The position numbers and the translations under genes were made by a program. Shown one piece after another: positions 1-64,000 of a stretch of DNA of 64,000 nucleotides. The stretch is from an uncultured Eisenbergiella sp. Its GTDB lineage: Bacteria > Bacillota > Clostridia > Lachnospirales > Lachnospiraceae. The notes below the pieces were generated by a model. That model had not been told where the DNA came from. It ran no database searches and worked only from the letters and a program-made list of their open reading frames with translations. The stretch spans positions 40,141 to 104,140 of the forward strand of contig CANQUI010000002.1 in NCBI GenBank assembly GCA_947626995.1. The letters run 5' to 3'. The first letter of the stretch is position 1, and each line of letters opens with the position of its first letter.

Positions 1-243
1 CAGGAGGAGCTGATGGCGGCGGCCGAAAAGATGGCGGCAGGCATTGCCAAAAACGCGCCCATCGCGGTACGCAACTGTAAGAAGGCCATCAACGAAGGGC
101 TGGATCTGGATATGGATCATGCCGTGGCGCTGGAGGAAAAGCTGTTTGGCGACTGCTTCGAGACCGAGGATCAAAAATACGGCATGGCGTTTTTCCTGGA
201 TAAAAACAAGGAAAAGGTCAAGGCGCCTTTTTTGAACCGCTGA
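1..243 (+). CDS. crt: Enoyl-CoA hydratase (crotonase), 3' end only
   Basis: The window opens inside this gene; frame 1 is open from base 1, so the ATG at 13 in the ORF track is internal. The 80 visible residues are the helical C-terminal part of a crotonase, ending in a trimerisation-type tail (FGDCFETEDQKYGM...). The catalytic glutamates lie upstream of the window. In this pathway the enzyme hydrates crotonyl-CoA reversibly to 3-hydroxybutyryl-CoA. The assignment rests on the tail and on position: the next genes are hbd, bcd, etfB and etfA in the same direction. Another enoyl-CoA hydratase paralogue cannot be excluded from the fragment alone. Confidence 0.85.
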   Translation, partial: QEELMAAAEKMAAGIAKNAPIAVRNCKKAINEGLDLDMDHAVALEEKLFGDCFETEDQKYGMAFFLDKNKEKVKAPFLNR

Positions 244-327
244 CGGACGGCGCGGCGAAAGGAAAGAAACCGGGCGGCTCTTTTGCAGAGCCGTCTCACA
301 ATAAATCAAATACAGGAGGACAATACA

Positions 328-1167
328 ATGAAAGTTGGCGTTATCGGCGCAGGCACCATGGGTGCCGGGATTGCACAGGCTTTTGCGATGACGGACGGCT
401 ATGACGTCTGCCTTTGCGACATTTCCATGGAATTTGCCGAGGGTGGCAAAGCGAGGATCCAAAAGAACATCAATTTCCTCGTAGGCAAGGAAAAGATCAG
501 CAAGGAAAAGGGCGAAGAGATCATGGGCAAGATCGTCTGCGGCCTGAAGGATATCTGCACGGACTGCGATCTGGTGATCGAAGTGGCGCCCGAAAAGATG
601 GAGATCAAAAAGAGCACCTTCCGGGAGCTGATGCAGATCGTAAAGCCGGAGTGCATTTTCGCTTCCAATACCTCTTCCCTGTCCCTGACGGAGATGGGCG
701 CGGGACTGGACCGTCCGCTGATCGGTATGCACTTCTTTAACCCTGCCGACCGGATGAAGCTGGTGGAAGTGATCGCCGGCGAAAATACGCCCGCCGAGCT
801 GGTTCAAAAGATCAAGGATATCGCCGTAGAGATCGGCAAGACGCCCGTAGAGGTCAAGGAAGCCCCCGGATTTGTGGTCAACAAGATCCTGATCCCCATG
901 ATCAACGAGGCGATCGGCATCTACGCGGACGGCATTGCCTCCGTGGAGGATATCGACACCGCCATGAAGCTGGGCGCTTCTCATCCCATGGGGCCTCTGG
1001 CGCTGGGCGATCTGGTAGGCCTGGATATTGTGCTTGCCATCATGGAAGTGCTCCAGTCCGAGACCGGCGATCCCAAATATCGCCCGCATCCGCTTCTGCG
1101 CAAGATGGTGCGCGCAGGCAAACTCGGCAAGAAGACCGGCGTGGGCTTTTACGATTATTCGAAATAA
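328..1167 (+). CDS. hbd: 3-hydroxybutyryl-CoA dehydrogenase
   Basis: This 279-residue protein interconverts acetoacetyl-CoA and (S)-3-hydroxybutyryl-CoA with NAD(P)H in the cytoplasm, the second step of butyrate synthesis. The N-terminal Rossmann fold begins at once with [13 protein letters not shown]. The catalytic histidine is in [16 protein letters not shown] near residue 138, and the C-terminal helical domain carries [11 protein letters not shown]. The length is normal for the family. The start is the ATG at 328, preceded by an AGGAGG site (tacaggaggacaata); the ORF-track start at 283 adds 15 residues of leader-like sequence without a ribosome site. The gene lies 84 nt after crt and 30 nt before bcd. 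Confidence 0.95.
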
Positions 1168-1197
1168 GCGAGAAAATTGTTTGGAGGAAAGATAGAC

Positions 1198-2349
1198 ATG
1201 GATTTTATGTTGGACAAGAAACATGAAATGGCAAGGCAGCTCTTTAAAGAGTTCGCCGAAAAAGAAGTAAAGCCTCTGGCGCAGGAAGTGGATGAAACGG
1301 AAGCGTTTCCCAGAGTGACCGTGGACAAGATGGTCAAGGCCGGCTTTCTGGGCATCCCGGTGCCCAAGGAATACGGCGGCCAGGGCTGCGATCCGCTGAC
1401 CTATGTGATGTGTGTGGAAGAGCTTTCCAAGGTCTGCGGCACCACCGGCGTTATCGTATCCGCCCATACCTCTCTGTGCTGCGATCCCATCCTGACCTTC
1501 GGCACCGAGGAGCAGAAACAGAAATATCTGGTTCCCCTGGCCAAGGGTGAAAAGCTGGGCGCATTCGGACTGACCGAGCCCGGCGCCGGCACCGATGCGC
1601 AGGGGCAGCAGACCAAGGCCGTCCTGGACGGCGACCAGTGGGTGCTCAACGGTTCCAAGTGCTTTATCACCAACGGAAAAGAAGCGGACGTCTATGTGAT
1701 CTTCGCGGTGACCGGCATGGTGGAAAAGCGCGGCAGGATGCAGAAGGAAATTTCCGCCTTTATCGTGGAAAAAGGAACGCCCGGCTTTACCTTCGGCACG
1801 AAGGAAAAGAAGATGGGAATCCGCGGCTCCTCTACCTATGAGCTGATCTTCCAGGATTGCAGGATCCCCAAGGAAAATCTGCTGGGACAGAAGGGCAAAG
1901 GCTTTAATATCGCCATGCACACGCTGGACGGCGGCCGTATCGGAATCGCTTCCCAGGCGCTGGGCATCGCGGAGGGCGCGCTGGAGTCCACCATCGCTTA
2001 CGTGAAGGAAAGAAAACAGTTCGGCAGAACGATTTCCGCTTTCCAGAACACCCAGTTCCAGCTGGCGGATATGGCCACCAAGGTACAGGCGGCGCAGCTT
2101 TTGGTCTATAAGGCGGCTATCGCGAAGGCCACTCAGAAGAGCTATTCCGTAGAAGCGGCCATGGCCAAGCTCTACGCGGCGGAGACGGCTATGGAAGTGA
2201 CCACCAAAGCGGTTCAGCTGCACGGCGGCTACGGTTATACGAGAGAGTACGATGTGGAGCGCATGATGCGCGACGCGAAGATCACAGAGATCTACGAGGG
2301 AACCAGCGAAGTGCAGAGAATGGTTATCTCCAGCGCTCTGTTGAAGTAA
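1198..2349 (+). CDS. bcd: Butyryl-CoA dehydrogenase
   Basis: This 383-residue acyl-CoA dehydrogenase carries the family signatures [16 protein letters not shown] (FAD and substrate contact) and, near the C-terminus, a [10 protein letters not shown] segment that holds the catalytic glutamate of the short-chain enzymes. In this operon it should reduce crotonyl-CoA to butyryl-CoA. Together with the EtfBA proteins encoded immediately downstream it probably forms the electron-bifurcating Bcd/Etf complex that also reduces ferredoxin. The start is the ATG at 1198 behind a TTGGAGGAAAG ribosome site; the ORF-track start at 1177 is upstream of that site. Bifurcation is inferred from gene order and known clostridial complexes, not from residues I can test here. 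Confidence 0.95.
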
Positions 2350-2381
2350 AAAGAAAACTAAGGTAAGGAGAGAGTCATACA

Positions 2382-3164
2382 ATGAAAATCGTTGTTTGTG
2401 TAAAACAGGTTCCCGATACCAAGGGCGGCGTAAAGTTCAATCCCGACGGTACGCTGGACAGAAGCGCAATGCTGGCGATCATGAATCCCGACGATAAAGC
2501 GGGTCTGGAAGCGGCATTGAGATTAAAGGATCAATATGGCGCCGAGGTGACGGTGGTCACCATGGGACTGCCCAAGGCGGAGGAAGTGCTCAGAGAGGCG
2601 CTGGCCATGGGCGCGGACAAAGGGATTCTGGTGACCGACCGGGTGCTGGGCGGCGCCGATACCTGGGCGACCAGCCAGACGCTGGCCGGTGCGATCCGCA
2701 ATCTGGACTATGATCTGATTATCACCGGACGTCAGGCCATCGACGGCGATACCGCCCAGGTTGGCCCGCAGCTTTCCGAGCATCTGAACATCCCGGTGAT
2801 CAGCTACGCCCAGGATATCAAGATCGACGGAGATTCCGTGATCGTAGAGCGTCAGTACGACGACAGATACCATGTCTTAAAGGCCAAGATGCCCTGCCTG
2901 ATTACCGCTCTGGCGGAGCTCAACGAGCCCCGTTACATGACGCCGGGCGGCATTTTCGACGCCTACGACGCCGAGATCACCGTATGGGGAAGGGCGAATC
3001 TGGTGGACACGCTGGATTCCAACCTGGGCCTGAAGGGTTCCCCGACCCAGATCGCCAAGGCTTCCGATAAGGTGCGTAAGGGCGCCGGGGAAAAGGTTTC
3101 CCTGGATCCTGCGGAATCCGTGGACTATATCATGGATAAGCTGCTGACCAAACATGTGATTTAA
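2382..3164 (+). CDS. etfB: Electron transfer flavoprotein beta subunit
   Basis: This 260-residue protein begins MKIVVCVKQVPDT, the hallmark N-terminus of EtfB, and contains the family segment DLIITGRQAIDGDTAQVGP. It is the small subunit of the Etf heterodimer, which carries FAD (bifurcating type) or AMP (classical type). It sits between bcd and etfA in the same direction, 32 nt after bcd and 28 nt before etfA, so it should be made with both partners. The ribosome site GGTAAGGAGAG precedes the ATG. The position beside bcd supports the bifurcating role, but flavin content cannot be read with certainty from sequence. Confidence 0.95.
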   Translation: MKIVVCVKQVPDTKGGVKFNPDGTLDRSAMLAIMNPDDKAGLEAALRLKDQYGAEVTVVTMGLPKAEEVLREALAMGADKGILVTDRVLGGADTWATSQTLAGAIRNLDYDLIITGRQAIDGDTAQVGPQLSEHLNIPVISYAQDIKIDGDSVIVERQYDDRYHVLKAKMPCLITALAELNEPRYMTPGGIFDAYDAEITVWGRANLVDTLDSNLGLKGSPTQIAKASDKVRKGAGEKVSLDPAESVDYIMDKLLTKHVI

Positions 3165-3192
3165 CAAATAAAAGAAAAGCGTGGTGAATGAA

Positions 3193-4236
3193 ATGAACTT
3201 AGAAGAATATAAAGGCGTATTTGTCTTTGCGCAGCAGGTAGATAACGAGCTTGGCGGCATCGCTTTGGAACTGGTGGGCAAAGGAAAGGATCTGGCCAGG
3301 GATCTTGGCACAGAGGTGACGGCGGTCCTGATCGGAAGCGGCGTAAAGGGACTGTGCACGGAGCTGGCGGAGTACGGCGCGGACCGGATCATTGTGGTAG
3401 ACGATCCGGAGCTGAAGGAATATCGGACGGAGCCTTACGCGCATGCGCTGTCCGAGGTGATTAAAAAGTATAAACCCGAGGTCATGCTGATCGGCGCGAC
3501 TGCCATCGGCCGCGACTTAGGCCCCCGCGTATCTGCCAGGATCCATACGGGACTGACGGCGGACTGCACCCAGCTGGACATCGGCGATTTCCCGATCAAT
3601 CCGGTTCCCGGGAAAGAGCAGCGGCACAACCAGCTTCTTATGACCCGTCCCGCGTTTGGCGGCAACACCATCGCGACCATCGCTTGCCCGGACTTCAGGC
3701 CCCAGATGGCCACCGTCCGTCCCGGCGTGATGCAGAAGGCGCCCCGCACCGTAGGCGCGCAGGCCGTGATCGAGGAGTTCAATCCCGGTTTTGTGCCGGA
3801 TCATAAGTATGTGGAGATTCTGGAGATCGTCAAGGCGGTTTCCGACATTGAGGATATCATGGATGCCAAGATCCTGGTATCCGGCGGCCGTGGCGTAGGA
3901 AGCCCCGAAAACTTCAAGCTGCTGGAGGATCTGGCGGAGGCCATCGGCGGCACCGTGAGCTGTTCCCGTGCGGTAGTGGATGCGGGATGGAAGCCCAAGG
4001 CGCTTCAGGTGGGACAGACCGGCAAGACCGTCCGTCCGCACGTATATTTTGCCATCGGTATTTCCGGGGCGATTCAGCATCTGGCCGGCATGGAGGAATC
4101 CGATATCATCATTGCCATCAACAAGGATGAGACGGCTCCTATTTTCGACGTGGCGGATTACGGCGTAGTGGGCGACTTAAACAAGATCGTTCCGGCGCTG
4201 ACCGAAAAGATCAAAGAGGCGAGAGCGGCCAAATAA
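3193..4236 (+). CDS. etfA: Electron transfer flavoprotein alpha subunit
   Basis: This protein of about 347 residues is EtfA. The C-terminal FAD-binding domain is clear: SGGRGVGSPENFKLLEDLA, SRAVVDAGW, QVGQTGKTVRP and FAIGISGAIQHLAGM are the usual flavin contacts. It completes the Bcd/EtfBA complex that passes electrons to and from butyryl-CoA dehydrogenase. The ORF track starts at a GTG at 3181. I prefer the ATG at 3193 (MNLEEYKG), which has GTGGTGA just upstream, but the GTG start adds only four residues and remains possible. It is the last gene of the operon, with a strong terminator 21 nt beyond the stop. Confidence 0.95.
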   Translation: MNLEEYKGVFVFAQQVDNELGGIALELVGKGKDLARDLGTEVTAVLIGSGVKGLCTELAEYGADRIIVVDDPELKEYRTEPYAHALSEVIKKYKPEVMLIGATAIGRDLGPRVSARIHTGLTADCTQLDIGDFPINPVPGKEQRHNQLLMTRPAFGGNTIATIACPDFRPQMATVRPGVMQKAPRTVGAQAVIEEFNPGFVPDHKYVEILEIVKAVSDIEDIMDAKILVSGGRGVGSPENFKLLEDLAEAIGGTVSCSRAVVDAGWKPKALQVGQTGKTVRPHVYFAIGISGAIQHLAGMEESDIIIAINKDETAPIFDVADYGVVGDLNKIVPALTEKIKEARAAK

Positions 4237-4256
4237 AGGAAGCAAACGCAGACCAT

Positions 4257-4303
4257 AAAAAACCCCCTTCCGGACGACAGAAAAGCCTGGAAGGGGGTTT
4301 TTT
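4257..4303 (+). terminator. Terminator of the crt-etfA operon
   Basis: AACCCCCTTCC pairs with GGAAGGGGGTT across a 17-nt loop and is followed by a run of T. It lies directly after etfA, which marks the end of the butyryl-CoA operon. Confidence 0.93.
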
Positions 4304-4340
4304 TGCGAAAAAAATCCGAAAGATGCATAGAAAAGACGGG

Positions 4341-4616
4341 TTATTCTTCTTTTATCAGCGCCTCCACGGCCAGACGCAGCCCCGTTTGGAACCCTTTGCA
4401 GAACGAATCCCGGTGCAGAATCTCGTCCGCCATCATTTCCGCGCTGCAAAGCTCCAGCAGTTCGGTTTTCTGTTCTTTGGGCAGCTTTTCCGAAAGCTGC
4501 CGGATCAGCTCCATGAAGTGCCGGCTGTGCCGGCTGAAAAGTTCATCGTCGTCATGTCTCATATCCATGGGATTTAATTTCCCGTAGTAAAGTTCCAGAA
4601 TCGTTTCTTTTTTCAT
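4341..4616 (-). CDS. DUF6809-type small protein
   Basis: This is a 91-residue acidic, helical protein beginning MKKETILELYYGKLNP, the opening typical of the DUF6809 proteins common in Lachnospiraceae; their function is unknown to me. It has no signal peptide or membrane helix. The ORF track extends this frame to 214 residues (4985), but the extra part runs antisense across the next gene and past a good promoter, so the ATG at 4616 is the start. A TTGAAC-N17-TATAAT promoter lies upstream. The gene is divergent from the small HTH gene at 4797, which may control it. Confidence 0.8.
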   Translation of the reverse strand: MKKETILELYYGKLNPMDMRHDDDELFSRHSRHFMELIRQLSEKLPKEQKTELLELCSAEMMADEILHRDSFCKGFQTGLRLAVEALIKEE

Positions 4617-4671
4617 CCTGCGTTTCCTTTCCGAACCGTGATGGGGAATTTGTATCATCTTTCTTCCTATT

Positions 4672-4722
4672 ATTATACCCCGAATACGGGCAATGTTCAA
4701 CAGAGAATCATATATTGCCCGT
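4672..4722 (-). promoter_or_regulatory. Promoter of the DUF6809 gene with an overlapping 9-bp dyad
   Basis: On the minus strand TTGAAC (4700-4695) and TATAAT (4677-4672) are 17 bp apart, a near-consensus sigma-A promoter. An inverted repeat, ACGGGCAAT (4686-4694) and ATTGCCCGT (4714-4722), overlaps the spacer and the -35 region. Its place between two divergent genes, one encoding an HTH protein, suggests an operator. Binding is inference. Confidence 0.72.
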
Positions 4723-4796
4723 TTGCGGGGAATTATTTTGCTAAAACAGCCTGAGAAGATAGTTTTACCAGACGAGATACGGGAAAGAGGAAAACC

Positions 4797-5033
4797 ATGA
4801 TCAAATTGGAGAAACTGTGGGCTGTGATGCAGGAGCGCGGGATCACGCAGTATCAGCTGATCCGGGATTACGGGATCAGTCACGGTCAGTTGGACCGGAT
4901 CCGGCGCAATCAGAACGTGACGCTCAACACCATTGATATTCTGTGCAATATTCTGGACTGTCAGCCCGGCGATATTCTGGAGCACGTAAAGGACGACAAC
5001 GACCGGTTCCGTCCGGACAGTTACGCGCTGTGA
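4797..5033 (+). CDS. Small Cro/CI-type HTH regulator
   Basis: This 78-residue protein is almost entirely one helix-turn-helix domain of the YozG-like Cro/CI kind: MQERGITQYQLIRDYGISHGQLDRIRRNQNVTLNTIDILCNILDCQPGDIL. No sensor domain is present. Such proteins usually act as dimeric repressors of nearby genes. The ribosome site GGGAAAGAGGAAAACC precedes the ATG. It is divergent from the DUF6809 gene, and an inverted repeat lies in the shared spacer. Its ligand, if any, cannot be told. Confidence 0.85.
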   Translation: MIKLEKLWAVMQERGITQYQLIRDYGISHGQLDRIRRNQNVTLNTIDILCNILDCQPGDILEHVKDDNDRFRPDSYAL

Positions 5034-5054
5034 GATTTTCTGCGCAAATAGGGA

Positions 5055-5083
5055 TTGATTTTCCTTTCCGGATGGGATAAGAT
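5055..5083 (+). promoter_or_regulatory. Promoter of the flavin reductase-rubredoxin gene
   Basis: TTGATT (5055-5060) and TAAGAT (5078-5083) are separated by 17 bp and lie 55 bp upstream of the start codon. Confidence 0.65.
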
Positions 5084-5137
5084 GAAATCAGGAATTGTTC
5101 TTGTTTTAAAACAGAATGGCAGAAAGGAAATCAGAGT

Positions 5138-5773
5138 ATGAATACGAACGCGTTCAGAAGTCTTTCTTATGGAGTCTATGTGGTTTCCTCCTGGGATCAC
5201 GGCAGGGCGGTGGGCTGCATCGCCAATTCCGCCATGCAGATCACCTCGTCTCCGGCGACCGTGGCGATAAGCATCAATCACGACAACTATACCAACCGCT
5301 GCATTGCGGACTGCGGCCGCTTCGCGCTGGCTGTGCTGGCGGAGGATTCCGACCCGGCGCTGATCGGGAATTTTGGATTTTGTTCCTCACAGACTGTGGA
5401 TAAGTTTGCGGATACGCCGTATTCGATCCGGGGTAATCTGCCGGTGATACACGACGCCTGCGCATATGTGGTCTGCGAGGTGGTGGATACGATGGAGACC
5501 GAAACGCATACGGTTTTTCTGGGTAAGGTGACGGACGCGGACGTTTTAAGCAGCCGGGATCCCATGACATACGCCTATTATCATAAGGTGGTCAAAGGAA
5601 AGAGCCCCAAAAACGCGCCCACGTATCTTCCCGAGGAAGAACCGGCGCAGCCCAAATGGGTATGCACCGTCTGCGGATACGTCTACGATGGGGAAACGCC
5701 CTTTGAGGAACTTCCCGACGATTATGTCTGCCCCATCTGCAAACAGCCCAAGTCGGCTTTCGTGAAAAAATAA
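5138..5773 (+). CDS. High-molecular-weight rubredoxin (flavin reductase-rubredoxin fusion)
   Basis: This 211-residue protein joins two domains. Residues 1 to about 150 are a flavin reductase-like FMN-binding domain ([21 protein letters not shown], then [16 protein letters not shown]). Residues 163-211 are a rubredoxin with the two iron knuckles CTVCGY and [11 protein letters not shown]. Fusions of this build (Hrb in acetogenic clostridia) pass electrons from NAD(P)H through FMN and rubredoxin to oxygen- or peroxide-reducing flavoproteins. The role is therefore probably oxygen and ROS defence in the cytoplasm. The ribosome site AGAAAGGAAATC precedes the ATG, and a promoter lies upstream. The terminal electron acceptor is not in this window. 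Confidence 0.92.
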
Positions 5774-5838
5774 ACATCATGGACAGGAGCCGGGCGGAGA
5801 GGAGATCTTTCCGCCCGTTGTGCTGTAAAGGAAACAAA

Positions 5839-6327
5839 ATGGCAAAAAACAAAGAGGTCAAAACCAACGCCATGCGTATTTTGGACAGGATGAAGATTCC
5901 CTATCGGCTTTATACCTACGCATGCGATACGTTTGTGGACGGGATGCAGAGCGTAAGGCTGCTGGGACTGGACGAGGAGAAGGTCTATAAGACGCTGGTG
6001 ACGGAAAACGGATCGCAGGCGTATTTCGTGTTTGTGATCCCGGTGGGAAAGGAACTGGATCTGAAAAAGGCGGCCCGCCAGACGCAGCAGAAGTCGCTGT
6101 CCATGATTCCGGTCAAACAGATTACGCCGGTTACCGGCTATGTCAGAGGCGGCTGTACGGCGCTGGGCATGAAAAAACAGTACCCTACCATCCTCGACGC
6201 ATCGGCGGAGCGGCTGCCTGCAATGGTGGTCAGCGCCGGACGGATCGGGGCGCAGATCGAACTGGCGCCCGCTGACCTGTGCCGGGCCGCCGGCGCCAGG
6301 TTCGCGCCGGTGACAGTGGAAGACTAA
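5839..6327 (+). CDS. ybaK: Cys-tRNA(Pro)/Cys-tRNA(Cys) deacylase, YbaK type
   Basis: This 162-residue protein has the YbaK/EbsC trans-editing fold: the GLDEEKVYKTLV segment, VIPVGKELDLKKAA with its conserved lysine region, and GYVRGGCTALGMKK near residue 100. Members clear cysteine mischarged on tRNA(Pro). The start is the ATG at 5839 behind GTAAAGGAAACAAA; the ORF-track start at 5779 adds 20 residues immediately after the previous stop codon and is unlikely. Several editing subfamilies share this fold, so the exact tRNA substrate is inferred from the family. Confidence 0.9.
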   Translation: MAKNKEVKTNAMRILDRMKIPYRLYTYACDTFVDGMQSVRLLGLDEEKVYKTLVTENGSQAYFVFVIPVGKELDLKKAARQTQQKSLSMIPVKQITPVTGYVRGGCTALGMKKQYPTILDASAERLPAMVVSAGRIGAQIELAPADLCRAAGARFAPVTVED

Positions 6328-6345
6328 AAGGGAAGGAGCGCAGGA

Positions 6346-6516
6346 ATGGACAGAAATAAAGAACAGAAAAAACAGATCAAAAGGAAAGAAAAACAACGGA
6401 AGAAACGCCAAAAAAAAATCAATAACGGACTGGATCTGTGCCTGATTTTGCTCTGTTTTTTCCTCACCCTCACCGCGGCGGTGCTGGATCTGTTCCAAAA
6501 GAAAAAAGAAGCATAA
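6346..6516 (+). CDS. Tiny single-span membrane protein
   Basis: This 56-residue ORF is too short for the ORF track. An extremely basic N-terminal half ([20 protein letters not shown]) is followed by one hydrophobic span ([22 protein letters not shown], residues 29-50) and a short KKKEA tail. A good ribosome site (GGAAGGAGCGCAGGA) precedes the ATG, 18 nt after ybaK and 19 nt before mtnA, so it sits inside what looks like an operon. The charge pattern predicts the N-terminus inside the cell. I do not recognise a family; function is unknown. Confidence 0.6.
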
Positions 6517-6535
6517 TCGGACATTCGAAAAGGGG

Positions 6536-7645
6536 ATGCAGGAAAAACTGCAAAAAGAAACGATGGAAAGAAAGAAAACAATCAGGGATTACGAAACGGT
6601 GGCGCTCTCGGAAGACGGAAAGGCAGTGGTCATTCTGGATCAGACCAAACTGCCCGGGACGATAGAGCAGCTTCGTCTTGAGACAGCGGAGCAGATCCGG
6701 GAGGCCATTTACCTGCTGAAGGTACGCGGCGCCCCGGCCATCGGCGTGGCGGCGGCGCTGGGGGCCTATGTGCTGGCAAAACAGAGCAGGGCCGTAAAAT
6801 ACGACGATTTTGCCGGGGAGTTTGCCCGGAACAAGGAATTTTTAAATTCGGCCCGCCCCACCGCGGTGAATCTGTCCTGGGCGCTGAACCGGATGGAGAG
6901 CGTCGTGAAAAATAACGCGGACAAAAGCGTGGAAGAGATCCAGGAGCTGCTGCGCCGGGAGGCCCTTGGCATCCGCGAAGAGGATATCCGGGTGTGCCGG
7001 GCCATCGGGGAATACGGTCTGAGCCTGGTCAAGCCCCACGACGGGATCCTGACGCATTGCAACGCGGGAAGGCTGGCCACGATCCGGTACGGGACGGCCA
7101 CCGCGCCCATCTACCTGGGACAGGAGAAAGGATATGCCTTCCGCGTCTTTGCAGATGAAACGCGCCCGCTTTTGCAGGGGGCCCGGCTGACGGCCTGCGA
7201 GCTGCACTCCGCCGGCGTGGACGTGACGCTGATCTGCGACAATATGTCCGGCGCGGTCATGAGAAACGGCTGGGTGGACGCCGTATTCGTGGGATGCGAC
7301 CGGGTGGCGGCCAACGGAGATACGGCCAACAAGATCGGCACCAGCGTGGTGGCGGCGGTGGCAAAGCAATATCAGGTTCCGTTCTATGTCTGCGCGCCCA
7401 CTTCCACCATTGATATGGATACGCCCGACGGAGACGGGATCCGGATCGAACAGCGGCCGGAGGATGAGGTGACGCAGATGTGGTACCGGGAGCGGATGGC
7501 CCCGGAGGGGATCCGCGTATACAATCCCGCCTTTGACGTTACGGATCATACGCTGATCTCCGGCATCGTCACCGAATACGGCGTGGCAAGACCGCCCTAT
7601 TCGTCGTCTCTGCGAAAGATCTGCCGGGCCGGTAAGCAAATATGA
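6536..7645 (+). CDS. mtnA: S-methyl-5-thioribose-1-phosphate isomerase
   Basis: This protein of up to 369 residues is a member of the eIF2B/MtnA family. [31 protein letters not shown] (catalytic cysteine) and [17 protein letters not shown] (catalytic aspartate) are the MtnA signatures. It converts 5-methylthioribose-1-phosphate to 5-methylthioribulose-1-phosphate in methionine salvage. No other salvage gene is visible in the window, so it may serve a shortened or alternative pathway. The start could be the ATG at 6536 (AAAAGGGG immediately before it) or the ATG at 6563 (MERKKT). It overlaps the next gene by four bases (ATGA), which suggests translational coupling with the MFS carrier. Confidence 0.92.
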
Positions 7646-8844
7646 ACAACAACAGAAAATATCAGAAAACACTGACGGCGTGCTATCTTGGATTTGTCAC
7701 CCAGGCAATATCCGCGAACTTTGCGCCGCTGTTATTTCTAACGTTTCAAAATACGTATGGGATCGGACTGGAAAAGATTGCGCTGATCCCGTTTACGTTC
7801 TATTTTTCACAATTGCTGATTGATCTTGCGGCCACGAAATTTGTGGATCAAATAGGATACCGCATCTGCGTGGTATCCTCGCAGGCGCTTTCCGCGGCAG
7901 GCCTTCTTTTCATGGCGATTCTGCCGGATCTGCTTCCGGCCCCCTTTTTGGGGATTTTGATTGCGGTCGTGCTCTATGCGATGGGCAGCGGCCTTGTGGA
8001 AGTGCTGGTGAGTCCGATTCTGGAAGCCTGCCCTTTTGAAAATAAAAACGGCAGGATGAGTCTGCTCCATTCTTTTTACTGCTGGGGTGCGGTGGGGGTG
8101 ATTTTGGGCTCGACGCTCTTTTTTGCGGTATTTGGCATAGCAAACTGGAGGATCCTGACACTGATCTGGGCAATGGTGCCGTTGTATAATGTATGGAATT
8201 TTATCCGCTGCCCGATCGAACGGCTGATAGAAGACGGCGAGGGGATGCGCCCCGGGCAGCTGCTTCGATTGCCGCTGTTTTGGCTGCTGATTGTGCTTAT
8301 GGTATGCTCCGGCGCATCCGAAACATCTATGGCGCAATGGGCGTCCGCATTTACAGAGTCGGCGATGGGGGTTTCCAAAACCGTCGGCGATCTGGCGGGC
8401 CCCTGTCTGTTTGCGGTATTTATGGGAATATCCCGGGTCATATACGGCAAAATGAGCGAGAAACTGGACTTGGTTCGGGCGATGACGGGATGTGCTGTAT
8501 TATGTGTGATTTGCTATTTGACCGCATCCCTGACTTCTTTGCCGATTCTTGGGCTGGCGGGTTGTTCCCTCTGCGGGCTTGCGGTTGGAATAATGTGGCC
8601 CGGCTCCATCAGCCTTGCGTCCCGGAAGTGTAAAAGGGGCGGCACGGCAATGTTCGCATTTTTAGCTTTGGCGGGGGACTTCGGCGCGACCGTAAGTCCT
8701 GCCATGGTCGGCGGCATATCCAATATGGCCGGAGGCAATCTCAAAACAGGGCTGTTTGCTGCGGCTGTATTTCCGTTGCTCCTCCTTTTTGCTCTGTTCG
8801 TTCTTTCCAAAAGGTTTGGAAAGGAAAGGGGATGCGTCCGATGA
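7642..8844 (+). CDS. MFS transporter
   Basis: This 400-residue protein has about twelve hydrophobic spans and the general look of a fucose-permease-like major facilitator: [35 protein letters not shown] at the N-terminus and a [17 protein letters not shown] segment near residue 140. The start codon overlaps the mtnA stop (ATGA). That makes a methylthioribose-type or other pathway substrate conceivable, but nothing in the sequence fixes the substrate or direction. Codon usage looks somewhat more A/T-rich than in mtnA, a hint of separate origin. Confidence 0.85.
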
Positions 8845-8878
8845 CGCCCGGTTTTCGTCAGAAAGCCGGAAAGCGCTC

Positions 8879-8907
8879 TTGACCCGTGTTTGGCAAAGTG
8901 TTATGAT
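8879..8907 (+). promoter_or_regulatory. Promoter of ptb-buk
   Basis: TTGACC (8879-8884) and TATGAT (8902-8907) are separated by 17 bp, 79 bp upstream of the ptb start. This gives ptb-buk its own transcription unit after the MFS gene. Confidence 0.8.
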
Positions 8908-8986
8908 TTTAACGGCGGGAGAAATCCTGCAGGGCGAAAGCCCTCTGGTTGGCCTCCGCACAATTTATCCGAATGAGGTATGACAA

Positions 8987-9901
8987 ATGATCACGAATTT
9001 TGAAGGACTGATCTCCAAAGTAAAGGAATGTAGCAAAAAGAAAGTATCGGTGGCCGTGGCGGAGGATCTGGCCGTCCTGGAGGCTGTACAGGAGGCGCGC
9101 AGACAGGGCATCGCGGATGCGATTCTGGTAGGCGACGAAAAAAAGATCAGAGAGCTGGGCGCGCAGCTTCAGATGGATCTGGACGCCTATGAGATCATCG
9201 ACGAGCCGGATCACTGGCAGGCGGCGTTAAAGGCGGTCAAGCTGGCCCATGACGGTACGGCGGATATGTACATGAAGGGACTGATCGACACCAAGTCCTT
9301 TTTAAAGAGTATTCTGGACAAAGAGGTGGGACTGCGGACGGGAAGACCGCTGTCGCATGTGGCGGTGTTCGAGGTGGAAGGCATCCGCCAGCTTCTGTTT
9401 TTGACGGATGTGGCGTTTATGACCTATCCGACGCTGGAGGATAAGGTTCATATCATTGAAAATACAGTGGAGGTGGCCCACGCCTGCGGCCTGACGTGTC
9501 CCAAGGTGGCGCCGCTGGCGGCGGTAGAGGTGGTCAATCCCAAGATGCCCGCCACGGTGGATGCCGCAGAGCTGACCAGGATGAACGAAGAAGGAAAGAT
9601 CACCGGCTGTATCGTGGACGGCCCGCTGTCCATGGACATCGCCATCGACCCGGAGGCTGCGGCGCATAAGGGCGCGTCCGAAAGAAAGGTGGCGGGGGAC
9701 GCGGATATCCTGCTGTTCCCGGATATCCATGCCGGCAACCTGGTGTATAAGACGCTGGTACATACGGCCAAGGTTGAAAACGGATGTATCCTGACCGGCA
9801 CCAAAGTTCCCGCGATCCTGACCAGCCGCTCCGACAGCTTCCAGACCAAGGTCAATTCCATTGCGCTGGCCGCGGTGGTAGCGGAAGGCATGAAAAAATA
9901 A
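8987..9901 (+). CDS. ptb: Phosphate butyryltransferase
   Basis: This 304-residue protein belongs to the phosphate acetyl/butyryltransferase family: [29 protein letters not shown] at the N-terminus, [17 protein letters not shown], and [18 protein letters not shown] near residue 245. It swaps CoA for phosphate on butyryl-CoA to give butyryl phosphate. The next gene, 16 nt downstream, encodes butyrate kinase, and the butyryl-CoA operon lies 5 kb upstream; together they give a full route from acetoacetyl-CoA to butyrate and ATP. A GAGGT ribosome site precedes the ATG, and a consensus promoter lies 79 bp upstream. Confidence 0.95.
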
Positions 9902-9917
9902 AAAGGAGAGTGCAAGT

Positions 9918-10985
9918 ATGGCAATCAAGAGTTTGATCATCAATCCCGGCTCCACATCCACCAAGATCGGTGTGTTTGAGGACGAGACGCTTTTATTTGA
10001 GGAGACGCTTCGCCATCCCACGGAGGAGATTGCAAAGTATGCTTCCATTATCGACCAGAAGGATTTCAGAAAGGACATCATCGTTTCCTTCCTGAAGGAA
10101 AAGGACTGCGATATCGCCTCCTTTGACGTCATCGTGGGGCGCGGCGGTATGTTAAAACCCGTTGCGGGCGGCACCTATGCCGTGTCGGACGCGCTGCTGG
10201 CGGATCTGAAGGCCGGCGTACAGGGGCAGCATGCGTCCAACCTGGGCGGGATTCTGGCAAGGGAGATCGGCGACGAGATCGGCGTCCCTTCCTATATCGT
10301 AGATCCTGTGGTGGTGGATGAACTGACGGAGGTGGCGCGCATTTCCGGTATGCCGGAGCTGCCCAGAAGGAGCATTTTCCACGCGCTCAACCAAAAGGCC
10401 GTAGCCAGAAGATATGCCAAAGAGCAGGGAAAGAAGTATGAGGATCTGAATCTGCTGGTCATTCATATGGGCGGCGGCGTTTCCGTGGGCGCCCATGAGA
10501 AAGGCCGTGTGGTGGACGTAAACAACATCCTGGACGGCGAAGGCGCGTTTTCGCCGGAGCGGGCGGGAACCGTGCCCGTGGGGGACCTGATCAAGCTTTG
10601 CTTTTCCGGAAAATATACGCAAAAAGAGTTGTATCAAAAGATCTGCGGTAAGGGCGGATACAACGCATATCTTGGCACCAACGACGCCAGGGATGTGGAA
10701 AAAATGGCCGCCGAAGGAGACAAAAAGGCGCAGGTGGTACTGGAGGCGTTCTATTATCAGATCGCCAAAGATGCCGGCGCAATGGCGACGGTGCTCAAAG
10801 GGAAGGTGGATCAGATCATTCTCACCGGCGGGATCGCCTATTCTCCCCTGACCACCGAGAAGCTGACCCAGCGTCTGGGATGGATCGCGCCCATCACGGT
10901 ATATCCCGGCGAAGACGAGCTGCTGGCGCTGGCGCAGGGCGCGCTGCGGGTGCAAAACGGCGAGGAGGAAGCCAGAGCGTATTAA
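9918..10985 (+). CDS. buk: Butyrate kinase
   Basis: This 355-residue ASKHA-fold kinase starts with [16 protein letters not shown] (phosphate loop). It also has [25 protein letters not shown]-like [16 protein letters not shown], and ILTGGIAYS near residue 297. It converts butyryl phosphate and ADP to butyrate and ATP, the energy-yielding end of the pathway. It is cotranscribed with ptb (16-nt gap, ribosome site AAAAGGAGAG) and followed at once by a terminator. This indicates a kinase route to butyrate; whether a butyryl-CoA:acetate CoA-transferase also exists cannot be seen here. Confidence 0.96.
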
Positions 10986-10989
10986 AAAA

Positions 10990-11030
10990 GCGGGCGGAGC
11001 ACATAAAAAGACATGCCTCCGCCCTTTTTT
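10990..11030 (+). terminator. Terminator of ptb-buk
   Basis: GGGCGGAG pairs with CTCCGCCC across a loop of about 20 nt and is followed by TTTTTT, five bases past the buk stop. Confidence 0.9.
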
Positions 11031-11039
11031 CTCTCACAA

Positions 11040-11060
11040 AATACGCGAAACGAGTATAAG
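11040..11060 (+). promoter_or_regulatory. AATAYGCRAAAYGA element before the first transglutaminase-like gene
   Basis: AATACGCGAAACGA (11040-11053) matches elements at 12664 and 15969 with at most two or three differences. Here it is followed directly by GTATAAG, a possible -10, with no good -35. It may be an operator or an activator site. Common control of the three units is inference. Confidence 0.5.
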
Positions 11061-11100
11061 AACCACAAAACGAAAACAAGAGACGAAGGGATGAAAAGAG

Positions 11101-11961
11101 ATGATGCGGATCGTTCTTATGATTTTTCTGTGCCTGGGCGGTTTATGGAGTCTGTCTCCCAAAATCACCGCGGGCGGAGACAGCGTATTGCCGCACGGGT
11201 TTGTGGAGGAGCCGGAAGGGACCCGATGGATGAATTCCGACGGAAGCTGGGCGTCGGATCAGTGGCTGTCCACGCAGGGAGAGCGGTATCATTTTGATGC
11301 GGACGGTTATCTGCAGACCGGATTTACCCGGATCGGAGACGAGACGTATTATCTGGAACCGCAGATGCGGGTAGGCTGGCTGTATTATGAAGGAGGGCTT
11401 TATTTCTTCCGGAGGGACGGCAGCATGACCCACGATTTTAAAAGCGGAAACCTGCAGTTTGGAACGGACGGAAAGCTCAGTATCGTGACACCGAAACCAA
11501 AGGAGACGAAGCTTCGCCGAATCGTGAAAAAGATTCTGAGTGAAATCATTACCGAAGGGATGACGCCGGAAGAGCAGCTTAAGGCCTGCTATTTTTACAT
11601 GATCGATCACAGCACATACGAACGTTTTTACGAGGCGCCCTCCGGCGAATGGACCTGGACCAGGGAATATGCGGAATATATCCTGACCACGGGACAGGGG
11701 AACTGCTATCGCTATGCTTCCGGCCTGGCCTACCTGGTCAAGGAGCTGGGATTCGATGTGAAGGTGATCACCGGTGAGGTGAAGGCAAGACGGGGCGGAA
11801 CCACGCCTCATTCCTGGGTGGAGATCTGTCTGGATGGAACGTGGTATCTTTTCGACTGTGAATTGCAGGATGCCAACGGCATCGATCTGTATCAAAAAAC
11901 CTATGGGAATTATCCCATCCAGCCGCTGAACAAGCTGCGGGAGTGGAAGGTGGAGTTTTAG
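11101..11961 (+). CDS. Secreted wall-binding protein with transglutaminase-like domain
   Basis: This 286-residue protein has a signal peptide (residues 1-24), then glucan/choline-binding-type repeats (RWMNSDGSW, YHFDADGYLQTGF, LYFFRRDG; about residues 35-130). A transglutaminase-like cysteine-peptidase domain fills roughly residues 150-286. The triad is readable: Cys in GQGNCYRYA (about 202), His in TPHSW (about 237) and Asp in YLFDCE (about 251). Such domains act on proteins or peptidoglycan peptides at the surface; the substrate is unknown. It is paralogous to the gene at 18905 but lies alone, with an AATACGCGAAACGA element upstream. The start may be either of the two adjacent ATGs. Confidence 0.82.
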   Translation: MMRIVLMIFLCLGGLWSLSPKITAGGDSVLPHGFVEEPEGTRWMNSDGSWASDQWLSTQGERYHFDADGYLQTGFTRIGDETYYLEPQMRVGWLYYEGGLYFFRRDGSMTHDFKSGNLQFGTDGKLSIVTPKPKETKLRRIVKKILSEIITEGMTPEEQLKACYFYMIDHSTYERFYEAPSGEWTWTREYAEYILTTGQGNCYRYASGLAYLVKELGFDVKVITGEVKARRGGTTPHSWVEICLDGTWYLFDCELQDANGIDLYQKTYGNYPIQPLNKLREWKVEF

Positions 11962-11990
11962 AAATCCGGGAAGGAACTTCAGAAAAACAG

Positions 11991-12019
11991 TTGACCCTGA
12001 CACAAAAATCTGGTATTCT
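11991..12019 (+). promoter_or_regulatory. tRNA-Val promoter
   Basis: TTGACC (11991-11996) and TATTCT (12014-12019) have exact 17-bp spacing, 15 bp before the mature tRNA 5' end. Confidence 0.85.
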
Positions 12020-12034
12020 ATTCAGGTAGAAAAC

Positions 12035-12107
12035 GGAGACATAGCTCAGCTGGGAGAGCATTTGCTTGACGTGTAAAGGGTCGCAGGTTCGAGTCCTGTT
12101 GTCTCCA
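12035..12107 (+). tRNA. tRNA-Val (GAC)
   Basis: The acceptor stem GGAGACA pairs perfectly with TGTCTCC. The D arm GCTC/GAGC, anticodon arm TTTGC-TTGACGT-GTAAA (one G-U pair; anticodon GAC, reading GUC/GUU) and T arm GCAGG-TTCGAGT-CCTGT are all present, with discriminator A. CCA is not encoded. It stands alone between its own promoter and terminator. Confidence 0.95.
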
Positions 12108-12114
12108 TGATAAG

Positions 12115-12163
12115 GCGCCATTGCAGTTAGAACCGGATCAGTTCCGACTGCAATGGTGTTTTT
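12115..12163 (+). terminator. Terminator after tRNA-Val
   Basis: CCATTGCAGT pairs with ACTGCAATGG around a 19-nt loop and is followed by TGTTTTTAT. Confidence 0.85.
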
Positions 12164-12197
12164 ATGTCCTTTTTCTCAGACGGGAAAGAAAAAAAAA

Positions 12198-12563
12198 TCA
12201 CAGGGAAACCACAGATTCTGTTCTCTGCGACGCAGAATTACAGTGTTTGACCAGAAGCTTTGCCTCTTCCACCAACAAAGAGCGGAAATCGGTGGGCAGT
12301 TGATTATAATAGTGGATCAGCCGCTGCAGCGTCTCCGCGTTCCCGGGAAAGGCAGGTTTGGGCGTGGTAGAGATTCCCAGCAGGTAATCCGTGGAAACCT
12401 GAAAATACCGGGCGATAGTGGACAGCGTCTGAAAGTCCGGCTCCCGGTAATCGTTCGCGTATCCGTTTAGCGTAGTGGCCGCTATGTTCAGTTCTTTCCC
12501 AAGCTGCCGCTGTGTCAGTTCCCTCTCTTCCATCAGTTCTTTTAGTCTTTGTCCGAATGTCAT
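12198..12563 (-). CDS. XRE-family repressor divergent from a lipoprotein
   Basis: This 121-residue protein has a Cro/CI helix-turn-helix at residues 1-60 (MTFGQRLKELMEERELTQRQLGKELNIAATTLNGYANDYREP) and a helical C-terminal segment, where such proteins usually dimerise. The start is the ATG at 12563, behind GGGGATAGGACT; the longer ORF-track start at 12602 has weaker support. It faces the lipoprotein gene at 12818 across a 254-bp spacer containing a consensus promoter with dyads. It is therefore the obvious candidate to bind there, and perhaps at the similar elements at 11040 and 15969. Regulation is inference. Confidence 0.88.
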   Translation of the reverse strand: MTFGQRLKELMEERELTQRQLGKELNIAATTLNGYANDYREPDFQTLSTIARYFQVSTDYLLGISTTPKPAFPGNAETLQRLIHYYNQLPTDFRSLLVEEAKLLVKHCNSASQRTESVVSL

Positions 12564-12653
12564 AGTCCTATCCCCTTTCATCAACGCAAGGACGTCTCGC
12601 AAAGAGCGCGGCGTCCGACATAGTTACTTGTATTGTAAAGTAGTTGCTTTTAC

Positions 12654-12707
12654 GGTTTCATGTAATATGCGAAACGAATTGACATTACTCGTAATGAGGT
12701 TTATTAT
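12654..12707 (+). promoter_or_regulatory. Promoter and candidate operators of the first lipoprotein module
   Basis: TTGACA (12679-12684) and TATTAT (12702-12707) are 17 bp apart. Immediately upstream lies AATATGCGAAACGA, inside a GTTTC-N11-GAAAC dyad. ATTACTCGTAAT, a palindrome but for its centre, follows the -35. The same arrangement of element and TTGACA recurs at 15969-15989. Confidence 0.75.
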
Positions 12708-12817
12708 TTATATTATGCGGATTTGAATTTTGTATGCAAACCACATTTGACGAAGGATCCGAGTTTTTTGGCGCAAAGGGAAAATGCACCGGGATCCCGT
12801 CTGAGAAAGGAGAAGAA

Positions 12818-14191
12818 ATGAGAAAAGAAAAGAGACAAAAAAACAAAATGACAGCGGTAACGCTGGTGCTGTCCCTGCTGCTTGCTTTGCTGGCAGGCTG
12901 CGGCGGATCGGAGAAGGAGACAACGTCAGCGACAGCGTCAGCGGAAACGGCGTCCGCAGAGGACGCATCAGAGGAAAACGGACAGACGGACGGCGCGCTT
13001 TTTACGCAGTGGTTGGACGGCCTGGAAGGCGACGAGAATGTGTTTTATCTTTGGGACCAGGACGCCGGCGAGGGGAGGCAGCTTGAAAACGGACAGTCCT
13101 ATGAGATGGAAAATGACGATCGTCTGGTTCTGTATACACCGGAGAAACCCAAAACGGCCTCCTTTATGGCAGACAACGACCCAGAAATAGAATCTTACAG
13201 CGATCATTATATGGTTTTTTCCGTCCCTGTGACCAGGATGATCCGGTTTGAGAGCGAGGTGGCGACAGATGCGGGAGACAGCATCGGGTTTTATTTTATC
13301 CTCGTTCCGCCCGGCGGTCTGACACCGGACTGGTATATGGATTCGGAAGGAATCAAAAACGAAGAACTGGGGATGAAAATACGAAAAGACAATTCCGAGG
13401 GTAGTAGGCTCTGGCTGCATGGCGGGTTTACGCAAAATGAGCTTCACTATGATTCCAGTAAACCTGCCGGCGATCTGGGAACGGTGTCAGGTACTCTGAT
13501 CTGTGGTTATTATGAGGGAGATCTGGACAGCTTTATGGCGGAGAATCCCTACCATCAATTTACGGAAAAAGGAAGTATAGGGGGACTGGAATATGCCTAC
13601 GGCAAAGACGAAGCGTTTTCAGATGTGGATGTAGTTTTTGTCGGAAACGGCATCTATTTGATGTTATCCTCCTTAAGTGTGGAAGAAAAAGACATAGAAA
13701 GTTATCTCAACACATTTATGAAAGCAGAGAGAGAATCTGACGCTTCCTTTTTAGCCTATTCCGCGGAGGATGGGTTCCATTGTCCGGCGCTGGGAATAGA
13801 GTTTCTCTATTTAGGGTTAATGGGGGAATTTGCGGTCCGTTGTGACAACGAAGAGAAAGGGATGACGATTGCCGGAGATAGCTACGCGGGAGATGTATTC
13901 CGTAGAGAAGAATCGGAAGATATCGAGACGGCGCTCCAAAGATTCGTAGATTCTTATACCGAAGCAGACTACGGCAGTACGACATGGACCGAAGCGGGAG
14001 AAGACGTGAAAAAAACAATCGGAAAGATCCCTTATCAGGGAAGAGGCGTACAGTCTGATCATTACGATGCAAATGATCAGCGATGGATCTTTTTGTCGGA
14101 TGAAACCCCCTGGATCATCATGATTTCTTTTTTCAGTGCTGACGGAGGGGTGTATGAGGATTACACCAATGTGATCGAGAAACTGAACTAA
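12818..14191 (+). CDS. Lipoprotein of unknown function, paralogue of the one at 36038
   Basis: This 457-residue protein has a lipobox (LLLALLAGC, Cys near residue 27), an Ala/Ser/Thr/Glu linker, then a large mixed alpha/beta region outside the membrane. The segment FYLWDQDAGEGRQLENGQSYEMENDDRLVLYTPE is closely mirrored in the product of 36038 (FCLWNPTTETGNILENDEVYKMEENDVLVLYKPEE), so the two are paralogues. This copy is longer, with an extra C-terminal region of about 150 residues. The start is the ATG at 12818 behind GAGAAAGGAGAAG; the track start at 12734 lies in the leader. Each copy is divergent from a small XRE gene. I recognise no family and no catalytic motif. Confidence 0.82.
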   Translation: MRKEKRQKNKMTAVTLVLSLLLALLAGCGGSEKETTSATASAETASAEDASEENGQTDGALFTQWLDGLEGDENVFYLWDQDAGEGRQLENGQSYEMENDDRLVLYTPEKPKTASFMADNDPEIESYSDHYMVFSVPVTRMIRFESEVATDAGDSIGFYFILVPPGGLTPDWYMDSEGIKNEELGMKIRKDNSEGSRLWLHGGFTQNELHYDSSKPAGDLGTVSGTLICGYYEGDLDSFMAENPYHQFTEKGSIGGLEYAYGKDEAFSDVDVVFVGNGIYLMLSSLSVEEKDIESYLNTFMKAERESDASFLAYSAEDGFHCPALGIEFLYLGLMGEFAVRCDNEEKGMTIAGDSYAGDVFRREESEDIETALQRFVDSYTEADYGSTTWTEAGEDVKKTIGKIPYQGRGVQSDHYDANDQRWIFLSDETPWIIMISFFSADGGVYEDYTNVIEKLN

Positions 14192-14289
14192 GAGCGGGGC
14201 AAAAGAGACATTTCGCGCCATATATCTTTCGCTCACAAAGGGCTGTCACCCGGTATCATCCGGTCAAAAGGAAGCAAGGAGGATGAAAC

Positions 14290-14595
14290 ATGAGCGAGGT
14301 CAAAAAAAACAGCGCACTCAATGAGATCAATGAAAAAGATCTGGAAGAGGTTTTGGGCGGACGTGACGAGCCTACGGTTCCCAGAGTGATTCCGGAAGAA
14401 GACGAGCCGGCCGCTCGGGAATGGATGGTCAAAAACTGCAACCATTGCAACAACAAAAAGGAGTGCAGCCGCAGCCGCGGCTGCCTCATTGTTTTGTGGT
14501 TGAAGAATTTGGCGCGTCGGCGCCGGTCAGTCGTTTGGGTTTCAGATAGTGGGCGGCGAACTGGGCGATGGCGCCGATTCGCCGGTAGGTCATAA
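14290..14595 (+). CDS. Putative double-glycine-leader peptide with Cys-rich core
   Basis: This short ORF (101 codons) starts behind a strong AAGGAGG site. Residues 1-24 resemble a bacteriocin or RiPP double-glycine leader (LNEINEKDLEEVLGG). They are followed by an acidic, Pro-rich stretch (RDEPTVPRVIPEEDE) and a block with four cysteines spaced C-x2-C-x5-C-x5-C (residues about 51-66). The last third is Arg-rich and antisense to the 3' end of the convergent radical SAM gene, so the true end may differ. No ABC peptidase-transporter is visible. A secreted modified peptide is plausible, but so is a small Cys-rich protein of another kind. Confidence 0.55.
   Translation: MSEVKKNSALNEINEKDLEEVLGGRDEPTVPRVIPEEDEPAAREWMVKNCNHCNNKKECSRSRGCLIVLWLKNLARRRRSVVWVSDSGRRTGRWRRFAGRS
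14471..14484 (-). terminator. Perfect 14-bp palindrome at the convergent junction
   Basis: GCAGCCGCGGCTGC begins one base beyond the radical SAM stop codon on the minus strand and lies inside the leader-peptide ORF. On the minus strand it is followed within 12 bases by CCTTTTTG. It may be a weak terminator for the radical SAM gene. Confidence 0.4.
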
Positions 14596-15880
14596 TCTTG
14601 CAGAGCAGATCCGTGAACTTGCCGTATTTGCGATAGAACAGATTGAACAGAAGATACGGCGCGCGCTGCTGTCTGCTTTCCGGCATACGGCGGAGGATGT
14701 TTTTCAGACGATAGGTCTGCCGGTAGACGCGCAGATATCCGCGGTACAGTTCCTTTTCCGTCATGTGGAGCGGACGAAATACCACGTTTGCCGTGTTGTA
14801 AAGGGAGAGGTCTTCCGTTGTGATGCGGCCCTGATTTTTCATGCGTTCATAGAGCGCCGTACCCGGATACGGAGTCAGAATGTGCGATGTCACCGTTTCG
14901 ATCTTATTTCGGACGATCCAATCCAGCGTGGCGTCAAAGGTCTCCGGGGTGTCTCCGTCAAGGCCGAATACGAAGCTTGCGTTGATCATGATGCCCCGGT
15001 CGTGTATGGCTTTGACGGCGCGGTCGTAATCGGCGGCGCTGTTTTGGATCTTGTGGACGCCGTCGATGGAGCCGGGATTGATGCTTTCAAAGCCGATGAA
15101 CAGGCTCTGACAGCCGCTTTCTTTCATGAGATCCAGAAGCTGCAAATCGTTGGCGGCGTTTAGGGATACCGCCGCGTTCCATTTCAGTTTCATGGGTTTG
15201 ATGACGTTGAGAAATGCCTTGGTCCAGTCGGGGTTGCCGGCAAAATTGTCGTCGATGAACATGATGTGCCGGGACCCCACCGCCCGGATATCCGCAAGCA
15301 CGTCTTCGATGCTGCGGTTCACATAGTCCCGCTGCGTGGCGCTGTTATAGCAGAAATCGCAGCGAAAAGGGCAGCCGCGGCTGGTATGTACCACATTGCA
15401 GTAGAGATATTTTTTGCGGTCGATAAAATCGTACGCCGGGGAGACGATCTGATCGCTTTTAAGCTTTCCTGCGCAGCGGTAGACTTTTTTGAGCGTCCCG
15501 GCCTGATAATCCGCAAGAATATCATACCAGGTCCCTTCGGCCGCGCCAATGCTGATTGCGTCAAAGCAGTCCGGAGGCAGGGTTTGAAACGCGGTGGTGA
15601 TGTGGATACCGCCGGCAACCACAGGGATGCCGCGCTTCCGAAACCGGGCGGCGATTTCTGCCGCGCGCGGGAACGTGTCCACCGTGACGGAGATCCCGAC
15701 GAGATCCGGATGATCGTCATAGCAGATGGGCTGGATGTTTTCATTTTCCAGCACGACGCAGTGTTCCTTCCGAAACATATTGACGATGGTTAAAAGGCCC
15801 AAAGGCGGCGCCATATGGATTTTCAGGTCGGTGTCCATCGGCCTTTTTTTCATTTTCGGCTGAATCAGTTTGAGATACAT
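14486..15880 (-). CDS. B12-binding domain radical SAM protein
   Basis: This 464-residue protein has an N-terminal cobalamin-binding-type domain (APPLGLLTIVNMF, then HPDLVGISVTVDTFPRAAEI and VAGGIHITT, about residues 25-110). A radical SAM barrel follows with the cluster motif CPFRCDFC near residue 175, then FIDDNFAGN, and a family C-terminal helical region. Enzymes of this class (BchE-like) perform methylations or other carbon chemistry on unactivated positions. The start is the ATG at 15880 (MYLKLIQPKM). It converges with the leader-peptide ORF and overlaps its tail. Modification of that peptide is a hypothesis; lipid or small-molecule substrates are equally possible. Confidence 0.88.
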   Translation of the reverse strand: MYLKLIQPKMKKRPMDTDLKIHMAPPLGLLTIVNMFRKEHCVVLENENIQPICYDDHPDLVGISVTVDTFPRAAEIAARFRKRGIPVVAGGIHITTAFQTLPPDCFDAISIGAAEGTWYDILADYQAGTLKKVYRCAGKLKSDQIVSPAYDFIDRKKYLYCNVVHTSRGCPFRCDFCYNSATQRDYVNRSIEDVLADIRAVGSRHIMFIDDNFAGNPDWTKAFLNVIKPMKLKWNAAVSLNAANDLQLLDLMKESGCQSLFIGFESINPGSIDGVHKIQNSAADYDRAVKAIHDRGIMINASFVFGLDGDTPETFDATLDWIVRNKIETVTSHILTPYPGTALYERMKNQGRITTEDLSLYNTANVVFRPLHMTEKELYRGYLRVYRQTYRLKNILRRMPESRQQRAPYLLFNLFYRKYGKFTDLLCKIMTYRRIGAIAQFAAHYLKPKRLTGADAPNSSTTKQ

Positions 15881-15968
15881 TTTTTTCTTCTTTCGGACTT
15901 CTTTTTGCGGCAGTATAGCATGTCGGTCCTCTCCCGTCAAGGAGACGGAGGTTCTTTTTTTGAAAAAT

Positions 15969-16012
15969 AATACGCAAAATGAATTGACAATACGCGTAAA
16001 GAAAAATAAAAT
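15969..16012 (+). promoter_or_regulatory. Promoter of the cell-wall operon with shared upstream element
   Basis: TTGACA (15984-15989) and TAAAAT (16007-16012) are 17 bp apart. AATACGCAAAATGA lies directly upstream and the palindrome TACGCGTA directly downstream of the -35. The layout copies that at 12664-12707. Confidence 0.78.
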
Positions 16013-16054
16013 AGAAAAGGGTTGTTTTCAGAAAAGCATATACGGAGGAAAAAA

Positions 16055-16456
16055 ATGAAAAAGTATATGTTCGCGCTCATGGTTGTGGCGCTGATGGCCG
16101 GATGCGCGCCAAAAGAGGAAAAAGAGACGCAGGATCCCACCGCCGTGGAGGTTATGGCGACGCCGGTCCTTTCGGAAGAAAGTACGCAAATCGAGGAGGA
16201 GACCGGGACGGAGACGGAAACCGAAACTGAAACAGAGACCGAGACCGAAACCGAAACGCCGGACGGCGGTCAGGACAGGGCGCGGGCGCAGGCAATCGCG
16301 GAGGCCGAGGCCGCCGCGGCGGCAGCCTCGGCCTCCGCCCAGGAGGATACGGCGGTAACGGAGGTCAGCCGCACCTATATTGAGGATTGCGGGATGGACA
16401 GCGGTTACTGGGAGGTCCGCTATTCCGATGGGCATGTGGAATATTTGGAGGATTAA
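16055..16456 (+). CDS. Small lipoprotein with TE-repeat linker
   Basis: This 133-residue protein opens with a lipoprotein signal (MKKYMFALMVVALMAGC). It continues with an acidic linker built of alternating Thr-Glu (residues about 48-70), an Ala/Ser-rich helix (AEAEAAAAAASASAQ), and a short C-terminal domain (DCGMDSGYWEVRYSDGHVEYLED) that looks like a small beta module. The start is the ATG at 16055 behind TACGGAGGAAAA. It is the first gene of the wall operon, 17 nt before the VanX-like gene. The function is unknown; a surface-tethered accessory to the following enzymes is a guess from position. Confidence 0.8.
   Translation: MKKYMFALMVVALMAGCAPKEEKETQDPTAVEVMATPVLSEESTQIEEETGTETETETETETETETETPDGGQDRARAQAIAEAEAAAAAASASAQEDTAVTEVSRTYIEDCGMDSGYWEVRYSDGHVEYLED
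16201..16260 (+). repeat. GARACN microrepeat encoding Thr-Glu
   Basis: About nine imperfect 6-bp units (GAGACC/GAAACC/GAGACG variants) encode alternating Thr-Glu in the lipoprotein linker. Gain or loss of units would keep the reading frame. Confidence 0.8.
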
Positions 16457-16473
16457 GTTAGGAGAGCAGAAAT

Positions 16474-18903
16474 TTGAAACGCAGCAGGAGAAGACGGCGT
16501 GACTACGGACTGGTGAGATACTATCCCATCAGTTACGGCAGGATCAATGACGTCAGGACAAGAAAGGGCAGGAAATCCCGGCGCGAGAGATCCTCCGCTT
16601 TTTTCGGCGCCTTTTTTGCAGCCATGGTCCTGTCGCTGATTGTAGCCATCGCAGCCATTTTATATATGGGAATGATCCGGCCGAAATTCGGCGACGGCGC
16701 CATCGAGATCAGTCTGGGAGACGGAGTGGTGGAGCTGACCTGGCCGGCTATGCGGGAAACGGACCGATGCCGGGTGTATTGTTATGAAGCGGCGCAGAAC
16801 CGTTATGTCTGGTACGGAGAATATGGGCAGGAAAAAATCGTGCTGCCGGATCCCGGAACGCAGGAAGAGCTGACGTATAAGCTCCAGGTCGTGCGGGAGA
16901 CGTCCTTTCTGGGATTCTCCCACGTTTTGCAGGGGGAAAAGAAAAAGCTTTCCCTGGACAAAGGCGTCGTGGCGCGGCCGGTGCTGACGGAGAGCGTCAA
17001 TGTCGGCCAGCGGATTTTTTCCGTACGCTGGCCGGTCAGGGCGGCAAACGAATACGAAGTATTTTTGACGGATCAAAACGAAGACTGGCAGCTTTACGAA
17101 ACAACGGTGGCAGGAGGCGTCGATCTGGATTTTATGCGGGACATGCAGGTGCCGCAGAGGGATCAGCCGATCCGGCTGGCGGTGCGGGCAAAGCGGGAAG
17201 GCGACGGGTATGTGATGTACAGCGCGCTGTCCGATCCCGCCTATATCGACCGCAGTAAGCTGATGGAAGGAAACCTCGGGATCACCTGGGCCAGGACGGA
17301 CGTCTGTCAGTATATTCTCCGGTGGGAGGCCGGAAAGGGCAGATATTACGAAATTCAGCAGTGGTCTCAAAAGACCGGAGAGTGGGAGACGAAGGAAACG
17401 CGCGACCGAAACAGCGGTCTGTCCTATGAAACCGGGCGGCTGCCCTCCGGGACGGAAGTGCGGTTTCGCATCGTCACCTATAACAACGAGACGGAGCGCT
17501 TAAGCGGCGCTTATGTGGACGATCCGACGGAGGTCAGTTTCCGCACGGAATATTCACCGCTTTACTGTACCATCTGGCCGCTGGTGGATCTGACCCTTCA
17601 GGAAAGCGCCCAGGGAGGGGCGGCCATGGGACAGGTGCCCGCCGGGACCCCGCTGTGCGTGCTGGGAGAAAGCGACGGACAGTTTCGTGTCCGTTACCGG
17701 GATCAGTACGGCTATCTCGACTCCCGGTACTGTATGATCAATCTGCCGGATTATATCGGAAATCTGTGCGCTTATGATATTACCAACAGCTACGCGTCCC
17801 TCTTCCGGGTGCACGGCTACGACATTCCCGGGATCACCGGCACGGTTGTCAAAGGATATGAAGGGATCTGTCTGGACGAAAAGGATTTCCTGGTGCCCTA
17901 TCTGTACCCGTGCACAAAGAAGCTGATCCAGGCGGCGGAGGCGGTGCGCGAGGACGGTTATTACCTGCGCATTTACGACGCGTTTCGACCCAACGAGGCG
18001 ACCCGGTATTTATACGACACCATGGAGCGCCTTATGGATCTGCCTTTGCCGGAACGATCGGAGACGGACTGGGCGGACGACGGAACAAGGGTTTGGAACG
18101 GGGAGCTTTACGGCGGACTGAAACCGGAGGCGCTTTCCCGTCTGGAAGCGATGTCGGCGGATCAGCTGCAGGTCATGGGGCTTTCCCAGAGCAGCGTCGC
18201 AGCTTTGGGCGGGCTTTCTCCGCAGGCGCTTTTGCAGATCAAAAATCTGTCGGAAGGGGCGCTTGCCGTTTTCGCTTCGCTGCCGGGCGAACAGCTTACG
18301 GCGGCGCAGGCCGATCCCAACACGGCGGCGCAGCTTGGGCTCGCGCAGCTTCTGGGCACGCTGTCTTTCGAGGAAATTTCTGTTTTACGGGGCCTGCCGG
18401 GGGGAGAGCTTACCGCATTTTGGCGATATCTGACGCAGAATATGCAAAGCTACGACAAGGAGATGACAAACGGGTCGTATCACCTGGGAAGCTTTCTGGC
18501 GGCGGAGACGTCGGCCCACAATCGGGGCATCGCGGTGGATCTGACGCTGGAACGGCTGGACGGAAAAGGCGCGGTGCAAATGCAGACCTCGATGCACGAT
18601 TTAAGCTGGAATTCCGCTCTGACGCAAAATAACGCCAACGCGGATCTGCTGGCGCAGTACATGAAGAACGCCGGCTTTCACGATCTGATTTCGGAGTGGT
18701 GGCATTTCCAGGACGACGAGACAAGAAACGAAATCGGCCTGAATTCCTATCTGACCCTGGGCGTAGAGGTGACAGGATGGAAAAAGGACGATCAGGGCTG
18801 GAAATACCGGCAGGCGGACGGCAGCTATTATCAGAACTGCACCGTTGAGATCGACGGCGCAAACTATACGTTTGATGAGAACGGATACGGGAGGGAAGAG
18901 TGA
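16474..18903 (+). CDS. Membrane-anchored VanX/M15D-type D-Ala-D-Ala peptidase, long form
   Basis: This 809-residue protein starts at a TTG 11 bases after a GGAGAG site. It has a very basic N-terminus, one membrane span (about residues 45-70), beta-sandwich repeats, an SH3-like domain (about 365-430), and a split M15D peptidase domain. The zinc and catalytic motifs are present: RIYDAFRPNEATRYLYDTM (near 498), SAHNRGIAVDLTL (near 680) and EWWHFQ (near 740). The C-terminus is a wall-binding repeat (GWKKDDQGWKYRQADGSY). About 120 extra residues, rich in L-S-x-E/Q helices, separate the first two motifs. The likely substrate is a D-Ala-containing peptide in the wall. It is paralogous to the gene at 22572. 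Confidence 0.87.
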   Translation: MKRSRRRRRDYGLVRYYPISYGRINDVRTRKGRKSRRERSSAFFGAFFAAMVLSLIVAIAAILYMGMIRPKFGDGAIEISLGDGVVELTWPAMRETDRCRVYCYEAAQNRYVWYGEYGQEKIVLPDPGTQEELTYKLQVVRETSFLGFSHVLQGEKKKLSLDKGVVARPVLTESVNVGQRIFSVRWPVRAANEYEVFLTDQNEDWQLYETTVAGGVDLDFMRDMQVPQRDQPIRLAVRAKREGDGYVMYSALSDPAYIDRSKLMEGNLGITWARTDVCQYILRWEAGKGRYYEIQQWSQKTGEWETKETRDRNSGLSYETGRLPSGTEVRFRIVTYNNETERLSGAYVDDPTEVSFRTEYSPLYCTIWPLVDLTLQESAQGGAAMGQVPAGTPLCVLGESDGQFRVRYRDQYGYLDSRYCMINLPDYIGNLCAYDITNSYASLFRVHGYDIPGITGTVVKGYEGICLDEKDFLVPYLYPCTKKLIQAAEAVREDGYYLRIYDAFRPNEATRYLYDTMERLMDLPLPERSETDWADDGTRVWNGELYGGLKPEALSRLEAMSADQLQVMGLSQSSVAALGGLSPQALLQIKNLSEGALAVFASLPGEQLTAAQADPNTAAQLGLAQLLGTLSFEEISVLRGLPGGELTAFWRYLTQNMQSYDKEMTNGSYHLGSFLAAETSAHNRGIAVDLTLERLDGKGAVQMQTSMHDLSWNSALTQNNANADLLAQYMKNAGFHDLISEWWHFQDDETRNEIGLNSYLTLGVEVTGWKKDDQGWKYRQADGSYYQNCTVEIDGANYTFDENGYGREE

Positions 18904-18904
18904 G

Positions 18905-19741
18905 ATGCAAAAAGGAACGTGGGGGATTTTCGCGGCGGTTTTTCTGCTTTTGGGATGCGGGATGACAGCGCGGGCCCAAGAGGCAGGCGTTTATGGTTTC
19001 CTGCAGACTCCGGACGGCGTGATGTGGCAAAATGCCGACGGCAGCCTGGCGAAGGATTGCTGGGTCGGCGTGGGGGAGAAAATCTGGCATTTGGATTCAA
19101 ACGGATATGTACAGGTGGGTCTGACCGAAGCGGACGGGGACTTTTATTATCTGACGCCGGAAGGAATCCTGACGACGGGATGGCTTACAATCGGAGACGG
19201 GATCTATTTTTTTGACGCGGACGGAAAGATGGCAAAAAATACACAGATCGAGGGATTTGTGATCGGGCCGGACGGCCGGGTATCCGGCGTGTCTGCGCTG
19301 GCGCAGCTGGTCAGCCGCACTGTGGCCTCCGTCACCACGCCGGAGATGACCGGGGCGCAGAAGCTGAGAGCCTGTTATGAGTATGTGCTGGATTTTACCA
19401 GCTATCAAAGAAGCTATGAGACGCCGTCGGGAGACTGGGTGGGGCCCTATGCGGCCGAACTACTCACCACGGGAAAGGGAAACTGTTATCGGTATGCGGC
19501 GGCGTTTGCCTGTCTGGCAAAGGGGATCGGATATGAAGCGCGGGTGGCCACCGGGCAGATCAAGGCGGCGAGAGGCGGCGTGACGCCCCACGGCTGGACG
19601 GAGGTGAAGATAGACGGGGAATGGTATCTTTTTGACCCGGATATGGAAGACGCCAAGAAGTGGGATTTTTACAAAAAGACGTACGACGGTTACCCGGTAA
19701 AGCCGCTGGAAAAACAGGCGGAATGGGCAGTCGTTTTTTAA
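18905..19741 (+). CDS. Secreted wall-binding transglutaminase-like protein, second copy
   Basis: This 278-residue paralogue of the gene at 11101 has a signal peptide (residues 1-24, with LLLGCGMTARA), wall-binding repeats (MWQNADGSLAKDCWVG, WHLDSNGYVQVGL, IYFFDADGKM) and a transglutaminase-like domain. The triad residues are in GKGNCYRYA (about 193), TPHGW and YLFDPD. The start is the ATG at 18905, directly after the VanX-like stop, with GGGAGGGAAG upstream; the ORF-track start at 18845 lies inside the preceding gene. The first repeat also resembles the C-terminal repeat of the neighbouring peptidase, so both may bind the same wall polymer. Confidence 0.85.
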   Translation: MQKGTWGIFAAVFLLLGCGMTARAQEAGVYGFLQTPDGVMWQNADGSLAKDCWVGVGEKIWHLDSNGYVQVGLTEADGDFYYLTPEGILTTGWLTIGDGIYFFDADGKMAKNTQIEGFVIGPDGRVSGVSALAQLVSRTVASVTTPEMTGAQKLRACYEYVLDFTSYQRSYETPSGDWVGPYAAELLTTGKGNCYRYAAAFACLAKGIGYEARVATGQIKAARGGVTPHGWTEVKIDGEWYLFDPDMEDAKKWDFYKKTYDGYPVKPLEKQAEWAVVF

Positions 19742-19756
19742 AGGAGCGGGGAAAAT

Positions 19757-21151
19757 ATGGCCTTTAGTTCAATGCCTTTTTTATGCGTTTTTTTGCCGGT
19801 GGTTTTTTTGCTGTATTGTCTGATGCCGAATTTGCGGGCCAAAAACGCTCTTTTGACGGTGGTAAGCCTTTTGTTTTACGCCTACGGGGAGCCGGTCTAT
19901 GTGTTTTTGATGCTGGCCTGCGTCCTGTTCAATTATCTGGCGGCGCGCTCTTTTTTGGGAAAATCGGAGCGATGCAAAAAGGGGATCCTGGCGGCGGCGG
20001 TGGCGCTGAATCTGTCCATGCTGGCCGTATACAAATACGCGGGCATGTTCGTGGAGACATTTTGCGCCCTGACGGGGCTTTTGGTCCCTGTCCCGGCCAT
20101 CCGGCTGCCCATCGGCATCTCTTTTTTCACCTTTCAGGCCCTTTCCTATGTGGTGGACGTGTACCGGGGGAAGGTGACCGTGGAAAAACGGTTCTGGAAG
20201 GTGCTTTTGTACATTTCCTTTTTTCCCCAGCTCATCGCCGGGCCCATCGTCAAGTATGCCGATGTGGAAAAACAGATCGATCAGCGGTCCGTTACGCCAA
20301 AGGACGCGGCGTACGGACTGCGGCGTTTTATCGTCGGCCTGTCCAAAAAGGTGCTGCTTTCCAATACCATGGGGGCCGTGGCGGATTATGTGTTTGCCCT
20401 GCCGCCGCAGGAGATCGGCATGGTCACCGCCTGGACGGGAGCGGTGGCCTATCTGTTCCAGATCTATTTTGATTTCGGCGGCTACAGCGATATGGCCATC
20501 GGCCTGGGCCGGATGTTCGGGTTTCATTTCCGGGAGAATTTCCGGTACCCCTATATCGCGGCCAGTATGCAGGATTTCTGGAGGCGGTGGCATATTTCCC
20601 TGACGGACTGGTTCCGGGAGTATCTCTATATTCCGCTGGGAGGAAACCGGAAGGGAAAAAACCGGACGTGGATCAACAGACTGATCGTCTTTTTTTGCAC
20701 GGGGCTGTGGCACGGCGCCAACTGGACCTTCGTTCTCTGGGGCTTATTTCACGGTCTGTTTCTGACGCTGGAAACGATTTTTCCCAAACGGCCCCAAAAA
20801 GGAAAATGGGTGGGCCATCTTTATGTGCTGCTGGTGGTGTGCGTCGGCTTTGTGCTGTTTCGCGCCGACAACATGGGACAGGCATGGGGGATGCTGACGG
20901 CGATGTTTGCGGGAGCCGGCTGGACAAAGCAGGTGGCGGTATCCACCGCCCCCATTTTTCACAGACTGTTTTTTGTGACGCTGGCAGCCTGTCTGGTATG
21001 CGCGACGCCGCTGGCCCAAAGAATTACGCAGCGATGGAAAAGCCGGTTTCGGGAACCGGCGCTGTATGCGGCCTCCCTGGCGCTTCTTGCCTTGTGTCTT
21101 TTGAGTCTGTCGGGGGGAACCTACAATCCGTTTATTTATTTTAGATTCTGA
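19757..21151 (+). CDS. MBOAT-family O-acyltransferase (AlgI/DltB-like)
   Basis: This 464-residue polytopic protein carries the MBOAT core: RLPIGISFFTFQALSYVVDVYRG near residue 115, FGGYSDMAIGLGRMFGF and FRYPYIAASMQDFWRRWHISLTDWFREYLYIPLGG. The catalytic His is in LWHGANWTFVLWGLFHG (about 319). Such enzymes pass acyl groups across the membrane to extracellular polymers. The next gene encodes a DHHW/AlgX-like partner, as in alginate acetylation systems. In this operon the acceptor is likely a wall polysaccharide or teichoic-type polymer. The ribosome site AAAGGAGCGGGG precedes the ATG. The acceptor itself is not shown by sequence. Confidence 0.92.
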   Translation: MAFSSMPFLCVFLPVVFLLYCLMPNLRAKNALLTVVSLLFYAYGEPVYVFLMLACVLFNYLAARSFLGKSERCKKGILAAAVALNLSMLAVYKYAGMFVETFCALTGLLVPVPAIRLPIGISFFTFQALSYVVDVYRGKVTVEKRFWKVLLYISFFPQLIAGPIVKYADVEKQIDQRSVTPKDAAYGLRRFIVGLSKKVLLSNTMGAVADYVFALPPQEIGMVTAWTGAVAYLFQIYFDFGGYSDMAIGLGRMFGFHFRENFRYPYIAASMQDFWRRWHISLTDWFREYLYIPLGGNRKGKNRTWINRLIVFFCTGLWHGANWTFVLWGLFHGLFLTLETIFPKRPQKGKWVGHLYVLLVVCVGFVLFRADNMGQAWGMLTAMFAGAGWTKQVAVSTAPIFHRLFFVTLAACLVCATPLAQRITQRWKSRFREPALYAASLALLALCLLSLSGGTYNPFIYFRF

Positions 21152-21162
21152 GGGGCGAAAAA

Positions 21163-22575
21163 ATGAAAAAAAAGGCGTATCTGCTGTATTGCACACTGGT
21201 TTTGCTGGCCTGCCTGATCCCGTTTTTGGGGATGGCGGTGCGGCCCACGATGCAGACCACGGAAAATACCACATTGGCGGCATGGCCGAAACTGAGGACG
21301 GATGCCGGGCTCAACCTTTCCTTTTTACAGGAGGCAGGGGCGTATTTTACCGACCATTTTGCGTTCCGGCAGGAGCTGGTGGCCGCAAACGCCAGGATCC
21401 GGGGGGATTTGTTTGCCGTTTCGGCGTCGGACAGCGTGATTGTGGGGAAAAACGGATGGCTGTATTACGAGGCCACGCTGGACGATTTTCAGCATAACCA
21501 CGCCCTGTCTGACCGGATGCTGTTTAATATCGCCCATAATCTTTCTCTGATGCAGGAATACGCCGAAAGCCTGGGAGAGACCTTTGTATTTGCGGTGGCG
21601 CCCAATAAGAATACCCTTTACGGCGAAAATATGCCGGACCGGTACCGGTATCAGGTGGAGGAAAAAAGCGACCTGCAGCGGCTTTCTGCCTGGCTGGAGC
21701 GAGAGGGCGTTTCTTACGTGGATCTGTACGGACTGTTTCGCGACCGGCAGGAGGTGCTGTATTACGCCCGGGATTCCCACTGGAATCAAAAGGGGGCTAC
21801 GCTGGTTTATCAGGCGCTGCTGGACGCCTGTGGGGTGGAACATGAAACCTACGACAGCCTTCCGTATGTGACCGCGAAAGATTATTACGGGGATCTGAAC
21901 CGGATGCTGTATTCTGTAGGGGCGCGGCCGGAGGAGGAGATCCGTTATCAGAAGGAGTTCACCTATTCCTACGTCACGGGCGACGACGTGGAGGATACCT
22001 ATATTCAGACCTTCTGCGACCAGGGCAAAAAGAATCTGCTGATGTATCGGGATTCGTTCGGGAATTCCCTGCTGCCGTATTTTGCCCAGACCTTTTATAA
22101 CGCCACTTTTTCCAAGCAGGTGCCCTATCCGATGACAGATCTGGTCACCGCGCGTCCGGACGTGGTGATTTTGGAGAAGGTGGAGCGGCATCTGCCCACG
22201 CTGGGAACCGTGGCGCCCCTGATGAGCGGGCCCCGGCGCCGGCCTGGGACAAAACAGGAACGGGCAGAGGGCGATACCTGTCTGACGGTAAGAAAGTCGG
22301 GAAGCTACTGGGCGTTTGAAGGAATTGCGGACGAACGTCTGATGGAGACGGACGGAACAATCCGAATCGAAGTAAACGACGGCAGCCAAACGGCGGTTTA
22401 CGAGGCGTTTTGCGTGCAAAGGACCAGCGGGGAAAAGGTCAGCGATTACGGGTTTGTGCTGTACCTGTCGGAAATTTTGCTGGAAGGAGAGCAGTTTGAC
22501 GTGAAGGTTTTGACGCAAAACGGAGAAAAAGAGCGGATCCTGTGGGAAGGACAGCCGGAAAGGGTGCAGGAATGA
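21163..22575 (+). CDS. DHHW-family protein (AlgX/AlgJ-like SGNH fold)
   Basis: This 470-residue protein has one N-terminal membrane span and an extracytoplasmic SGNH-like domain. YFTDHFAFRQEL (about residue 62) is the DHHW-family entry motif, RDSHWNQKGATL (about 205) matches the acidic-His pair, and MYRDSFGNSLLPYF (about 296) matches the serine segment of AlgJ/AlgX. These proteins finish O-acetyl transfer started by an MBOAT protein, which is encoded 12 nt upstream. The C-terminal 120 residues look like a small added beta domain. It overlaps the next gene by four bases (ATGA), so it is coupled to the second VanX-like peptidase. Confidence 0.87.
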   Translation: MKKKAYLLYCTLVLLACLIPFLGMAVRPTMQTTENTTLAAWPKLRTDAGLNLSFLQEAGAYFTDHFAFRQELVAANARIRGDLFAVSASDSVIVGKNGWLYYEATLDDFQHNHALSDRMLFNIAHNLSLMQEYAESLGETFVFAVAPNKNTLYGENMPDRYRYQVEEKSDLQRLSAWLEREGVSYVDLYGLFRDRQEVLYYARDSHWNQKGATLVYQALLDACGVEHETYDSLPYVTAKDYYGDLNRMLYSVGARPEEEIRYQKEFTYSYVTGDDVEDTYIQTFCDQGKKNLLMYRDSFGNSLLPYFAQTFYNATFSKQVPYPMTDLVTARPDVVILEKVERHLPTLGTVAPLMSGPRRRPGTKQERAEGDTCLTVRKSGSYWAFEGIADERLMETDGTIRIEVNDGSQTAVYEAFCVQRTSGEKVSDYGFVLYLSEILLEGEQFDVKVLTQNGEKERILWEGQPERVQE

Positions 22576-24524
22576 AAAAACTGATGGGATTTTTTGGCAG
22601 GACGCTCGTTACCCTTCTGGGGATCATTCTGCTTTTTGCCGTCGCGTTTGGCGCAGGTCTGCTGCTGCAGCCCAGAGGGCCCAAACCCGTCATTCCGGAA
22701 GGGATGCTGCAGGTCACTTTGCAGGACGGGCAGCTTTTGATCGGCTGGCCCGACCGGCTGGAAATTGCCCGGTGCCGGATCGAATACAGCGCCGACGGGA
22801 AGGAATATACGCAGCTGGGCGTTTTTTCCAATCACAGCGTGATCCTGCAGGAAACGCAAGAGAATACCCCGGTCTATCTGAAGCTGCGGCCGATCCGGGA
22901 GACGGTCAACTGGCTGGGTGTTTCGTGTGAAAAGCAGGGGGATCTTTCCGATATCCGAATCGAGCCCGCTGTTTTGGACGCGCCCGATCTGCAAAGCGAT
23001 GTGGACAGCGAGGATAAAAGAATTTTCTTCTCCTGTAACGCAAAGGAAGGAAGCGGATTTGAAATTTCCATCCAGAATGATCAGGGACAGTGGCAGAGTG
23101 TGGCGGAGACGGACAGCGCGCTGATCTGTCTGGGCGCGGGGCAGGATTTTGACGTTTTGCGCGGCCGGGATACGATCCTGTTTACGGGGCGCAGTTTTGT
23201 CCGAAAGGGGGGATACACCGCCTACAGTCCGTACGCAAAACCGGTGGAGATTGCGCACAGCGACCTGTTCGGCGATCAGTGGGGGATCACCTACGAAAGC
23301 CTTTCCGACCGCCGGTACGCCCTGCAGTGGGAGCCGGTTCCGGGCAAATACGGGGAGGTGCAGCAATGGTCTGCAAAGGAGGAGGACTGGGTGACAAAGG
23401 CGGTGCTCTCCCAGTCTGTCACCCGCTATGAGACCGGGACGCTGCCCTCGGGCACCCAGGTGAAATTCCGGGTGGTCAGCTATGATAACAGCGATCAGCG
23501 GCGGGAAGGGGTATACGCCCAGGCGCCGTATGAACTGACGTTTCGGACAGAGGTTTCCCCGCTATATTGCACCGTGTGGCCCCTCAATGAGCAGACGCTG
23601 TGGAAAAACGCGGACGGCACGGCGGCGCTGGCCAAGATCCCGGCGGGAGAGACGCTGTGCGTGCTGGGGGAGGAAGAAAACTGTTTTGAAGTCCGGTATC
23701 GGGATCAAATCGGGTATGTGGATCAAAGATACTGCATGATCGACCTGCGGGAATATCTGGGGGATCTTTGCGAGTATGAGATCCGAAACGGCGACGAGTC
23801 CCTCTTTCGCGTTCACGGCTACGAGATTCCGCAGATCTCCGGAACAAGGATCCGGGGATATGAGCATACAACGCTGTGCGACGGCGAATACCTGGTGCCC
23901 CTTTTGTATCCCACCGCCAGGATTTTGCTGCAGGCCGCCAACGCGGTCCGGCGGGACGGCTACCGTCTCCGGATCTACGACGCGTTCCGCCCCAATGAGG
24001 CCACCCGCTATCTGTACGATACCATGAGCGCCCTGATGGGGAAAAAGGCCGAAGGATCCGAACAGACCTACGCGGCGATTATGACGGGCAACCGCTATGG
24101 TCTGTCCTCCTTTCTGGCGCAGACCGTATCGGCCCATAACAGGGGGATCGCGCTGGATCTGACGTTGGTGGAGGAAGAAACCGGGACAGAACTTTCCATG
24201 CAGACCTCCATGCACGATCTGAGCTGGTATTCCTCCACGGCAGATAACAATGAAAACGCAAATCTGCTGGCCCGGTATATGTCTCTGGCCGGATTTAACG
24301 GCCTGGTCTCCGAATGGTGGCATTTCCAGGACGACGAGATCCGGGAGGAGCTGCAATTGAATGTCTACTTAAAGGAAGGCGTTACCCCAAAGGGCTGGAA
24401 AAAGGACGACGTCGGCTGGAAATATCGGCGGGAGGACGGAAGCTTTTGCCGGAGCATGATGCTGGAAATCGACGGCAAACAGCGGACCTTCGATGAAAAC
24501 GGATACTGTCTGAACGATTTTTAA
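22572..24524 (+). CDS. Membrane-anchored VanX/M15D-type peptidase, short form
   Basis: This 650-residue protein is paralogous along its length to the gene at 16474: a membrane span (residues 5-27), beta-sandwich repeats, an SH3-like domain and the M15D motifs RIYDAFRPNEATRYLYDTM (about 467), SAHNRGIALDLTL (about 520) and EWWHFQ (about 580), ending in a wall-binding repeat. It lacks the roughly 120-residue helical insertion of the other copy, so it shows the ancestral spacing. The start is the ATG at 22572, which overlaps the DHHW gene stop; the ORF-track start at 22542 lies inside that gene. It is the last gene of the operon before the terminator. Confidence 0.87.
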   Translation: MKKLMGFFGRTLVTLLGIILLFAVAFGAGLLLQPRGPKPVIPEGMLQVTLQDGQLLIGWPDRLEIARCRIEYSADGKEYTQLGVFSNHSVILQETQENTPVYLKLRPIRETVNWLGVSCEKQGDLSDIRIEPAVLDAPDLQSDVDSEDKRIFFSCNAKEGSGFEISIQNDQGQWQSVAETDSALICLGAGQDFDVLRGRDTILFTGRSFVRKGGYTAYSPYAKPVEIAHSDLFGDQWGITYESLSDRRYALQWEPVPGKYGEVQQWSAKEEDWVTKAVLSQSVTRYETGTLPSGTQVKFRVVSYDNSDQRREGVYAQAPYELTFRTEVSPLYCTVWPLNEQTLWKNADGTAALAKIPAGETLCVLGEEENCFEVRYRDQIGYVDQRYCMIDLREYLGDLCEYEIRNGDESLFRVHGYEIPQISGTRIRGYEHTTLCDGEYLVPLLYPTARILLQAANAVRRDGYRLRIYDAFRPNEATRYLYDTMSALMGKKAEGSEQTYAAIMTGNRYGLSSFLAQTVSAHNRGIALDLTLVEEETGTELSMQTSMHDLSWYSSTADNNENANLLARYMSLAGFNGLVSEWWHFQDDEIREELQLNVYLKEGVTPKGWKKDDVGWKYRREDGSFCRSMMLEIDGKQRTFDENGYCLNDF

Positions 24525-24576
24525 AGCGCAAAAAAGCGCGGCGGCCCTTTGGGCCGTTCTTTTCAAAGCCGCATGA

Positions 24577-24606
24577 CGGGGCGTTCCCAAACGGGACGCC
24601 CTTTTT
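24577..24606 (+). terminator. Terminator of the wall operon
   Basis: GGGGCGTTCCC and GGGACGCCC form a stem with a short AAAC loop, followed by TTTTT. Confidence 0.85.
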
Positions 24607-24645
24607 GGCATGCCCTCGATTGCTGTCGAAAACGGTATAAATTTG

Positions 24646-24674
24646 TTGACAAGGATTATAAGGAAAATTAAAAT
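24646..24674 (+). promoter_or_regulatory. Promoter of the zinc-ribbon operon
   Basis: TTGACA (24646-24651) and TAAAAT (24669-24674) are separated by exactly 17 bp. An AAGGAGG sequence lies shortly downstream. Confidence 0.85.
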
Positions 24675-24742
24675 GAAAATAGAAAAATCAAAGAAGGAGG
24701 GTTTTGTCACTTTTTGATAAAAGGACAAAAGGGACAACAGAC

Positions 24743-25180
24743 ATGGCAAACGATACGTTTCAGAAGTTTAAATCCTCTGTGAACCGCGGGATCACCACCA
24801 TCAGCGTAAAGACCTCGTCATCGCTGGAAAAAACAAAGATCCGGACGCATATCGATTCTTTGGAAAGCGAGATCGGCAAGCTGTATCAGAGCGTGGGAGA
24901 GAACGCGTTTTTGATCTGGCAGCAAAACGGGGATTACGGAGCGCTGGACGAGCAGTGCAAACTGCTCCAGGCAAAGAAAGAGGAGGTTTCCCGTCTGACG
25001 CAGGAGCTGTCCTCGATTGACGAGAGAGACAATCAGATTCTGGGGAATACGAGACAGGACGCCGCGCCCGCGCCTGCGCCCGCCCCCGCGCCGCAGCCTC
25101 GGATAGTTTGCCCCAACTGCGGCGCACAGTATGAAACCGCTGTGAATTTCTGCCGGAAGTGCGGCAGTAAAATGCAGTAA
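24743..25180 (+). CDS. Coiled-coil protein with C-terminal zinc ribbon
   Basis: This soluble protein of about 145 residues is helical and coiled-coil-like to residue 105 (SSLEKTKIRTHIDSLESEIGKLYQSVGE, then QCKLLQAKKEEVSRLTQELSSI). A (AP)n linker follows, then a zinc ribbon (CPNCGAQYETAVNFCRKCG). There is no membrane span. The ORF track starts at a TTG (24704), only three bases after a strong AGGAGG; that spacing is short, so I prefer the ATG at 24743 with AAAGGGA upstream, but either is possible. It is the first gene of an operon whose other members also carry such ribbons, so the ribbons may share a partner. Confidence 0.8.
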   Translation: MANDTFQKFKSSVNRGITTISVKTSSSLEKTKIRTHIDSLESEIGKLYQSVGENAFLIWQQNGDYGALDEQCKLLQAKKEEVSRLTQELSSIDERDNQILGNTRQDAAPAPAPAPAPQPRIVCPNCGAQYETAVNFCRKCGSKMQ

Positions 25181-25205
25181 AGAGAAAACGAGGGAGGAAA
25201 GAAGC

Positions 25206-27476
25206 ATGTTTTGCAGTGTATGCGGAAACGAGATGGAGGAAAACGCAAAGTTCTGTTCCAAGTGCGGAACGCCCGTAGAGCCGGCAGAACCGATTAAGGA
25301 AAGCGCGCCCGAAGCGCCCGCAGAGGAAAGCGCGCCCGAAGCGCCTGTAGAGGAAAGCGCGCCCGAGACACCCGCAGAGGAGAGTGTGCCTGAGGCGCCC
25401 GCAGAGGAGAGCGCGCCCGAGGCGCCCGCAGAGGAGAGTGCGCCCGAGGCGCCCGCGGAAGGCGCGTTTGTGTTCTGCCCCCATTGCGGGACAAAAAACA
25501 ACGCCGAAGATCTGTTTTGCGCCAGCTGCGGCGGCAGACTGGACGGCAGCGCAGCCGGGGCTGCGGAGGCAGCTTCGCCCGGCCAAAAAGCCGATGGCCA
25601 AAAAGCCGGTGGCTTTGGGAAGAAAGGGATTTTGATCGGAATTGCCGCCGCCGCTGTGATCCTGATTTTGGCGATTGTGGGGATCACGCTTTTGTCCGGC
25701 AAAAAGGACGGCGTCAACGACTTTTACTATGTGGCGGATAACGAGCTGTATGAAAAGAGCTTTGGCAAAGGCGATCCGAAGATGGTAGACGACGGGATCG
25801 TGGAAAGCGGCGGACCGCTTTTCGCATACTATGATCTGAAGCTTCGGATGAGCGATGACGGGAAATATCTGTTCTATCCCCGCAATTATGATTCCGACAC
25901 GTCCAGTTATGATCTCTATTGCGTCAGGACGGACAAGAAAAACGCGGAAGCGGTAAAGGTCGCCTCCGATATGATGACCGATTACGGGTCGGAATACGCC
26001 CTGCTTCCCGGGAACCGGATCGTGTATCTCAACAACGAGGGATCTTTGTACCTGAGCGATTTTAACGGAGAGAAGGAAAGAATTGCCAAGGACGCAAGAG
26101 AAATGGTGCTGTCCAAAGACGGCAGCCAGGTGGTATGGCTTTCCAACGAAGAAAACCGGATGTATTTCCAGGATCTGAAAAAGAAGGACGCCGAAAAAGA
26201 ACGGCTGGATTCCAACGTGACGTATGTGCAGGCATATTCGGATGATCTTAAAACGATCGTCTATATGAAGGACAACGCGCTGTATGTCATCGAAAATCTG
26301 AAGGATAAGAAAAAGATCTCGGAAGACGTGGAAAACCTGGCCGTTGTGGATATCAATGGAAAATACCGGATCTATTACGTAAAGCAGGACCCGGACGCGC
26401 AGGATATCTATATGTGGGATCTGGTCGAGGACGATCTGGCGGATTCCGACGCGCAGATCACAGAGCCCGATATCGAGGATTACCAGCATACGGAAATGCG
26501 TCAGACTTTCTGGGGAGTCAGCGAATATACGGTGACCGACGACGACGCCTATTATGCGGCGTACGATACGTACAGAGAAAAGCTGCAGCGCGATTATGTC
26601 AGGGATTATTTGAAGGGGGAAAGCCTGGGCGTGTCCGATTATTTTAACCGGGCGAATCTGATGGTCTATGACAGCGAAGCGAATGACAGCCGGATCATTC
26701 TGAAAGATAAGTGGGTGACGGCATCCAATTATTACAATGTGGAAGATTCTCAGGGATTTGTGAGTATCCTGGCCTATCTCAACGAGGAAAACCTTCCCAA
26801 GATCAAGCTGTCCACGGTGCTGGCGGAAGACGAGGACGAGAGCGATATTCTCGAAGACGGGCTGTCGGATTGTATGGTTACCGCGATCCAGTCGGATGAG
26901 ACCATTATCCCGGTGGAATTTGAAGGGGATTTCAACTACGGGGATTGTGAAATCGATTATGAGAAGAAGCTCCTTTATATCCTGCTCTATGAAATGGACG
27001 AAGACGGTATAGTCGAAGACGAAGCGAGTCTTGTTTCGATTCCGTATACCGGAAGCAACGCCGGCAAGGTGGAAGAAAAGGATACGGAGGTGGGAAGACT
27101 CTGCGGTCTGGTGGACGGAAAACTGTATTACTTAAAGGATTGCAACGATTCCATGGAAGGCGACCTCTACTGCGACAACAAACGCATTGATTCCGATGTT
27201 TCCGGCTATGTTTCCGGCGTATCGGGAGAACCGGGAAAGATTCTGTATCGGACGGAGTACGACGATGTGAACTATACGCTGAAGCTGTATGACGGCAAAG
27301 AAAGCAAAAAGATCGGATCGGACGTCTATACGTTTGAAGATTTTTCCAGTAATAAGATCCTGTTTTTGACGGATTACAGCACCTCCCGGTATGAGGGCGA
27401 ACTGAAACTCTACAACGGGAAGGAAGTGCAGCAAATCTCCAGCGACGTCAGCGCGATTCTTCGGATTGACGACTAA
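25206..27476 (+). CDS. Membrane protein with two zinc ribbons and a propeller-like outer domain
   Basis: This 756-residue protein has zinc ribbon 1 (FCSVCGNEMEENAKFCSKCG, residues 2-21), a linker of about six 9-residue EESAPEAPA repeats, zinc ribbon 2 (FCPHCGTKNNAEDLFCASCG, about 96-115) and one membrane span (about 140-165). An outer domain of about 590 residues follows, with repeated strand motifs such as FYYVADNELYEKSF, LFYPRNYDSD and YLNNEGSLYLSDFNGEK that suggest a beta-propeller. Both ribbons would be cytoplasmic. I know of no defined function; a sensor or scaffold is possible. The ribosome site GGGAGGAAAGAAGC precedes the ATG. Confidence 0.82.
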   Translation: MFCSVCGNEMEENAKFCSKCGTPVEPAEPIKESAPEAPAEESAPEAPVEESAPETPAEESVPEAPAEESAPEAPAEESAPEAPAEGAFVFCPHCGTKNNAEDLFCASCGGRLDGSAAGAAEAASPGQKADGQKAGGFGKKGILIGIAAAAVILILAIVGITLLSGKKDGVNDFYYVADNELYEKSFGKGDPKMVDDGIVESGGPLFAYYDLKLRMSDDGKYLFYPRNYDSDTSSYDLYCVRTDKKNAEAVKVASDMMTDYGSEYALLPGNRIVYLNNEGSLYLSDFNGEKERIAKDAREMVLSKDGSQVVWLSNEENRMYFQDLKKKDAEKERLDSNVTYVQAYSDDLKTIVYMKDNALYVIENLKDKKKISEDVENLAVVDINGKYRIYYVKQDPDAQDIYMWDLVEDDLADSDAQITEPDIEDYQHTEMRQTFWGVSEYTVTDDDAYYAAYDTYREKLQRDYVRDYLKGESLGVSDYFNRANLMVYDSEANDSRIILKDKWVTASNYYNVEDSQGFVSILAYLNEENLPKIKLSTVLAEDEDESDILEDGLSDCMVTAIQSDETIIPVEFEGDFNYGDCEIDYEKKLLYILLYEMDEDGIVEDEASLVSIPYTGSNAGKVEEKDTEVGRLCGLVDGKLYYLKDCNDSMEGDLYCDNKRIDSDVSGYVSGVSGEPGKILYRTEYDDVNYTLKLYDGKESKKIGSDVYTFEDFSSNKILFLTDYSTSRYEGELKLYNGKEVQQISSDVSAILRIDD
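25301..25455 (+). repeat. 27-bp in-frame repeats (EESAPEAPA)
   Basis: About six imperfect 27-bp units encode E-S-A-P-E-A-P-A-E between the two zinc ribbons. The unit keeps frame, so copy-number change would only alter linker length. Confidence 0.9.
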
Positions 27477-27508
27477 ACGGAGCCGGATCTGTTTTAAAGG
27501 AGCGAATC

Positions 27509-29233
27509 ATGTTTTGTGCAAAGTGTGGAAATCAATTGCCTGACGGATGCCGTTTCTGCCCCAAGTGCGGAACCCCGGTGGGTAACGGCGCTCCTTCGCC
27601 TGCGGCAAAGCCGCAGGCGGCAGGACCGGCGGGAAACAAACCGCAGAAAAATAAAAAGAGCGGCGCAAAGAAGGGATGGATTGCAGTCCTGGTCGTAGCG
27701 CTGTTTCTTTTGATTCTGGCAGCAGCCGTTTTCTTTGGGATTCGTATGCTTCGTGAGCAGAGCGCGCCCAAAGAGACCGGCGAGCAAAGCGAAGAGGAAT
27801 TTTCTCAGGAAGAGAGCGTTTCTGACGGGACCGAATCCGAGGCAGAAGAGACGGAGGAAGCAAAAGAAAAGCAGCCGGCCGAGCTTGCAATCCGCCAGGT
27901 GGATAATATCGGTTTCCCGGAAATCACCTTCTACGCCAGCGTCACCGGATCCGACGGAGAATCGGTGAAGGGGCTGGGAAAGGAGGACTTTACCGTAACG
28001 GAGACCGACGGGCAGGGCAATTCGAAAGAGGCCGAGCTGTTGGACGTCTATCAGGTCGTTTCGGCGGATCGGATTAAAATGAATCTGGTTTTGGATACCA
28101 GCGACAGCATGGAGGAGGACGGAAAGCTTTCCGGCGCGAAAAACGCGGCGATCGCTTTTGTAAACGAATTGGATCTGGACGAAGGAGACGAGGTGGAGAT
28201 CATCCAGTTCAACGATTTCGTCTACATGGAAACAGAGTTTTCCGACGACAAGACGCTGCTGACAACCGCCATTAACGGCCTGACTGCGGCCGGAAACGCG
28301 GCGCTTTTGGACGGCATCTATACCGGTCTTTCGCAGACCTATTATGAGAGCGGCGCAAGGTGTGTGGTGGCGTTTACAGGCGGGGAAGAAAACGCCAGCA
28401 GCTATACCTATGAGGACGTGGTAAACACGGCCAAAAGCACCGGTATCCCGGTCTTTATCATCGGGATCGGGGATTCTCCAAACGCCGACAGCCTGAAACA
28501 ACTGGCGCAACAGTGTTCGGGCAAATATTATGCCGCCGGCGAGGAGGATCTGGAGGAGATCCTGGAAGAGATCTCTCTGCAGATCTACCAGGAACAGCAG
28601 GATTACTATGCCTTTCGTTATATCAGCCCCGACGCCGACAACACGGAAGAAGAAAGAAGCATTGTGCTTGCGTCTTCGTCGTCCGCGCCCATCGAGGGCG
28701 AGTGCCGGAAGGAATATTTCCCCACGGCGGACTTGGACAGCGCTTTTTCCGCCTCCTATGTGAACCTGGATTTTATGATCCCGGATTCTTCTCAGCGGGA
28801 GGTAACGATGTCGGATCTGGAAGGCATGAGCCTGGCGCAGCTTCGGATCGCCCGGAACGAAATTTTTGCGCGGCACGGCAGACAGTTTAAGGATGTGATG
28901 TTAAACCAGTGGTTCTACTCCAAGACCTGGTATCTGGAAATTGCAAAAAAGTATTCGCCGCAGGACTTCGACTCGTTATCGCCCAGTCCTTTGTCCGATC
29001 TGGAAAATGAAAACATCACGTTTATCAAGGAGTATGAGGATTTTCTGACGGAGTCCTCCGATATTTTCCCGGACGCGGAGAAAACGCTTCTGAGCGAATA
29101 TGATCTTTGCCTTGGCAGGGATATTTTACAAAAGGCGCTGGATCAGGTGATGAACTACTCCGATACGGACATTCTTGAACAGAATATCCGGCTGATCGAG
29201 GAAGCCATCGACAGAGATGAGGTGGCGTATTGA
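27509..29233 (+). CDS. Zinc-ribbon membrane protein with VWA and YARHG domains
   Basis: This 574-residue protein has a zinc ribbon ([20 protein letters not shown], residues 2-21), one membrane span (about 52-75) and an acidic linker. A von Willebrand A domain with a MIDAS motif follows ([15 protein letters not shown], about residue 193; further [10 protein letters not shown] and FTGGEEN), then a YARHG domain ([19 protein letters not shown], about 440). VWA domains bind metal-dependent protein partners; YARHG domains are found in many surface proteins of Firmicutes. The ribbon would be inside and the VWA outside. Its stop codon overlaps the amidase start (TGATG). A trans-envelope sensor or assembly role is inference. 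Confidence 0.87.
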
Positions 29234-30096
29234 TGAGAAGAAAGATACAACTGGGGATTCTGTGCGCCATGCTGGGTTCGTTCTGTCTGTTTGGCTGCGA
29301 AAAGACGCAGGATGAACCGGCGGAAACGCTGGCCGCGCAGACAGAATCGAAGGAAGACGCACCGGAGAACATAGAACAGATGCGGGAGACGGAAACGGAG
29401 TCCGAAACCGAGACGGAGACGGAAACCGAGACCGAGACCGAGACCGGTCAGAAGTATCTGGTCGTCATTGACGCGGGCCATCAGCAAAAAGGAAATTCCG
29501 AAAAAGAGCCGGTGGGACCGGGCGCGCAGGAGCAGAAAGCGAAGGTATCCTCCGGTACGCAAGGGGTGGCCAGCGGTCTTTGCGAGTATGAACTGACGCT
29601 GCAGGTCTCTCTCAAATTAAAGGAAGAGCTTCTGGCGCGCGGCTATGATGTGATCATGGTGCGGGAGACCAACGAAGTGGATATCAGCAACAGCCAGAGG
29701 GCGCAGGTAGCCAACGAAAATAACGCCGATGTTTTTCTGCGGATTCATGCCAACGGCTCTCAGGACGGAAGCGTCACCGGCGCGATGACGATCTGCCAGA
29801 CGCCGGATAACCCGTATTGCGGCGCGCTCTATGCGCAAAGCAGAAGCCTGGCGCAGAATGTCCTGGATCAAATGACGCAGCTGACCGGGGCGAGAAGCGA
29901 GGGCGTCTGGGAAACCGATACCATGAGCGGGATCAACTGGTGCACCGTTCCGGCCACCATCGTGGAAATGGGATATATGACCAATCAGGAGGAGGATCTG
30001 AAAATGGCCTCCGAAGAATATCAGGAAAAGATTGTGACCGGGATCGCCAACGGCGTGGACGCATACTGTGCACAGTTGGGAAAGGAGCAGGGATAA
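29233..30096 (+). CDS. Lipoprotein N-acetylmuramoyl-L-alanine amidase (Amidase_3)
   Basis: This 287-residue protein carries a lipobox (GSFCLFGC), a Thr-Glu repeat linker and an Amidase_3 domain. The zinc-binding and catalytic motifs are visible: VIDAGHQ (about residue 80), [11 protein letters not shown] (Glu), RIHANGS (His) and [11 protein letters not shown] (catalytic Glu, about 240). It should cleave the bond between MurNAc and L-Ala of peptidoglycan at the outer face of the membrane. The TTG at 29230 in the ORF track is an artefact; the ATG at 29233 overlaps the previous stop. It is the only member of the operon without a zinc ribbon and the only clear enzyme. Confidence 0.93.
29396..29445 (+). 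repeat. GARACN microrepeat in the amidase linker
   Basis: About eight 6-bp units (GAGACG/GAAACC/GAGACC) encode alternating Thr-Glu directly before the amidase domain, as in the lipoprotein at 16055. Confidence 0.8.
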
Positions 30097-30099
30097 GTG

Positions 30100-30774
30100 A
30101 TGCATAAGGGAGTTTGGAAAAATATAATCAGAGTCGTCTGCGTGGTGGCGGCGATCCTCTTTTTCTGCCCGCAGTTTTTGATTTCATGCAGCGGAGAAAC
30201 AATGGAACTGAACATGCTGGATGTGACGTGCGGCCTTGAGGCGGAGGGAACGACGATTACGAATCCGCACCTGATTGTGGCGCTGCTGTTGCTGTTCCCC
30301 ATCGGGATTTTCATTGTGACGCTTGTAAACAAAAAGGATAAAATAACCGGCCTGTGCGCAGCCGGGATCGGTTTGATCTGTCTGATCATGCAGTTTATCA
30401 TTAAGGGAGGCGTATCGAACGCCGCGTCTGACTACGTCTGTACTTCGCGGGCGATATGGGGATTTTACCTGTCCGTGTTTTCCGATCTTGTTCTGATGGT
30501 TTCCGGCGCGGGATTGCTCCTGACGGCGGAGGATCTGCCGGCGCTATCTGCTCCAAAGCCGGAGGCTGTCCGGGCAAACCCCGTACCGCAAGAGCCGCTG
30601 CGGACCTGTCCCAAGTGCGGCAATACATGGCGGGGAGAGGCCGCCTTTTGCACCAACTGCGGGGCGCCCTATCAGGAACCGGAGGCAAAACCCGGGATCG
30701 TATGCCCTGTCTGCGGCAAAGAGGCGGCGCCGGACGCCGTGTTCTGCGAAAACTGCGGTCAGAAGCTGCTTTGA
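30100..30774 (+). CDS. Four-span membrane protein with two C-terminal zinc ribbons
   Basis: This 224-residue protein has hydrophobic spans near residues 8-28, 53-72, 80-100 and 115-140. A tail follows with two zinc ribbons (CPKCGNTWRGEAAFCTNCG about 168-186, CPVCGKEAAPDAVFCENCG about 200-218). The small N-terminal outer loop holds two cysteines (LISCSGETMELNMLDVTCG). The start is the ATG at 30100, after a GTG in the track. It ends the zinc-ribbon operon, directly before a terminator. The function is unknown; its ribbons resemble those of the first three genes, which suggests shared binding partners. Confidence 0.82.
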   Translation: MHKGVWKNIIRVVCVVAAILFFCPQFLISCSGETMELNMLDVTCGLEAEGTTITNPHLIVALLLLFPIGIFIVTLVNKKDKITGLCAAGIGLICLIMQFIIKGGVSNAASDYVCTSRAIWGFYLSVFSDLVLMVSGAGLLLTAEDLPALSAPKPEAVRANPVPQEPLRTCPKCGNTWRGEAAFCTNCGAPYQEPEAKPGIVCPVCGKEAAPDAVFCENCGQKLL

Positions 30775-30801
30775 CCGGATAAAAACAGGAAGAAAAAGCG
30801 T

Positions 30802-30839
30802 AAAACGGCATAGCTGTGTCATGCGGCTATGCCGTTTTT
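30802..30839 (+). terminator. Terminator of the zinc-ribbon operon
   Basis: AAAACGGCATAGC pairs with GCTATGCCGTTTT around an 11-nt loop, with T-run. Confidence 0.93.
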
Positions 30840-30881
30840 CCTTGTGTAATACGCGCCATTTTTTCGCCCTCTATCGCAATC

Positions 30882-30910
30882 TTGCATTTTCCGATTGAAT
30901 CTGCTAGAAT
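30882..30910 (+). promoter_or_regulatory. secA promoter
   Basis: TTGCAT (30882-30887) and TAGAAT (30905-30910) are separated by 17 bp, 50 bp upstream of secA. Confidence 0.8.
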
Positions 30911-30959
30911 ATACGTTGGGCTGTAAGGCGTATATGGATTTGATTGGAGAAGAAGATCA

Positions 30960-33530
30960 ATGAGTATTGTTGAAAAAATCTTTGGTACCCACAGTGAAAG
31001 AGAAATCCGGCGGATCGAGCCGCTGATCGACAGGATTGATCAGCTTCGTCCGGCGATGATGGAGCTTGACGACGCAAAGCTGAAGGACAAGACAAAAGAA
31101 TTCAGGAACCGCCTGGCAAACGGAGAGACGTTGGACGATCTGCTGCCGGAGGCATACGCGGTGGTCCGGGAAGCGGCGCGGCGGGTGCTGAATATGGAGC
31201 ATTTCCGCGTACAGCTGATCGGCGGCGTGATCCTGCATCAGGGTCGGATCGCGGAAATGAAGACCGGGGAAGGCAAGACGCTGGTAGCCACCCTTCCGGC
31301 CTATTTAAACGCCCTGGAGGGAAAGGGCGTGCATGTGGTCACGGTCAACGATTATCTGGCCGCCCGCGACGCGCAGTGGATGGGCGCGGTGCACGAATTT
31401 CTGGGACTGAAGGTCGGCGTCATTTTAAACAGCATGAAGCCGGAAGAGCGCAAAGAGGCTTACAACTGCGACATCACCTATGTGACGAACAATGAACTCG
31501 GCTTTGATTATCTGCGGGATAATATGGCCATCTATAAAGAACAGCTGGTGCAGCGCGGGCTGCATTTTGCCATCATCGACGAGGTGGACTCGGTGCTCAT
31601 CGACGAGGCCCGTACGCCGCTGATCATTTCCGGACAGAGTGGAAAGTCCACCAGCCTTTATGAGGCCTGCGATATCCTGGCGCGGCGGTTAAAACGGGGC
31701 AAGGATATGGAGGATCTGTCCAAGATGGACGCCATCATGGGCATCGAGCAGGAGGAGACCGGGGATTTCATTGTCAATGAAAAGGATAAAGTGGTGAACC
31801 TGACCGCCGAGGGAATCGAGAAGGTGGAGCAGTTTTTCCATATCGAAAATCTTGCCGATTCGGAGAATCTGGAAATCCAGAACAACATCATTCTGGCGCT
31901 GCGGGCGCACAATTTGATGCACCGGGACAAGGACTATGTGGTAAAGGACGATCAGGTGCTGATCGTGGATGAGTTTACCGGCCGTATCATGCCCGGCCGC
32001 CGTTATTCCGACGGCCTGCATCAGGCCATCGAAGCCAAGGAGCATGTGAAGGTGAAGCGGGAGAGCAAGACGCTGGCCACCATCACCTTCCAGAACTTCT
32101 TTAACAAGTTTGAAAAAAAGGCCGGCATGACCGGTACCGCGCTGACGGAGGAAAAGGAATTTCGGGATATTTACGGCATGGACGTGGTGGAGATCCCCAC
32201 GAACCGTCCCGTGATCCGCGTCGATTACCATGACGCGGTCTATAAGACCAGAAGGGAAAAGCTGAACGCCATCGTAGAGGCCGTCCGGCAGGCCCATGCC
32301 AAGGGGCAGCCCGTGCTGGTGGGCACCATCACCATCGAAGCCTCCGAAGAGCTTTCCGGTATGCTGCGCAGGGAAGGGATTCCGCATAAGGTGTTAAACG
32401 CCAAGTTTCATGAACTGGAGGCGGAGATCGTAGCGGACGCCGGAATCCACGGCGCGGTGACCATCGCCACCAACATGGCCGGGCGTGGTACGGATATCAA
32501 GCTGGATGAGGAGGCCAAGGCGGCGGGCGGATTGAAGATCATCGGCACGGAGCGCCACGAGTCCCGCCGGATCGATAACCAGCTGCGCGGCCGTTCCGGC
32601 CGTCAGGGGGACCCGGGCGAGTCCAAATTTTATATTTCCCTGGAGGACGATCTGATGCGTCTGTTCGGCTCCGGGAAGATGATTTCCATGTTCAACGCGC
32701 TGGGCATACCGGAGGGACAGGAAATCGAGCACAAGATGCTCACCAAGGCCATCGAGAACGCGCAGAAGAAGATCGAGGGAAATAACTTCGGAATCCGTAA
32801 GAATCTGCTGGAATACGACCAGGTGATGAACGAACAGCGCGAGATCATTTATGCGGAGCGCCGCCGGGTACTGGACGGCGAAAGCATGCGCGACTCCATT
32901 TATAAAATGCTGACGGACATCGTGGACAATACGGTGGACATGGTGATCGGAGAAGACGCCGGGATCGACGACTGGAACTTCAACGAACTCAATTCCCTGC
33001 TGCTGCCCATCATTCCGCTGGAGCCCGTTGTGAAAGAACGGGTGAGCAACCCGAAGCGCAACGGCTTGAAACAGCAGCTAAAGGAGGAAGCCGTCAAGTT
33101 TTACGAGACAAAGGAAGCGGAATTCCCCAATCCGGAGATGATCCGGGAGGCGGAGCGCGTGATCCTTTTAAAGGTCATCGACCGGAAATGGATGACCCAT
33201 ATCGACGATATGGATCAGCTGCGCCAGGGCATCGGCCTGCAGGCATACGGACAGCGGGATCCTCTGGTGGAATATAAGATGAGCGGCTATGAGATGTTCG
33301 ACAATATGACCGAGAGCATCAAGGAGGACACCGTACGGGTGCTTTGCCATATCCGCATCGAGCAGAAGGTGGAGCGGGAGCAGGTAGCCAAGGTGACGGG
33401 GACCAATAAGGACGATTCCGCCCCCAAAAAGCCCGTCAAACGGGAAAAGATGAAGGTATATCCCAACGATCCCTGCCCCTGCGGAAGCGGGAAGAAATAT
33501 AAAAACTGCTGTGGGCGCAACAAGTCATAA
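30960..33530 (+). CDS. secA: Preprotein translocase ATPase SecA
   Basis: This 856-residue protein is a complete SecA, the motor that pushes preproteins through SecYEG. It shows the Walker A motif ([20 protein letters not shown]), the DEAD-like [21 protein letters not shown], the [15 protein letters not shown] and [17 protein letters not shown] helicase segments, and a C-terminal zinc SEC-C motif ([14 protein letters not shown]). The ATG follows TTGGAGAAGAAGATCA. It has its own promoter and is followed 15 nt later by prfB, a common clostridial pairing. Length and domains are normal, so this is the housekeeping SecA. Confidence 0.98.
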
Positions 33531-33545
33531 AGGAGTTTTGAAAAA

Positions 33546-34664
33546 ATGGCAATGGTAGAACTCGATCAGATGAAGTTCGAGCTGCAAAATTACGAGGATA
33601 CGCTGCGGGAAGTGACGGACTCTCTGGATTTGGACGGAAAGAGTAAGCGGATCGAGGAACTGGAGATGGAAATGGAAGCCCCCGGCTTCTGGGACGATCC
33701 GGAGACTTCCAACCGCAAGATGAAAGAACTGAAAAACTTAAAAGACACCCGGCAGCTTTGCGAGAAGTTAATGACCCAGTATTCGGATATCGAAACGCTG
33801 ATCGAAATGGGATATGAGGAAGAGGATCCCGAGATGGTTTCAGAGATTCGAAACGAGCTGACGGAGTTTTCGGAAGAACTGGAAGAGCTGCGCATCGGCA
33901 CCCTCCTTTCCGGGGAATATGACAAATGCGATGCGATCCTGAAGCTGAACGCGGGAGCCGGAGGCACGGAAAGCTGCGACTGGTGCGGTATGCTGTACCG
34001 CATGTATACCCGCTGGGCGGAAAAGAAAGGATTTTCCGTGGAGGTGCTGGATTATCTGGACGGGGAAGAAGCGGGCATCAAGTCCGTGACCTTTCAGGTG
34101 AACGGAGAAAATGCCTATGGATATCTGAAATCGGAAAAGGGCGTGCATCGTCTGGTGCGCATTTCTCCTTTTAACGCCCAGGGCAAGCGGCAGACCTCTT
34201 TTGTTTCGCTGGATGTCATGCCCGATATTGAAGAGGATCTGGATATCGAGATCAATCCGGAGGATTTGCGGGTGGACACCTATCGAAGCAGCGGCGCGGG
34301 CGGTCAGCATATCAATAAGACGTCTTCCGCGGTGCGCATCACCCATCTTCCCACGGGCGTGGTGGTGCAGTGCCAGAATGAGCGGTCCCAGTTTCAGAAT
34401 AAGGACAAGGCGATGCAGATGTTAAAGGCCAAGCTGTATCTGCTCAAGCAGGAGGCGAACGCCGAGAAGCTTTCCGATATCCGCGGAGAGGTGAAGGATA
34501 TCGCCTGGGGCAATCAGATCCGCTCCTATGTGCTCCAGCCCTATAAGCTGGTCAAGGATCTGCGCACCAATCAGGAGGTGTCCAATGCCGACGGGGTGCT
34601 GGACGGCGGCCTGGACCCGTTCATCAACGCGTATCTGAAATGGAGCAGCGCAAAAAGCGAATAA
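33546..34664 (+). CDS. prfB: Peptide chain release factor 2
   Basis: This 372-residue protein reads UGA and UAA stop codons. The SPF stop-codon recognition tripeptide (RISPFNAQGKRQTSF) and the catalytic GGQ (SGAGGQHINKTSSAVRITH) are both present, with domain 1 helices in front. The usual in-frame CTTTGA autoregulatory frameshift site is absent: the coding sequence runs uninterrupted through the matching region (DSLDLDGKSKR). So regulation by programmed frameshifting appears lost here. The ATG at 33546 has AAAGGAG ten bases upstream; the next ATG (33552) is also possible. A terminator follows. Confidence 0.97.
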   Translation: MAMVELDQMKFELQNYEDTLREVTDSLDLDGKSKRIEELEMEMEAPGFWDDPETSNRKMKELKNLKDTRQLCEKLMTQYSDIETLIEMGYEEEDPEMVSEIRNELTEFSEELEELRIGTLLSGEYDKCDAILKLNAGAGGTESCDWCGMLYRMYTRWAEKKGFSVEVLDYLDGEEAGIKSVTFQVNGENAYGYLKSEKGVHRLVRISPFNAQGKRQTSFVSLDVMPDIEEDLDIEINPEDLRVDTYRSSGAGGQHINKTSSAVRITHLPTGVVVQCQNERSQFQNKDKAMQMLKAKLYLLKQEANAEKLSDIRGEVKDIAWGNQIRSYVLQPYKLVKDLRTNQEVSNADGVLDGGLDPFINAYLKWSSAKSE

Positions 34665-34689
34665 AAAGGAATCCGTGACAAAGAAACGA

Positions 34690-34725
34690 AACGCCTCCCC
34701 GGCCGCAGGCCGGGAAGGCGTTTTT
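34690..34725 (+). terminator. Terminator after prfB
   Basis: AACGCCTCCCCGGCC pairs with GGCCGGGAAGGCGTT (one internal mismatch) and is followed by TTTTT. It lies between convergent genes. Confidence 0.92.
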
Positions 34726-34744
34726 GACGTGAAAAGCAGAAAAA

Positions 34745-35461
34745 TCACGACTGTCGTTTGGAGATCAGATCCAGATAAAAATACGCGCAGGTCTGTTCCT
34801 GATAGGGCCTGACGTATAACAGGCCGATCCCGCAGGAAAAAAGGCCCAGCAAAAGCAGCGGCAAAAAGCTTAAGTCAAGCCACAGATAACGGAGCATGTT
34901 CCCTTTCATCAGCCTGCGGGAACGGCGGAGACATTCTCTGGCCCCAAGCTCCGGAAAATCCAGCATGACGTAGTAGGTCTGAGAGTACAGGATCCTGATA
35001 AACCAGGAAACCGGCAGAAAAACGAGGAAGAAAAAGATCGCGTACATAAGCCATTTTTCTTCCCGGACGGCAAGATACTGCCTGAGAAGAACCGTAGGAA
35101 TCAGATTCAAAAGCAGCAAAAGCAGCGTGGGGAAGAACCGGACGGCGATCGTCCGTCCCGGGCGGTTCCAGAATCCCGTAAAAAGGAAACCGGCTCCAAT
35201 GGGACGCTGACAGGCGTTGCACAAAAACAGGCAGGCAAAGCCCATCTGGAAGACGCAGAAAAAAAGCTCCAAAAAAAGGCACGACGCATAATAAAATACG
35301 ATGCCGAAGGGAGGCGTAATATCCAGAAATGTGGAGGGAACCGTGATAAAATACTGCAGGAACGAAAAGGCGAGAAACGCGCCTATGACGGGCAGATAAT
35401 GCCCGATCAGCGATGCGCGCGCCTTTGCTTTCAGTTCCGCTCTCGTCGCATACTTGTTCAT
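34745..35461 (-). CDS. DUF975 family membrane protein
   Basis: This 238-residue protein opens MNKYATRAELKAKARASLIGHYLPVIG, the DUF975 N-terminus. It has about six hydrophobic spans and the conserved ECLRRSRRLMKGNMLRYLWLDLSFLP segment near residue 185. DUF975 proteins are widespread integral membrane proteins of Firmicutes with no established function. The gene follows the DUF4190-like gene in the same direction with a 33-nt gap, so the two probably share a promoter. It converges on prfB. Confidence 0.9.
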   Translation of the reverse strand: MNKYATRAELKAKARASLIGHYLPVIGAFLAFSFLQYFITVPSTFLDITPPFGIVFYYASCLFLELFFCVFQMGFACLFLCNACQRPIGAGFLFTGFWNRPGRTIAVRFFPTLLLLLLNLIPTVLLRQYLAVREEKWLMYAIFFFLVFLPVSWFIRILYSQTYYVMLDFPELGARECLRRSRRLMKGNMLRYLWLDLSFLPLLLLGLFSCGIGLLYVRPYQEQTCAYFYLDLISKRQS

Positions 35462-35494
35462 AAGATTTTACCTCTTTTTGATCGTATTTTACAC

Positions 35495-35908
35495 TCAGCG
35501 TTCCGGCTCCTCAGTCAGTCCGTAGCTCTCCATCAGTTCGTCGAAAGTCATTCCCGTCATCTGTTCATAGGACTCGTTTATAATCTGCCAGTATTGTTCC
35601 GCCATTTTCGGATTGGAAAAGATCGTATAAAGGGAGGTGACCAAAAGGACAATGTTCAGGGCGATGGTGCCTGCCGAGATCAGGATGCCGCTTTTGGCGT
35701 AACGGTGCAGGGCAGGGTCGCTGCCTCTGGAAAGAATACCCAGAATGATGGCCAGACTGCCAAGAAAAACGGACGGGATGACCGTCATGGTAAAAGTGGC
35801 AAGGATGGCCAGGATACCCAGAACCAAAGCCGCTGTGGCCAGTGAATTGGCAGGGCGGCGGTCTATAGCGGGCTGCCGGGGATCATTTTCATAGAGATTG
35901 TCTTGCAT
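35495..35908 (-). CDS. DUF4190-like small membrane protein
   Basis: This 137-residue protein has two or three hydrophobic spans (SLATAALVLGILAILATFTMTVIPSVFLGSLAIILGIL, then GILISAGTIALNIVLLVTSLYTIF) between a short polar head and an acidic tail. The A-x-x-x-G-I-L-A-I-L pattern is that of DUF4190-type proteins; the function is unknown. A strong ribosome site (GGGAGGTGCACCT) and a minus-strand promoter at 35936-35964 support it. It is the first gene of a two-gene unit with the DUF975 gene. Confidence 0.82.
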   Translation of the reverse strand: MQDNLYENDPRQPAIDRRPANSLATAALVLGILAILATFTMTVIPSVFLGSLAIILGILSRGSDPALHRYAKSGILISAGTIALNIVLLVTSLYTIFSNPKMAEQYWQIINESYEQMTGMTFDELMESYGLTEEPER

Positions 35909-35935
35909 AGGTGCACCTCCCTTTTCCTATGAGAC

Positions 35936-35964
35936 AGCATATCACTTTTTGACAGGATATACAA
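35936..35964 (-). promoter_or_regulatory. Promoter of the DUF4190-like/DUF975 unit
   Basis: On the minus strand TTGTAT (35964-35959) and TATGCT (35941-35936) are 17 bp apart, 27 bp before the start codon. Confidence 0.65.
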
Positions 35965-36037
35965 ATGAAAAATATGTGAAGTCGCAGAGAACACAGATCA
36001 CCGTGCGGTCCGACACAGCATATCCGATCCCCTGCCG

Positions 36038-37087
36038 TCAGGGCTTATGAAAAAGCTGCGGCAGGATCGCTTCAATATCCCCGTTATAGGTTTCGTCGTA
36101 CGGATTTTTCGGATTCTCATAGATGATCTGGAAATGCAGTCCGTTGTAAGGGAACATGGCAACCTCCCGTTCCACACAGTCCATGTCGTTATATCTGCGT
36201 GTATCTTCTACTTTCTGATAGTAAATTTCCGCCGTGCCGTAAGGCGTCTCAACTTCGGCTGCTTTCTGCGATTCAAGCGGGTTCAGATTCAGATTACTTG
36301 TGGTTAGAAAATAACTTACTATGCCTTCGTCGGAACACGATTCCTCAGAAGAAACAAAAATCCAGGGCTCATCTTCAGCAACGCGATCGGTGCGGAATTG
36401 AAGAAACTCCGAAAGGGTATCCCCATGTTGCACGTCTCTATGCTCTTTGCACCAACCTTCCGGCAGCATAACCCCGATGATGGCGACGTCATTGCCGGGT
36501 CCGCAGAGATAGAAATCATAGCCTTCTTCGACGGGAATATAACTGGGCGGGCAGAGGGTAAAATGAAATTCGAAGTCGTTGCCTGAAGCGGAGGTTATCT
36601 TGGAAGAAAACGCAAGGATGTTTTCAAAAGAAACATTCCAGATGTCATAGAGATCCTTTTGGTCAATAGTAAAATGAAAATCGGAGCGTGCAGGCGATGT
36701 AAAGGAAGAAAATTCCTCCGGCTTATAAAGCACAAGCACATCGTTTTCCTCCATTTTGTACACCTCGTCGTTTTCCAGGATATTTCCCGTTTCAGTGGTC
36801 GGATTCCAGAGACAAAATTTGTATTCGTCATAGTCGAGGGAGAAAATCCAGCTGTCAAGGAAAGCATAGGATGCCTCATCCATCTGCGTCGTTTCTGTTG
36901 CGGTTCCCGTTTCCGTTGCGGTTTCTGTCGCCTGCGTCTGAGATTCTTCCGGCCCGTTGACGGCGGATTCTGTTTCCGGCCGGTCTGCCGTGCCGTCCGG
37001 TTCCCCGGATGCGCCGCATCCCGTCGCCAGCAGACAGACGGTCAGCGTCAGACAGCAGCCGATTGTAAGCAAGTTTTTTCGTTTCAT
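36038..37087 (-). CDS. Lipoprotein of unknown function, paralogue of the one at 12818
   Basis: This 349-residue protein has a lipobox (TVCLLATGC, Cys near residue 24) and a Thr/Glu-rich linker. Its outer region includes FCLWNPTTETGNILENDEVYKMEENDVLVLYKPEE, the counterpart of a segment in the lipoprotein at 12818. The following FHFTLCPPSYIPVEEGYDFYL stretch also matches that paralogue's FYFILVPPGGLTPDWYM. The copy is about 110 residues shorter. It faces a small XRE gene (37197) across a spacer with two matched 19-bp dyads. The ribosome site GAAAGGAGAAG precedes the ATG. I know of no function; the doubled module suggests a regulated surface component. Confidence 0.82.
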   Translation of the reverse strand: MKRKNLLTIGCCLTLTVCLLATGCGASGEPDGTADRPETESAVNGPEESQTQATETATETGTATETTQMDEASYAFLDSWIFSLDYDEYKFCLWNPTTETGNILENDEVYKMEENDVLVLYKPEEFSSFTSPARSDFHFTIDQKDLYDIWNVSFENILAFSSKITSASGNDFEFHFTLCPPSYIPVEEGYDFYLCGPGNDVAIIGVMLPEGWCKEHRDVQHGDTLSEFLQFRTDRVAEDEPWIFVSSEESCSDEGIVSYFLTTSNLNLNPLESQKAAEVETPYGTAEIYYQKVEDTRRYNDMDCVEREVAMFPYNGLHFQIIYENPKNPYDETYNGDIEAILPQLFHKP

Positions 37088-37109
37088 ATGTTTCTTCTCC
37101 TTTCTCTTA

Positions 37110-37182
37110 TTGACGTTTAGTGAATGTCAATTTATCGCAAAGTATATCATATAATTTCCTAAATGACAAGGACAGAATGTCA
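37110..37182 (-). promoter_or_regulatory. Promoter of the second lipoprotein, flanked by two 19-bp dyads
   Basis: On the minus strand TTGTCA (37169-37164) and TATACT (37146-37141) are 17 bp apart. On the plus strand TGACGTTTAGTGAATGTCA (37111-37129) and TGACAAGGACAGAATGTCA (37164-37182) share TGAC-N7-GAATGTCA, with centres 53 bp apart. One covers the -35 and the other lies in the leader. They are good operator candidates for the neighbouring XRE protein. Confidence 0.75.
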
Positions 37183-37196
37183 AAAAGGAGGCGAAC

Positions 37197-37448
37197 ATGT
37201 TCAAGAATAAAGCCCTTTCGGGGAAGAACAACATTTCCGGGAAAAACATTGCAAAATGCCGTAAGGCGATCTCACCCAGGCTTTCCCAGCGGGGTCTGGC
37301 GGACAAAATGCAGCTGGAGGGGATTGAACTGGATAAAAATGCGATCCAGCGGATTGAGTCCGGCCAACGCTTTGTGACGGATATCGAGATCCGGGGGTTC
37401 TCCAAGGTGCTGATGGTTTCGTATGAGCAGCTTTTGGATCAGGAATAG
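37197..37448 (+). CDS. Small XRE-type regulator divergent from a lipoprotein
   Basis: This 83-residue protein has a basic lead (MFKNKALSGKNNISGKNIAKCRKA) and a helix-turn-helix (LSQRGLADKMQLEGIELDKNAIQRIESGQRFVTDIEIRGFSKVLMVSYEQLL). No sensor domain is present. The AAAAAGGAGGCG ribosome site is strong. It is divergent from the lipoprotein at 36038, and the shared spacer contains two matched dyads. The arrangement mirrors the XRE/lipoprotein pair at 12198-14191, although this XRE protein is shorter and not obviously the same subfamily. Confidence 0.87.
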   Translation: MFKNKALSGKNNISGKNIAKCRKAISPRLSQRGLADKMQLEGIELDKNAIQRIESGQRFVTDIEIRGFSKVLMVSYEQLLDQE

Positions 37449-37571
37449 GATTTTGTCCCAAAAAACGGGTTTGTCTTGCCAAACGACATTCTGATATAGT
37501 ATCCTACAAAGGAATGTTTTCGAAAAAGGGAAGGCCCGTCGGATACTTGTGACCGCGGCATGGAGGAAAGA

Positions 37572-39905
37572 ATGGATATTTTAAACAGGCTGAAAGAGGA
37601 ACTGAAGGTAGAGCGCTGGCAGGTGGAGGCGGCGGTAAAGCTCATCGACGAGGGCAATACGATCCCCTTTATCGCCCGCTATCGAAAGGAGGCCACGGGA
37701 TCCTTAAACGACGAGACGCTGCGCAGCCTTTATGAGCGGCTCGGTTATCTGCACAATCTGGAAGAAAAGAAGGAATCCGTCCTCAACAGCATAGAAGAGC
37801 AGGGGAAGCTGACCGGAGAGCTTAAGGAACGGATCCTGGCGGCGGAGACGCTGGTCATGGTGGAAGATCTGTACCGGCCGTATCGGCCGAAACGAAAGAC
37901 CAGGGCCAGCGTCGCCAGGGAAAAGGGACTGGAAGGACTGGCGGATTTTATCCTTCTGCAGGAGACCCAAAGGCCTTTGGAAGAGGAGGCGCAGAACTAT
38001 GTTTCTGCGCAAAAGGGCGTGGCGGACGAAAAGGAGGCGCTGCAGGGCGCCAGAGATATTCTGGCGGAGCGCATTTCGGACGATGCGGACGCCAGAAGCT
38101 TCATCCGAAAGCTCACCTCCGATCAGGGAAAGCTCGTCAGCACCGCCCGGGACAAAAAGGCGGCCAGCGTCTACGAGATGTATTACGATTATGAGGAGCC
38201 TGTAAAAAAGGCGGCGGGGCACCGGATTCTGGCGCTGAACCGGGGAGAGGCGGAAAAATTTCTGAACGTGCAGGTGGAAGCGCCTGTGGAACAAATCCTG
38301 CAATATCTGGAAAAGCAGGTGATTACAAAAGAAAACCCCGTTACCGTTCCGGTGTTAAAAGAGGTTGTCGCAGACAGCTACGGACGGCTCATCGCACCGG
38401 CAATCGAGCGGGAGATCCGCAGCGAACTGACGGAACGGGCGCAGGAGGGCGCCATCGACGTGTTTGGGAAGAACTTAAAACAGCTGCTGATGCAGCCTCC
38501 CATACCGGGCCGGGTGGTGCTGGGATGGGATCCGGCCTTTCGGACGGGCTGTAAGCTGGCGGTCGTAGACGAAACCGGCAAGGTGCTGGATACGAAGGTA
38601 ATCTATCCCACCGCGCCGCAAAACAAGGTGGAAGAGGCAAAGCGGGAGCTGAAACGGCTGATTGAAAAATATCAGGTATCCCTGATCTCTCTGGGCAACG
38701 GCACCGCCTCCCGGGAATCGGAGCGGGTGATCGTAGAGCTGATCAAAGAGCTGGGACGTCCCCTTTCCTACGTGATCGTAAACGAGGCCGGCGCCTCCGT
38801 TTATTCGGCCAGCAGTCTGGCGACGGAGGAATTTCCGAATTTTGATGTGGGACAGCGCAGCGCCGCGTCCATCGCCCGCCGTCTGCAGGACCCGCTGGCG
38901 GAGCTGGTAAAAATCGATCCCAAGTCCATCGGCGTGGGACAATATCAGCACGATATGAATCAAAAGAAGCTGTCGGAGGCGTTAAACGGCGTGGTGGAGG
39001 ACTGTGTGAACCGCGTGGGCGTGGATTTAAACACCGCGTCCGTCTCCCTTCTTTCCTATATTTCCGGCGTCAGCAGGACGCTGGCGAAGAACATCGTGGA
39101 ATACCGGGAGGCCAACGGACGTTTTACGGACCGCAGGCAGCTTTTGAAGGTGGCCAAGCTGGGCCCCAAAGCCTATGAGCAGTGCGCCGGGTTTATGCGT
39201 ATTTTGGACGGGGACAACCCTCTGGATGCCACCAGCGTGCATCCCGAATCCTATGAGGCGGCCGGGCAGCTCTTGGACCGGCTGGGGATGACCATGGAGG
39301 ACGTGCGCACCCTGCAGGCGGAGGGAAGGAAAAAACGGGTGTTGGACAGACGCAGCAGCGCAACACAGAGCCGCCGCGGCGGCTTTGTGATCCGCAATAC
39401 GGATACCGCCATGGGCAAAGCCCTGGCCGCCGCGATGGGACAGAAAAACGCAGGAAAGGATGCGCCAAAACAGAATCCGGAAAACAGACGGGCGCAGGAA
39501 AATACAGGGATTACGGCGCTGGAACGCCGCCTGGGAGATAAAAAGAAGCTGGCGGCAGAGCTTCACATCGGAGAGATCACCCTGGAAGATATTTTACGGG
39601 AACTGGAAAAGCCGGCCCGGGATCCCAGAGCGGACATGCCCGCGCCCATCCTGCGCAGTGACGTGATGGAAATGAAGGATCTAAAGCCCGGCATGGTGTT
39701 AAAGGGGACGGTGCGCAATGTCATTGATTTCGGCGTATTTGTGGATATCGGCGTGCATCAGGACGGACTGGTGCATATCTCCCGCATTACGGACCGTTTT
39801 ATCAAACATCCGCTGGAGGCGGTCAGCGTCGGCGATGTGGTGGATGTCAAGGTGCTGGAGGTGGATCCGGCCAGAAAACGGATCAGCCTGACCATGCGGC
39901 TTTAA
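37572..39905 (+). CDS. tex: Tex-family S1 RNA-binding protein
   Basis: This protein of about 777 residues is Tex (YhgF), a conserved nucleic-acid-binding factor linked to transcription. It has the Tex N-terminal helices, a YqgF-like domain (GWDPAFRTGCKLAVVD, LGNGTASRESERVI), helix-hairpin-helix motifs (KNIVEYREANGRFTDRRQLLKVAKLGPKAYEQCAGF) and a C-terminal S1 domain (GTVRNVIDFGVFVDIGVHQDGLVHIS). A polar insertion of about 70 residues (around 595-665) lies before the S1 domain. The start at 37572 is preferred because GGAGGAA lies just before it; 37560 is possible. Its last 81 coding bases are repeated 2.6 kb downstream. Confidence 0.96.
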   Translation: MDILNRLKEELKVERWQVEAAVKLIDEGNTIPFIARYRKEATGSLNDETLRSLYERLGYLHNLEEKKESVLNSIEEQGKLTGELKERILAAETLVMVEDLYRPYRPKRKTRASVAREKGLEGLADFILLQETQRPLEEEAQNYVSAQKGVADEKEALQGARDILAERISDDADARSFIRKLTSDQGKLVSTARDKKAASVYEMYYDYEEPVKKAAGHRILALNRGEAEKFLNVQVEAPVEQILQYLEKQVITKENPVTVPVLKEVVADSYGRLIAPAIEREIRSELTERAQEGAIDVFGKNLKQLLMQPPIPGRVVLGWDPAFRTGCKLAVVDETGKVLDTKVIYPTAPQNKVEEAKRELKRLIEKYQVSLISLGNGTASRESERVIVELIKELGRPLSYVIVNEAGASVYSASSLATEEFPNFDVGQRSAASIARRLQDPLAELVKIDPKSIGVGQYQHDMNQKKLSEALNGVVEDCVNRVGVDLNTASVSLLSYISGVSRTLAKNIVEYREANGRFTDRRQLLKVAKLGPKAYEQCAGFMRILDGDNPLDATSVHPESYEAAGQLLDRLGMTMEDVRTLQAEGRKKRVLDRRSSATQSRRGGFVIRNTDTAMGKALAAAMGQKNAGKDAPKQNPENRRAQENTGITALERRLGDKKKLAAELHIGEITLEDILRELEKPARDPRADMPAPILRSDVMEMKDLKPGMVLKGTVRNVIDFGVFVDIGVHQDGLVHISRITDRFIKHPLEAVSVGDVVDVKVLEVDPARKRISLTMRL

Positions 39906-39908
39906 AAA
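39825..39908 (+). repeat. 84-bp direct repeat, copy 1 (tex 3' end)
   Basis: This stretch covers the last 27 codons of tex (the stop included) and a few A residues. It recurs at 42493-42576 with a single difference (C at 39848, T at 42516). Confidence 0.97.
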
Positions 39909-39942
39909 ATAAACGGCGGCGGATCGCGGAATGGAGGAAACA

Positions 39943-42456
39943 ATGCAAAAGAGAAAATGGCACAGGACGGTTGTCCTGGCGGCAGTTGTACTGACTGTTT
40001 TGGCCGGAATATGGTATTTATGGATCTATGACGGAATACGCTACGATTATGCGGTGATGAAGGCGGATACGGATCAGTTTTCCTGGCTGGAGCTGAAGGA
40101 AGGCCAGGAAATCCGTCAGCGTTTCCGCTCCGGAAAACGTTATTTAAAGGGCGTGGAACTGTTGCTGATCAATCTGGCGGAGGACGGGCAGGGAAGCATA
40201 CGGATCGTGCTGTCGGACGATACCGGAGCGCCGGCCGCGTCGGCGCTGAAACAGCTCTCTGAAATCGCCCCGGGGGAATGGGTCTTCTTTCCTCTGCAGG
40301 TTCGTCTGGACCGGAATCGGACCTATGAGCTGGCAGTTTCCGCAGAAGGATGTACCTCGGTGCCCTATGTGCTGACCGCCGTCGGAGAAAATAATCCGGA
40401 GGAAAACCTGCAGTGCTATGACGGCGGAAAACCGCTGGAAGAGGGCACCGGTCTTCTGGCCGGTTACGGATATGCGCTGACGGCTTCCACCTGGGAGAAA
40501 TTTTTGATTTCTGTTTTATTGCTCCTTTTTGCGGCGGCTTTTGCCGGCTTTGAAATTGCCGGGGGGGGCAAAACGGAAACCGGATGGAGAGAAAAGGTCC
40601 GTCATGTGCTGGCGGCGGGGCTGTTTCTCATACAGTTTTTGCTGATGGTGCCGGATATTGTCTACCGTCTGGATAATATCAGTCTGGATCCCTCTTGGCG
40701 CTATTTTCTGAATCTGGCACTGCCGGAAAACATCAAATTCGGCAGAGACGTATTTTTTACCTACGGGCCGCTGGGGTATCTGTGCTATCTCATGAAATTG
40801 CCAGAGAATCTTTTCTATTACAGGATCGGCGTCGCGCTGTGGATTTTGATCATTCTGATACAGGGATATCTTTTCTGGCGGTTGTATCAACTGTACCTAA
40901 GCGGGAAGCTGAGCTTTTCGGCAATTGTATTTTCCGTGATCTGTTATGTGGCGGCGCACAGCGAGGTGACGAGGGATAATTATCTGCTTTATACCATGAT
41001 ACTGGCCGTGACCGCATATTCCCTCGGCGCACGGTATGTGCGGGCGATTCCGAATTTTCTGCTGATACTGATGTTTTTCGGAAAGTTTTCCACGTTCACC
41101 AGCGGTCTGGCCTTTCTGATTCTATTTGTCTGTTTTGATCTGTTGTTTTCCCGCAGAAAAAGCAGTTTGCTTTTATGCCTTCCGGGACTTGCCGTGATGC
41201 CCTGCCTGTATCTTTTGTATTGTCCGTCCCTGAAAAGTTTGTTTGATTATGTGACCGGTATTTTTTACATTTCAGACGGATGGATGATGAGCCAACAGTG
41301 GAATCAGGTGCTAGAAGAAGGCGAAATTCGGAAATTAGCGGCAATCATGATTTTCTATGTGCTGTTGTTGGGATTGTCTCTGTGGCTGAATTACAGAAGA
41401 TCTGAGGTCATTCTTGCCTGCTCGGCATCCATGTTTCTGGTATATAAGTATGCGACGACCAGACACGGGCTGGAAGTGGGAATTTGGCTGTTCGGTATGC
41501 TGTTCTCCGCCGTATTGCTCTCACTGGACTGGAGTTTGCTGCGGGAAAAGTGCAGAGAGCGGCCCGGCAGGATGCTGCCGGTCTGTCTGCTCTGGCTGAC
41601 GGCGGTATGCGGAACGGGTATTGTGCAGGCGAATGCGCTGCACTGGAATTTCGGCTATGTGCGGGAACGGTTTGCGGATAAGGTTTATACGCTGACTCAT
41701 CTTGAGGAGGACAGCGTTCTGGCGCGGACGAAGGAAGAAAACCGTCTTCCGGACAGAATCCTGGAAACGGTCGGGGAGCATACCGTGACGGTTTATCCGT
41801 GGCGGAACGGGTATCGGGCGGTGCATGAGGAGCTGAATATGGTCTGGTATCCATCCGTGCAGAATGTGAATGAGTTTATTCCCTGGCTGGATGAAAAAGT
41901 GGCGGACTGGTTTCTTTCCGACCGCGCGGCGGATTACATCCTTCTGTCAGACGAAACCATCGACGATCACATTAAATATCTGGATAATCCGCTGACCTGG
42001 GAGGCAATTCGGAGCCGTTACCGCGTTGTGATGACAGAAGGGGACGTCTGTCTGCTGGAGAAGTGCGGCGCGGGAGAAAAACCTCGGTTGGAGTTACTTT
42101 TTTCGGAAAAATATGCGCTGACGGATTCTGTAATATGCCCGCCAGAGGCAGATTACGCCAGGGTTTTCCTGTCTCTGTCCGGGAAAGGAAAGCTGAAGAA
42201 GTTTTTCTGGCATGTCGGAGTAACCGAACTGCGGATTGTTTATGAAGACGGAAGCGGCGTACAGGGCCGGGCGATTGTGCCGAATCTTGTGTCTGGCTTT
42301 GCGCTGACAAAAGTTCCACAGAATCTTACTGAGCTGGAGGACGTGCTTGCAGGTCGGGATACGGCGCGGATAACGGAGTTTTCTTTTTTGGGGAAGGGGC
42401 TTTTGGATATGACAGAGCAGTTTACGGTGGAATGGTATCGGTATGCCGCAAACTGA
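39943..42456 (+). CDS. Large polytopic membrane protein, possible GT-C type
   Basis: This 837-residue protein has an N-terminal span (residues 7-28), an outer domain of about 150 residues (FSWLELKEGQEIRQRFRSG, LDRNRTYELAVSAEG) and about ten membrane spans (about 185-530). A C-terminal outer domain of about 300 residues follows. The loop FFTYGPLGYLCYLMKLPENLF after the second span resembles segments seen in uncharacterised GT-C-like membrane proteins; no catalytic motif is certain. The start is the ATG at 39943 behind ATGGAGGAAACA. The gene sits alone between the two copies of the tex 3' end, and its sequence looks more A/T-rich than tex. Both facts suggest acquisition. Confidence 0.75.
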   Translation: MQKRKWHRTVVLAAVVLTVLAGIWYLWIYDGIRYDYAVMKADTDQFSWLELKEGQEIRQRFRSGKRYLKGVELLLINLAEDGQGSIRIVLSDDTGAPAASALKQLSEIAPGEWVFFPLQVRLDRNRTYELAVSAEGCTSVPYVLTAVGENNPEENLQCYDGGKPLEEGTGLLAGYGYALTASTWEKFLISVLLLLFAAAFAGFEIAGGGKTETGWREKVRHVLAAGLFLIQFLLMVPDIVYRLDNISLDPSWRYFLNLALPENIKFGRDVFFTYGPLGYLCYLMKLPENLFYYRIGVALWILIILIQGYLFWRLYQLYLSGKLSFSAIVFSVICYVAAHSEVTRDNYLLYTMILAVTAYSLGARYVRAIPNFLLILMFFGKFSTFTSGLAFLILFVCFDLLFSRRKSSLLLCLPGLAVMPCLYLLYCPSLKSLFDYVTGIFYISDGWMMSQQWNQVLEEGEIRKLAAIMIFYVLLLGLSLWLNYRRSEVILACSASMFLVYKYATTRHGLEVGIWLFGMLFSAVLLSLDWSLLREKCRERPGRMLPVCLLWLTAVCGTGIVQANALHWNFGYVRERFADKVYTLTHLEEDSVLARTKEENRLPDRILETVGEHTVTVYPWRNGYRAVHEELNMVWYPSVQNVNEFIPWLDEKVADWFLSDRAADYILLSDETIDDHIKYLDNPLTWEAIRSRYRVVMTEGDVCLLEKCGAGEKPRLELLFSEKYALTDSVICPPEADYARVFLSLSGKGKLKKFFWHVGVTELRIVYEDGSGVQGRAIVPNLVSGFALTKVPQNLTELEDVLAGRDTARITEFSFLGKGLLDMTEQFTVEWYRYAAN

Positions 42457-42492
42457 ACCGACGGGAAAAGTATCCTTCAAAAACGAAAGAAA

Positions 42493-42576
42493 AGCGTCGG
42501 CGATGTGGTGGATGTTAAGGTGCTGGAGGTGGATCCGGCCAGAAAACGGATCAGCCTGACCATGCGGCTTTAAAAA
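42493..42576 (+). repeat. 84-bp direct repeat, copy 2 (tex 3' remnant)
   Basis: This is a copy of the tex 3' end with no start or upstream tex sequence, 83 of 84 bases identical to 39825-39908. It ends four bases before the ribU promoter, so this copy probably marks the original tex/ribU junction. Confidence 0.97.
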
Positions 42577-42580
42577 GGGA

Positions 42581-42609
42581 TTGACAGAAAAGGACTCCTG
42601 GAGTATGAT
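42581..42609 (+). promoter_or_regulatory. Promoter of the FMN riboswitch-ribU unit
   Basis: TTGACA (42581-42586) and TATGAT (42604-42609) are 17 bp apart, directly upstream of the riboswitch. Confidence 0.88.
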
Positions 42610-42634
42610 AAGCGGGATAAGAAAATAAGGTGAA

Positions 42635-42774
42635 GTTCTTCAGGGTCGGGTGCAAGTCCCAACCGGTGGTATAGCCCACGAGCCGCAAGGCATGATTCGG
42701 TGATCTTTACGGATGATCGGTAGTCCGCAGGAGAGATTCCGAAGCCGACAGTACAGTCTGGATGAAAGAAGACA
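42635..42774 (+). ncRNA. FMN riboswitch (RFN element)
   Basis: The conserved RFN segments are present in order: TTCTTCAGGGTCGGGTGCAA, GTCCCAACCGGTGGTATAGCC, CACGAGCC, GTCCGCAGGAGAGATTCCG, and AGCCGACAGTACAGTCTGGATGAAAGAAGAC. FMN binding would favour the terminator at 42837 and reduce ribU expression. Confidence 0.95.
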
Positions 42775-42836
42775 GCCACAGGACACGGGGACCGATGCCG
42801 CGCAAGCCATCCCGCGTCTGAGGAATTGTTCTGACG

Positions 42837-42865
42837 CCCGGAAGAGATTCTCTTCCGGGTTTTTT
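42837..42865 (+). terminator. Riboswitch expression-platform terminator
   Basis: CCCGGAAGAGA pairs with TCTTCCGGG around a short loop, followed by six T. It lies between the FMN aptamer and ribU. Confidence 0.9.
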
Positions 42866-42919
42866 GTCAGAAAAACAACGAAAGAACTTTTCCTTTGCAA
42901 TCAGAAAAGGAGAATCAAA

Positions 42920-43651
42920 ATGAACACATTATGGCAGAGTGTAACGGAGAATCTGATTTTTGTCCTGCAGTTTCTGGGACTGGTGGCGCTGGTATTTCTG
43001 CTGGCCTATGCGGCAGAGAAGGCCATCAAAAAGAAAACCGGGGATACGAAACGGGTGCTTACCACCAGAAAAATCGTGGTGATCGGTATTTTTTCCGCCA
43101 TGTCAGGGATTCTGATGGCCCTGTCCGTGCCGGTGCCCTTTGCGCCGTCCTTTTACGACATTGATTTTTCGGAGCTGCCGGCGCTGATCGGCGCTTTCGC
43201 ATACGGACCGGTGGCGGGGGTGATGATCGAGTTTTTGAAGATCCTCATCAAGCTGGTACTCAAACCTTCCTCCACCGCCTTTGTGGGGGAACTGGCCAAT
43301 TTCGTCGTCAGCTGTATGCTGGTGCTTCCCGCCTCCCTTCTCTATCTGGCCAAAAAGACCAAAAAACAGGCGATTCTTGCCACCGTGAGCGGAACGCTCC
43401 TGATGGCGGTCTTTGGATCCGCTTTTAACGCGGTGTATCTGCTCCCCAAGTTTTCCCAGATGTTCGGGCTGCCTTTGGAGGCGATCATCGACATGGGGGC
43501 CAAGATCCATCCCTCCATCCACAGCGTGACGGGGCTGGTGGTGATGTGCGTCCTGCCGCTGAATCTGTTAAAGGGCGGGATCGTTTCCCTGATTACTGTT
43601 CTGATCTATAAAAAACTCAGTCCGATCCTGAAAAAGAACGGGACGGAATAG
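42920..43651 (+). CDS. ribU: Riboflavin ECF transporter S component
   Basis: This 243-residue membrane protein is the substrate-binding S component of an ECF transporter. It has VVIGIFSAMSGILMALSVPVPF near residue 55, FSELPALIGAFAYGPVAGVMIEFLKILIKLVL, and NAVYLLPKFSQMFGLP. The FMN riboswitch upstream fixes riboflavin as the likely cargo. An extra N-terminal span (about residues 10-33) and basic linker precede the usual core. The start is the ATG at 42920 behind AAAAGGAGAATC; the ORF-track start at 42713 lies inside the riboswitch. The EcfA and EcfT subunits are not in this window. Confidence 0.93.
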   Translation: MNTLWQSVTENLIFVLQFLGLVALVFLLAYAAEKAIKKKTGDTKRVLTTRKIVVIGIFSAMSGILMALSVPVPFAPSFYDIDFSELPALIGAFAYGPVAGVMIEFLKILIKLVLKPSSTAFVGELANFVVSCMLVLPASLLYLAKKTKKQAILATVSGTLLMAVFGSAFNAVYLLPKFSQMFGLPLEAIIDMGAKIHPSIHSVTGLVVMCVLPLNLLKGGIVSLITVLIYKKLSPILKKNGTE

Positions 43652-43668
43652 ACGGAGGAAGCAGATCC

Positions 43669-44451
43669 ATGATCGTTTTTTTCGACATTGACGGAACGCT
43701 GGTGTCCAGCGACGAAAGATACTGGATTCCCCAAAGTGCGGTGGAGGCGATTCGGGCGGCGAGAAAGAAAGGCCATCTGATGTATCTTAACACCGGCAGG
43801 GCCATGGTGGACATTGAAGACCGGATCCGACAGATCGGATTTGACGGATACGCCTGCAGCTGCGGCGCCTATATCAGATGCGGGCAGGAGCTGCTGCTGA
43901 ACCGGATCGTGCCTCCTGAGCGCTGCCGCCGGATCGCGCAGTTGGTTCTGGAATGTGATATGACGCCGGTCTATGAACGCTTTGACACCTTTTTTGTGGA
44001 CGCCCGCGTCCGAATGGTGCCCTGCTTTTTGCCGGTGATGAAAGCCTACGAACAACGGGGAAAGTTTTTCACAAAAGATGTGAGCGATCCGGATTTTTCC
44101 TTTCACAATTTTGTGGTCTGGTATGATGAAAAGAGCGATGTGGGACGCTTTACAAAAGAGATTGGCGAAACGTTCGACTGCATCCCTCACGGGACAGAAG
44201 TGTTGGAAATGACGGAAAAGGGCTGCTCCAAGGCCAGCGCGATTGCGCAGATCTGCGCCTATCACGGCATCTCAACCCGGGACGCCGTGGCCATCGGGGA
44301 CAGCATGAACGACGCGCCCATGCTGCGGGCGGTGAAAAACAGCGTGGCCATGGGCAACAGCCCGCTGCAGGTCAGGCAGCTGTCCTCTTTTGTGACAAAA
44401 GGGCTATATGAGGACGGGATTGCCTACGCGCTTTCCCATTTCGGTCTGTAG
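43669..44451 (+). CDS. Cof-type HAD-IIB phosphatase
   Basis: This 260-residue HAD hydrolase begins MIVFFDIDGTLVSSDER (nucleophile Asp and general acid). The type IIB cap is in the middle, and GCSKASAIAQICAYHGI followed by AIGDSMNDAPMLRAV (motif III/IV region, about 204-222) lie near the C-terminus. Cof-type enzymes dephosphorylate sugar phosphates or cofactor precursors such as flavin intermediates. It lies 17 nt after ribU, so a link to FMN or riboflavin handling is conceivable, though these enzymes are promiscuous. The ribosome site GACGGAGGAAGC precedes the ATG. The terminator at 44456 closes the unit. Confidence 0.9.
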   Translation: MIVFFDIDGTLVSSDERYWIPQSAVEAIRAARKKGHLMYLNTGRAMVDIEDRIRQIGFDGYACSCGAYIRCGQELLLNRIVPPERCRRIAQLVLECDMTPVYERFDTFFVDARVRMVPCFLPVMKAYEQRGKFFTKDVSDPDFSFHNFVVWYDEKSDVGRFTKEIGETFDCIPHGTEVLEMTEKGCSKASAIAQICAYHGISTRDAVAIGDSMNDAPMLRAVKNSVAMGNSPLQVRQLSSFVTKGLYEDGIAYALSHFGL

Positions 44452-44455
44452 ATAT

Positions 44456-44495
44456 AAAGGGATATTCCAAAAGCATGTAATGGAATATCCCTTTT
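44456..44495 (+). terminator. Terminator after the HAD gene
   Basis: AAAGGGATATTCCA pairs with TGGAATATCCCTTT around an 11-nt loop. Confidence 0.93.
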
Positions 44496-44517
44496 CACAT
44501 AAAAAATATATAAAGAA

Positions 44518-44560
44518 TTAGCACTCACCTCTTGACGTGGCTAACAACTAATGCTATAGT
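44518..44560 (+). promoter_or_regulatory. clpB promoter with degenerate CIRCE operator
   Basis: TTGACG (44532-44537) and TATAGT (44555-44560) are 17 bp apart. Over the -35 lies TTAGCACTC-N9-CGTGGCTAA, a CIRCE element with a perfect left half and five of nine matching bases in the right half, at the exact N9 spacing. This suggests HrcA control of clpB. No CtsR direct repeat is visible. Confidence 0.75.
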
Positions 44561-44614
44561 AGCACTAGAAGCAAGTTGTTATACATGAGATAGAACAGAC
44601 AAGGAGGGAGTCGT

Positions 44615-47215
44615 ATGAATATTTCCAAATTTACGCAGAAATCCGTGGAAGCCGTTCAGGGATGCGAAAAGCTGGCCTATGAGTACGGCAATCAGGAGAT
44701 CGAGCAGGAGCACCTGCTGTACAGCCTTTTGACCATAGAAGACAGCCTGATCCTGAAGCTGATCGAGAAAATGGAGATTCAGAAAGAACATTTTACAGAC
44801 CGGGCAAGGCAGGCGGTGGAAAAACGCGTGAAGGTTTCCGGGGGACAGGTTTATATCGGGAAGAATCTGAATCAGGTTTTACTGGCCGCGGAGGACGAGG
44901 CGAAACAGATGGGAGACGAGTATGTGTCCGTGGAGCATCTGTTTTTGTCCATGCTGGCGCATCCGAACCGGGAGATTGCGCAGATTCTGAAGGAATACGG
45001 GATCACCCGGGAACGCTTCCTGCAGGCCCTTTCTTCGGTGCGCGGAAACCAGCGGGTGACCAGCGATAATCCCGAAGCGACGTATGATACGCTGGAAAAA
45101 TACGGGCAGGATCTGGTGGAACGGGCCCGGGCGCAGAAGCTGGACCCGGTCATCGGCAGAGACGCGGAGATCCGCAATGTGATCCGCATCCTTTCCCGCA
45201 AGACAAAGAACAACCCCGTTTTGATCGGCGAACCCGGCGTGGGCAAGACCGCCGTGGTGGAAGGGCTGGCTCAGCGGATCGTGCGGGGGGACGTACCCCA
45301 GGGGCTAAAGGATAAGAAAATTTTTTCTCTGGATATGGGAGCGCTGGTGGCGGGCGCCAAATACCGCGGCGAGTTTGAGGAACGCTTAAAGGCCGTGCTG
45401 GAGGATGTCAAAAAGAGCGAAGGGCAGATTATTTTGTTCATTGACGAACTGCATACCATCGTGGGCGCGGGCAAAACCGACGGCGCCATGGACGCGGGCA
45501 ATCTGCTCAAACCCATGCTGGCCAGAGGGGAGCTGCACTGCGTAGGCGCCACTACGCTGGACGAATACCGCAAATACATTGAGAAGGACGCGGCGCTGGA
45601 ACGGCGTTTCCAGCCGGTCATGGTGGAGGAGCCGACGGTGGAGGACACCATTTCCATCCTGCGCGGCCTCAAGGAACGGTATGAGGTTTATCATGGCGTA
45701 AAGATTCTGGACAACGCGCTGGTCAGTGCGGCCACGCTGTCCCATCGTTACATTTCCGACCGTTTCCTGCCGGATAAGGCCATTGATCTGGTGGACGAGG
45801 CCTGCGCGCTGATCAAGACGGAACTGGATTCTATGCCCACCGAGCTGGATGAACTGCAGCGAAAGGTGATGCAGTTGGAGATCGAGGAGGCGGCGCTCAA
45901 AAAAGAAGAAGATCATTTGAGCCGGGAGCGGCTGGAAGCGCTGCAGAAGGAGCTGGCGGAACTAAAGACGGAATTGGATAACCGAAAGGCCCAGTGGAAT
46001 AACGAAAAGGCGGGCGTAGAGCGCCTTTCCAAACTGCGGGAAGAGATCGAGAGCATGAACAATGAGATTCAGATCGCCCAGCGGGAAGGAAATCTGGAAC
46101 GGGCCGCCGAACTTTCCTACGGAAAACTGCCGTCTTTGAGAAAACAGCTGGAGGAAGAAGAGGAAAAGGTAAAAAAGGAAGATTTCTCTCTGGTACATGA
46201 AGCGGTGACCGACGAGGAGATCGCCCGCATCATCTCCCGCTGGACCGGGATCCCGGTGGCAAAGCTGACGGAGAGCGAGCGCAATAAGACGCTGCATCTG
46301 GACGAGGAACTTCATAAACGGGTCATCGGCCAGGACGAGGGCGTCACCAAAGTGACGGAGGCCATCATCCGTTCCAAGGCCGGCATCAAGGATCCGGATA
46401 AGCCCATCGGTTCGTTCCTGTTTCTGGGGCCTACGGGCGTGGGAAAGACGGAGCTTGCCAAGGCGCTGGCGGCGGCCCTGTTTGATGACGAAAATAATAT
46501 GGTGCGAATCGACATGAGCGAATATATGGAAAAATTCGCCGTGTCCCGGCTGATTGGAGCGCCTCCCGGATATGTGGGTTACGAGGAGGGCGGACAGCTG
46601 ACCGAGGCGGTGCGCAGAAAGCCCTACTGCGTGGTGCTTTTTGATGAAATTGAAAAGGCGCATCCGGATGTGTTCAACGTGCTTTTACAGGTGCTGGACG
46701 ACGGGCGGATCACCGATTCCCAGGGAAGGACGGTGGATTTTAAGAACATCATTCTGATCATGACCTCCAACATCGGCGCGCAGTATCTGCTGGACGGCAT
46801 CGAAAGCGACGGCACCATCCGTCCGGAGGCGGAGGAACTGGTGAAAAACGATCTGCGCAACCATTTCCGGCCGGAGTTTTTAAACCGCCTGGACGAGACG
46901 ATCCTGTTCAAACCGCTGACCCGGGAGGATATCGCCGGCATCGTGCATCTGATTGTGGACGATCTGAACCGCCGTCTGGAGGAGCGTCAGCTTACCATAG
47001 AGCTCTCGCCCGAGGCGGAGCAGTTTATTGTGGAAAACGCCTACGATCCCGTCTATGGGGCGCGGCCGCTGAAACGCTATATTCAAAAGCATGTGGAAAC
47101 GCTTTGCGCGAAGCTGATCCTGGAAGACCGGGTGCAGATGGGCGACGTGATCCGAATCGACGTAACAGACAACGCGCTCACGGCGGCGCGAAAGGAAGAA
47201 AAGAATCCGGACTGA
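44615..47215 (+). CDS. clpB: ATP-dependent disaggregase ClpB
   Basis: This 866-residue protein is a full-length ClpB. It has the N domain ([30 protein letters not shown]), the first AAA+ module ([18 protein letters not shown]), a middle coiled-coil M domain (about residues 405-520, which separates ClpB from ClpC) and the second AAA+ module ([19 protein letters not shown], with [26 protein letters not shown]). With DnaK it dissolves aggregated proteins. The ribosome site AAGGAGGGAG precedes the ATG. The CIRCE-like operator upstream suggests HrcA control, whereas many Firmicutes use CtsR. Confidence 0.97.
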
Positions 47216-47290
47216 CAGAAGCTTTGGCGGCTGTAAAATAGGGTAAAAAAGGCGGGCATACGCCGACAAAACAGATTCATCATATTTGGG

Positions 47291-47325
47291 ACTGCGGCAT
47301 GATTTTTGTCATGCCGCAGTTTTGT
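47291..47325 (+). terminator. Terminator downstream of clpB
   Basis: ACTGCGGCATGA pairs with TCATGCCGCAGT around a short loop and is followed by TTTGTC. Confidence 0.85.
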
Positions 47326-47345
47326 CATTTGCCGATCAGGAGCTG

Positions 47346-47374
47346 TTGTGGGAGAAAAAAATTCGTGGTATACT
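47346..47374 (+). promoter_or_regulatory. Promoter of the DUF4250/ASKHA unit
   Basis: TTGTGG (47346-47351) and TATACT (47369-47374) have 17-bp spacing, 47 bp before the DUF4250 start. Confidence 0.65.
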
Positions 47375-47421
47375 TTTGGTATCAAAAAGGACGTCCCGAT
47401 ACAGACAGAACGGAGGGAAAA

Positions 47422-47595
47422 ATGATACCACAGGATCCGGTCATGCTGCTTAGCTTTATCAATCTGAAGCTGCGGGATTATTATCCCAGCCTGCAGGAGT
47501 GCTGCGACAGCCTTTCCATCGACCCCAGGGAACTGACGCAAAAGCTTCTGACAATAGGATATCAATACGATGAAACGAGAAATCAGTTTGTCTGA
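47422..47595 (+). CDS. DUF4250 domain protein
   Basis: This 57-residue protein (MIPQDPVMLLSFINLKLRDYYPSL...) matches the DUF4250 pattern, a small helical domain found in many Firmicutes; the function is unknown. The ORF track starts at 47299, inside the terminator region; the ATG at 47422 has ACGGAGGG upstream and gives the normal family length. The last 26 bases overlap the start of the ASKHA gene in another frame, so the two are probably translationally coupled. Confidence 0.87.
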   Translation: MIPQDPVMLLSFINLKLRDYYPSLQECCDSLSIDPRELTQKLLTIGYQYDETRNQFV

Positions 47596-48970
47596 CGTGC
47601 GCCTGGAGGCGCAGCCGGAGCGGTCTGTGTTAGAGGCCCTGGAAAAACTGGGTATCTTTATGCCGGGAGGCTGTCATGGCGCGGGTCTGTGCGGAAAGTG
47701 TAAAATACGGTACCTGACGCCGGCGCCGGCGCCCACCGCAATAGAGCGGAGGCTGTTTTCGCCCCGGCAGCTGCGGCAGGGATTCCGGCTGGCCTGTCTG
47801 CACCGGGCAGAGCGGGCGTGTCGGGTGGAAGTCGCATTTTTAGAACTTCCGGAGGAAAAAATCCTGACCGTTTCCCATACGGCGCCTTTGCAGGAAACAG
47901 CGCGGGAAAAAACCGGTTGGTGCATCGTGGTGGATCTGGGCACCACCACCATCGCCATGCAGGCCAGAAATCTGGCCGACGGAGAGGTGTTGGCGACGCA
48001 GACGGCCATGAATCCCCAGCGCCGGTTCGGCAGCGATGTGGTATCGCGGATGGATGCCGCGCTGTCGGGACATGCCAAGGAGCTTCAGCGCTGCGTGCAG
48101 ACCGTTTTGGAAGAGGGCGTTCAACAACTGGCCCGGCAGGCGGGACCGGATGGGCTGCAGGGAATCTATGTGGCGGGCAATACGGTGATGGCGCATTTGC
48201 TGGCCGGGCTGCCGGTGGATGGGCTGAGCCGTTATCCGTTCTGCCCGGAGACGCTTTCGGAACAGCGGATCCAAATCGGCGGGTACACGGCGTTTCTGCT
48301 TCCGGGGATCTCTGCCTTTGTGGGGGCGGATCTCTTGGCGGGCGTGCTGGCCTGTGGGATGCAAAGACGGGAGGAGATCAGCCTGCTGATTGACCTTGGG
48401 ACCAACGGAGAGATGGTGCTGGGCAACCGGGAGAAACTGCTGTGCACCGCCACAGCGGCGGGACCGGCTTTTGAAGGAAGATCCGACAGCGCGGCGTTTG
48501 GAACGGATCTGATCGCAGGGATCGCGGAGCTGCTGCGGCAGGGCAGAGTGGACCGGACCGGACTGTTGGGCGACGCCTGGTTTGAGACGGGCGCTTTGTG
48601 CCGGGAAGGAAAGATCCGGATTACCCAGGAGGATATCCGGGCCGTGCAGATGGCCAAGGCCGCCGTATATGCGGGAATCTGCGTCCTGCTCCGCGAGTAT
48701 GGGATCGGCCTTTCCGAGATTTCCGCGGTCTGGCTGGCCGGCGGATTCGGATATGCGCTGGACGCAGACAGCGCGGCGCAAATCGGCCTGTTTCCCCGGG
48801 AACTGACCGGACGGGTGCGGGCGGTGGGCAATACTTCTCTGGAGGGCGCTTATTGTTACGGCCGCGGCCAAAAGGACCAGGCGGACGCCGTTCGCCGGAT
48901 CAGCCGGGCGGTCAATCTGGCGCAGGATCCGGCATTTGAACCCCTTTATCTGGAACACCTGAATTTTTGA
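47570..48970 (+). CDS. Ferredoxin-ASKHA protein (corrinoid-activating type)
   Basis: This 466-residue protein has an N-terminal [2Fe-2S] ferredoxin domain (PGGCHGAGLCGKCKIRYL, with a further Cys in RLACLHR). An ASKHA ATPase domain follows (VVDLGTTTIAMQAR near residue 123; LIDLGTNGEMVLGN near 272; LAGGFGYALDADSA near 386). This build is that of RACo/RamA-type reductive activators, which restore Co(I) in corrinoid proteins using ATP. No corrinoid protein or methyltransferase is nearby, so the partner is unknown. The ATG overlaps DUF4250 by 26 bases. The length is shorter than some RACo proteins, which have an added linker domain. Confidence 0.85.
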   Translation: MKREISLSDVRLEAQPERSVLEALEKLGIFMPGGCHGAGLCGKCKIRYLTPAPAPTAIERRLFSPRQLRQGFRLACLHRAERACRVEVAFLELPEEKILTVSHTAPLQETAREKTGWCIVVDLGTTTIAMQARNLADGEVLATQTAMNPQRRFGSDVVSRMDAALSGHAKELQRCVQTVLEEGVQQLARQAGPDGLQGIYVAGNTVMAHLLAGLPVDGLSRYPFCPETLSEQRIQIGGYTAFLLPGISAFVGADLLAGVLACGMQRREEISLLIDLGTNGEMVLGNREKLLCTATAAGPAFEGRSDSAAFGTDLIAGIAELLRQGRVDRTGLLGDAWFETGALCREGKIRITQEDIRAVQMAKAAVYAGICVLLREYGIGLSEISAVWLAGGFGYALDADSAAQIGLFPRELTGRVRAVGNTSLEGAYCYGRGQKDQADAVRRISRAVNLAQDPAFEPLYLEHLNF

Positions 48971-48991
48971 ATAAAATTTTGAAACTCTCCC

Positions 48992-49022
48992 TTGACCCTC
49001 CCCTTGGTGGAAGGTGTATGTT
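48992..49022 (+). promoter_or_regulatory. MerR-type promoter with 19-bp spacer
   Basis: TTGACC (48992-48997) and TATGTT (49017-49022) are 19 bp apart, the stretched spacing of MerR-activated promoters. The dyad ACCCTCC-N7-GGAAGGT occupies the spacer. The ORF-track start at 48992 is this -35 element, not a start codon. Confidence 0.87.
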
Positions 49023-49090
49023 CCTGTTACAGACGCGTCAAAAGATGCGAAAACGGTTCGGTTTTGCAGCGGAAAAGAAAGGGACGAAGC

Positions 49091-49741
49091 GTGAAGATCA
49101 ACGAAGTGGAAGGGCTGGTGGGGATCAGCAAAAAGAATATCCGTTTTTATGAAAAGGAAAATCTTTTGCATCCCAAGCGGAATCTGGAAAACGGATATCG
49201 GGATTACAGCGAAGAGGAGGTAGAGATCCTCAAACGGATCCGTCTTCTGCGCAGGCTGTCGATTCCCCTGGAGGAGATCCGAAAGCTTCTGGGCGGCGAG
49301 CTGGCTATGGAAAGCGTGTTGAAACGCCATATGATCGTCCTGAAAGAGCAGAGCGACAATCTTTTACAGGTGCAGGCCGCCTGCGCGCAGATCCTGGAGG
49401 CGCAGGAGCCGTTTTGGCAGATGGATGCGGATGCGTGGCTGAGAAAGCTGGATCAGATGGAAAAGGAGGGGATACGGCTTATGGATGTGAAACGACAGGA
49501 CCGGGTACAGAAAAAACGCGGTTCCCTGATCGCGGCGATGGTATTCTGCGTTCTGATGATCGCAGTGGAAGCCCTGTTTTTATGGGCTGTCCGGGCAGAT
49601 CCCGAAGCTGCGCCGCCATTTTTTGTTCTGGCGGTGTGCATTGCCGTTCCGGCGGTTTTTATCGTGGGAACGGTGATTGCCCTGGTACAGCGATTAAAAG
49701 AGATTGAAGGAGGAGAAGAAGATGCTGCTGCTCAATATTGA
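49091..49741 (+). CDS. MerR regulator with two C-terminal membrane helices
   Basis: This 216-residue protein begins at a GTG behind AAAGGGACGAAGC. Residues 1-70 are a MerR winged HTH (INEVEGLVGISKKNIRFYEKENLLHPKRNLENGYRDYSEEE) and 70-130 a helical dimerisation region. Instead of a soluble ligand domain, it ends in two predicted membrane spans (about 143-167 and 174-198) joined by a short loop (RADPEAAPP). The regulator should therefore be tethered to the membrane. It has its own MerR-type promoter, so autoregulation is likely, and its last 20 bases overlap ybjQ. The signal it senses is unknown. Confidence 0.88.
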   Translation: MKINEVEGLVGISKKNIRFYEKENLLHPKRNLENGYRDYSEEEVEILKRIRLLRRLSIPLEEIRKLLGGELAMESVLKRHMIVLKEQSDNLLQVQAACAQILEAQEPFWQMDADAWLRKLDQMEKEGIRLMDVKRQDRVQKKRGSLIAAMVFCVLMIAVEALFLWAVRADPEAAPPFFVLAVCIAVPAVFIVGTVIALVQRLKEIEGGEEDAAAQY

Positions 49742-50033
49742 TCATGTCCCCGGAAAGAACGTGGAAGCGATGGGGATCGTAAAAGGAAGCGTGGTTTACT
49801 CAAAAAACTTTGGCAAGGATTTTATGGCGGCGGTAAAAACGCTGGTGGGCGGTGAGATCGTGGATTATACCAGGATGCTTAACGAGGCCAGGGGAATGGC
49901 CACGAAGCGGATGGCGGATGAGGCCGAGGAGATGGGCGCGGACGCCGTGCTTAACGTTCGTTATGCCACTTCTTCGGTCATGCAGGGGGCCGCGGAGTGC
50001 ATTGCCTATGGGACAGCCGTCCGGTTTTTGTAA
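49722..50033 (+). CDS. YbjQ-family protein (DUF74)
   Basis: This 103-residue protein has the YbjQ pattern: MLLLNIDHVPGKNVEAMGIVKGSVVYSKNFGKDFMAAVKTLVGGEIVDYTRMLNEAR and MGADAVLNVRYATSSVM. Members form pentamers and are often annotated as heavy-metal-binding, but the role is not settled. The start is the ATG at 49722 behind AAGGAGGAGAAG, inside the end of the merR-like gene; the ORF-track start at 49704 lies upstream of that ribosome site. Translational coupling with the membrane MerR suggests that both serve the same response, perhaps to metals or membrane stress. Confidence 0.9.
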   Translation: MLLLNIDHVPGKNVEAMGIVKGSVVYSKNFGKDFMAAVKTLVGGEIVDYTRMLNEARGMATKRMADEAEEMGADAVLNVRYATSSVMQGAAECIAYGTAVRFL

Positions 50034-50100
50034 CGGCGTCCTTTTGCGCTGTCAAACGGTACCATAACAACTGTCGTAACGTGGGAAAAGGAGGTATGGA

Positions 50101-51042
50101 ATGAAACTGGTGATTCTGGAACCGCTGGGCGTAGAGGAGCAAAAACTCCTTTCCCTAGCGCAAAAAACATTGGGGGACAGAGTAGAGATCGTCTATTATG
50201 ACACACGAAAAACAGATACCGACACGCTTGTCATGCGTGCGAAGGACGCGGATATCCTTGTATTTTCCAATCTCCCCTTTCCCAAAGAGGTGCTGGAGCA
50301 TTGTCTCAAACTGAAAATGATTTCGGTGGCGTTTACGGGCGTGGATCATGTGGCGATGGATGCCTGCAGGCAGCGCGGGATTCTCGTCTGTAACTGTGCG
50401 GGCTATTCCAATACCGCGGTTTCCGAGCTGGTGATCGGCCTGGCGCTGAGTCTGTACCGAAACGTGATTGCCTGCAACGAGGCGGTACGGCAGGAGAAGG
50501 ACAAGACCGGGCTGATCGGCCTGGAGCTGGAAGGAAAGAAGTTCGGCGTGATCGGCCTGGGGGCCATCGGCAGCCGGACCGCCGCCCTGGCGGGGGCGTT
50601 TGGCTGTCAGGTGTACGCCTGCAACAGAAGCCCCAGACATCCCTCCGGCGTGACCATGACGGATCTGGATACGCTCTTAAAAACCTGTGACATCGTCTCT
50701 TTGCACGTTCCGCTCAACGAAAGCACCCGAGGGCTGATCGGCGCCCGGGAGCTTTCGTTGATGAAACCGGACGCCATATTGATTAATACGGCCCGGGGGC
50801 CCGTGGTAAACAGCCGGGCCCTGGCGGATGCGCTGACACAAAAGCGGCTGGGCGGCGCGGCGGTGGATGTGTTTGAAACCGAACCACCGATTGACCGGCA
50901 GCATCCGCTTTTGCACTGTCCCAACCTGATCGCTACCCCTCATGTGGCCTTTGCCACAAAGGAGGCGCTTTACAAACGGGCCGTTCTGGTGTTTGAGAAC
51001 GTCAGAAAATATCTGGACGGGCAGCCGCAGAATATCGTTTAA
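50101..51042 (+). CDS. D-isomer 2-hydroxyacid dehydrogenase
   Basis: This 313-residue protein is a D-2-hydroxyacid dehydrogenase. It has the NAD-binding motif GVIGLGAIGSRTAALAGAFG (near 150), LHVPLNESTRGLIGARELSLMKPDAILINTARGPVVNSRAL (substrate Arg), VDVFETEPP (Glu) and LIATPHVAFAT (catalytic His, near 281). The substrate could be a 2-keto acid, glyoxylate/hydroxypyruvate or phosphoglycerate; the sequence does not decide. The ATG has a strong AAAGGAGG site. It stands between ybjQ and a polysaccharide deacetylase without an obvious partner. Confidence 0.9.
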   Translation: MKLVILEPLGVEEQKLLSLAQKTLGDRVEIVYYDTRKTDTDTLVMRAKDADILVFSNLPFPKEVLEHCLKLKMISVAFTGVDHVAMDACRQRGILVCNCAGYSNTAVSELVIGLALSLYRNVIACNEAVRQEKDKTGLIGLELEGKKFGVIGLGAIGSRTAALAGAFGCQVYACNRSPRHPSGVTMTDLDTLLKTCDIVSLHVPLNESTRGLIGARELSLMKPDAILINTARGPVVNSRALADALTQKRLGGAAVDVFETEPPIDRQHPLLHCPNLIATPHVAFATKEALYKRAVLVFENVRKYLDGQPQNIV

Positions 51043-51104
51043 AGCAGGCGCGCGCTTTGCTTCATCATCTCCGGCGATTTGACATATCATGATAGAAAGA
51101 GAAT

Positions 51105-51830
51105 ATGGCAGGGCGCGCGATGAGAAGGGAAAACAGAAATACGCTGATTCAGGCGGCATCGCTTTTGCTTTTGGCGCTGATGGTTTGGAGCGCCGGCAAA
51201 ACGCATGCCGTTTTTTTTGTCAGGGACGCGGCGGCAGATGCGGGCGCTTCCATTCTACAGCAGGAAAACAGGGACCGCAGACGGATCTGCCTTTCCTTCG
51301 ACGACGGGCCGGATCCGCGTTATACGCCGCAGCTTTTGGACGGCCTGGCAAAGAGGGGAGTGAAGGCCAGCTTTTTTCTGACCGGGAAAAATGCGGAAAA
51401 ATATCCCGATCTGGTAAAACGCCTGCATGAAGAGGGGCACCTGATCGGCAACCATACCTACAGTCACATGCAGCTGACCCGCAATAACCGGGAAAGCTTT
51501 AAGCAGGAGCTGATCCGGACAAACCGGATCATAGAGGAAATTACCGGAGAGGAGGTCGTATACGTACGGCCTCCTTACGGCTGTTGGGACAAAAGCTTCG
51601 AGGAGGAACTGAATATGTTCCCCGTGCTGTGGAACATCGATCCGCTGGACTGGAGCTGCAAGGACGCGTCCAACATTGTCAAGCGCGTGGTTTCCCGGGC
51701 GAAGGATAACGCCATCATCCTGATGCACGACGAATATCCTTCCACGGTGACGGCGGCGCTGCAGATCGTGGACCGGCTGCAGGAGGAAGGATACGAATTT
51801 GTCACGGTGGAGGAAATTCTGTTTGAATGA
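51105..51830 (+). CDS. Polysaccharide deacetylase (NodB domain)
   Basis: This 241-residue protein has an N-terminal membrane anchor or signal (residues 15-35) and a NodB carbohydrate esterase 4 domain. The motifs are LSFDDGPDPRYT (catalytic Asp and metal Asp), HTYSHMQL (metal His pair), RPPYGCWD, WNIDPLDW and ILMHDEYP. Such enzymes remove acetyl groups from N-acetylated sugars such as peptidoglycan GlcNAc or MurNAc, giving resistance to lysozyme. It would act on the cell wall outside the membrane. The start is the ATG at 51105 (AGAAAGAGAAT upstream) or the ATG at 51120 (MRRENRNTL). Confidence 0.92.
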   Translation: MAGRAMRRENRNTLIQAASLLLLALMVWSAGKTHAVFFVRDAAADAGASILQQENRDRRRICLSFDDGPDPRYTPQLLDGLAKRGVKASFFLTGKNAEKYPDLVKRLHEEGHLIGNHTYSHMQLTRNNRESFKQELIRTNRIIEEITGEEVVYVRPPYGCWDKSFEEELNMFPVLWNIDPLDWSCKDASNIVKRVVSRAKDNAIILMHDEYPSTVTAALQIVDRLQEEGYEFVTVEEILFE

Positions 51831-51951
51831 ACGTCTCTTTGGCGGCCGTCCGGGATCCGAAACAGAAAAGCTTCGGGGAAAAAAGACGGATTTTTTTTGT
51901 GAAAAGTCCATAAGGAAAGAGACAGAAAGTATATATTTTATCTGTTTATCG

Positions 51952-51980
51952 TTGACTTTAACAGGGTGGAATTATAAAAT
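51952..51980 (+). promoter_or_regulatory. Promoter of the large surface protein
   Basis: TTGACT (51952-51957) and TAAAAT (51975-51980) are 17 bp apart. A leader of about 80 nt follows, with a small CCCGC/GCGGG hairpin. Confidence 0.75.
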
Positions 51981-52066
51981 GATGATAAAAGCAGCAATTT
52001 TTGAATTTACAACGAAGCATATCTCCCGCCCATGCGGCGCGGGTTCCCTAGAAGGAGTAAAAGAGA

Positions 52067-55000
52067 ATGAATGGAATGAAGAAGGTCGGCTTTTGGACGC
52101 GTGCGGCGGCGGTGACGCTCTGTGTGGCGCTGGTTATATCCACCGGCGGCTTTGCGTTGCAAAGCGAGGCGGCAGGGCCGGATCAGGTATCCGGGGGATC
52201 GGATATTCAGGCGCCCCTTGACCAGACGGAAGAAGAGGAAACCACTCAGGAGGAATCCACTACAGAGGAAGAATCCACTGCGGAGGAAGCATCCACTACG
52301 GAGGAAGAATCCACCACAGAGGAAGAGTCCACCACGGAGGAAGCGTCCGATACGGAGGAGGAATCCACTACGGAGGAAGAGTCTACCACAGAGGAAGAAT
52401 CCACTGCTAAGGAAGAACCGGCGCTTCTGACGGCAAAGGAGCTGGACCGGATGATTATGGATGGGATCACGCTGCTTTCGCTGGACGATATCATGCCCCT
52501 CAGTTTGACGGGAGGACTGGTTTCTTCGGATCATTTTGTCTTTTCTCTGGGAAACCCGGACGGCAGCGGCGCGACGGAATATGAGAGCGTGCAGAAGATA
52601 AAGGAAAGCGGCACGAAGGTGACGGTGGGCGGTTTGGACAGCGCCGACTGGGACGGGGCGAATTCCGGAGTCCAGGGGGCCCAGTCCACCTATCAGACCA
52701 ATTTCCCGGTAATCGAAGGATACGAGCTGGACAGCATCACGGTAAACGGAACGAACGTGGCGCGTTTTGGCAATGTGGAGATCACGGTTTCCGACGACGG
52801 AGGCGGGACCAGTACGGAAACCTATGTTTACTATTCCGCGACGGAAACCGCGGGGATGACCAGCGCGGTCTTACGCAGCGGGGAAAAATTCCGCCTGAAT
52901 TATGTCCCCACGGAATTTGGGGTCTCCTATGAAGTATATTTAAAGGACGGCGACAATCTGACGCCGGCGGGCGCGGAGGAAAAATTCTCCTTAAACAGTA
53001 TTTTCGGGCTTCGCCGCGCCACCGCCACCGTAAACCGGTGGTTCAGCGTGGACGTGACGGCGCCGGAGGGATATTACGCCAGGGTTTATATCGGCGCAAG
53101 CAACCTGTTCCAACCGTCTCAGGTGCCGGCAGATCAGGAAAAATTCCCGCAGGAGGAAGGATACGGCAGCAATCGTCTGGGAGAGGACGTGTCCTGGAAG
53201 GATAAGGATGAATCCGCCAAAAATGCCGGCGGTATCGTGGATACCGGGCAGGCCACGCCGCAGTTTTTCTCCCGGAGCGGCACCTATGCGTCCGGCAGAC
53301 CCGGAAGCGCGCAAAGCGATCAGAAGGTGTGCGTGGTGCTGGAAAAGCGGCAGCTGAGCGAGTATCAGTTCAACGTGGATTATTTTACTAAGGCCCGGAC
53401 GGGAGATGCGGTCAATTCCACCAAAATGTCCTACGAGGGGGATCCGCAGATTGCGATGAATGGGGACGGGACCATGAACGGGCAGTGGAGCTTTACCACG
53501 AAGCTGACGTCCGGCATGTATCATGTGGAACTGCGCAGTCTGGAGATCAACGGAATCAGCCTGAATATTCCTTATATTGAGACGCCCTCCGCCGACACGG
53601 TAGGCGCGACGGCGCAGGAGACGACAACGCTTCCCTCCGGCGCGAAGGTGACGCTGAAGGTGACGGCCGTGGATCTGGATAGGCCTACCGAACGTTATCA
53701 GAGAAAATACGACCTGACGGTGGAAAACTGCTCGCGGGATATTTATCTGACCTATGGCACGCTGATCAACGACATGTCCGGCTACCGGGAGGTGGTGCTA
53801 AGCGAGCTGTCCGGAGTGGAGGTGCAGCTTTGGGCGAATCAGCACAACGAGCACTATTATAAATGGAGGGACAATACGGAGGGCAATTCGCTGCGCTGCG
53901 GACAGCAATATAATTTTGCCTATATGTATACCAACAAAAATATGGACACGGCCCAGAACGGGAACCAATATCCCCATGATACGGAATCTGACAATCCGTA
54001 TGAGGGAAACGTTCGTTTCCGTCTGAAGGAGGGCTATGCCTGGGCGACCAACGACGGGAAGGGCGTCTGGGACGCGATCCGTTTTGTCAATAAGTCCGGC
54101 TTAAAGGAACAGACTTTTACGGAGGATGATGTACTGGGGCCGGATTCGGCCGGATGGTATTATGTGACGCTGACAGATCAGAATACGGCGAATAACAGTA
54201 TCAACCTGCTGCGCATTGAAGCGCAGATGGAACAGTATGAGATTCATTATGTGGATGGCAAGGACAGTCCCATGAACGAAGGGCTTTCTGACCTTCTAAG
54301 CGGCGGCGCCTCCGTCCGGAACATGCCGGTTTTTCAGGACGGCGCAAGCGCCTATACCACCACCGATGACAACTACGGCAGATATTATTCCGTTTCGGAT
54401 ACCACGGGCGGTTACAGTGGTTTTGCCTCCTATAACCGGATCACCATCAGCGGAAGATCGCCTTCGATCCGGGGCGCGGAGCGTCCCGCTACGTTCCGGT
54501 ACTGGGTGGTGACCGACGCCGACGGGAATCCGCTGGATCAAAAAGGACAAAAGATCACCGGGACAGGGGATCTTTCGAATCAATACCAGAAGATCTATCC
54601 GGCGGATATGTGCGGTTTGGAAAATCTGATTTCCGGCGCGACTCTGATTGACGAAGCAAAACAGAATTACGCGATCTACCTGACGGCGTGGTGGGAACTT
54701 CCCGCAAACGACTTTTCCTATTACGTGACCTATAACAGGACCGAAGCGGACGGGACGCAGGTTACGCGGTTTACGGGCGACATTGCGTATCAGGGCGGCA
54801 GCGCGGTGATGAAGCGGGAAACCTACTCCGGCGCCCAAAGCGTGAACCTGGTTTTGGATACGGCGCAGGCGGGCGGACCGGATGAATGGCTCAAAGAGCC
54901 GCAGAATATCTGGTACAAATATGATACCACGAAAAACGGAAGCCGGAATCATGCGGGGCAGTTTTATTGGGCCGGCGTGCAAAACGAGGGCGAGATGGAC

Positions 55001-56104
55001 GTCTGGTTTATTTCTTCCCTGGGACATCTGGATGTGAAAAAGACGGTGCAGGGAGCGTCGGATCCGGACACGGAATTTCCGTTTGCGATTGCCTTCACCC
55101 TTCCTGCGGACGATGGCAATACCCAGGGAAATGAAGCCAATTATTTCGGGACCGGGTCTTATACGGTATCCTATACGCTGGACGACGGAAAGGGCGGCGG
55201 CGGTACGTCGCAGCTTTCCCTGCAGAAAAGAGGGTCGGAGTATACCGGCACCCTGAAGCTGAAAGACGGGCAGACGGCCTCCTTTGCGCTTCCCGCGGGC
55301 ACATCCTATACCATCGAGGAACAGTTGGACGATCTGGATTATGAGACGCAGGATCCCAAAAGAAACGGAAGCGTCCTGCCCAATACGAAGAAGGAGGAAG
55401 CGTATGTGAATCGTCCTGCCAACAGGACCGGTACGCTGATCGTCCAAAAGAGGCTGGCGGGCGCGTCGTCAGCGGCGCCCGGGGAAGGGTTTTTGTTCTA
55501 TGTGACCTTTGAGCCGCCCCAAAAAGCCGCCGACTATTTTGACAAAAAGGATCAGCCGGGCGCCTGGGAGGTTTCCGGCACGAAAAAAACGACGGAGGAG
55601 CCGAGCGGAAAAACGGAAACGGTTTCTTTGGAAAAACAGGGAGACGAATACCGGGGAAGCTTCCGGCTTTCCGCGGGCGAGAGCATTGCGTTTGTCCTGC
55701 CGCCGGATACGAAGTGGCGTCTGACAGAACAGCCGTCGCCGCCGTTTGTCAGCAGCATCGGAAACGGCGTATCCGGGTCCATGGGACGGACGGAAAAAAC
55801 GGTGGACGTAATCAATATGCTTCGGAGCGCGGACAGCGGAGAATCGTCCGGCGGCGGCAAACGGTTCGGCGGCCTGCCGAATCCGGAAAAAACGCTGAAT
55901 ATAGGGACGACAGCCGCTAACCCTGCTTTGACGCAGGGGCCACAGGACGCCGTAACCGCGCACGATGAGGCCGGCGAACAGGCCGCGCGAAACGCTGCCA
56001 CAGGCGACACGGCCCGGCCGGTGTTCTGGGCGTTTCTGGCAGTCGCAGGACTGCTTGTTCTTGGCATAGAACGGTATCGTCAAAAAAATTTTAAAAAAAG
56101 GTAA
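52067..56104 (+). CDS. Large repeat-stalk surface protein with non-LPXTG anchor
   Basis: This 1345-residue protein has a signal peptide (residues 1-32), an acidic EESTTEE repeat stalk (about 55-118) and a large region of unrecognised beta domains (about 150-980). Two pilin-like domains follow: LDVKKTVQGASDPDTEFPFAIAFTLP near 985 and LIVQKRLAGASSAAPGEGFLFYVTFEPP near 1125, each ending in a T-x-Y-x-I-x-E or W-x-L-T-E turn. The C-terminus is an ATGD segment, a hydrophobic span and RYRQKNFKKR, like a sortase signal with a divergent motif. No sortase is nearby. An adhesin or pilus-like role is likely. The ribosome site AGAAGGAG precedes the ATG. Confidence 0.85.
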   Translation: MNGMKKVGFWTRAAAVTLCVALVISTGGFALQSEAAGPDQVSGGSDIQAPLDQTEEEETTQEESTTEEESTAEEASTTEEESTTEEESTTEEASDTEEESTTEEESTTEEESTAKEEPALLTAKELDRMIMDGITLLSLDDIMPLSLTGGLVSSDHFVFSLGNPDGSGATEYESVQKIKESGTKVTVGGLDSADWDGANSGVQGAQSTYQTNFPVIEGYELDSITVNGTNVARFGNVEITVSDDGGGTSTETYVYYSATETAGMTSAVLRSGEKFRLNYVPTEFGVSYEVYLKDGDNLTPAGAEEKFSLNSIFGLRRATATVNRWFSVDVTAPEGYYARVYIGASNLFQPSQVPADQEKFPQEEGYGSNRLGEDVSWKDKDESAKNAGGIVDTGQATPQFFSRSGTYASGRPGSAQSDQKVCVVLEKRQLSEYQFNVDYFTKARTGDAVNSTKMSYEGDPQIAMNGDGTMNGQWSFTTKLTSGMYHVELRSLEINGISLNIPYIETPSADTVGATAQETTTLPSGAKVTLKVTAVDLDRPTERYQRKYDLTVENCSRDIYLTYGTLINDMSGYREVVLSELSGVEVQLWANQHNEHYYKWRDNTEGNSLRCGQQYNFAYMYTNKNMDTAQNGNQYPHDTESDNPYEGNVRFRLKEGYAWATNDGKGVWDAIRFVNKSGLKEQTFTEDDVLGPDSAGWYYVTLTDQNTANNSINLLRIEAQMEQYEIHYVDGKDSPMNEGLSDLLSGGASVRNMPVFQDGASAYTTTDDNYGRYYSVSDTTGGYSGFASYNRITISGRSPSIRGAERPATFRYWVVTDADGNPLDQKGQKITGTGDLSNQYQKIYPADMCGLENLISGATLIDEAKQNYAIYLTAWWELPANDFSYYVTYNRTEADGTQVTRFTGDIAYQGGSAVMKRETYSGAQSVNLVLDTAQAGGPDEWLKEPQNIWYKYDTTKNGSRNHAGQFYWAGVQNEGEMDVWFISSLGHLDVKKTVQGASDPDTEFPFAIAFTLPADDGNTQGNEANYFGTGSYTVSYTLDDGKGGGGTSQLSLQKRGSEYTGTLKLKDGQTASFALPAGTSYTIEEQLDDLDYETQDPKRNGSVLPNTKKEEAYVNRPANRTGTLIVQKRLAGASSAAPGEGFLFYVTFEPPQKAADYFDKKDQPGAWEVSGTKKTTEEPSGKTETVSLEKQGDEYRGSFRLSAGESIAFVLPPDTKWRLTEQPSPPFVSSIGNGVSGSMGRTEKTVDVINMLRSADSGESSGGGKRFGGLPNPEKTLNIGTTAANPALTQGPQDAVTAHDEAGEQAARNAATGDTARPVFWAFLAVAGLLVLGIERYRQKNFKKR
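52229..52418 (+). repeat. 18-bp in-frame repeats (EESTTE stalk)
   Basis: About ten imperfect 18-bp units (GAGGAAGAATCCACTACR type) encode a Glu/Ser/Thr stalk. A change in unit number would keep the frame and alter stalk length. Confidence 0.92.
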
Positions 56105-56171
56105 CGATTTGTCCTTTCTGCGGAATATATATAGTATGAACCAGATCATTCCAAAGATAAGGAGCTTTCCC

Positions 56172-56381
56172 ATGATACCTGAAAACAATATCGGAACCGT
56201 TATCGCCGACGCCTGCCGGCAGAAAGATCTTTCTTACTACCGGCTGGCCAAACAATCCGGGATTCCCCTCACCACGATTATGCACATTGTGGACGGCAAT
56301 ACGAAAAATCCCGGATTTTATACCATCGCTACGCTGTGCCGCATCCTGGAGCTTTCCATGGACGATGTATGCGTCTGGTAA
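56172..56381 (+). CDS. Small XRE-type HTH protein
   Basis: This 69-residue protein is one Cro/CI domain (MIPENNIGTVIADACRQKDLSYYRLAKQSGIPLTTIMHIVDGNTKNPGFYTIATLCRILELSMDDV). The start is the ATG at 56172 behind ATAAGGAGC; the ORF-track start at 56109 lies in the leader. A possible promoter (TTGTCC, with TAGTAT about 17 bp on) precedes it. It lies directly after the surface protein and before a terminator. A target is not apparent. Confidence 0.85.
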   Translation: MIPENNIGTVIADACRQKDLSYYRLAKQSGIPLTTIMHIVDGNTKNPGFYTIATLCRILELSMDDVCVW

Positions 56382-56432
56382 GCCGCTCCGATCGTTTGGA
56401 TCCGGGGGCGATTTTGAAAGAAAAAGAGAAAA

Positions 56433-56466
56433 ACATCCCAAAGCATGCGGCTTTGGGATGTTTTTT
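56433..56466 (+). terminator. Terminator after the small HTH gene
   Basis: ACATCCCAAAGC pairs with GCTTTGGGATGT around a 5-nt loop and is followed by TTTTT. Confidence 0.93.
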
Positions 56467-56477
56467 GTCGTGAAACA

Positions 56478-56506
56478 TTGATTTTGTGTTACGAATTGAT
56501 TAAAAT
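56478..56506 (+). promoter_or_regulatory. Promoter of the sigma factor gene
   Basis: TTGATT (56478-56483) and TAAAAT (56501-56506) are 17 bp apart. Confidence 0.7.
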
Positions 56507-56573
56507 ATGATTACGGATAACTGGATCGGTGTCAGGAAAGGAAGACCGGACAAAAGAGAAAGAGGGGCGGGCC

Positions 56574-57101
56574 ATGGTCACCACCGAAAAGAGTTTCGAT
56601 GAAATCTATCGACAAAACTATTCCAGAATCTATTCCTATATCAGAAGGTCTCTCAGGCAGGAGTGGCCGGAAGCGGAGGATTTGACACAGCAGGTCTTTT
56701 TGATTGCGTTTCAGAAATGGGACGAGCTGCAGGAGCATCCGAACATTCCGGCGTTTTTGACGCAGGTGGCAAAGAATATTTTGCTTAAACGGAGCATCGG
56801 TCAGAAGGTGGCGTATATGGGATCTACAGAGCTTATGACGGTCATGTCCCTCAAACAGGCGGAGGATCCCGCTTACGATATGGTGGAATATTATGCCTCC
56901 ATAGAAAGTATTCTTTCCAAGGGACAGCTGTATCTGCTGCGTCAGTATTATGAAAACGGATACACCGCGGAGGAAATTGCCAGAGGACTGGGGATACAGG
57001 GGAGCTGTTTCAAAAGAAGAATTGCGAGAATGAAGGAGAAAGTCAGGATCGGAATGGAGCTGGCGGCCTGGATGGTTTTGATCACGGGCGCGTCTTTCTG
57101 A
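56574..57101 (+). CDS. Sigma-70 family (ECF-like) sigma factor
   Basis: This 175-residue protein has sigma region 2 (YRQNYSRIYSYIRRSLRQEWPEAEDLTQQVFLIAFQKWDEL, then FLTQVAKNILLKRS) and region 4 (LSKGQLYLLRQYYENGYTAEEIARGLGIQGSCFKRRIARMKEKVR). No region 3 is present. It ends in a short hydrophobic tail (LAAWMVLITGASF), an unusual feature that might touch the membrane. No anti-sigma factor with a typical zinc-binding domain follows; the next gene is a membrane protein. The start is the ATG at 56574 behind AGAGGGGCGG; the ORF-track start at 56529 is less likely. Its target promoters are unknown. Confidence 0.88.
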   Translation: MVTTEKSFDEIYRQNYSRIYSYIRRSLRQEWPEAEDLTQQVFLIAFQKWDELQEHPNIPAFLTQVAKNILLKRSIGQKVAYMGSTELMTVMSLKQAEDPAYDMVEYYASIESILSKGQLYLLRQYYENGYTAEEIARGLGIQGSCFKRRIARMKEKVRIGMELAAWMVLITGASF

Positions 57102-57149
57102 TTTCAGAGGCGCAGACGGCGTCATTTCGGTTTCGGATCGATAAAAAGG

Positions 57150-58454
57150 ATGGCATATACTTATTTGCAGTTGTTTCTGTTTTTTTTATGTTACGGCATT
57201 TTGGGATGGTGCGCGGAAACGGCCTGTATGGCCGTGATTGCCCGCCGGCTTGTCAACCGCGGGTTTTTCGCCCTTCCCATCTGCCCCAAATACGGCGTGA
57301 TGATGATCATTTTGATCATTGCGCTGCCCACTTTGCGCGGGCATTTCTTTTTGCAGTTTCTGCTGACGCTGACCGTCGTGTCTGCCACGGACTATTTTGC
57401 GGGCTTTTTGTCCAAGCGCATCTGGCGCAAGAGCCTGTGGCCTTATGAGAGAAACACGGTGTTTGGCGGCGAGATCCGGGGCAGCCTGCTGGCCATAGCC
57501 AAGGCCGTGGCCGCGTATCTGACGGTGCTTTTGCTGCATCCGTTTCTCTTTCTGGCCATCAGCCTTTTGCCTGTTTTGGTGCTGCAAATCACGGCGGGCG
57601 TTTTTTTGCTGGCCATGGCCGCGGATTTTGGCATGATCCTTTATGTGGTGATAAAGGGAAGGCGCAAAAAGGATCCGGAGGCGACGGCGGAGATCCGGCA
57701 GGGGCAAATGGCCTGGAAGGACCGTCTGGGCGCAAAAATTTATCATACTGTCTGGAAACGGTTGAACCGGGCGTATCCGAATATGGAAACGGCGGAGCCC
57801 TCCCAGGAGGGGGAATATGTTTTTGCCCGCGGCGTATGCCCGGATAAGCTCTTCTGGGTCTTTCTCGTCTGCGCCTTTTTCGGCGATCTGATCGAAACGG
57901 TCTACTGCCGTATGACCATGGGAAGGTGGATGAGCCGTTCCAGCGTCATATACGGGACGTTCAGCATTGTCTGGGGCATGGGCGCGGTGCTTTTGACCGT
58001 GATCCTGCAGCGGCTGGCCGTTCGGGACGACCGGTATGTATTTCTGGCGGGTGCGGTGCTGGGCGGCGTCTACGAATATACGTGCAGCGTGTTTACGGAA
58101 GTGTTTTTCGGGACGACCTTTTGGGATTACAGCAAAATCCCTTTTAACATCGGCGGCCGCACCAATCTTTTGTTCTGTATTTTCTGGGGGCTGCTTTCGG
58201 TGGCCTGGGTCAAGATCTGTTATCCTGTGATCAGCCGCTGGATTGAGAAAATCCCGCCTCTTTTGGGCAAAACGGCGACCTGGGTGCTGATTGTCCTGCT
58301 CTGCTGCGACGCCCTGCTTTCCGCGGCCGCAATGGTGCGTTATGTAAAGCGGCAGGCAGGAGACGGGGCCGAAACGGTGACGGAGGCTTTTCTGGATGCC
58401 AATTATCCGGATGAGATGGTAGAACAGGTGTGGCCGAACATGAAAATCCGGTGA
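57150..58454 (+). CDS. Duplicated PF06541-type membrane protein
   Basis: This 434-residue protein consists of two tandem PF06541 (putative ABC transporter type IV, CmpB) units. Unit 1 (about residues 1-175) contains FFLCYGILGWCAETACMAVIARRLVNRGFFALPICPKYGVMM. Unit 2 (about 230-410) contains LVCAFFGDLIETVYCRMTMGRWMSRSSVIYGTFSIVWGMG. Each has the Glu-containing first span and a following small-residue loop. The family is common in Lachnospiraceae; its transport role is not proved and no ATPase gene is adjacent. It lies 48 nt after the sigma factor and 18 nt before the phosphodiesterase. Confidence 0.88.
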   Translation: MAYTYLQLFLFFLCYGILGWCAETACMAVIARRLVNRGFFALPICPKYGVMMIILIIALPTLRGHFFLQFLLTLTVVSATDYFAGFLSKRIWRKSLWPYERNTVFGGEIRGSLLAIAKAVAAYLTVLLLHPFLFLAISLLPVLVLQITAGVFLLAMAADFGMILYVVIKGRRKKDPEATAEIRQGQMAWKDRLGAKIYHTVWKRLNRAYPNMETAEPSQEGEYVFARGVCPDKLFWVFLVCAFFGDLIETVYCRMTMGRWMSRSSVIYGTFSIVWGMGAVLLTVILQRLAVRDDRYVFLAGAVLGGVYEYTCSVFTEVFFGTTFWDYSKIPFNIGGRTNLLFCIFWGLLSVAWVKICYPVISRWIEKIPPLLGKTATWVLIVLLCCDALLSAAAMVRYVKRQAGDGAETVTEAFLDANYPDEMVEQVWPNMKIR

Positions 58455-58472
58455 CAGCAGGAGTAAGAAACG

Positions 58473-59765
58473 ATGCAAAGACCCAAACGTGTGATGATTA
58501 TATCCTTTGACGCGGTAGGAAGTCAGGATCTTCCTTTTTTGCGCACATTGCCCAATTTTTCCGCTTTTTTTCAGGACGCGGCCCTTTTTCCCCACGTCAG
58601 GAGCACGTATCCGTCCCTTACCTATCCGGCGCATACTTCCATCATTACCGGCCGGATGCCCAAAAATCACGGCGTTACGGATAATACGAAGCTTGACCCC
58701 AAAAGGGAGTGCCCGGACTGGATCTGTCAGCGCCGTTTCATTCGCGGCACCACGCTGTATGATGAGGCAGGGAAAAAGGGAATTCGGACGGCGGCGCTGC
58801 TCTGGCCTGTGGTGGGAAGAAGCGGGATCCCCTATGCGGTGCCGGAGGTGATGGCGACGCGCAGGTGGCAGACGCAGCTTCTGGTAAACGCCATGAACGG
58901 CCCTTTGGGGTATCAGCTGGATCTGAACCGGCGGTTCGGATATCTGCGGGACGGAATCCGTCAGCCCGCGCTGGATCATTTCATACAGGCCTGCGCGCTG
59001 TATACCATCCGCACCTATCGCCCCGGGCTGTTTCTCCTGCATTTGACCGATGTGGATACCCATCGTCATCTTTACGGGGTTTCGCATGAAAAGGTAACCG
59101 AGGCGCTGCGCCGTCACGACCGGCGGCTGGGAGAGCTTTTGGAGGCCCTAAAGCAGACGGGAGAGATGGAAGAGACCACGGTGATCCTGTTGGGGGACCA
59201 TTATCAGAAGGATGTCCGAAACATCGCCTTTGTCAATTATATCCTGCTTCGGGAGGGACTGATGACGGAAAAGAACGGGAAAATCAAAAGCTGGAAAGCG
59301 TTCGTCAAGGGCTGCGGCGGCAGCGCCTATGTGTACCGAAATCCCAAAGACCGGATGGATCCGGCGACGGAGGAGAAACTTATGCGTATCCTTCAGGATC
59401 TTCTCAAACGGGAGGATTACGGGATCGGTCGGATTTTTACGAACCGGGAGGCGCAGTCTCTGGGTGCGGATCCGACCTGCTTTGCCATGCTGGAGGCAAA
59501 GGAAGGATGGTGTTTTCTGGACGATTGGCGGCAGGAAAGCAAAGACGCGAAGCTGGAAAAGGGACATGCGGTCCGAGGCTCCCACGGTTATCTGACGGCA
59601 GGCGAAGAGGATCAGACCTTTTTTGCCGCCAAAGGCTGCGGGATCCGGCCCGGAATACAGCAAAAAGAGATTGCGCTCTGGGACGAGGGTCCCACTCTCG
59701 CGGCGCTGATGGGGCTGGATCTGGGAGAGACGGACGGGACCGTGCAGTATGAGATGCTGCTTTGA
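58473..59765 (+). CDS. Alkaline phosphatase-fold phosphodiesterase
   Basis: This 430-residue protein has the nucleotide pyrophosphatase/phosphodiesterase core. It shows VMIISFDAVGSQDL (metal Asp), TYPSLTYPAHTSIITGRMPKNHGV (Thr nucleophile, about residue 48), HLTDVDTHRHLYG (metal Asp/His), LLGDHYQKDV (Asp-His) and a late RGSHGYLT (His). It should hydrolyse phosphodiesters or phosphate monoesters with two zinc ions. No signal peptide is visible, so it is probably cytoplasmic. It is followed 14 nt later by a PHP hydrolase; the pair may act in sequence on one substrate, which is unknown. Confidence 0.88.
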   Translation: MQRPKRVMIISFDAVGSQDLPFLRTLPNFSAFFQDAALFPHVRSTYPSLTYPAHTSIITGRMPKNHGVTDNTKLDPKRECPDWICQRRFIRGTTLYDEAGKKGIRTAALLWPVVGRSGIPYAVPEVMATRRWQTQLLVNAMNGPLGYQLDLNRRFGYLRDGIRQPALDHFIQACALYTIRTYRPGLFLLHLTDVDTHRHLYGVSHEKVTEALRRHDRRLGELLEALKQTGEMEETTVILLGDHYQKDVRNIAFVNYILLREGLMTEKNGKIKSWKAFVKGCGGSAYVYRNPKDRMDPATEEKLMRILQDLLKREDYGIGRIFTNREAQSLGADPTCFAMLEAKEGWCFLDDWRQESKDAKLEKGHAVRGSHGYLTAGEEDQTFFAAKGCGIRPGIQQKEIALWDEGPTLAALMGLDLGETDGTVQYEMLL

Positions 59766-59779
59766 AACAGGGAGAAAAA

Positions 59780-60481
59780 ATGGGATATCGATATGAAACG
59801 CATGTCCATACCCGGGAGGCCAGCGCCTGCGCGTCGGCCGGCGGGAAAGAGATGGCAAGGGCTTATTGGAAACTGGGCTATACGGGACTTTTTATCACGG
59901 ATCATTTTTTTAACGGAAATACCGCAATCCCGGAGAATCTGCCCTGGAAGGAGCGGATCTCCCTTTTTTGCAGCGGATATGAGAACGCGAAGGAGGAGGG
60001 GCAGCGGCTGGGCCTGCAGGTGTTTTTCGGCATGGAATACGGGGTGGGGACGGCGGATTTTCTGATTTACAATCTGGATCCCAAATGGCTGCTTGCCCAT
60101 GAGGATATCCACCGGGAGAATCCCAAAACGGCCTTTCGGATCATGCACGAAGACGGCGCGTTCATCGTGCAGGCGCATCCGTTCCGCCAGCGGGCGTATA
60201 TCGACAGCATTTTGCTGTTCCCCTGGGACACGGACGCGGTGGAAATCATAAACGGCGCCCATGAGGGCGCCGCCGAGTGCGATGCGTTTGCGGAACAATA
60301 TGCAAAGATGTACCGGCTGGCCGGCACCTCCGGCGCGGACAGCCACAACCTGGACCGCATTTATGCCTGCGGGGTGGAAACGGACCGTAAATTTTCCGCT
60401 CCCTGCGATTATCGCAGCCTGATCCTTTCCGGGAAAGCCAGGCTGCTTCATTCCGGGGCGATGGATCTTCGGGAAAACTGA
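59780..60481 (+). CDS. PHP-domain phosphoesterase
   Basis: This 233-residue protein carries PHP metal-binding motifs: YETHVHTREASACASAGG (His-x-His), LFITDHFF (Asp-His), FGMEYG (Glu), VQAHPFRQRAY (His) and GADSHNLDRI (Asp-x-His). PHP hydrolases cleave phosphate esters such as histidinol phosphate or cyclic adenylate phosphates. The start is the ATG at 59780 with ACAGGGAGAAAAA upstream; the TTG start in the track (59762) adds six residues. It follows the alkaline phosphatase-fold enzyme and converges with the DUF4364 gene nine bases away. Confidence 0.9.
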   Translation: MGYRYETHVHTREASACASAGGKEMARAYWKLGYTGLFITDHFFNGNTAIPENLPWKERISLFCSGYENAKEEGQRLGLQVFFGMEYGVGTADFLIYNLDPKWLLAHEDIHRENPKTAFRIMHEDGAFIVQAHPFRQRAYIDSILLFPWDTDAVEIINGAHEGAAECDAFAEQYAKMYRLAGTSGADSHNLDRIYACGVETDRKFSAPCDYRSLILSGKARLLHSGAMDLREN

Positions 60482-60490
60482 ACGGGCGTC

Positions 60491-61006
60491 TCAAAACAGG
60501 GAGGAGGTCAGATACTGATAGATCTCCCTGTTTTTTTTCTGCCAGTTATCGCACACGGAGACGGCCAGCTCCTCGGTGGGGACATTGAGCTTTAAAGAAA
60601 GCAGCACCGTATCCTTTTCTGAGGCGGTAAGCGCCGTTTCAAAGGTACCGTCCGTGGTTTTGTAGTAATTGCCGGTGACGGAAATCTCGCTGCGCATTTC
60701 CAGGCCGTTTTCCTGCAGGTATTCCTGAATTTCCGCCTTGATGGCGTGGCCGATGCGGTTCTCGAAATAAGAAAGGGAAGCCTGTCCCTCCGGCGTCAAA
60801 ATCAGCTGCCTGCGGTTGGAAAGCGTCCTGGCGCGGATCAGGCCGGACTGGGTCAGTTCGTGGATCACCTGTTGCAGCGTCAGGTAATTGGTATATTCCT
60901 TTTCCAGAATGAAATCGCTGATCTGGGCCGCCGTAAGCGGAAAGGTGGCCCGATCCAGCAGATAGAGCACGATCAGTTTGTAGAGTGTCAGCGGTTCCTG
61001 CGTCAT
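60491..61006 (-). CDS. DUF4364 family protein
   Basis: This 171-residue protein matches DUF4364: MTQEPLTLYKLIVLYLLDRATFPLTAAQISDFILEKEYTNYLTLQQVIHELTQSGLI is a winged-helix-like N-terminus, and a beta/alpha C-terminal part includes TASEKDTVLLSLKLNVPTEELAVSVCDNW. The family is common in Clostridia and is presumed to bind DNA, but no target is known to me. It follows the malic enzyme gene by 19 nt on the minus strand and probably shares its promoter. Its 3' end carries the terminator of the opposite unit. Confidence 0.9.
   Translation of the reverse strand: MTQEPLTLYKLIVLYLLDRATFPLTAAQISDFILEKEYTNYLTLQQVIHELTQSGLIRARTLSNRRQLILTPEGQASLSYFENRIGHAIKAEIQEYLQENGLEMRSEISVTGNYYKTTDGTFETALTASEKDTVLLSLKLNVPTEELAVSVCDNWQKKNREIYQYLTSSLF
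60493..60538 (+). terminator. Terminator of the PHP unit, inside the DUF4364 coding sequence
   Basis: AAAACAGGGAG pairs with CTCCCTGTTTT around a 20-nt loop, followed by four more T. It lies within the last codons of the convergent DUF4364 gene, so one sequence serves as both coding sequence and terminator. Confidence 0.85.
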
Positions 61007-61025
61007 GAGAGTACTCCGCCGTTTC

Positions 61026-62174
61026 CTAAATGAGGTTTTGGACCGCCTGGGCCACCACGTCCGCCACGACAGGATGAAACGCTTCGGGGATAATGTTGTC
61101 CTCGGTGATCTGATCGTCGGGGATCACTCCGGCGATGGCGATGGCGGCGGCCATCTTCATTTCTTCCGTGATCTGCTTCGCCCGTCCTTTCAGGGCGCCT
61201 TTGAAAATGCCGGGGAAGGCTACCACGTTGTTGATCTGGTTGGGGAAGTCGCTGCGGCCCGTTCCCACGATTCTGGCGCCGGCTTTTTTGGCCAGATCCG
61301 GCATGATCTCCGGGATAGGGTTAGCCATGGCAAAGAGAATGGCGTCGTGATTCATGGAAGCCACCATTTCCTCCGTTACGATGTTGGGGGCGGAAACGCC
61401 GATGAAAATATCCGAACCGACCATGGCGTCCGCAAGCGTCCCGGTCTTATGGGAAAGATTTGTGATCGTAACCATCTTTTGCTGCATCCAGTTCAGCTTC
61501 GGATCGCCTTCGCAGAGGATGCCCCGGCTGCCGCACAGGACGATATCGCGGAAACCGTAGCGGAGCAGAAGGTTGGCGATGGCCACGCCCGCGCTGCCGG
61601 CGCCGCTGATGACTACGGAACAGTCTTCCTTTTTCTTTTTCACGATCTTAAGGGCGTTGATGATGCCCGCCAGCACAACAATGGCGGTGCCGTGCTGATC
61701 GTCGTGGAAGACCGGGATGTCCAGCGTAGCCTTCAGCCGTTCTTCAATTTCAAAGCAGCGCGGCGCGCTGATGTCTTCCAGATTGATGCCGCCAAAACCG
61801 GGGGCGATCCAGGTAACGGCCTTGATGATTTCCTCCGTATCCTGGGTGTCCAGGCAGATGGGCACGGCGTTTATCCCGCCGAATTCCTTAAAGAGGACGG
61901 CCTTGCCCTCCATGACGGGCATGGCGGCTTTGGGACCGATATTGCCCAGCCCCAGCACGGCGGAACCGTCGGATACGACGGCGATGGTATTGGCCTTCAT
62001 GGTATAGGTGTAGGCTTTGGAGCTGTCCTGGGCGATGACCTTACAGGGTTCCGCTACGCCGGGCGTATAGGCCAGCGCCAGATCCTCCCGGGTCTTTACG
62101 GGGATTTTGGTGGTGGTTTCCAGCTTTCCGTTCAGTTCTTCATGCAGCTTCAGCGCTTTTTCCTGAGTCGTCAT
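61026..62174 (-). CDS. NAD(P)-dependent malic enzyme
   Basis: This 382-residue short-form malic enzyme converts malate to pyruvate and CO2. LALAYTPGVAEPCKVIA (tyrosine region), SDGSAVLGLGNIGPKAAMPVMEGKAVLFKEFGGINA (catalytic Lys), VFHDDQHGTAIVVLAG (metal Asp pair) and VISGAGSAGVAIANLLLRYG (Rossmann) are in place. The length is that of the bacterial small type without a PTA domain. The cofactor choice cannot be decided with confidence. The ATG at 62174 has AGCAGGTATGTAAT upstream. A minus-strand promoter lies about 70 bp back. Confidence 0.95.
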   Translation of the reverse strand: MTTQEKALKLHEELNGKLETTTKIPVKTREDLALAYTPGVAEPCKVIAQDSSKAYTYTMKANTIAVVSDGSAVLGLGNIGPKAAMPVMEGKAVLFKEFGGINAVPICLDTQDTEEIIKAVTWIAPGFGGINLEDISAPRCFEIEERLKATLDIPVFHDDQHGTAIVVLAGIINALKIVKKKKEDCSVVISGAGSAGVAIANLLLRYGFRDIVLCGSRGILCEGDPKLNWMQQKMVTITNLSHKTGTLADAMVGSDIFIGVSAPNIVTEEMVASMNHDAILFAMANPIPEIMPDLAKKAGARIVGTGRSDFPNQINNVVAFPGIFKGALKGRAKQITEEMKMAAAIAIAGVIPDDQITEDNIIPEAFHPVVADVVAQAVQNLI

Positions 62175-62244
62175 ATTACATACCTGCTTTCTTTTTCGTT
62201 TCTTGTTTTAGGCTGTTCCGGCTCTTTTGGCCGGATTCTTTTTC

Positions 62245-62273
62245 ATCATATAATATTTGCTTTCCCGAATCAA
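62245..62273 (-). promoter_or_regulatory. Promoter of the malic enzyme/DUF4364 unit
   Basis: On the minus strand TTGATT (62273-62268) and TATGAT (62250-62245) are 17 bp apart. A CCGGC/GCCGG hairpin lies in the leader. Confidence 0.75.
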
Positions 62274-62441
62274 GATAAATTAAAAAACCTCTTTCTCTTT
62301 TTTAAAAGATATGATATGATACAAATACGTATAGGCAGCTTTATTCCAAAATCAAGACGTTCTATAGCAAATCAGGAATACAGATCCTTAAGGAATCCAG
62401 ACAAAATCCCAGGGAAACAGAACGGAAAAGGAGAAAAGAAT

Positions 62442-63944
62442 ATGTTGAGTGTGATGAGAGCCAGATATGAATCCTTGGCGGTCAGCGACCTGAAGGAGAT
62501 CGCCAGGGCCAGGGGAATGAAGGGAGTTTCCGCCATGAAAAAGGCGGAGGTCATCGAGGCGATGCTCGCCCAGGACGCCCTGGAGGAAAAGGAAAAACAG
62601 GCGGACGCCGCGGGCGGCGCAGCGCAGGCAAAGCAGCAGCAGGAGGGCGAGACCGCAAAAAGAAAACCGGCGCAAAAAAATACGGCGCGGCCGGCAAAAC
62701 CGGAGGGCGGTCGGACCGTGTTGTCCCGCAGCCAGGAGCCCCGTTATTACAGCCCGTATAACAAAGGGACGGCGCCGTCTGCCAACGAGGAAGAGGACAG
62801 GTTCCCCGCGGAGCTCGACAGCGGCATTACGGTCAGCGGGATTTTGGAGGTCATGGCGGACGGCTACGGGTTTATCCGTTCCGCCAATTATATGCCCGGC
62901 GAGAACGATATTTACGTGGCGCCCAGCCAGATCCGGCGCTTCGGATTAAAGACCGGCGATATTTTGGAGGGCAATACCAGGATCCGGACGCAGAATGAAA
63001 AGTTCTCGGCCCTTTTGTATGTCAGGTCCATCAACGGCTACGATCCGGAGACGGCCTGCCGCAGGATGAATTTTGAGGATATGACGCCCGTTTTCCCGGA
63101 CAGCCGGTTAAAGCTGGAAAAGTACGGCTCCTCGGTGGCGATGCGGATCATGGATCTTTTAAGCCCCATCGGAAAAGGACAAAGGGGGATGATCGTATCC
63201 CCGCCCAAGGCCGGCAAGACCACGCTGCTCAAGGAAGTGGCCATGAGCGTGAAGCAAAATTACCCGGACATGCACCTGATCATCCTGCTCATCGACGAAC
63301 GCCCGGAGGAAGTGACGGATATGAGAGAGACGGTGGAGGGCCCCAATGTGGAGGTGATCTATTCCACCTTCGACGAGCTTCCGGAACATCATAAACGGGT
63401 GTCGGAGATGGTGGTGGAACGGGCCAGACGTCTGGTGGAGCATAAACAGGACGTCATGATTTTACTGGACAGCATCACCCGGCTTGCCCGGGCGTACAAT
63501 CTGGTGGTACAGCCCAGCGGACGCACGCTGTCGGGCGGAATCGATCCGGCGGCCCTGCACATGCCCAAGCGGTTTTTCGGCGCCGCCCGCAATATGCGGG
63601 AGGGCGGGAGCCTGACGATTTTGGCCACCGCGCTGGTAGAGACCGGCTCCAAAATGGACGATGTGATCTATGAGGAATTTAAAGGGACCGGCAATATGGA
63701 ACTGGTTCTTGACAGAAAGCTTTCCGAGAGACGGCTGTTTCCGGCCATTGATATTCCAAAGACCAGCACCCGAAGGGAGGATCTGCTGCTTACGGCGGAC
63801 GAGATGGAGGCCATCAACATTGTACGCCGCGCGTTAAACGGCATGAAATCGGACGAGGCGGCGGACCGGATTCTGGATCTGTTTACAAAGACCAGAAATA
63901 ATGCGGAGTTTGTCCAGTCCGTGAAAAAGATGCGTTTTATTTAA
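62442..63944 (+). CDS. rho: Transcription termination factor Rho
   Basis: This 500-residue protein is Rho. It has an N-terminal helical domain ([28 protein letters not shown]), then an inserted Lys/Ala/Gln-rich stretch of about 80 residues typical of Rho in some Firmicutes and Actinobacteria. The RNA-binding fold follows ([33 protein letters not shown]), then the ATPase with Walker A ([14 protein letters not shown]) and Walker B ([16 protein letters not shown]), and the Q/R-loop regions ([32 protein letters not shown]). The start is the ATG at 62442 behind AAAAGGAGAAAAG. The 979-codon ORF in the track runs on upstream through antisense malic enzyme and is not real. Confidence 0.97.
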
Positions 63945-63953
63945 GAAAAACGC

Positions 63954-63982
63954 TTGCATCCGCCGGAGAGCTGTGTTACAAT
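63954..63982 (+). promoter_or_regulatory. Promoter of the gene beyond the window
   Basis: TTGCAT (63954-63959) and TACAAT (63977-63982) are 17 bp apart, just after rho. The gene it serves starts past the right edge. Confidence 0.8.
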
Positions 63983-64000
63983 AACTAAGCTGTTTCCGGA

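Follow-up and report, generated by a model that had tools for sequence, protein, structure and literature searches.

Divergent XRE genes and candidate operators paired with a variable lipoprotein family in an uncultured Eisenbergiella genome

INTRODUCTION

In divergent autoregulated Cro/C1 (XRE) pairs, such as phage CI/Cro and those of the SinR/DicA type, a small HTH protein is encoded divergently from its target, and the operators lie in the common spacer and overlap the promoters. The restriction-modification controller (C) proteins are also tiny and XRE-like, and have paired operators. Here we describe two loci resembling the Cro/C1 pairs in these respects in a 64 000-nucleotide stretch of DNA from an uncultured Eisenbergiella sp. 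(hereafter the window), where the small XRE genes XRE-A and XRE-B are each divergent from a lipoprotein gene (lipoproteins A and B, respectively; Table 1). Within the limits of the material searched, the literature yielded no paper on these operators or on an XRE-lipoprotein pair. Based on homology, gene layout, conserved sites and promoter overlap, we are fairly confident that variable surface lipoproteins are under the control of dedicated XRE repressors encoded back to back with them, and that XRE-A has a further regulon in trans.

Table 1. Features of the two lipoprotein loci and of the second XRE-A element, in window coordinates
Feature	Position	Strand	Description
XRE-A regulator	12198-12563	-	122 aa; Pfam HTH_3 E=2.2e-14, 53.7 bits versus cut-off 23
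XRE-A operator candidate TAATATGCGAAACGAATTGACATTACTCGTAATG	12663-12696	+	contains palindrome CATTACTCGTAATG (12683-12696)
Promoter of lipoprotein A	12679-12707	+	TTGACA-17-TATTAT, 11/12 consensus positions; -35 and spacer within element
Lipoprotein A	12818-14191	+	457 aa; signal peptide, lipobox LLAGC
~110-aa N-terminal domain of lipoprotein A	12989-13333	+	alignments; model pLDDT ~90
Second XRE-A element CAAAATGAATTGACAATACGCGTAAAG	15975-16001	+	0 mismatches; expected 0.00 by shuffles
Small acidic lipoprotein, other family	16055-16456	+	lipobox LMAGC; element ~54 bp upstream
Lipoprotein B	36038-37087	-	349 aa; signal peptide, lipobox LATGC
XRE-B operator candidate O1 TTGACGTTTAGTGAATGTCAA	37110-37130		sole match in window, expected 0.01
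Promoter of lipoprotein B	37141-37169	-	TTGTCA-17-TATACT, extended TG; -35 within O2, O1 just past -10
XRE-B operator candidate O2 TGACAAGGACAGAATGTCA	37164-37182		53 bp from O1
XRE-B regulator	37197-37448	+	83 aa; HTH_3 16 bits versus cut-off 23; 203 homologues

RESULTS

Lipoproteins A and B share an N-terminal domain

The original prediction had staked the relationship of the two lipoproteins on a significant alignment, and protein alignment returned 27% identity across 240 aa (E=3e-18). The homology comprises the signal peptide, an acidic, Thr/Glu/Ala-rich linker and an N-terminal domain of ~110 aa, and the C-terminal parts did not match one another. Both proteins carry a lipobox cysteine after a hydrophobic stretch, read directly from the sequence, and their processing is predicted from it. 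In agreement with the earlier reading, which recognised no known family for the lipoprotein, neither protein scored above the cut-off in Pfam or NCBIfam or matched PHROGs, and a tblastn search of phages and plasmids with lipoprotein A returned no match.

The AlphaFold model of lipoprotein A was confident in the N-terminal domain only, with one helix and nine strands, and the single-sequence model of lipoprotein B was unusable (pLDDT 38). A fold search with the domain model gave no match at E<=0.001, and the sub-threshold matches were to sandwich domains of the CopC-like, Rib and S-layer kinds. The model shows a helix and an Ig-like beta-sandwich, without a convincing fold match. A binding or adhesin-type role at the surface would be the most likely guess for these lipoproteins of variable sequence.

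A small ORF (14290-14595, + strand) that has a strong ribosome site and encodes a double-glycine leader, NEINEKDLEEVLGG, lies 99 bp downstream of lipoprotein A and is weakly similar to type-A lantibiotic leaders (E=0.025). At the 3' end, this ORF passes through a terminator-like hairpin into a convergent gene encoding a B12-binding radical SAM protein (14486-15940, - strand).

Four different XRE genes stand beside the lipoprotein family

The divergent layout was confirmed at both loci. The claim of one two-gene module present twice had to be given up, since XRE-A and XRE-B are different genes whose products do not align at E<=100 and which have different candidate operators. The start of XRE-A was set at ATG 12563 because its orthologues begin at MTFG, and a start at TTG 12602 was dropped. 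Orthologues were found in four sister genomes (G001, G007, G008 and G009, at 56-77%), where the divergent neighbours are not of the A/B lipoprotein family and include a TPR membrane protein (G008) and secretion-type genes (G009). Among 15 aligned XRE-B homologues, the HTH core around NAxQRIES.RF.TDIE was invariant, and a profile search with the homologues found no relative of solved structure. Assignment of XRE-A to the RstR family of repressors was rejected at 49.8 bits versus an NCBIfam cut-off of 80. The window has a single tRNA gene, tRNA-Val(gac) (12035-12107, + strand), immediately adjacent to the xreA 3' end.

The lipoprotein domain is rare, being present in 3 of the 397 sampled family genomes, namely the window genome (2.5 Mb, 125 contigs), the sister species G008 and G236. 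Weak profile matches in G483 and G452 were rejected on inspection, with no lipoprotein of the A/B kind at these loci, and a match in G003 covered residues 3-75 only (signal peptide and linker) and was not confirmed by the domain profile. A third XRE gene is divergent from the lipoprotein gene on contig C3 of G008 (L025, protein from 4598; HTH_3 E=3e-13), and a fourth, short one from that in G236 (L026 3039-3260; HTH_3 E=5.4e-14). All four non-amplified (founder) lipoprotein loci in the three genomes, A, B, G008:C3 and G236, accordingly have a divergent XRE gene, and it is a different XRE gene in each case. As HTH_3 matches in the window genome numbered 29 (~1% of genes, assuming some 2400 genes), chance linkage is unlikely, with the loci being few (four in three genomes). 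One lipoprotein family is therefore combined with several different XRE regulators, and is not part of a duplicated unit. The G008:C3 spacer (L025 4461-4526) contains repeated CTCTTWAAGAG-like sites and the G236 spacer (L026 3280-3340) contains TAGaCCaaatTGGaCTA and TAGcCCgtttTGGgCTA, which likely serve the third and fourth XREs as operators.

Three further paralogues in the window genome, a tandem pair on contig C29 (C29a and C29b) and a single copy on C102, have no XRE gene nearby. Homologues of this kind, which the original prediction had named as evidence against itself, formally exist in these amplified copies, and the promoters of all three contain the XRE-A element. The promoters and 5' ends of the three are near identical, so that these promoters are not independent of each other. 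Between C29a and C102, the first ~130 codons are near identical (dS ~0.2) and dS rises to ~1 beyond that point, suggesting that recombination may have preserved the promoter and signal while the rest varied; dN/dS across the paralogue comparisons (0.16-0.45) gave no sign of positive selection. The domain is present twice in C29a, C102 and the G008:C3 protein. Contig C29 begins within one copy and C102 begins 11 bases past the end of another, and the assembly may thus hide further copies.

An XRE-A element precedes five lipoprotein genes

The XRE-A element, TAATACGCRAAAYGAATTGACANTACGCRTAA, is conserved upstream of XRE-A orthologues, and its 27-bp core in the lipoprotein A promoter is CGAAACGAATTGACATTACTCGTAATG (12670-12696). 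Searching the genome for the pattern CRMAAYGAATTGACANTACGCRTAAWG with up to three mismatches gave five sites, against none for the reversed-pattern control. All five precede lipoprotein genes (A, C29a, C29b, C102 and the small acidic lipoprotein), and each has TTGACA, 17 bases and then an AT-rich -10, with the spacing at the trans sites judged by eye. The element in front of the small lipoprotein overlaps a TTGACA-17-TAAAAT promoter, and this gene is a putative trans target of XRE-A. Starting 18 bp past it, a D-Ala-D-Ala dipeptidase-like gene (Peptidase_M15; 16474-18903, + strand) possibly belongs to the regulon owing to this proximity.

When a weight matrix was derived solely from the four sites that lack an adjacent XRE, it located the element upstream of XRE-A itself and of each of the four orthologues, in a similar place and the same orientation, with 0 of 500 shuffles scoring as well in four cases and 1 of 500 in the fifth. 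The left-half pattern had its best match in each of the four sister genomes just upstream of the XRE-A orthologue; as this pattern drew in part on those same upstream regions, independent evidence comes from the matrix test. Together, the sites point to a probable XRE-A regulon acting in trans on lipoprotein genes beyond lipoprotein A. A further XRE-A-like site was seen in G007 (L073, G007:C8:93064-93090), upstream of a zinc-ribbon/TPR membrane protein gene group.

Paired XRE-B sites are conserved across gut Clostridia

The spacer of XRE-B contains two 19-bp palindromes of the TGACATTYASTRAATGTCA type, 53 bp apart. Of 80 loci with an XRE-B homologue, almost all in gut Clostridia, 79 had enough upstream sequence. 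A site matching at least 17/19 was present in 67 of these, and the O1/O2 pair at 49-54 bp in 64 of the 79, compared with 0 of 395 Markov shuffles and 0 of 76 downstream stretches; the consensus was derived from few loci (window, G008, G010 and G019), which are not independent of it. In the window genome, the full site occurs at locus B only. The divergent partners of XRE-B homologues vary widely and are mostly non-lipoprotein, with many cytosolic proteins, ten lamin-tail/CotH family proteins (by Pfam on one member) and about nine lipoproteins. One pairing recurs: at L113, L114, L118-L122 and L124, the operator pair and XRE-B homologue are divergent from a protein of ~800 aa that belongs to the same family at every locus, with lamin-tail, Fn3-associated and CotH kinase domains in the L113 partner.

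The gene order of locus B (prfB, DUF975, small membrane protein, lipoprotein, XRE-B, tex) is also found in G008, where XRE-B is 93% identical to that of the window. The G008 lipoprotein aligns with lipoprotein B at 26% across 166 aa in the C-terminal part, and a profile search did not find the N-terminal domain in it. By these comparisons, the regulator and operators were retained at this locus and the cargo appears to have been exchanged.

DISCUSSION

In the mechanism that we infer, an XRE-B dimer would bind each of O1 and O2, the palindromes flanking the promoter region, with O2 occluding the -35 of the lipoprotein B promoter and O1 lying just beyond its -10; the two dimers, five helical turns apart, would possibly bind cooperatively. 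As O1 and O2 also front its own gene, XRE-B probably controls itself. XRE-A would bind the element in which the lipoprotein A -35 (TTGACA) is embedded, and would act in trans on the four further lipoprotein genes with the same element. Once a signal lifted repression, the cell would display a lipoprotein anchored at its surface and bearing an Ig-like beta-sandwich. Because the sites overlap the promoters (the -35 and spacer at A, the -35 and the region past the -10 at B), repression by occlusion is favoured. The original idea of a repressor controlling the lipoprotein is partly supported, by linkage beyond chance and by conserved promoter-overlapping candidate operators; its reliance on one repeated module is not. 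Weighing against the mechanism are the unrelated divergent neighbours of XRE-A orthologues and the mostly non-lipoprotein genes next to XRE-B homologues.

Three other explanations were weighed against this. The XREs might only autoregulate, their placement beside lipoproteins being incidental and the lipoproteins having independent promoters, as would suit the many different genes adjoining XRE-A and XRE-B homologues; we consider this unlikely given an XRE at every founder locus, candidate operators overlapping the lipoprotein promoters, and XRE-A elements before distant lipoproteins with no XRE nearby. Slightly less probable still is that the XREs activate the lipoprotein genes, as controller proteins do in restriction-modification systems. 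XRE-B does match the PADLOC controller-protein model weakly (E=6.5e-5) and has paired operators, but restriction-modification genes are absent beside it, and operators covering the -35, the spacer or the stretch just past the -10 of strong consensus promoters favour repression.

We give the same low credence as for activation to the view that the TTGACA-containing element is a strong promoter motif spread by recent duplication, not an XRE-A operator. The near-identical, non-independent promoters and 5' ends of C29a, C29b and C102 are what such duplication would leave, but the element is found, too, in front of the unrelated lipoprotein gene at 16055 and, in four other species, in front of XRE-A orthologues with unrelated neighbours.

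In a broader reading, whose chances we put at about even, XRE-B with O1/O2 would be a portable cassette in gut Clostridia, coupled to many unrelated genes, often for surface proteins, while one fast-changing lipoprotein family repeatedly gained different XRE repressors and XRE-A came to control a lipoprotein regulon via operator copying. For these genes, the analysis yields regulator-operator predictions that can be tested: exact sites of 19 bp and ~32 bp, a regulon of five genes, and a small family of regulators whose footprints are conserved in gut Clostridia. The results further suggest that commensals of the gut keep variable surface lipoproteins under dedicated, exchangeable repressors.

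Comparison with known systems

The N-terminal domain model shares an Ig-like sandwich with CopC-like, Rib and S-layer proteins, but at ~10% identity, with no sequence match and no fold match at the threshold used. A type II toxin-antitoxin system with an XRE antitoxin was rejected, the partner being an exported lipoprotein on the other strand and not a small cytosolic toxin of the same operon. XRE-B was likewise rejected as a restriction-modification controller, its neighbours being lipoprotein B and tex with no restriction or methyltransferase genes adjacent; compared with those controllers, its operators are set 49-54 bp apart and its partner genes are widely varied. Unlike in the divergent Cro/C1 pairs, the predicted target here is a surface lipoprotein, a single lipoprotein family is paired with four different XREs, and XRE-A also has candidate trans sites at other lipoprotein genes.
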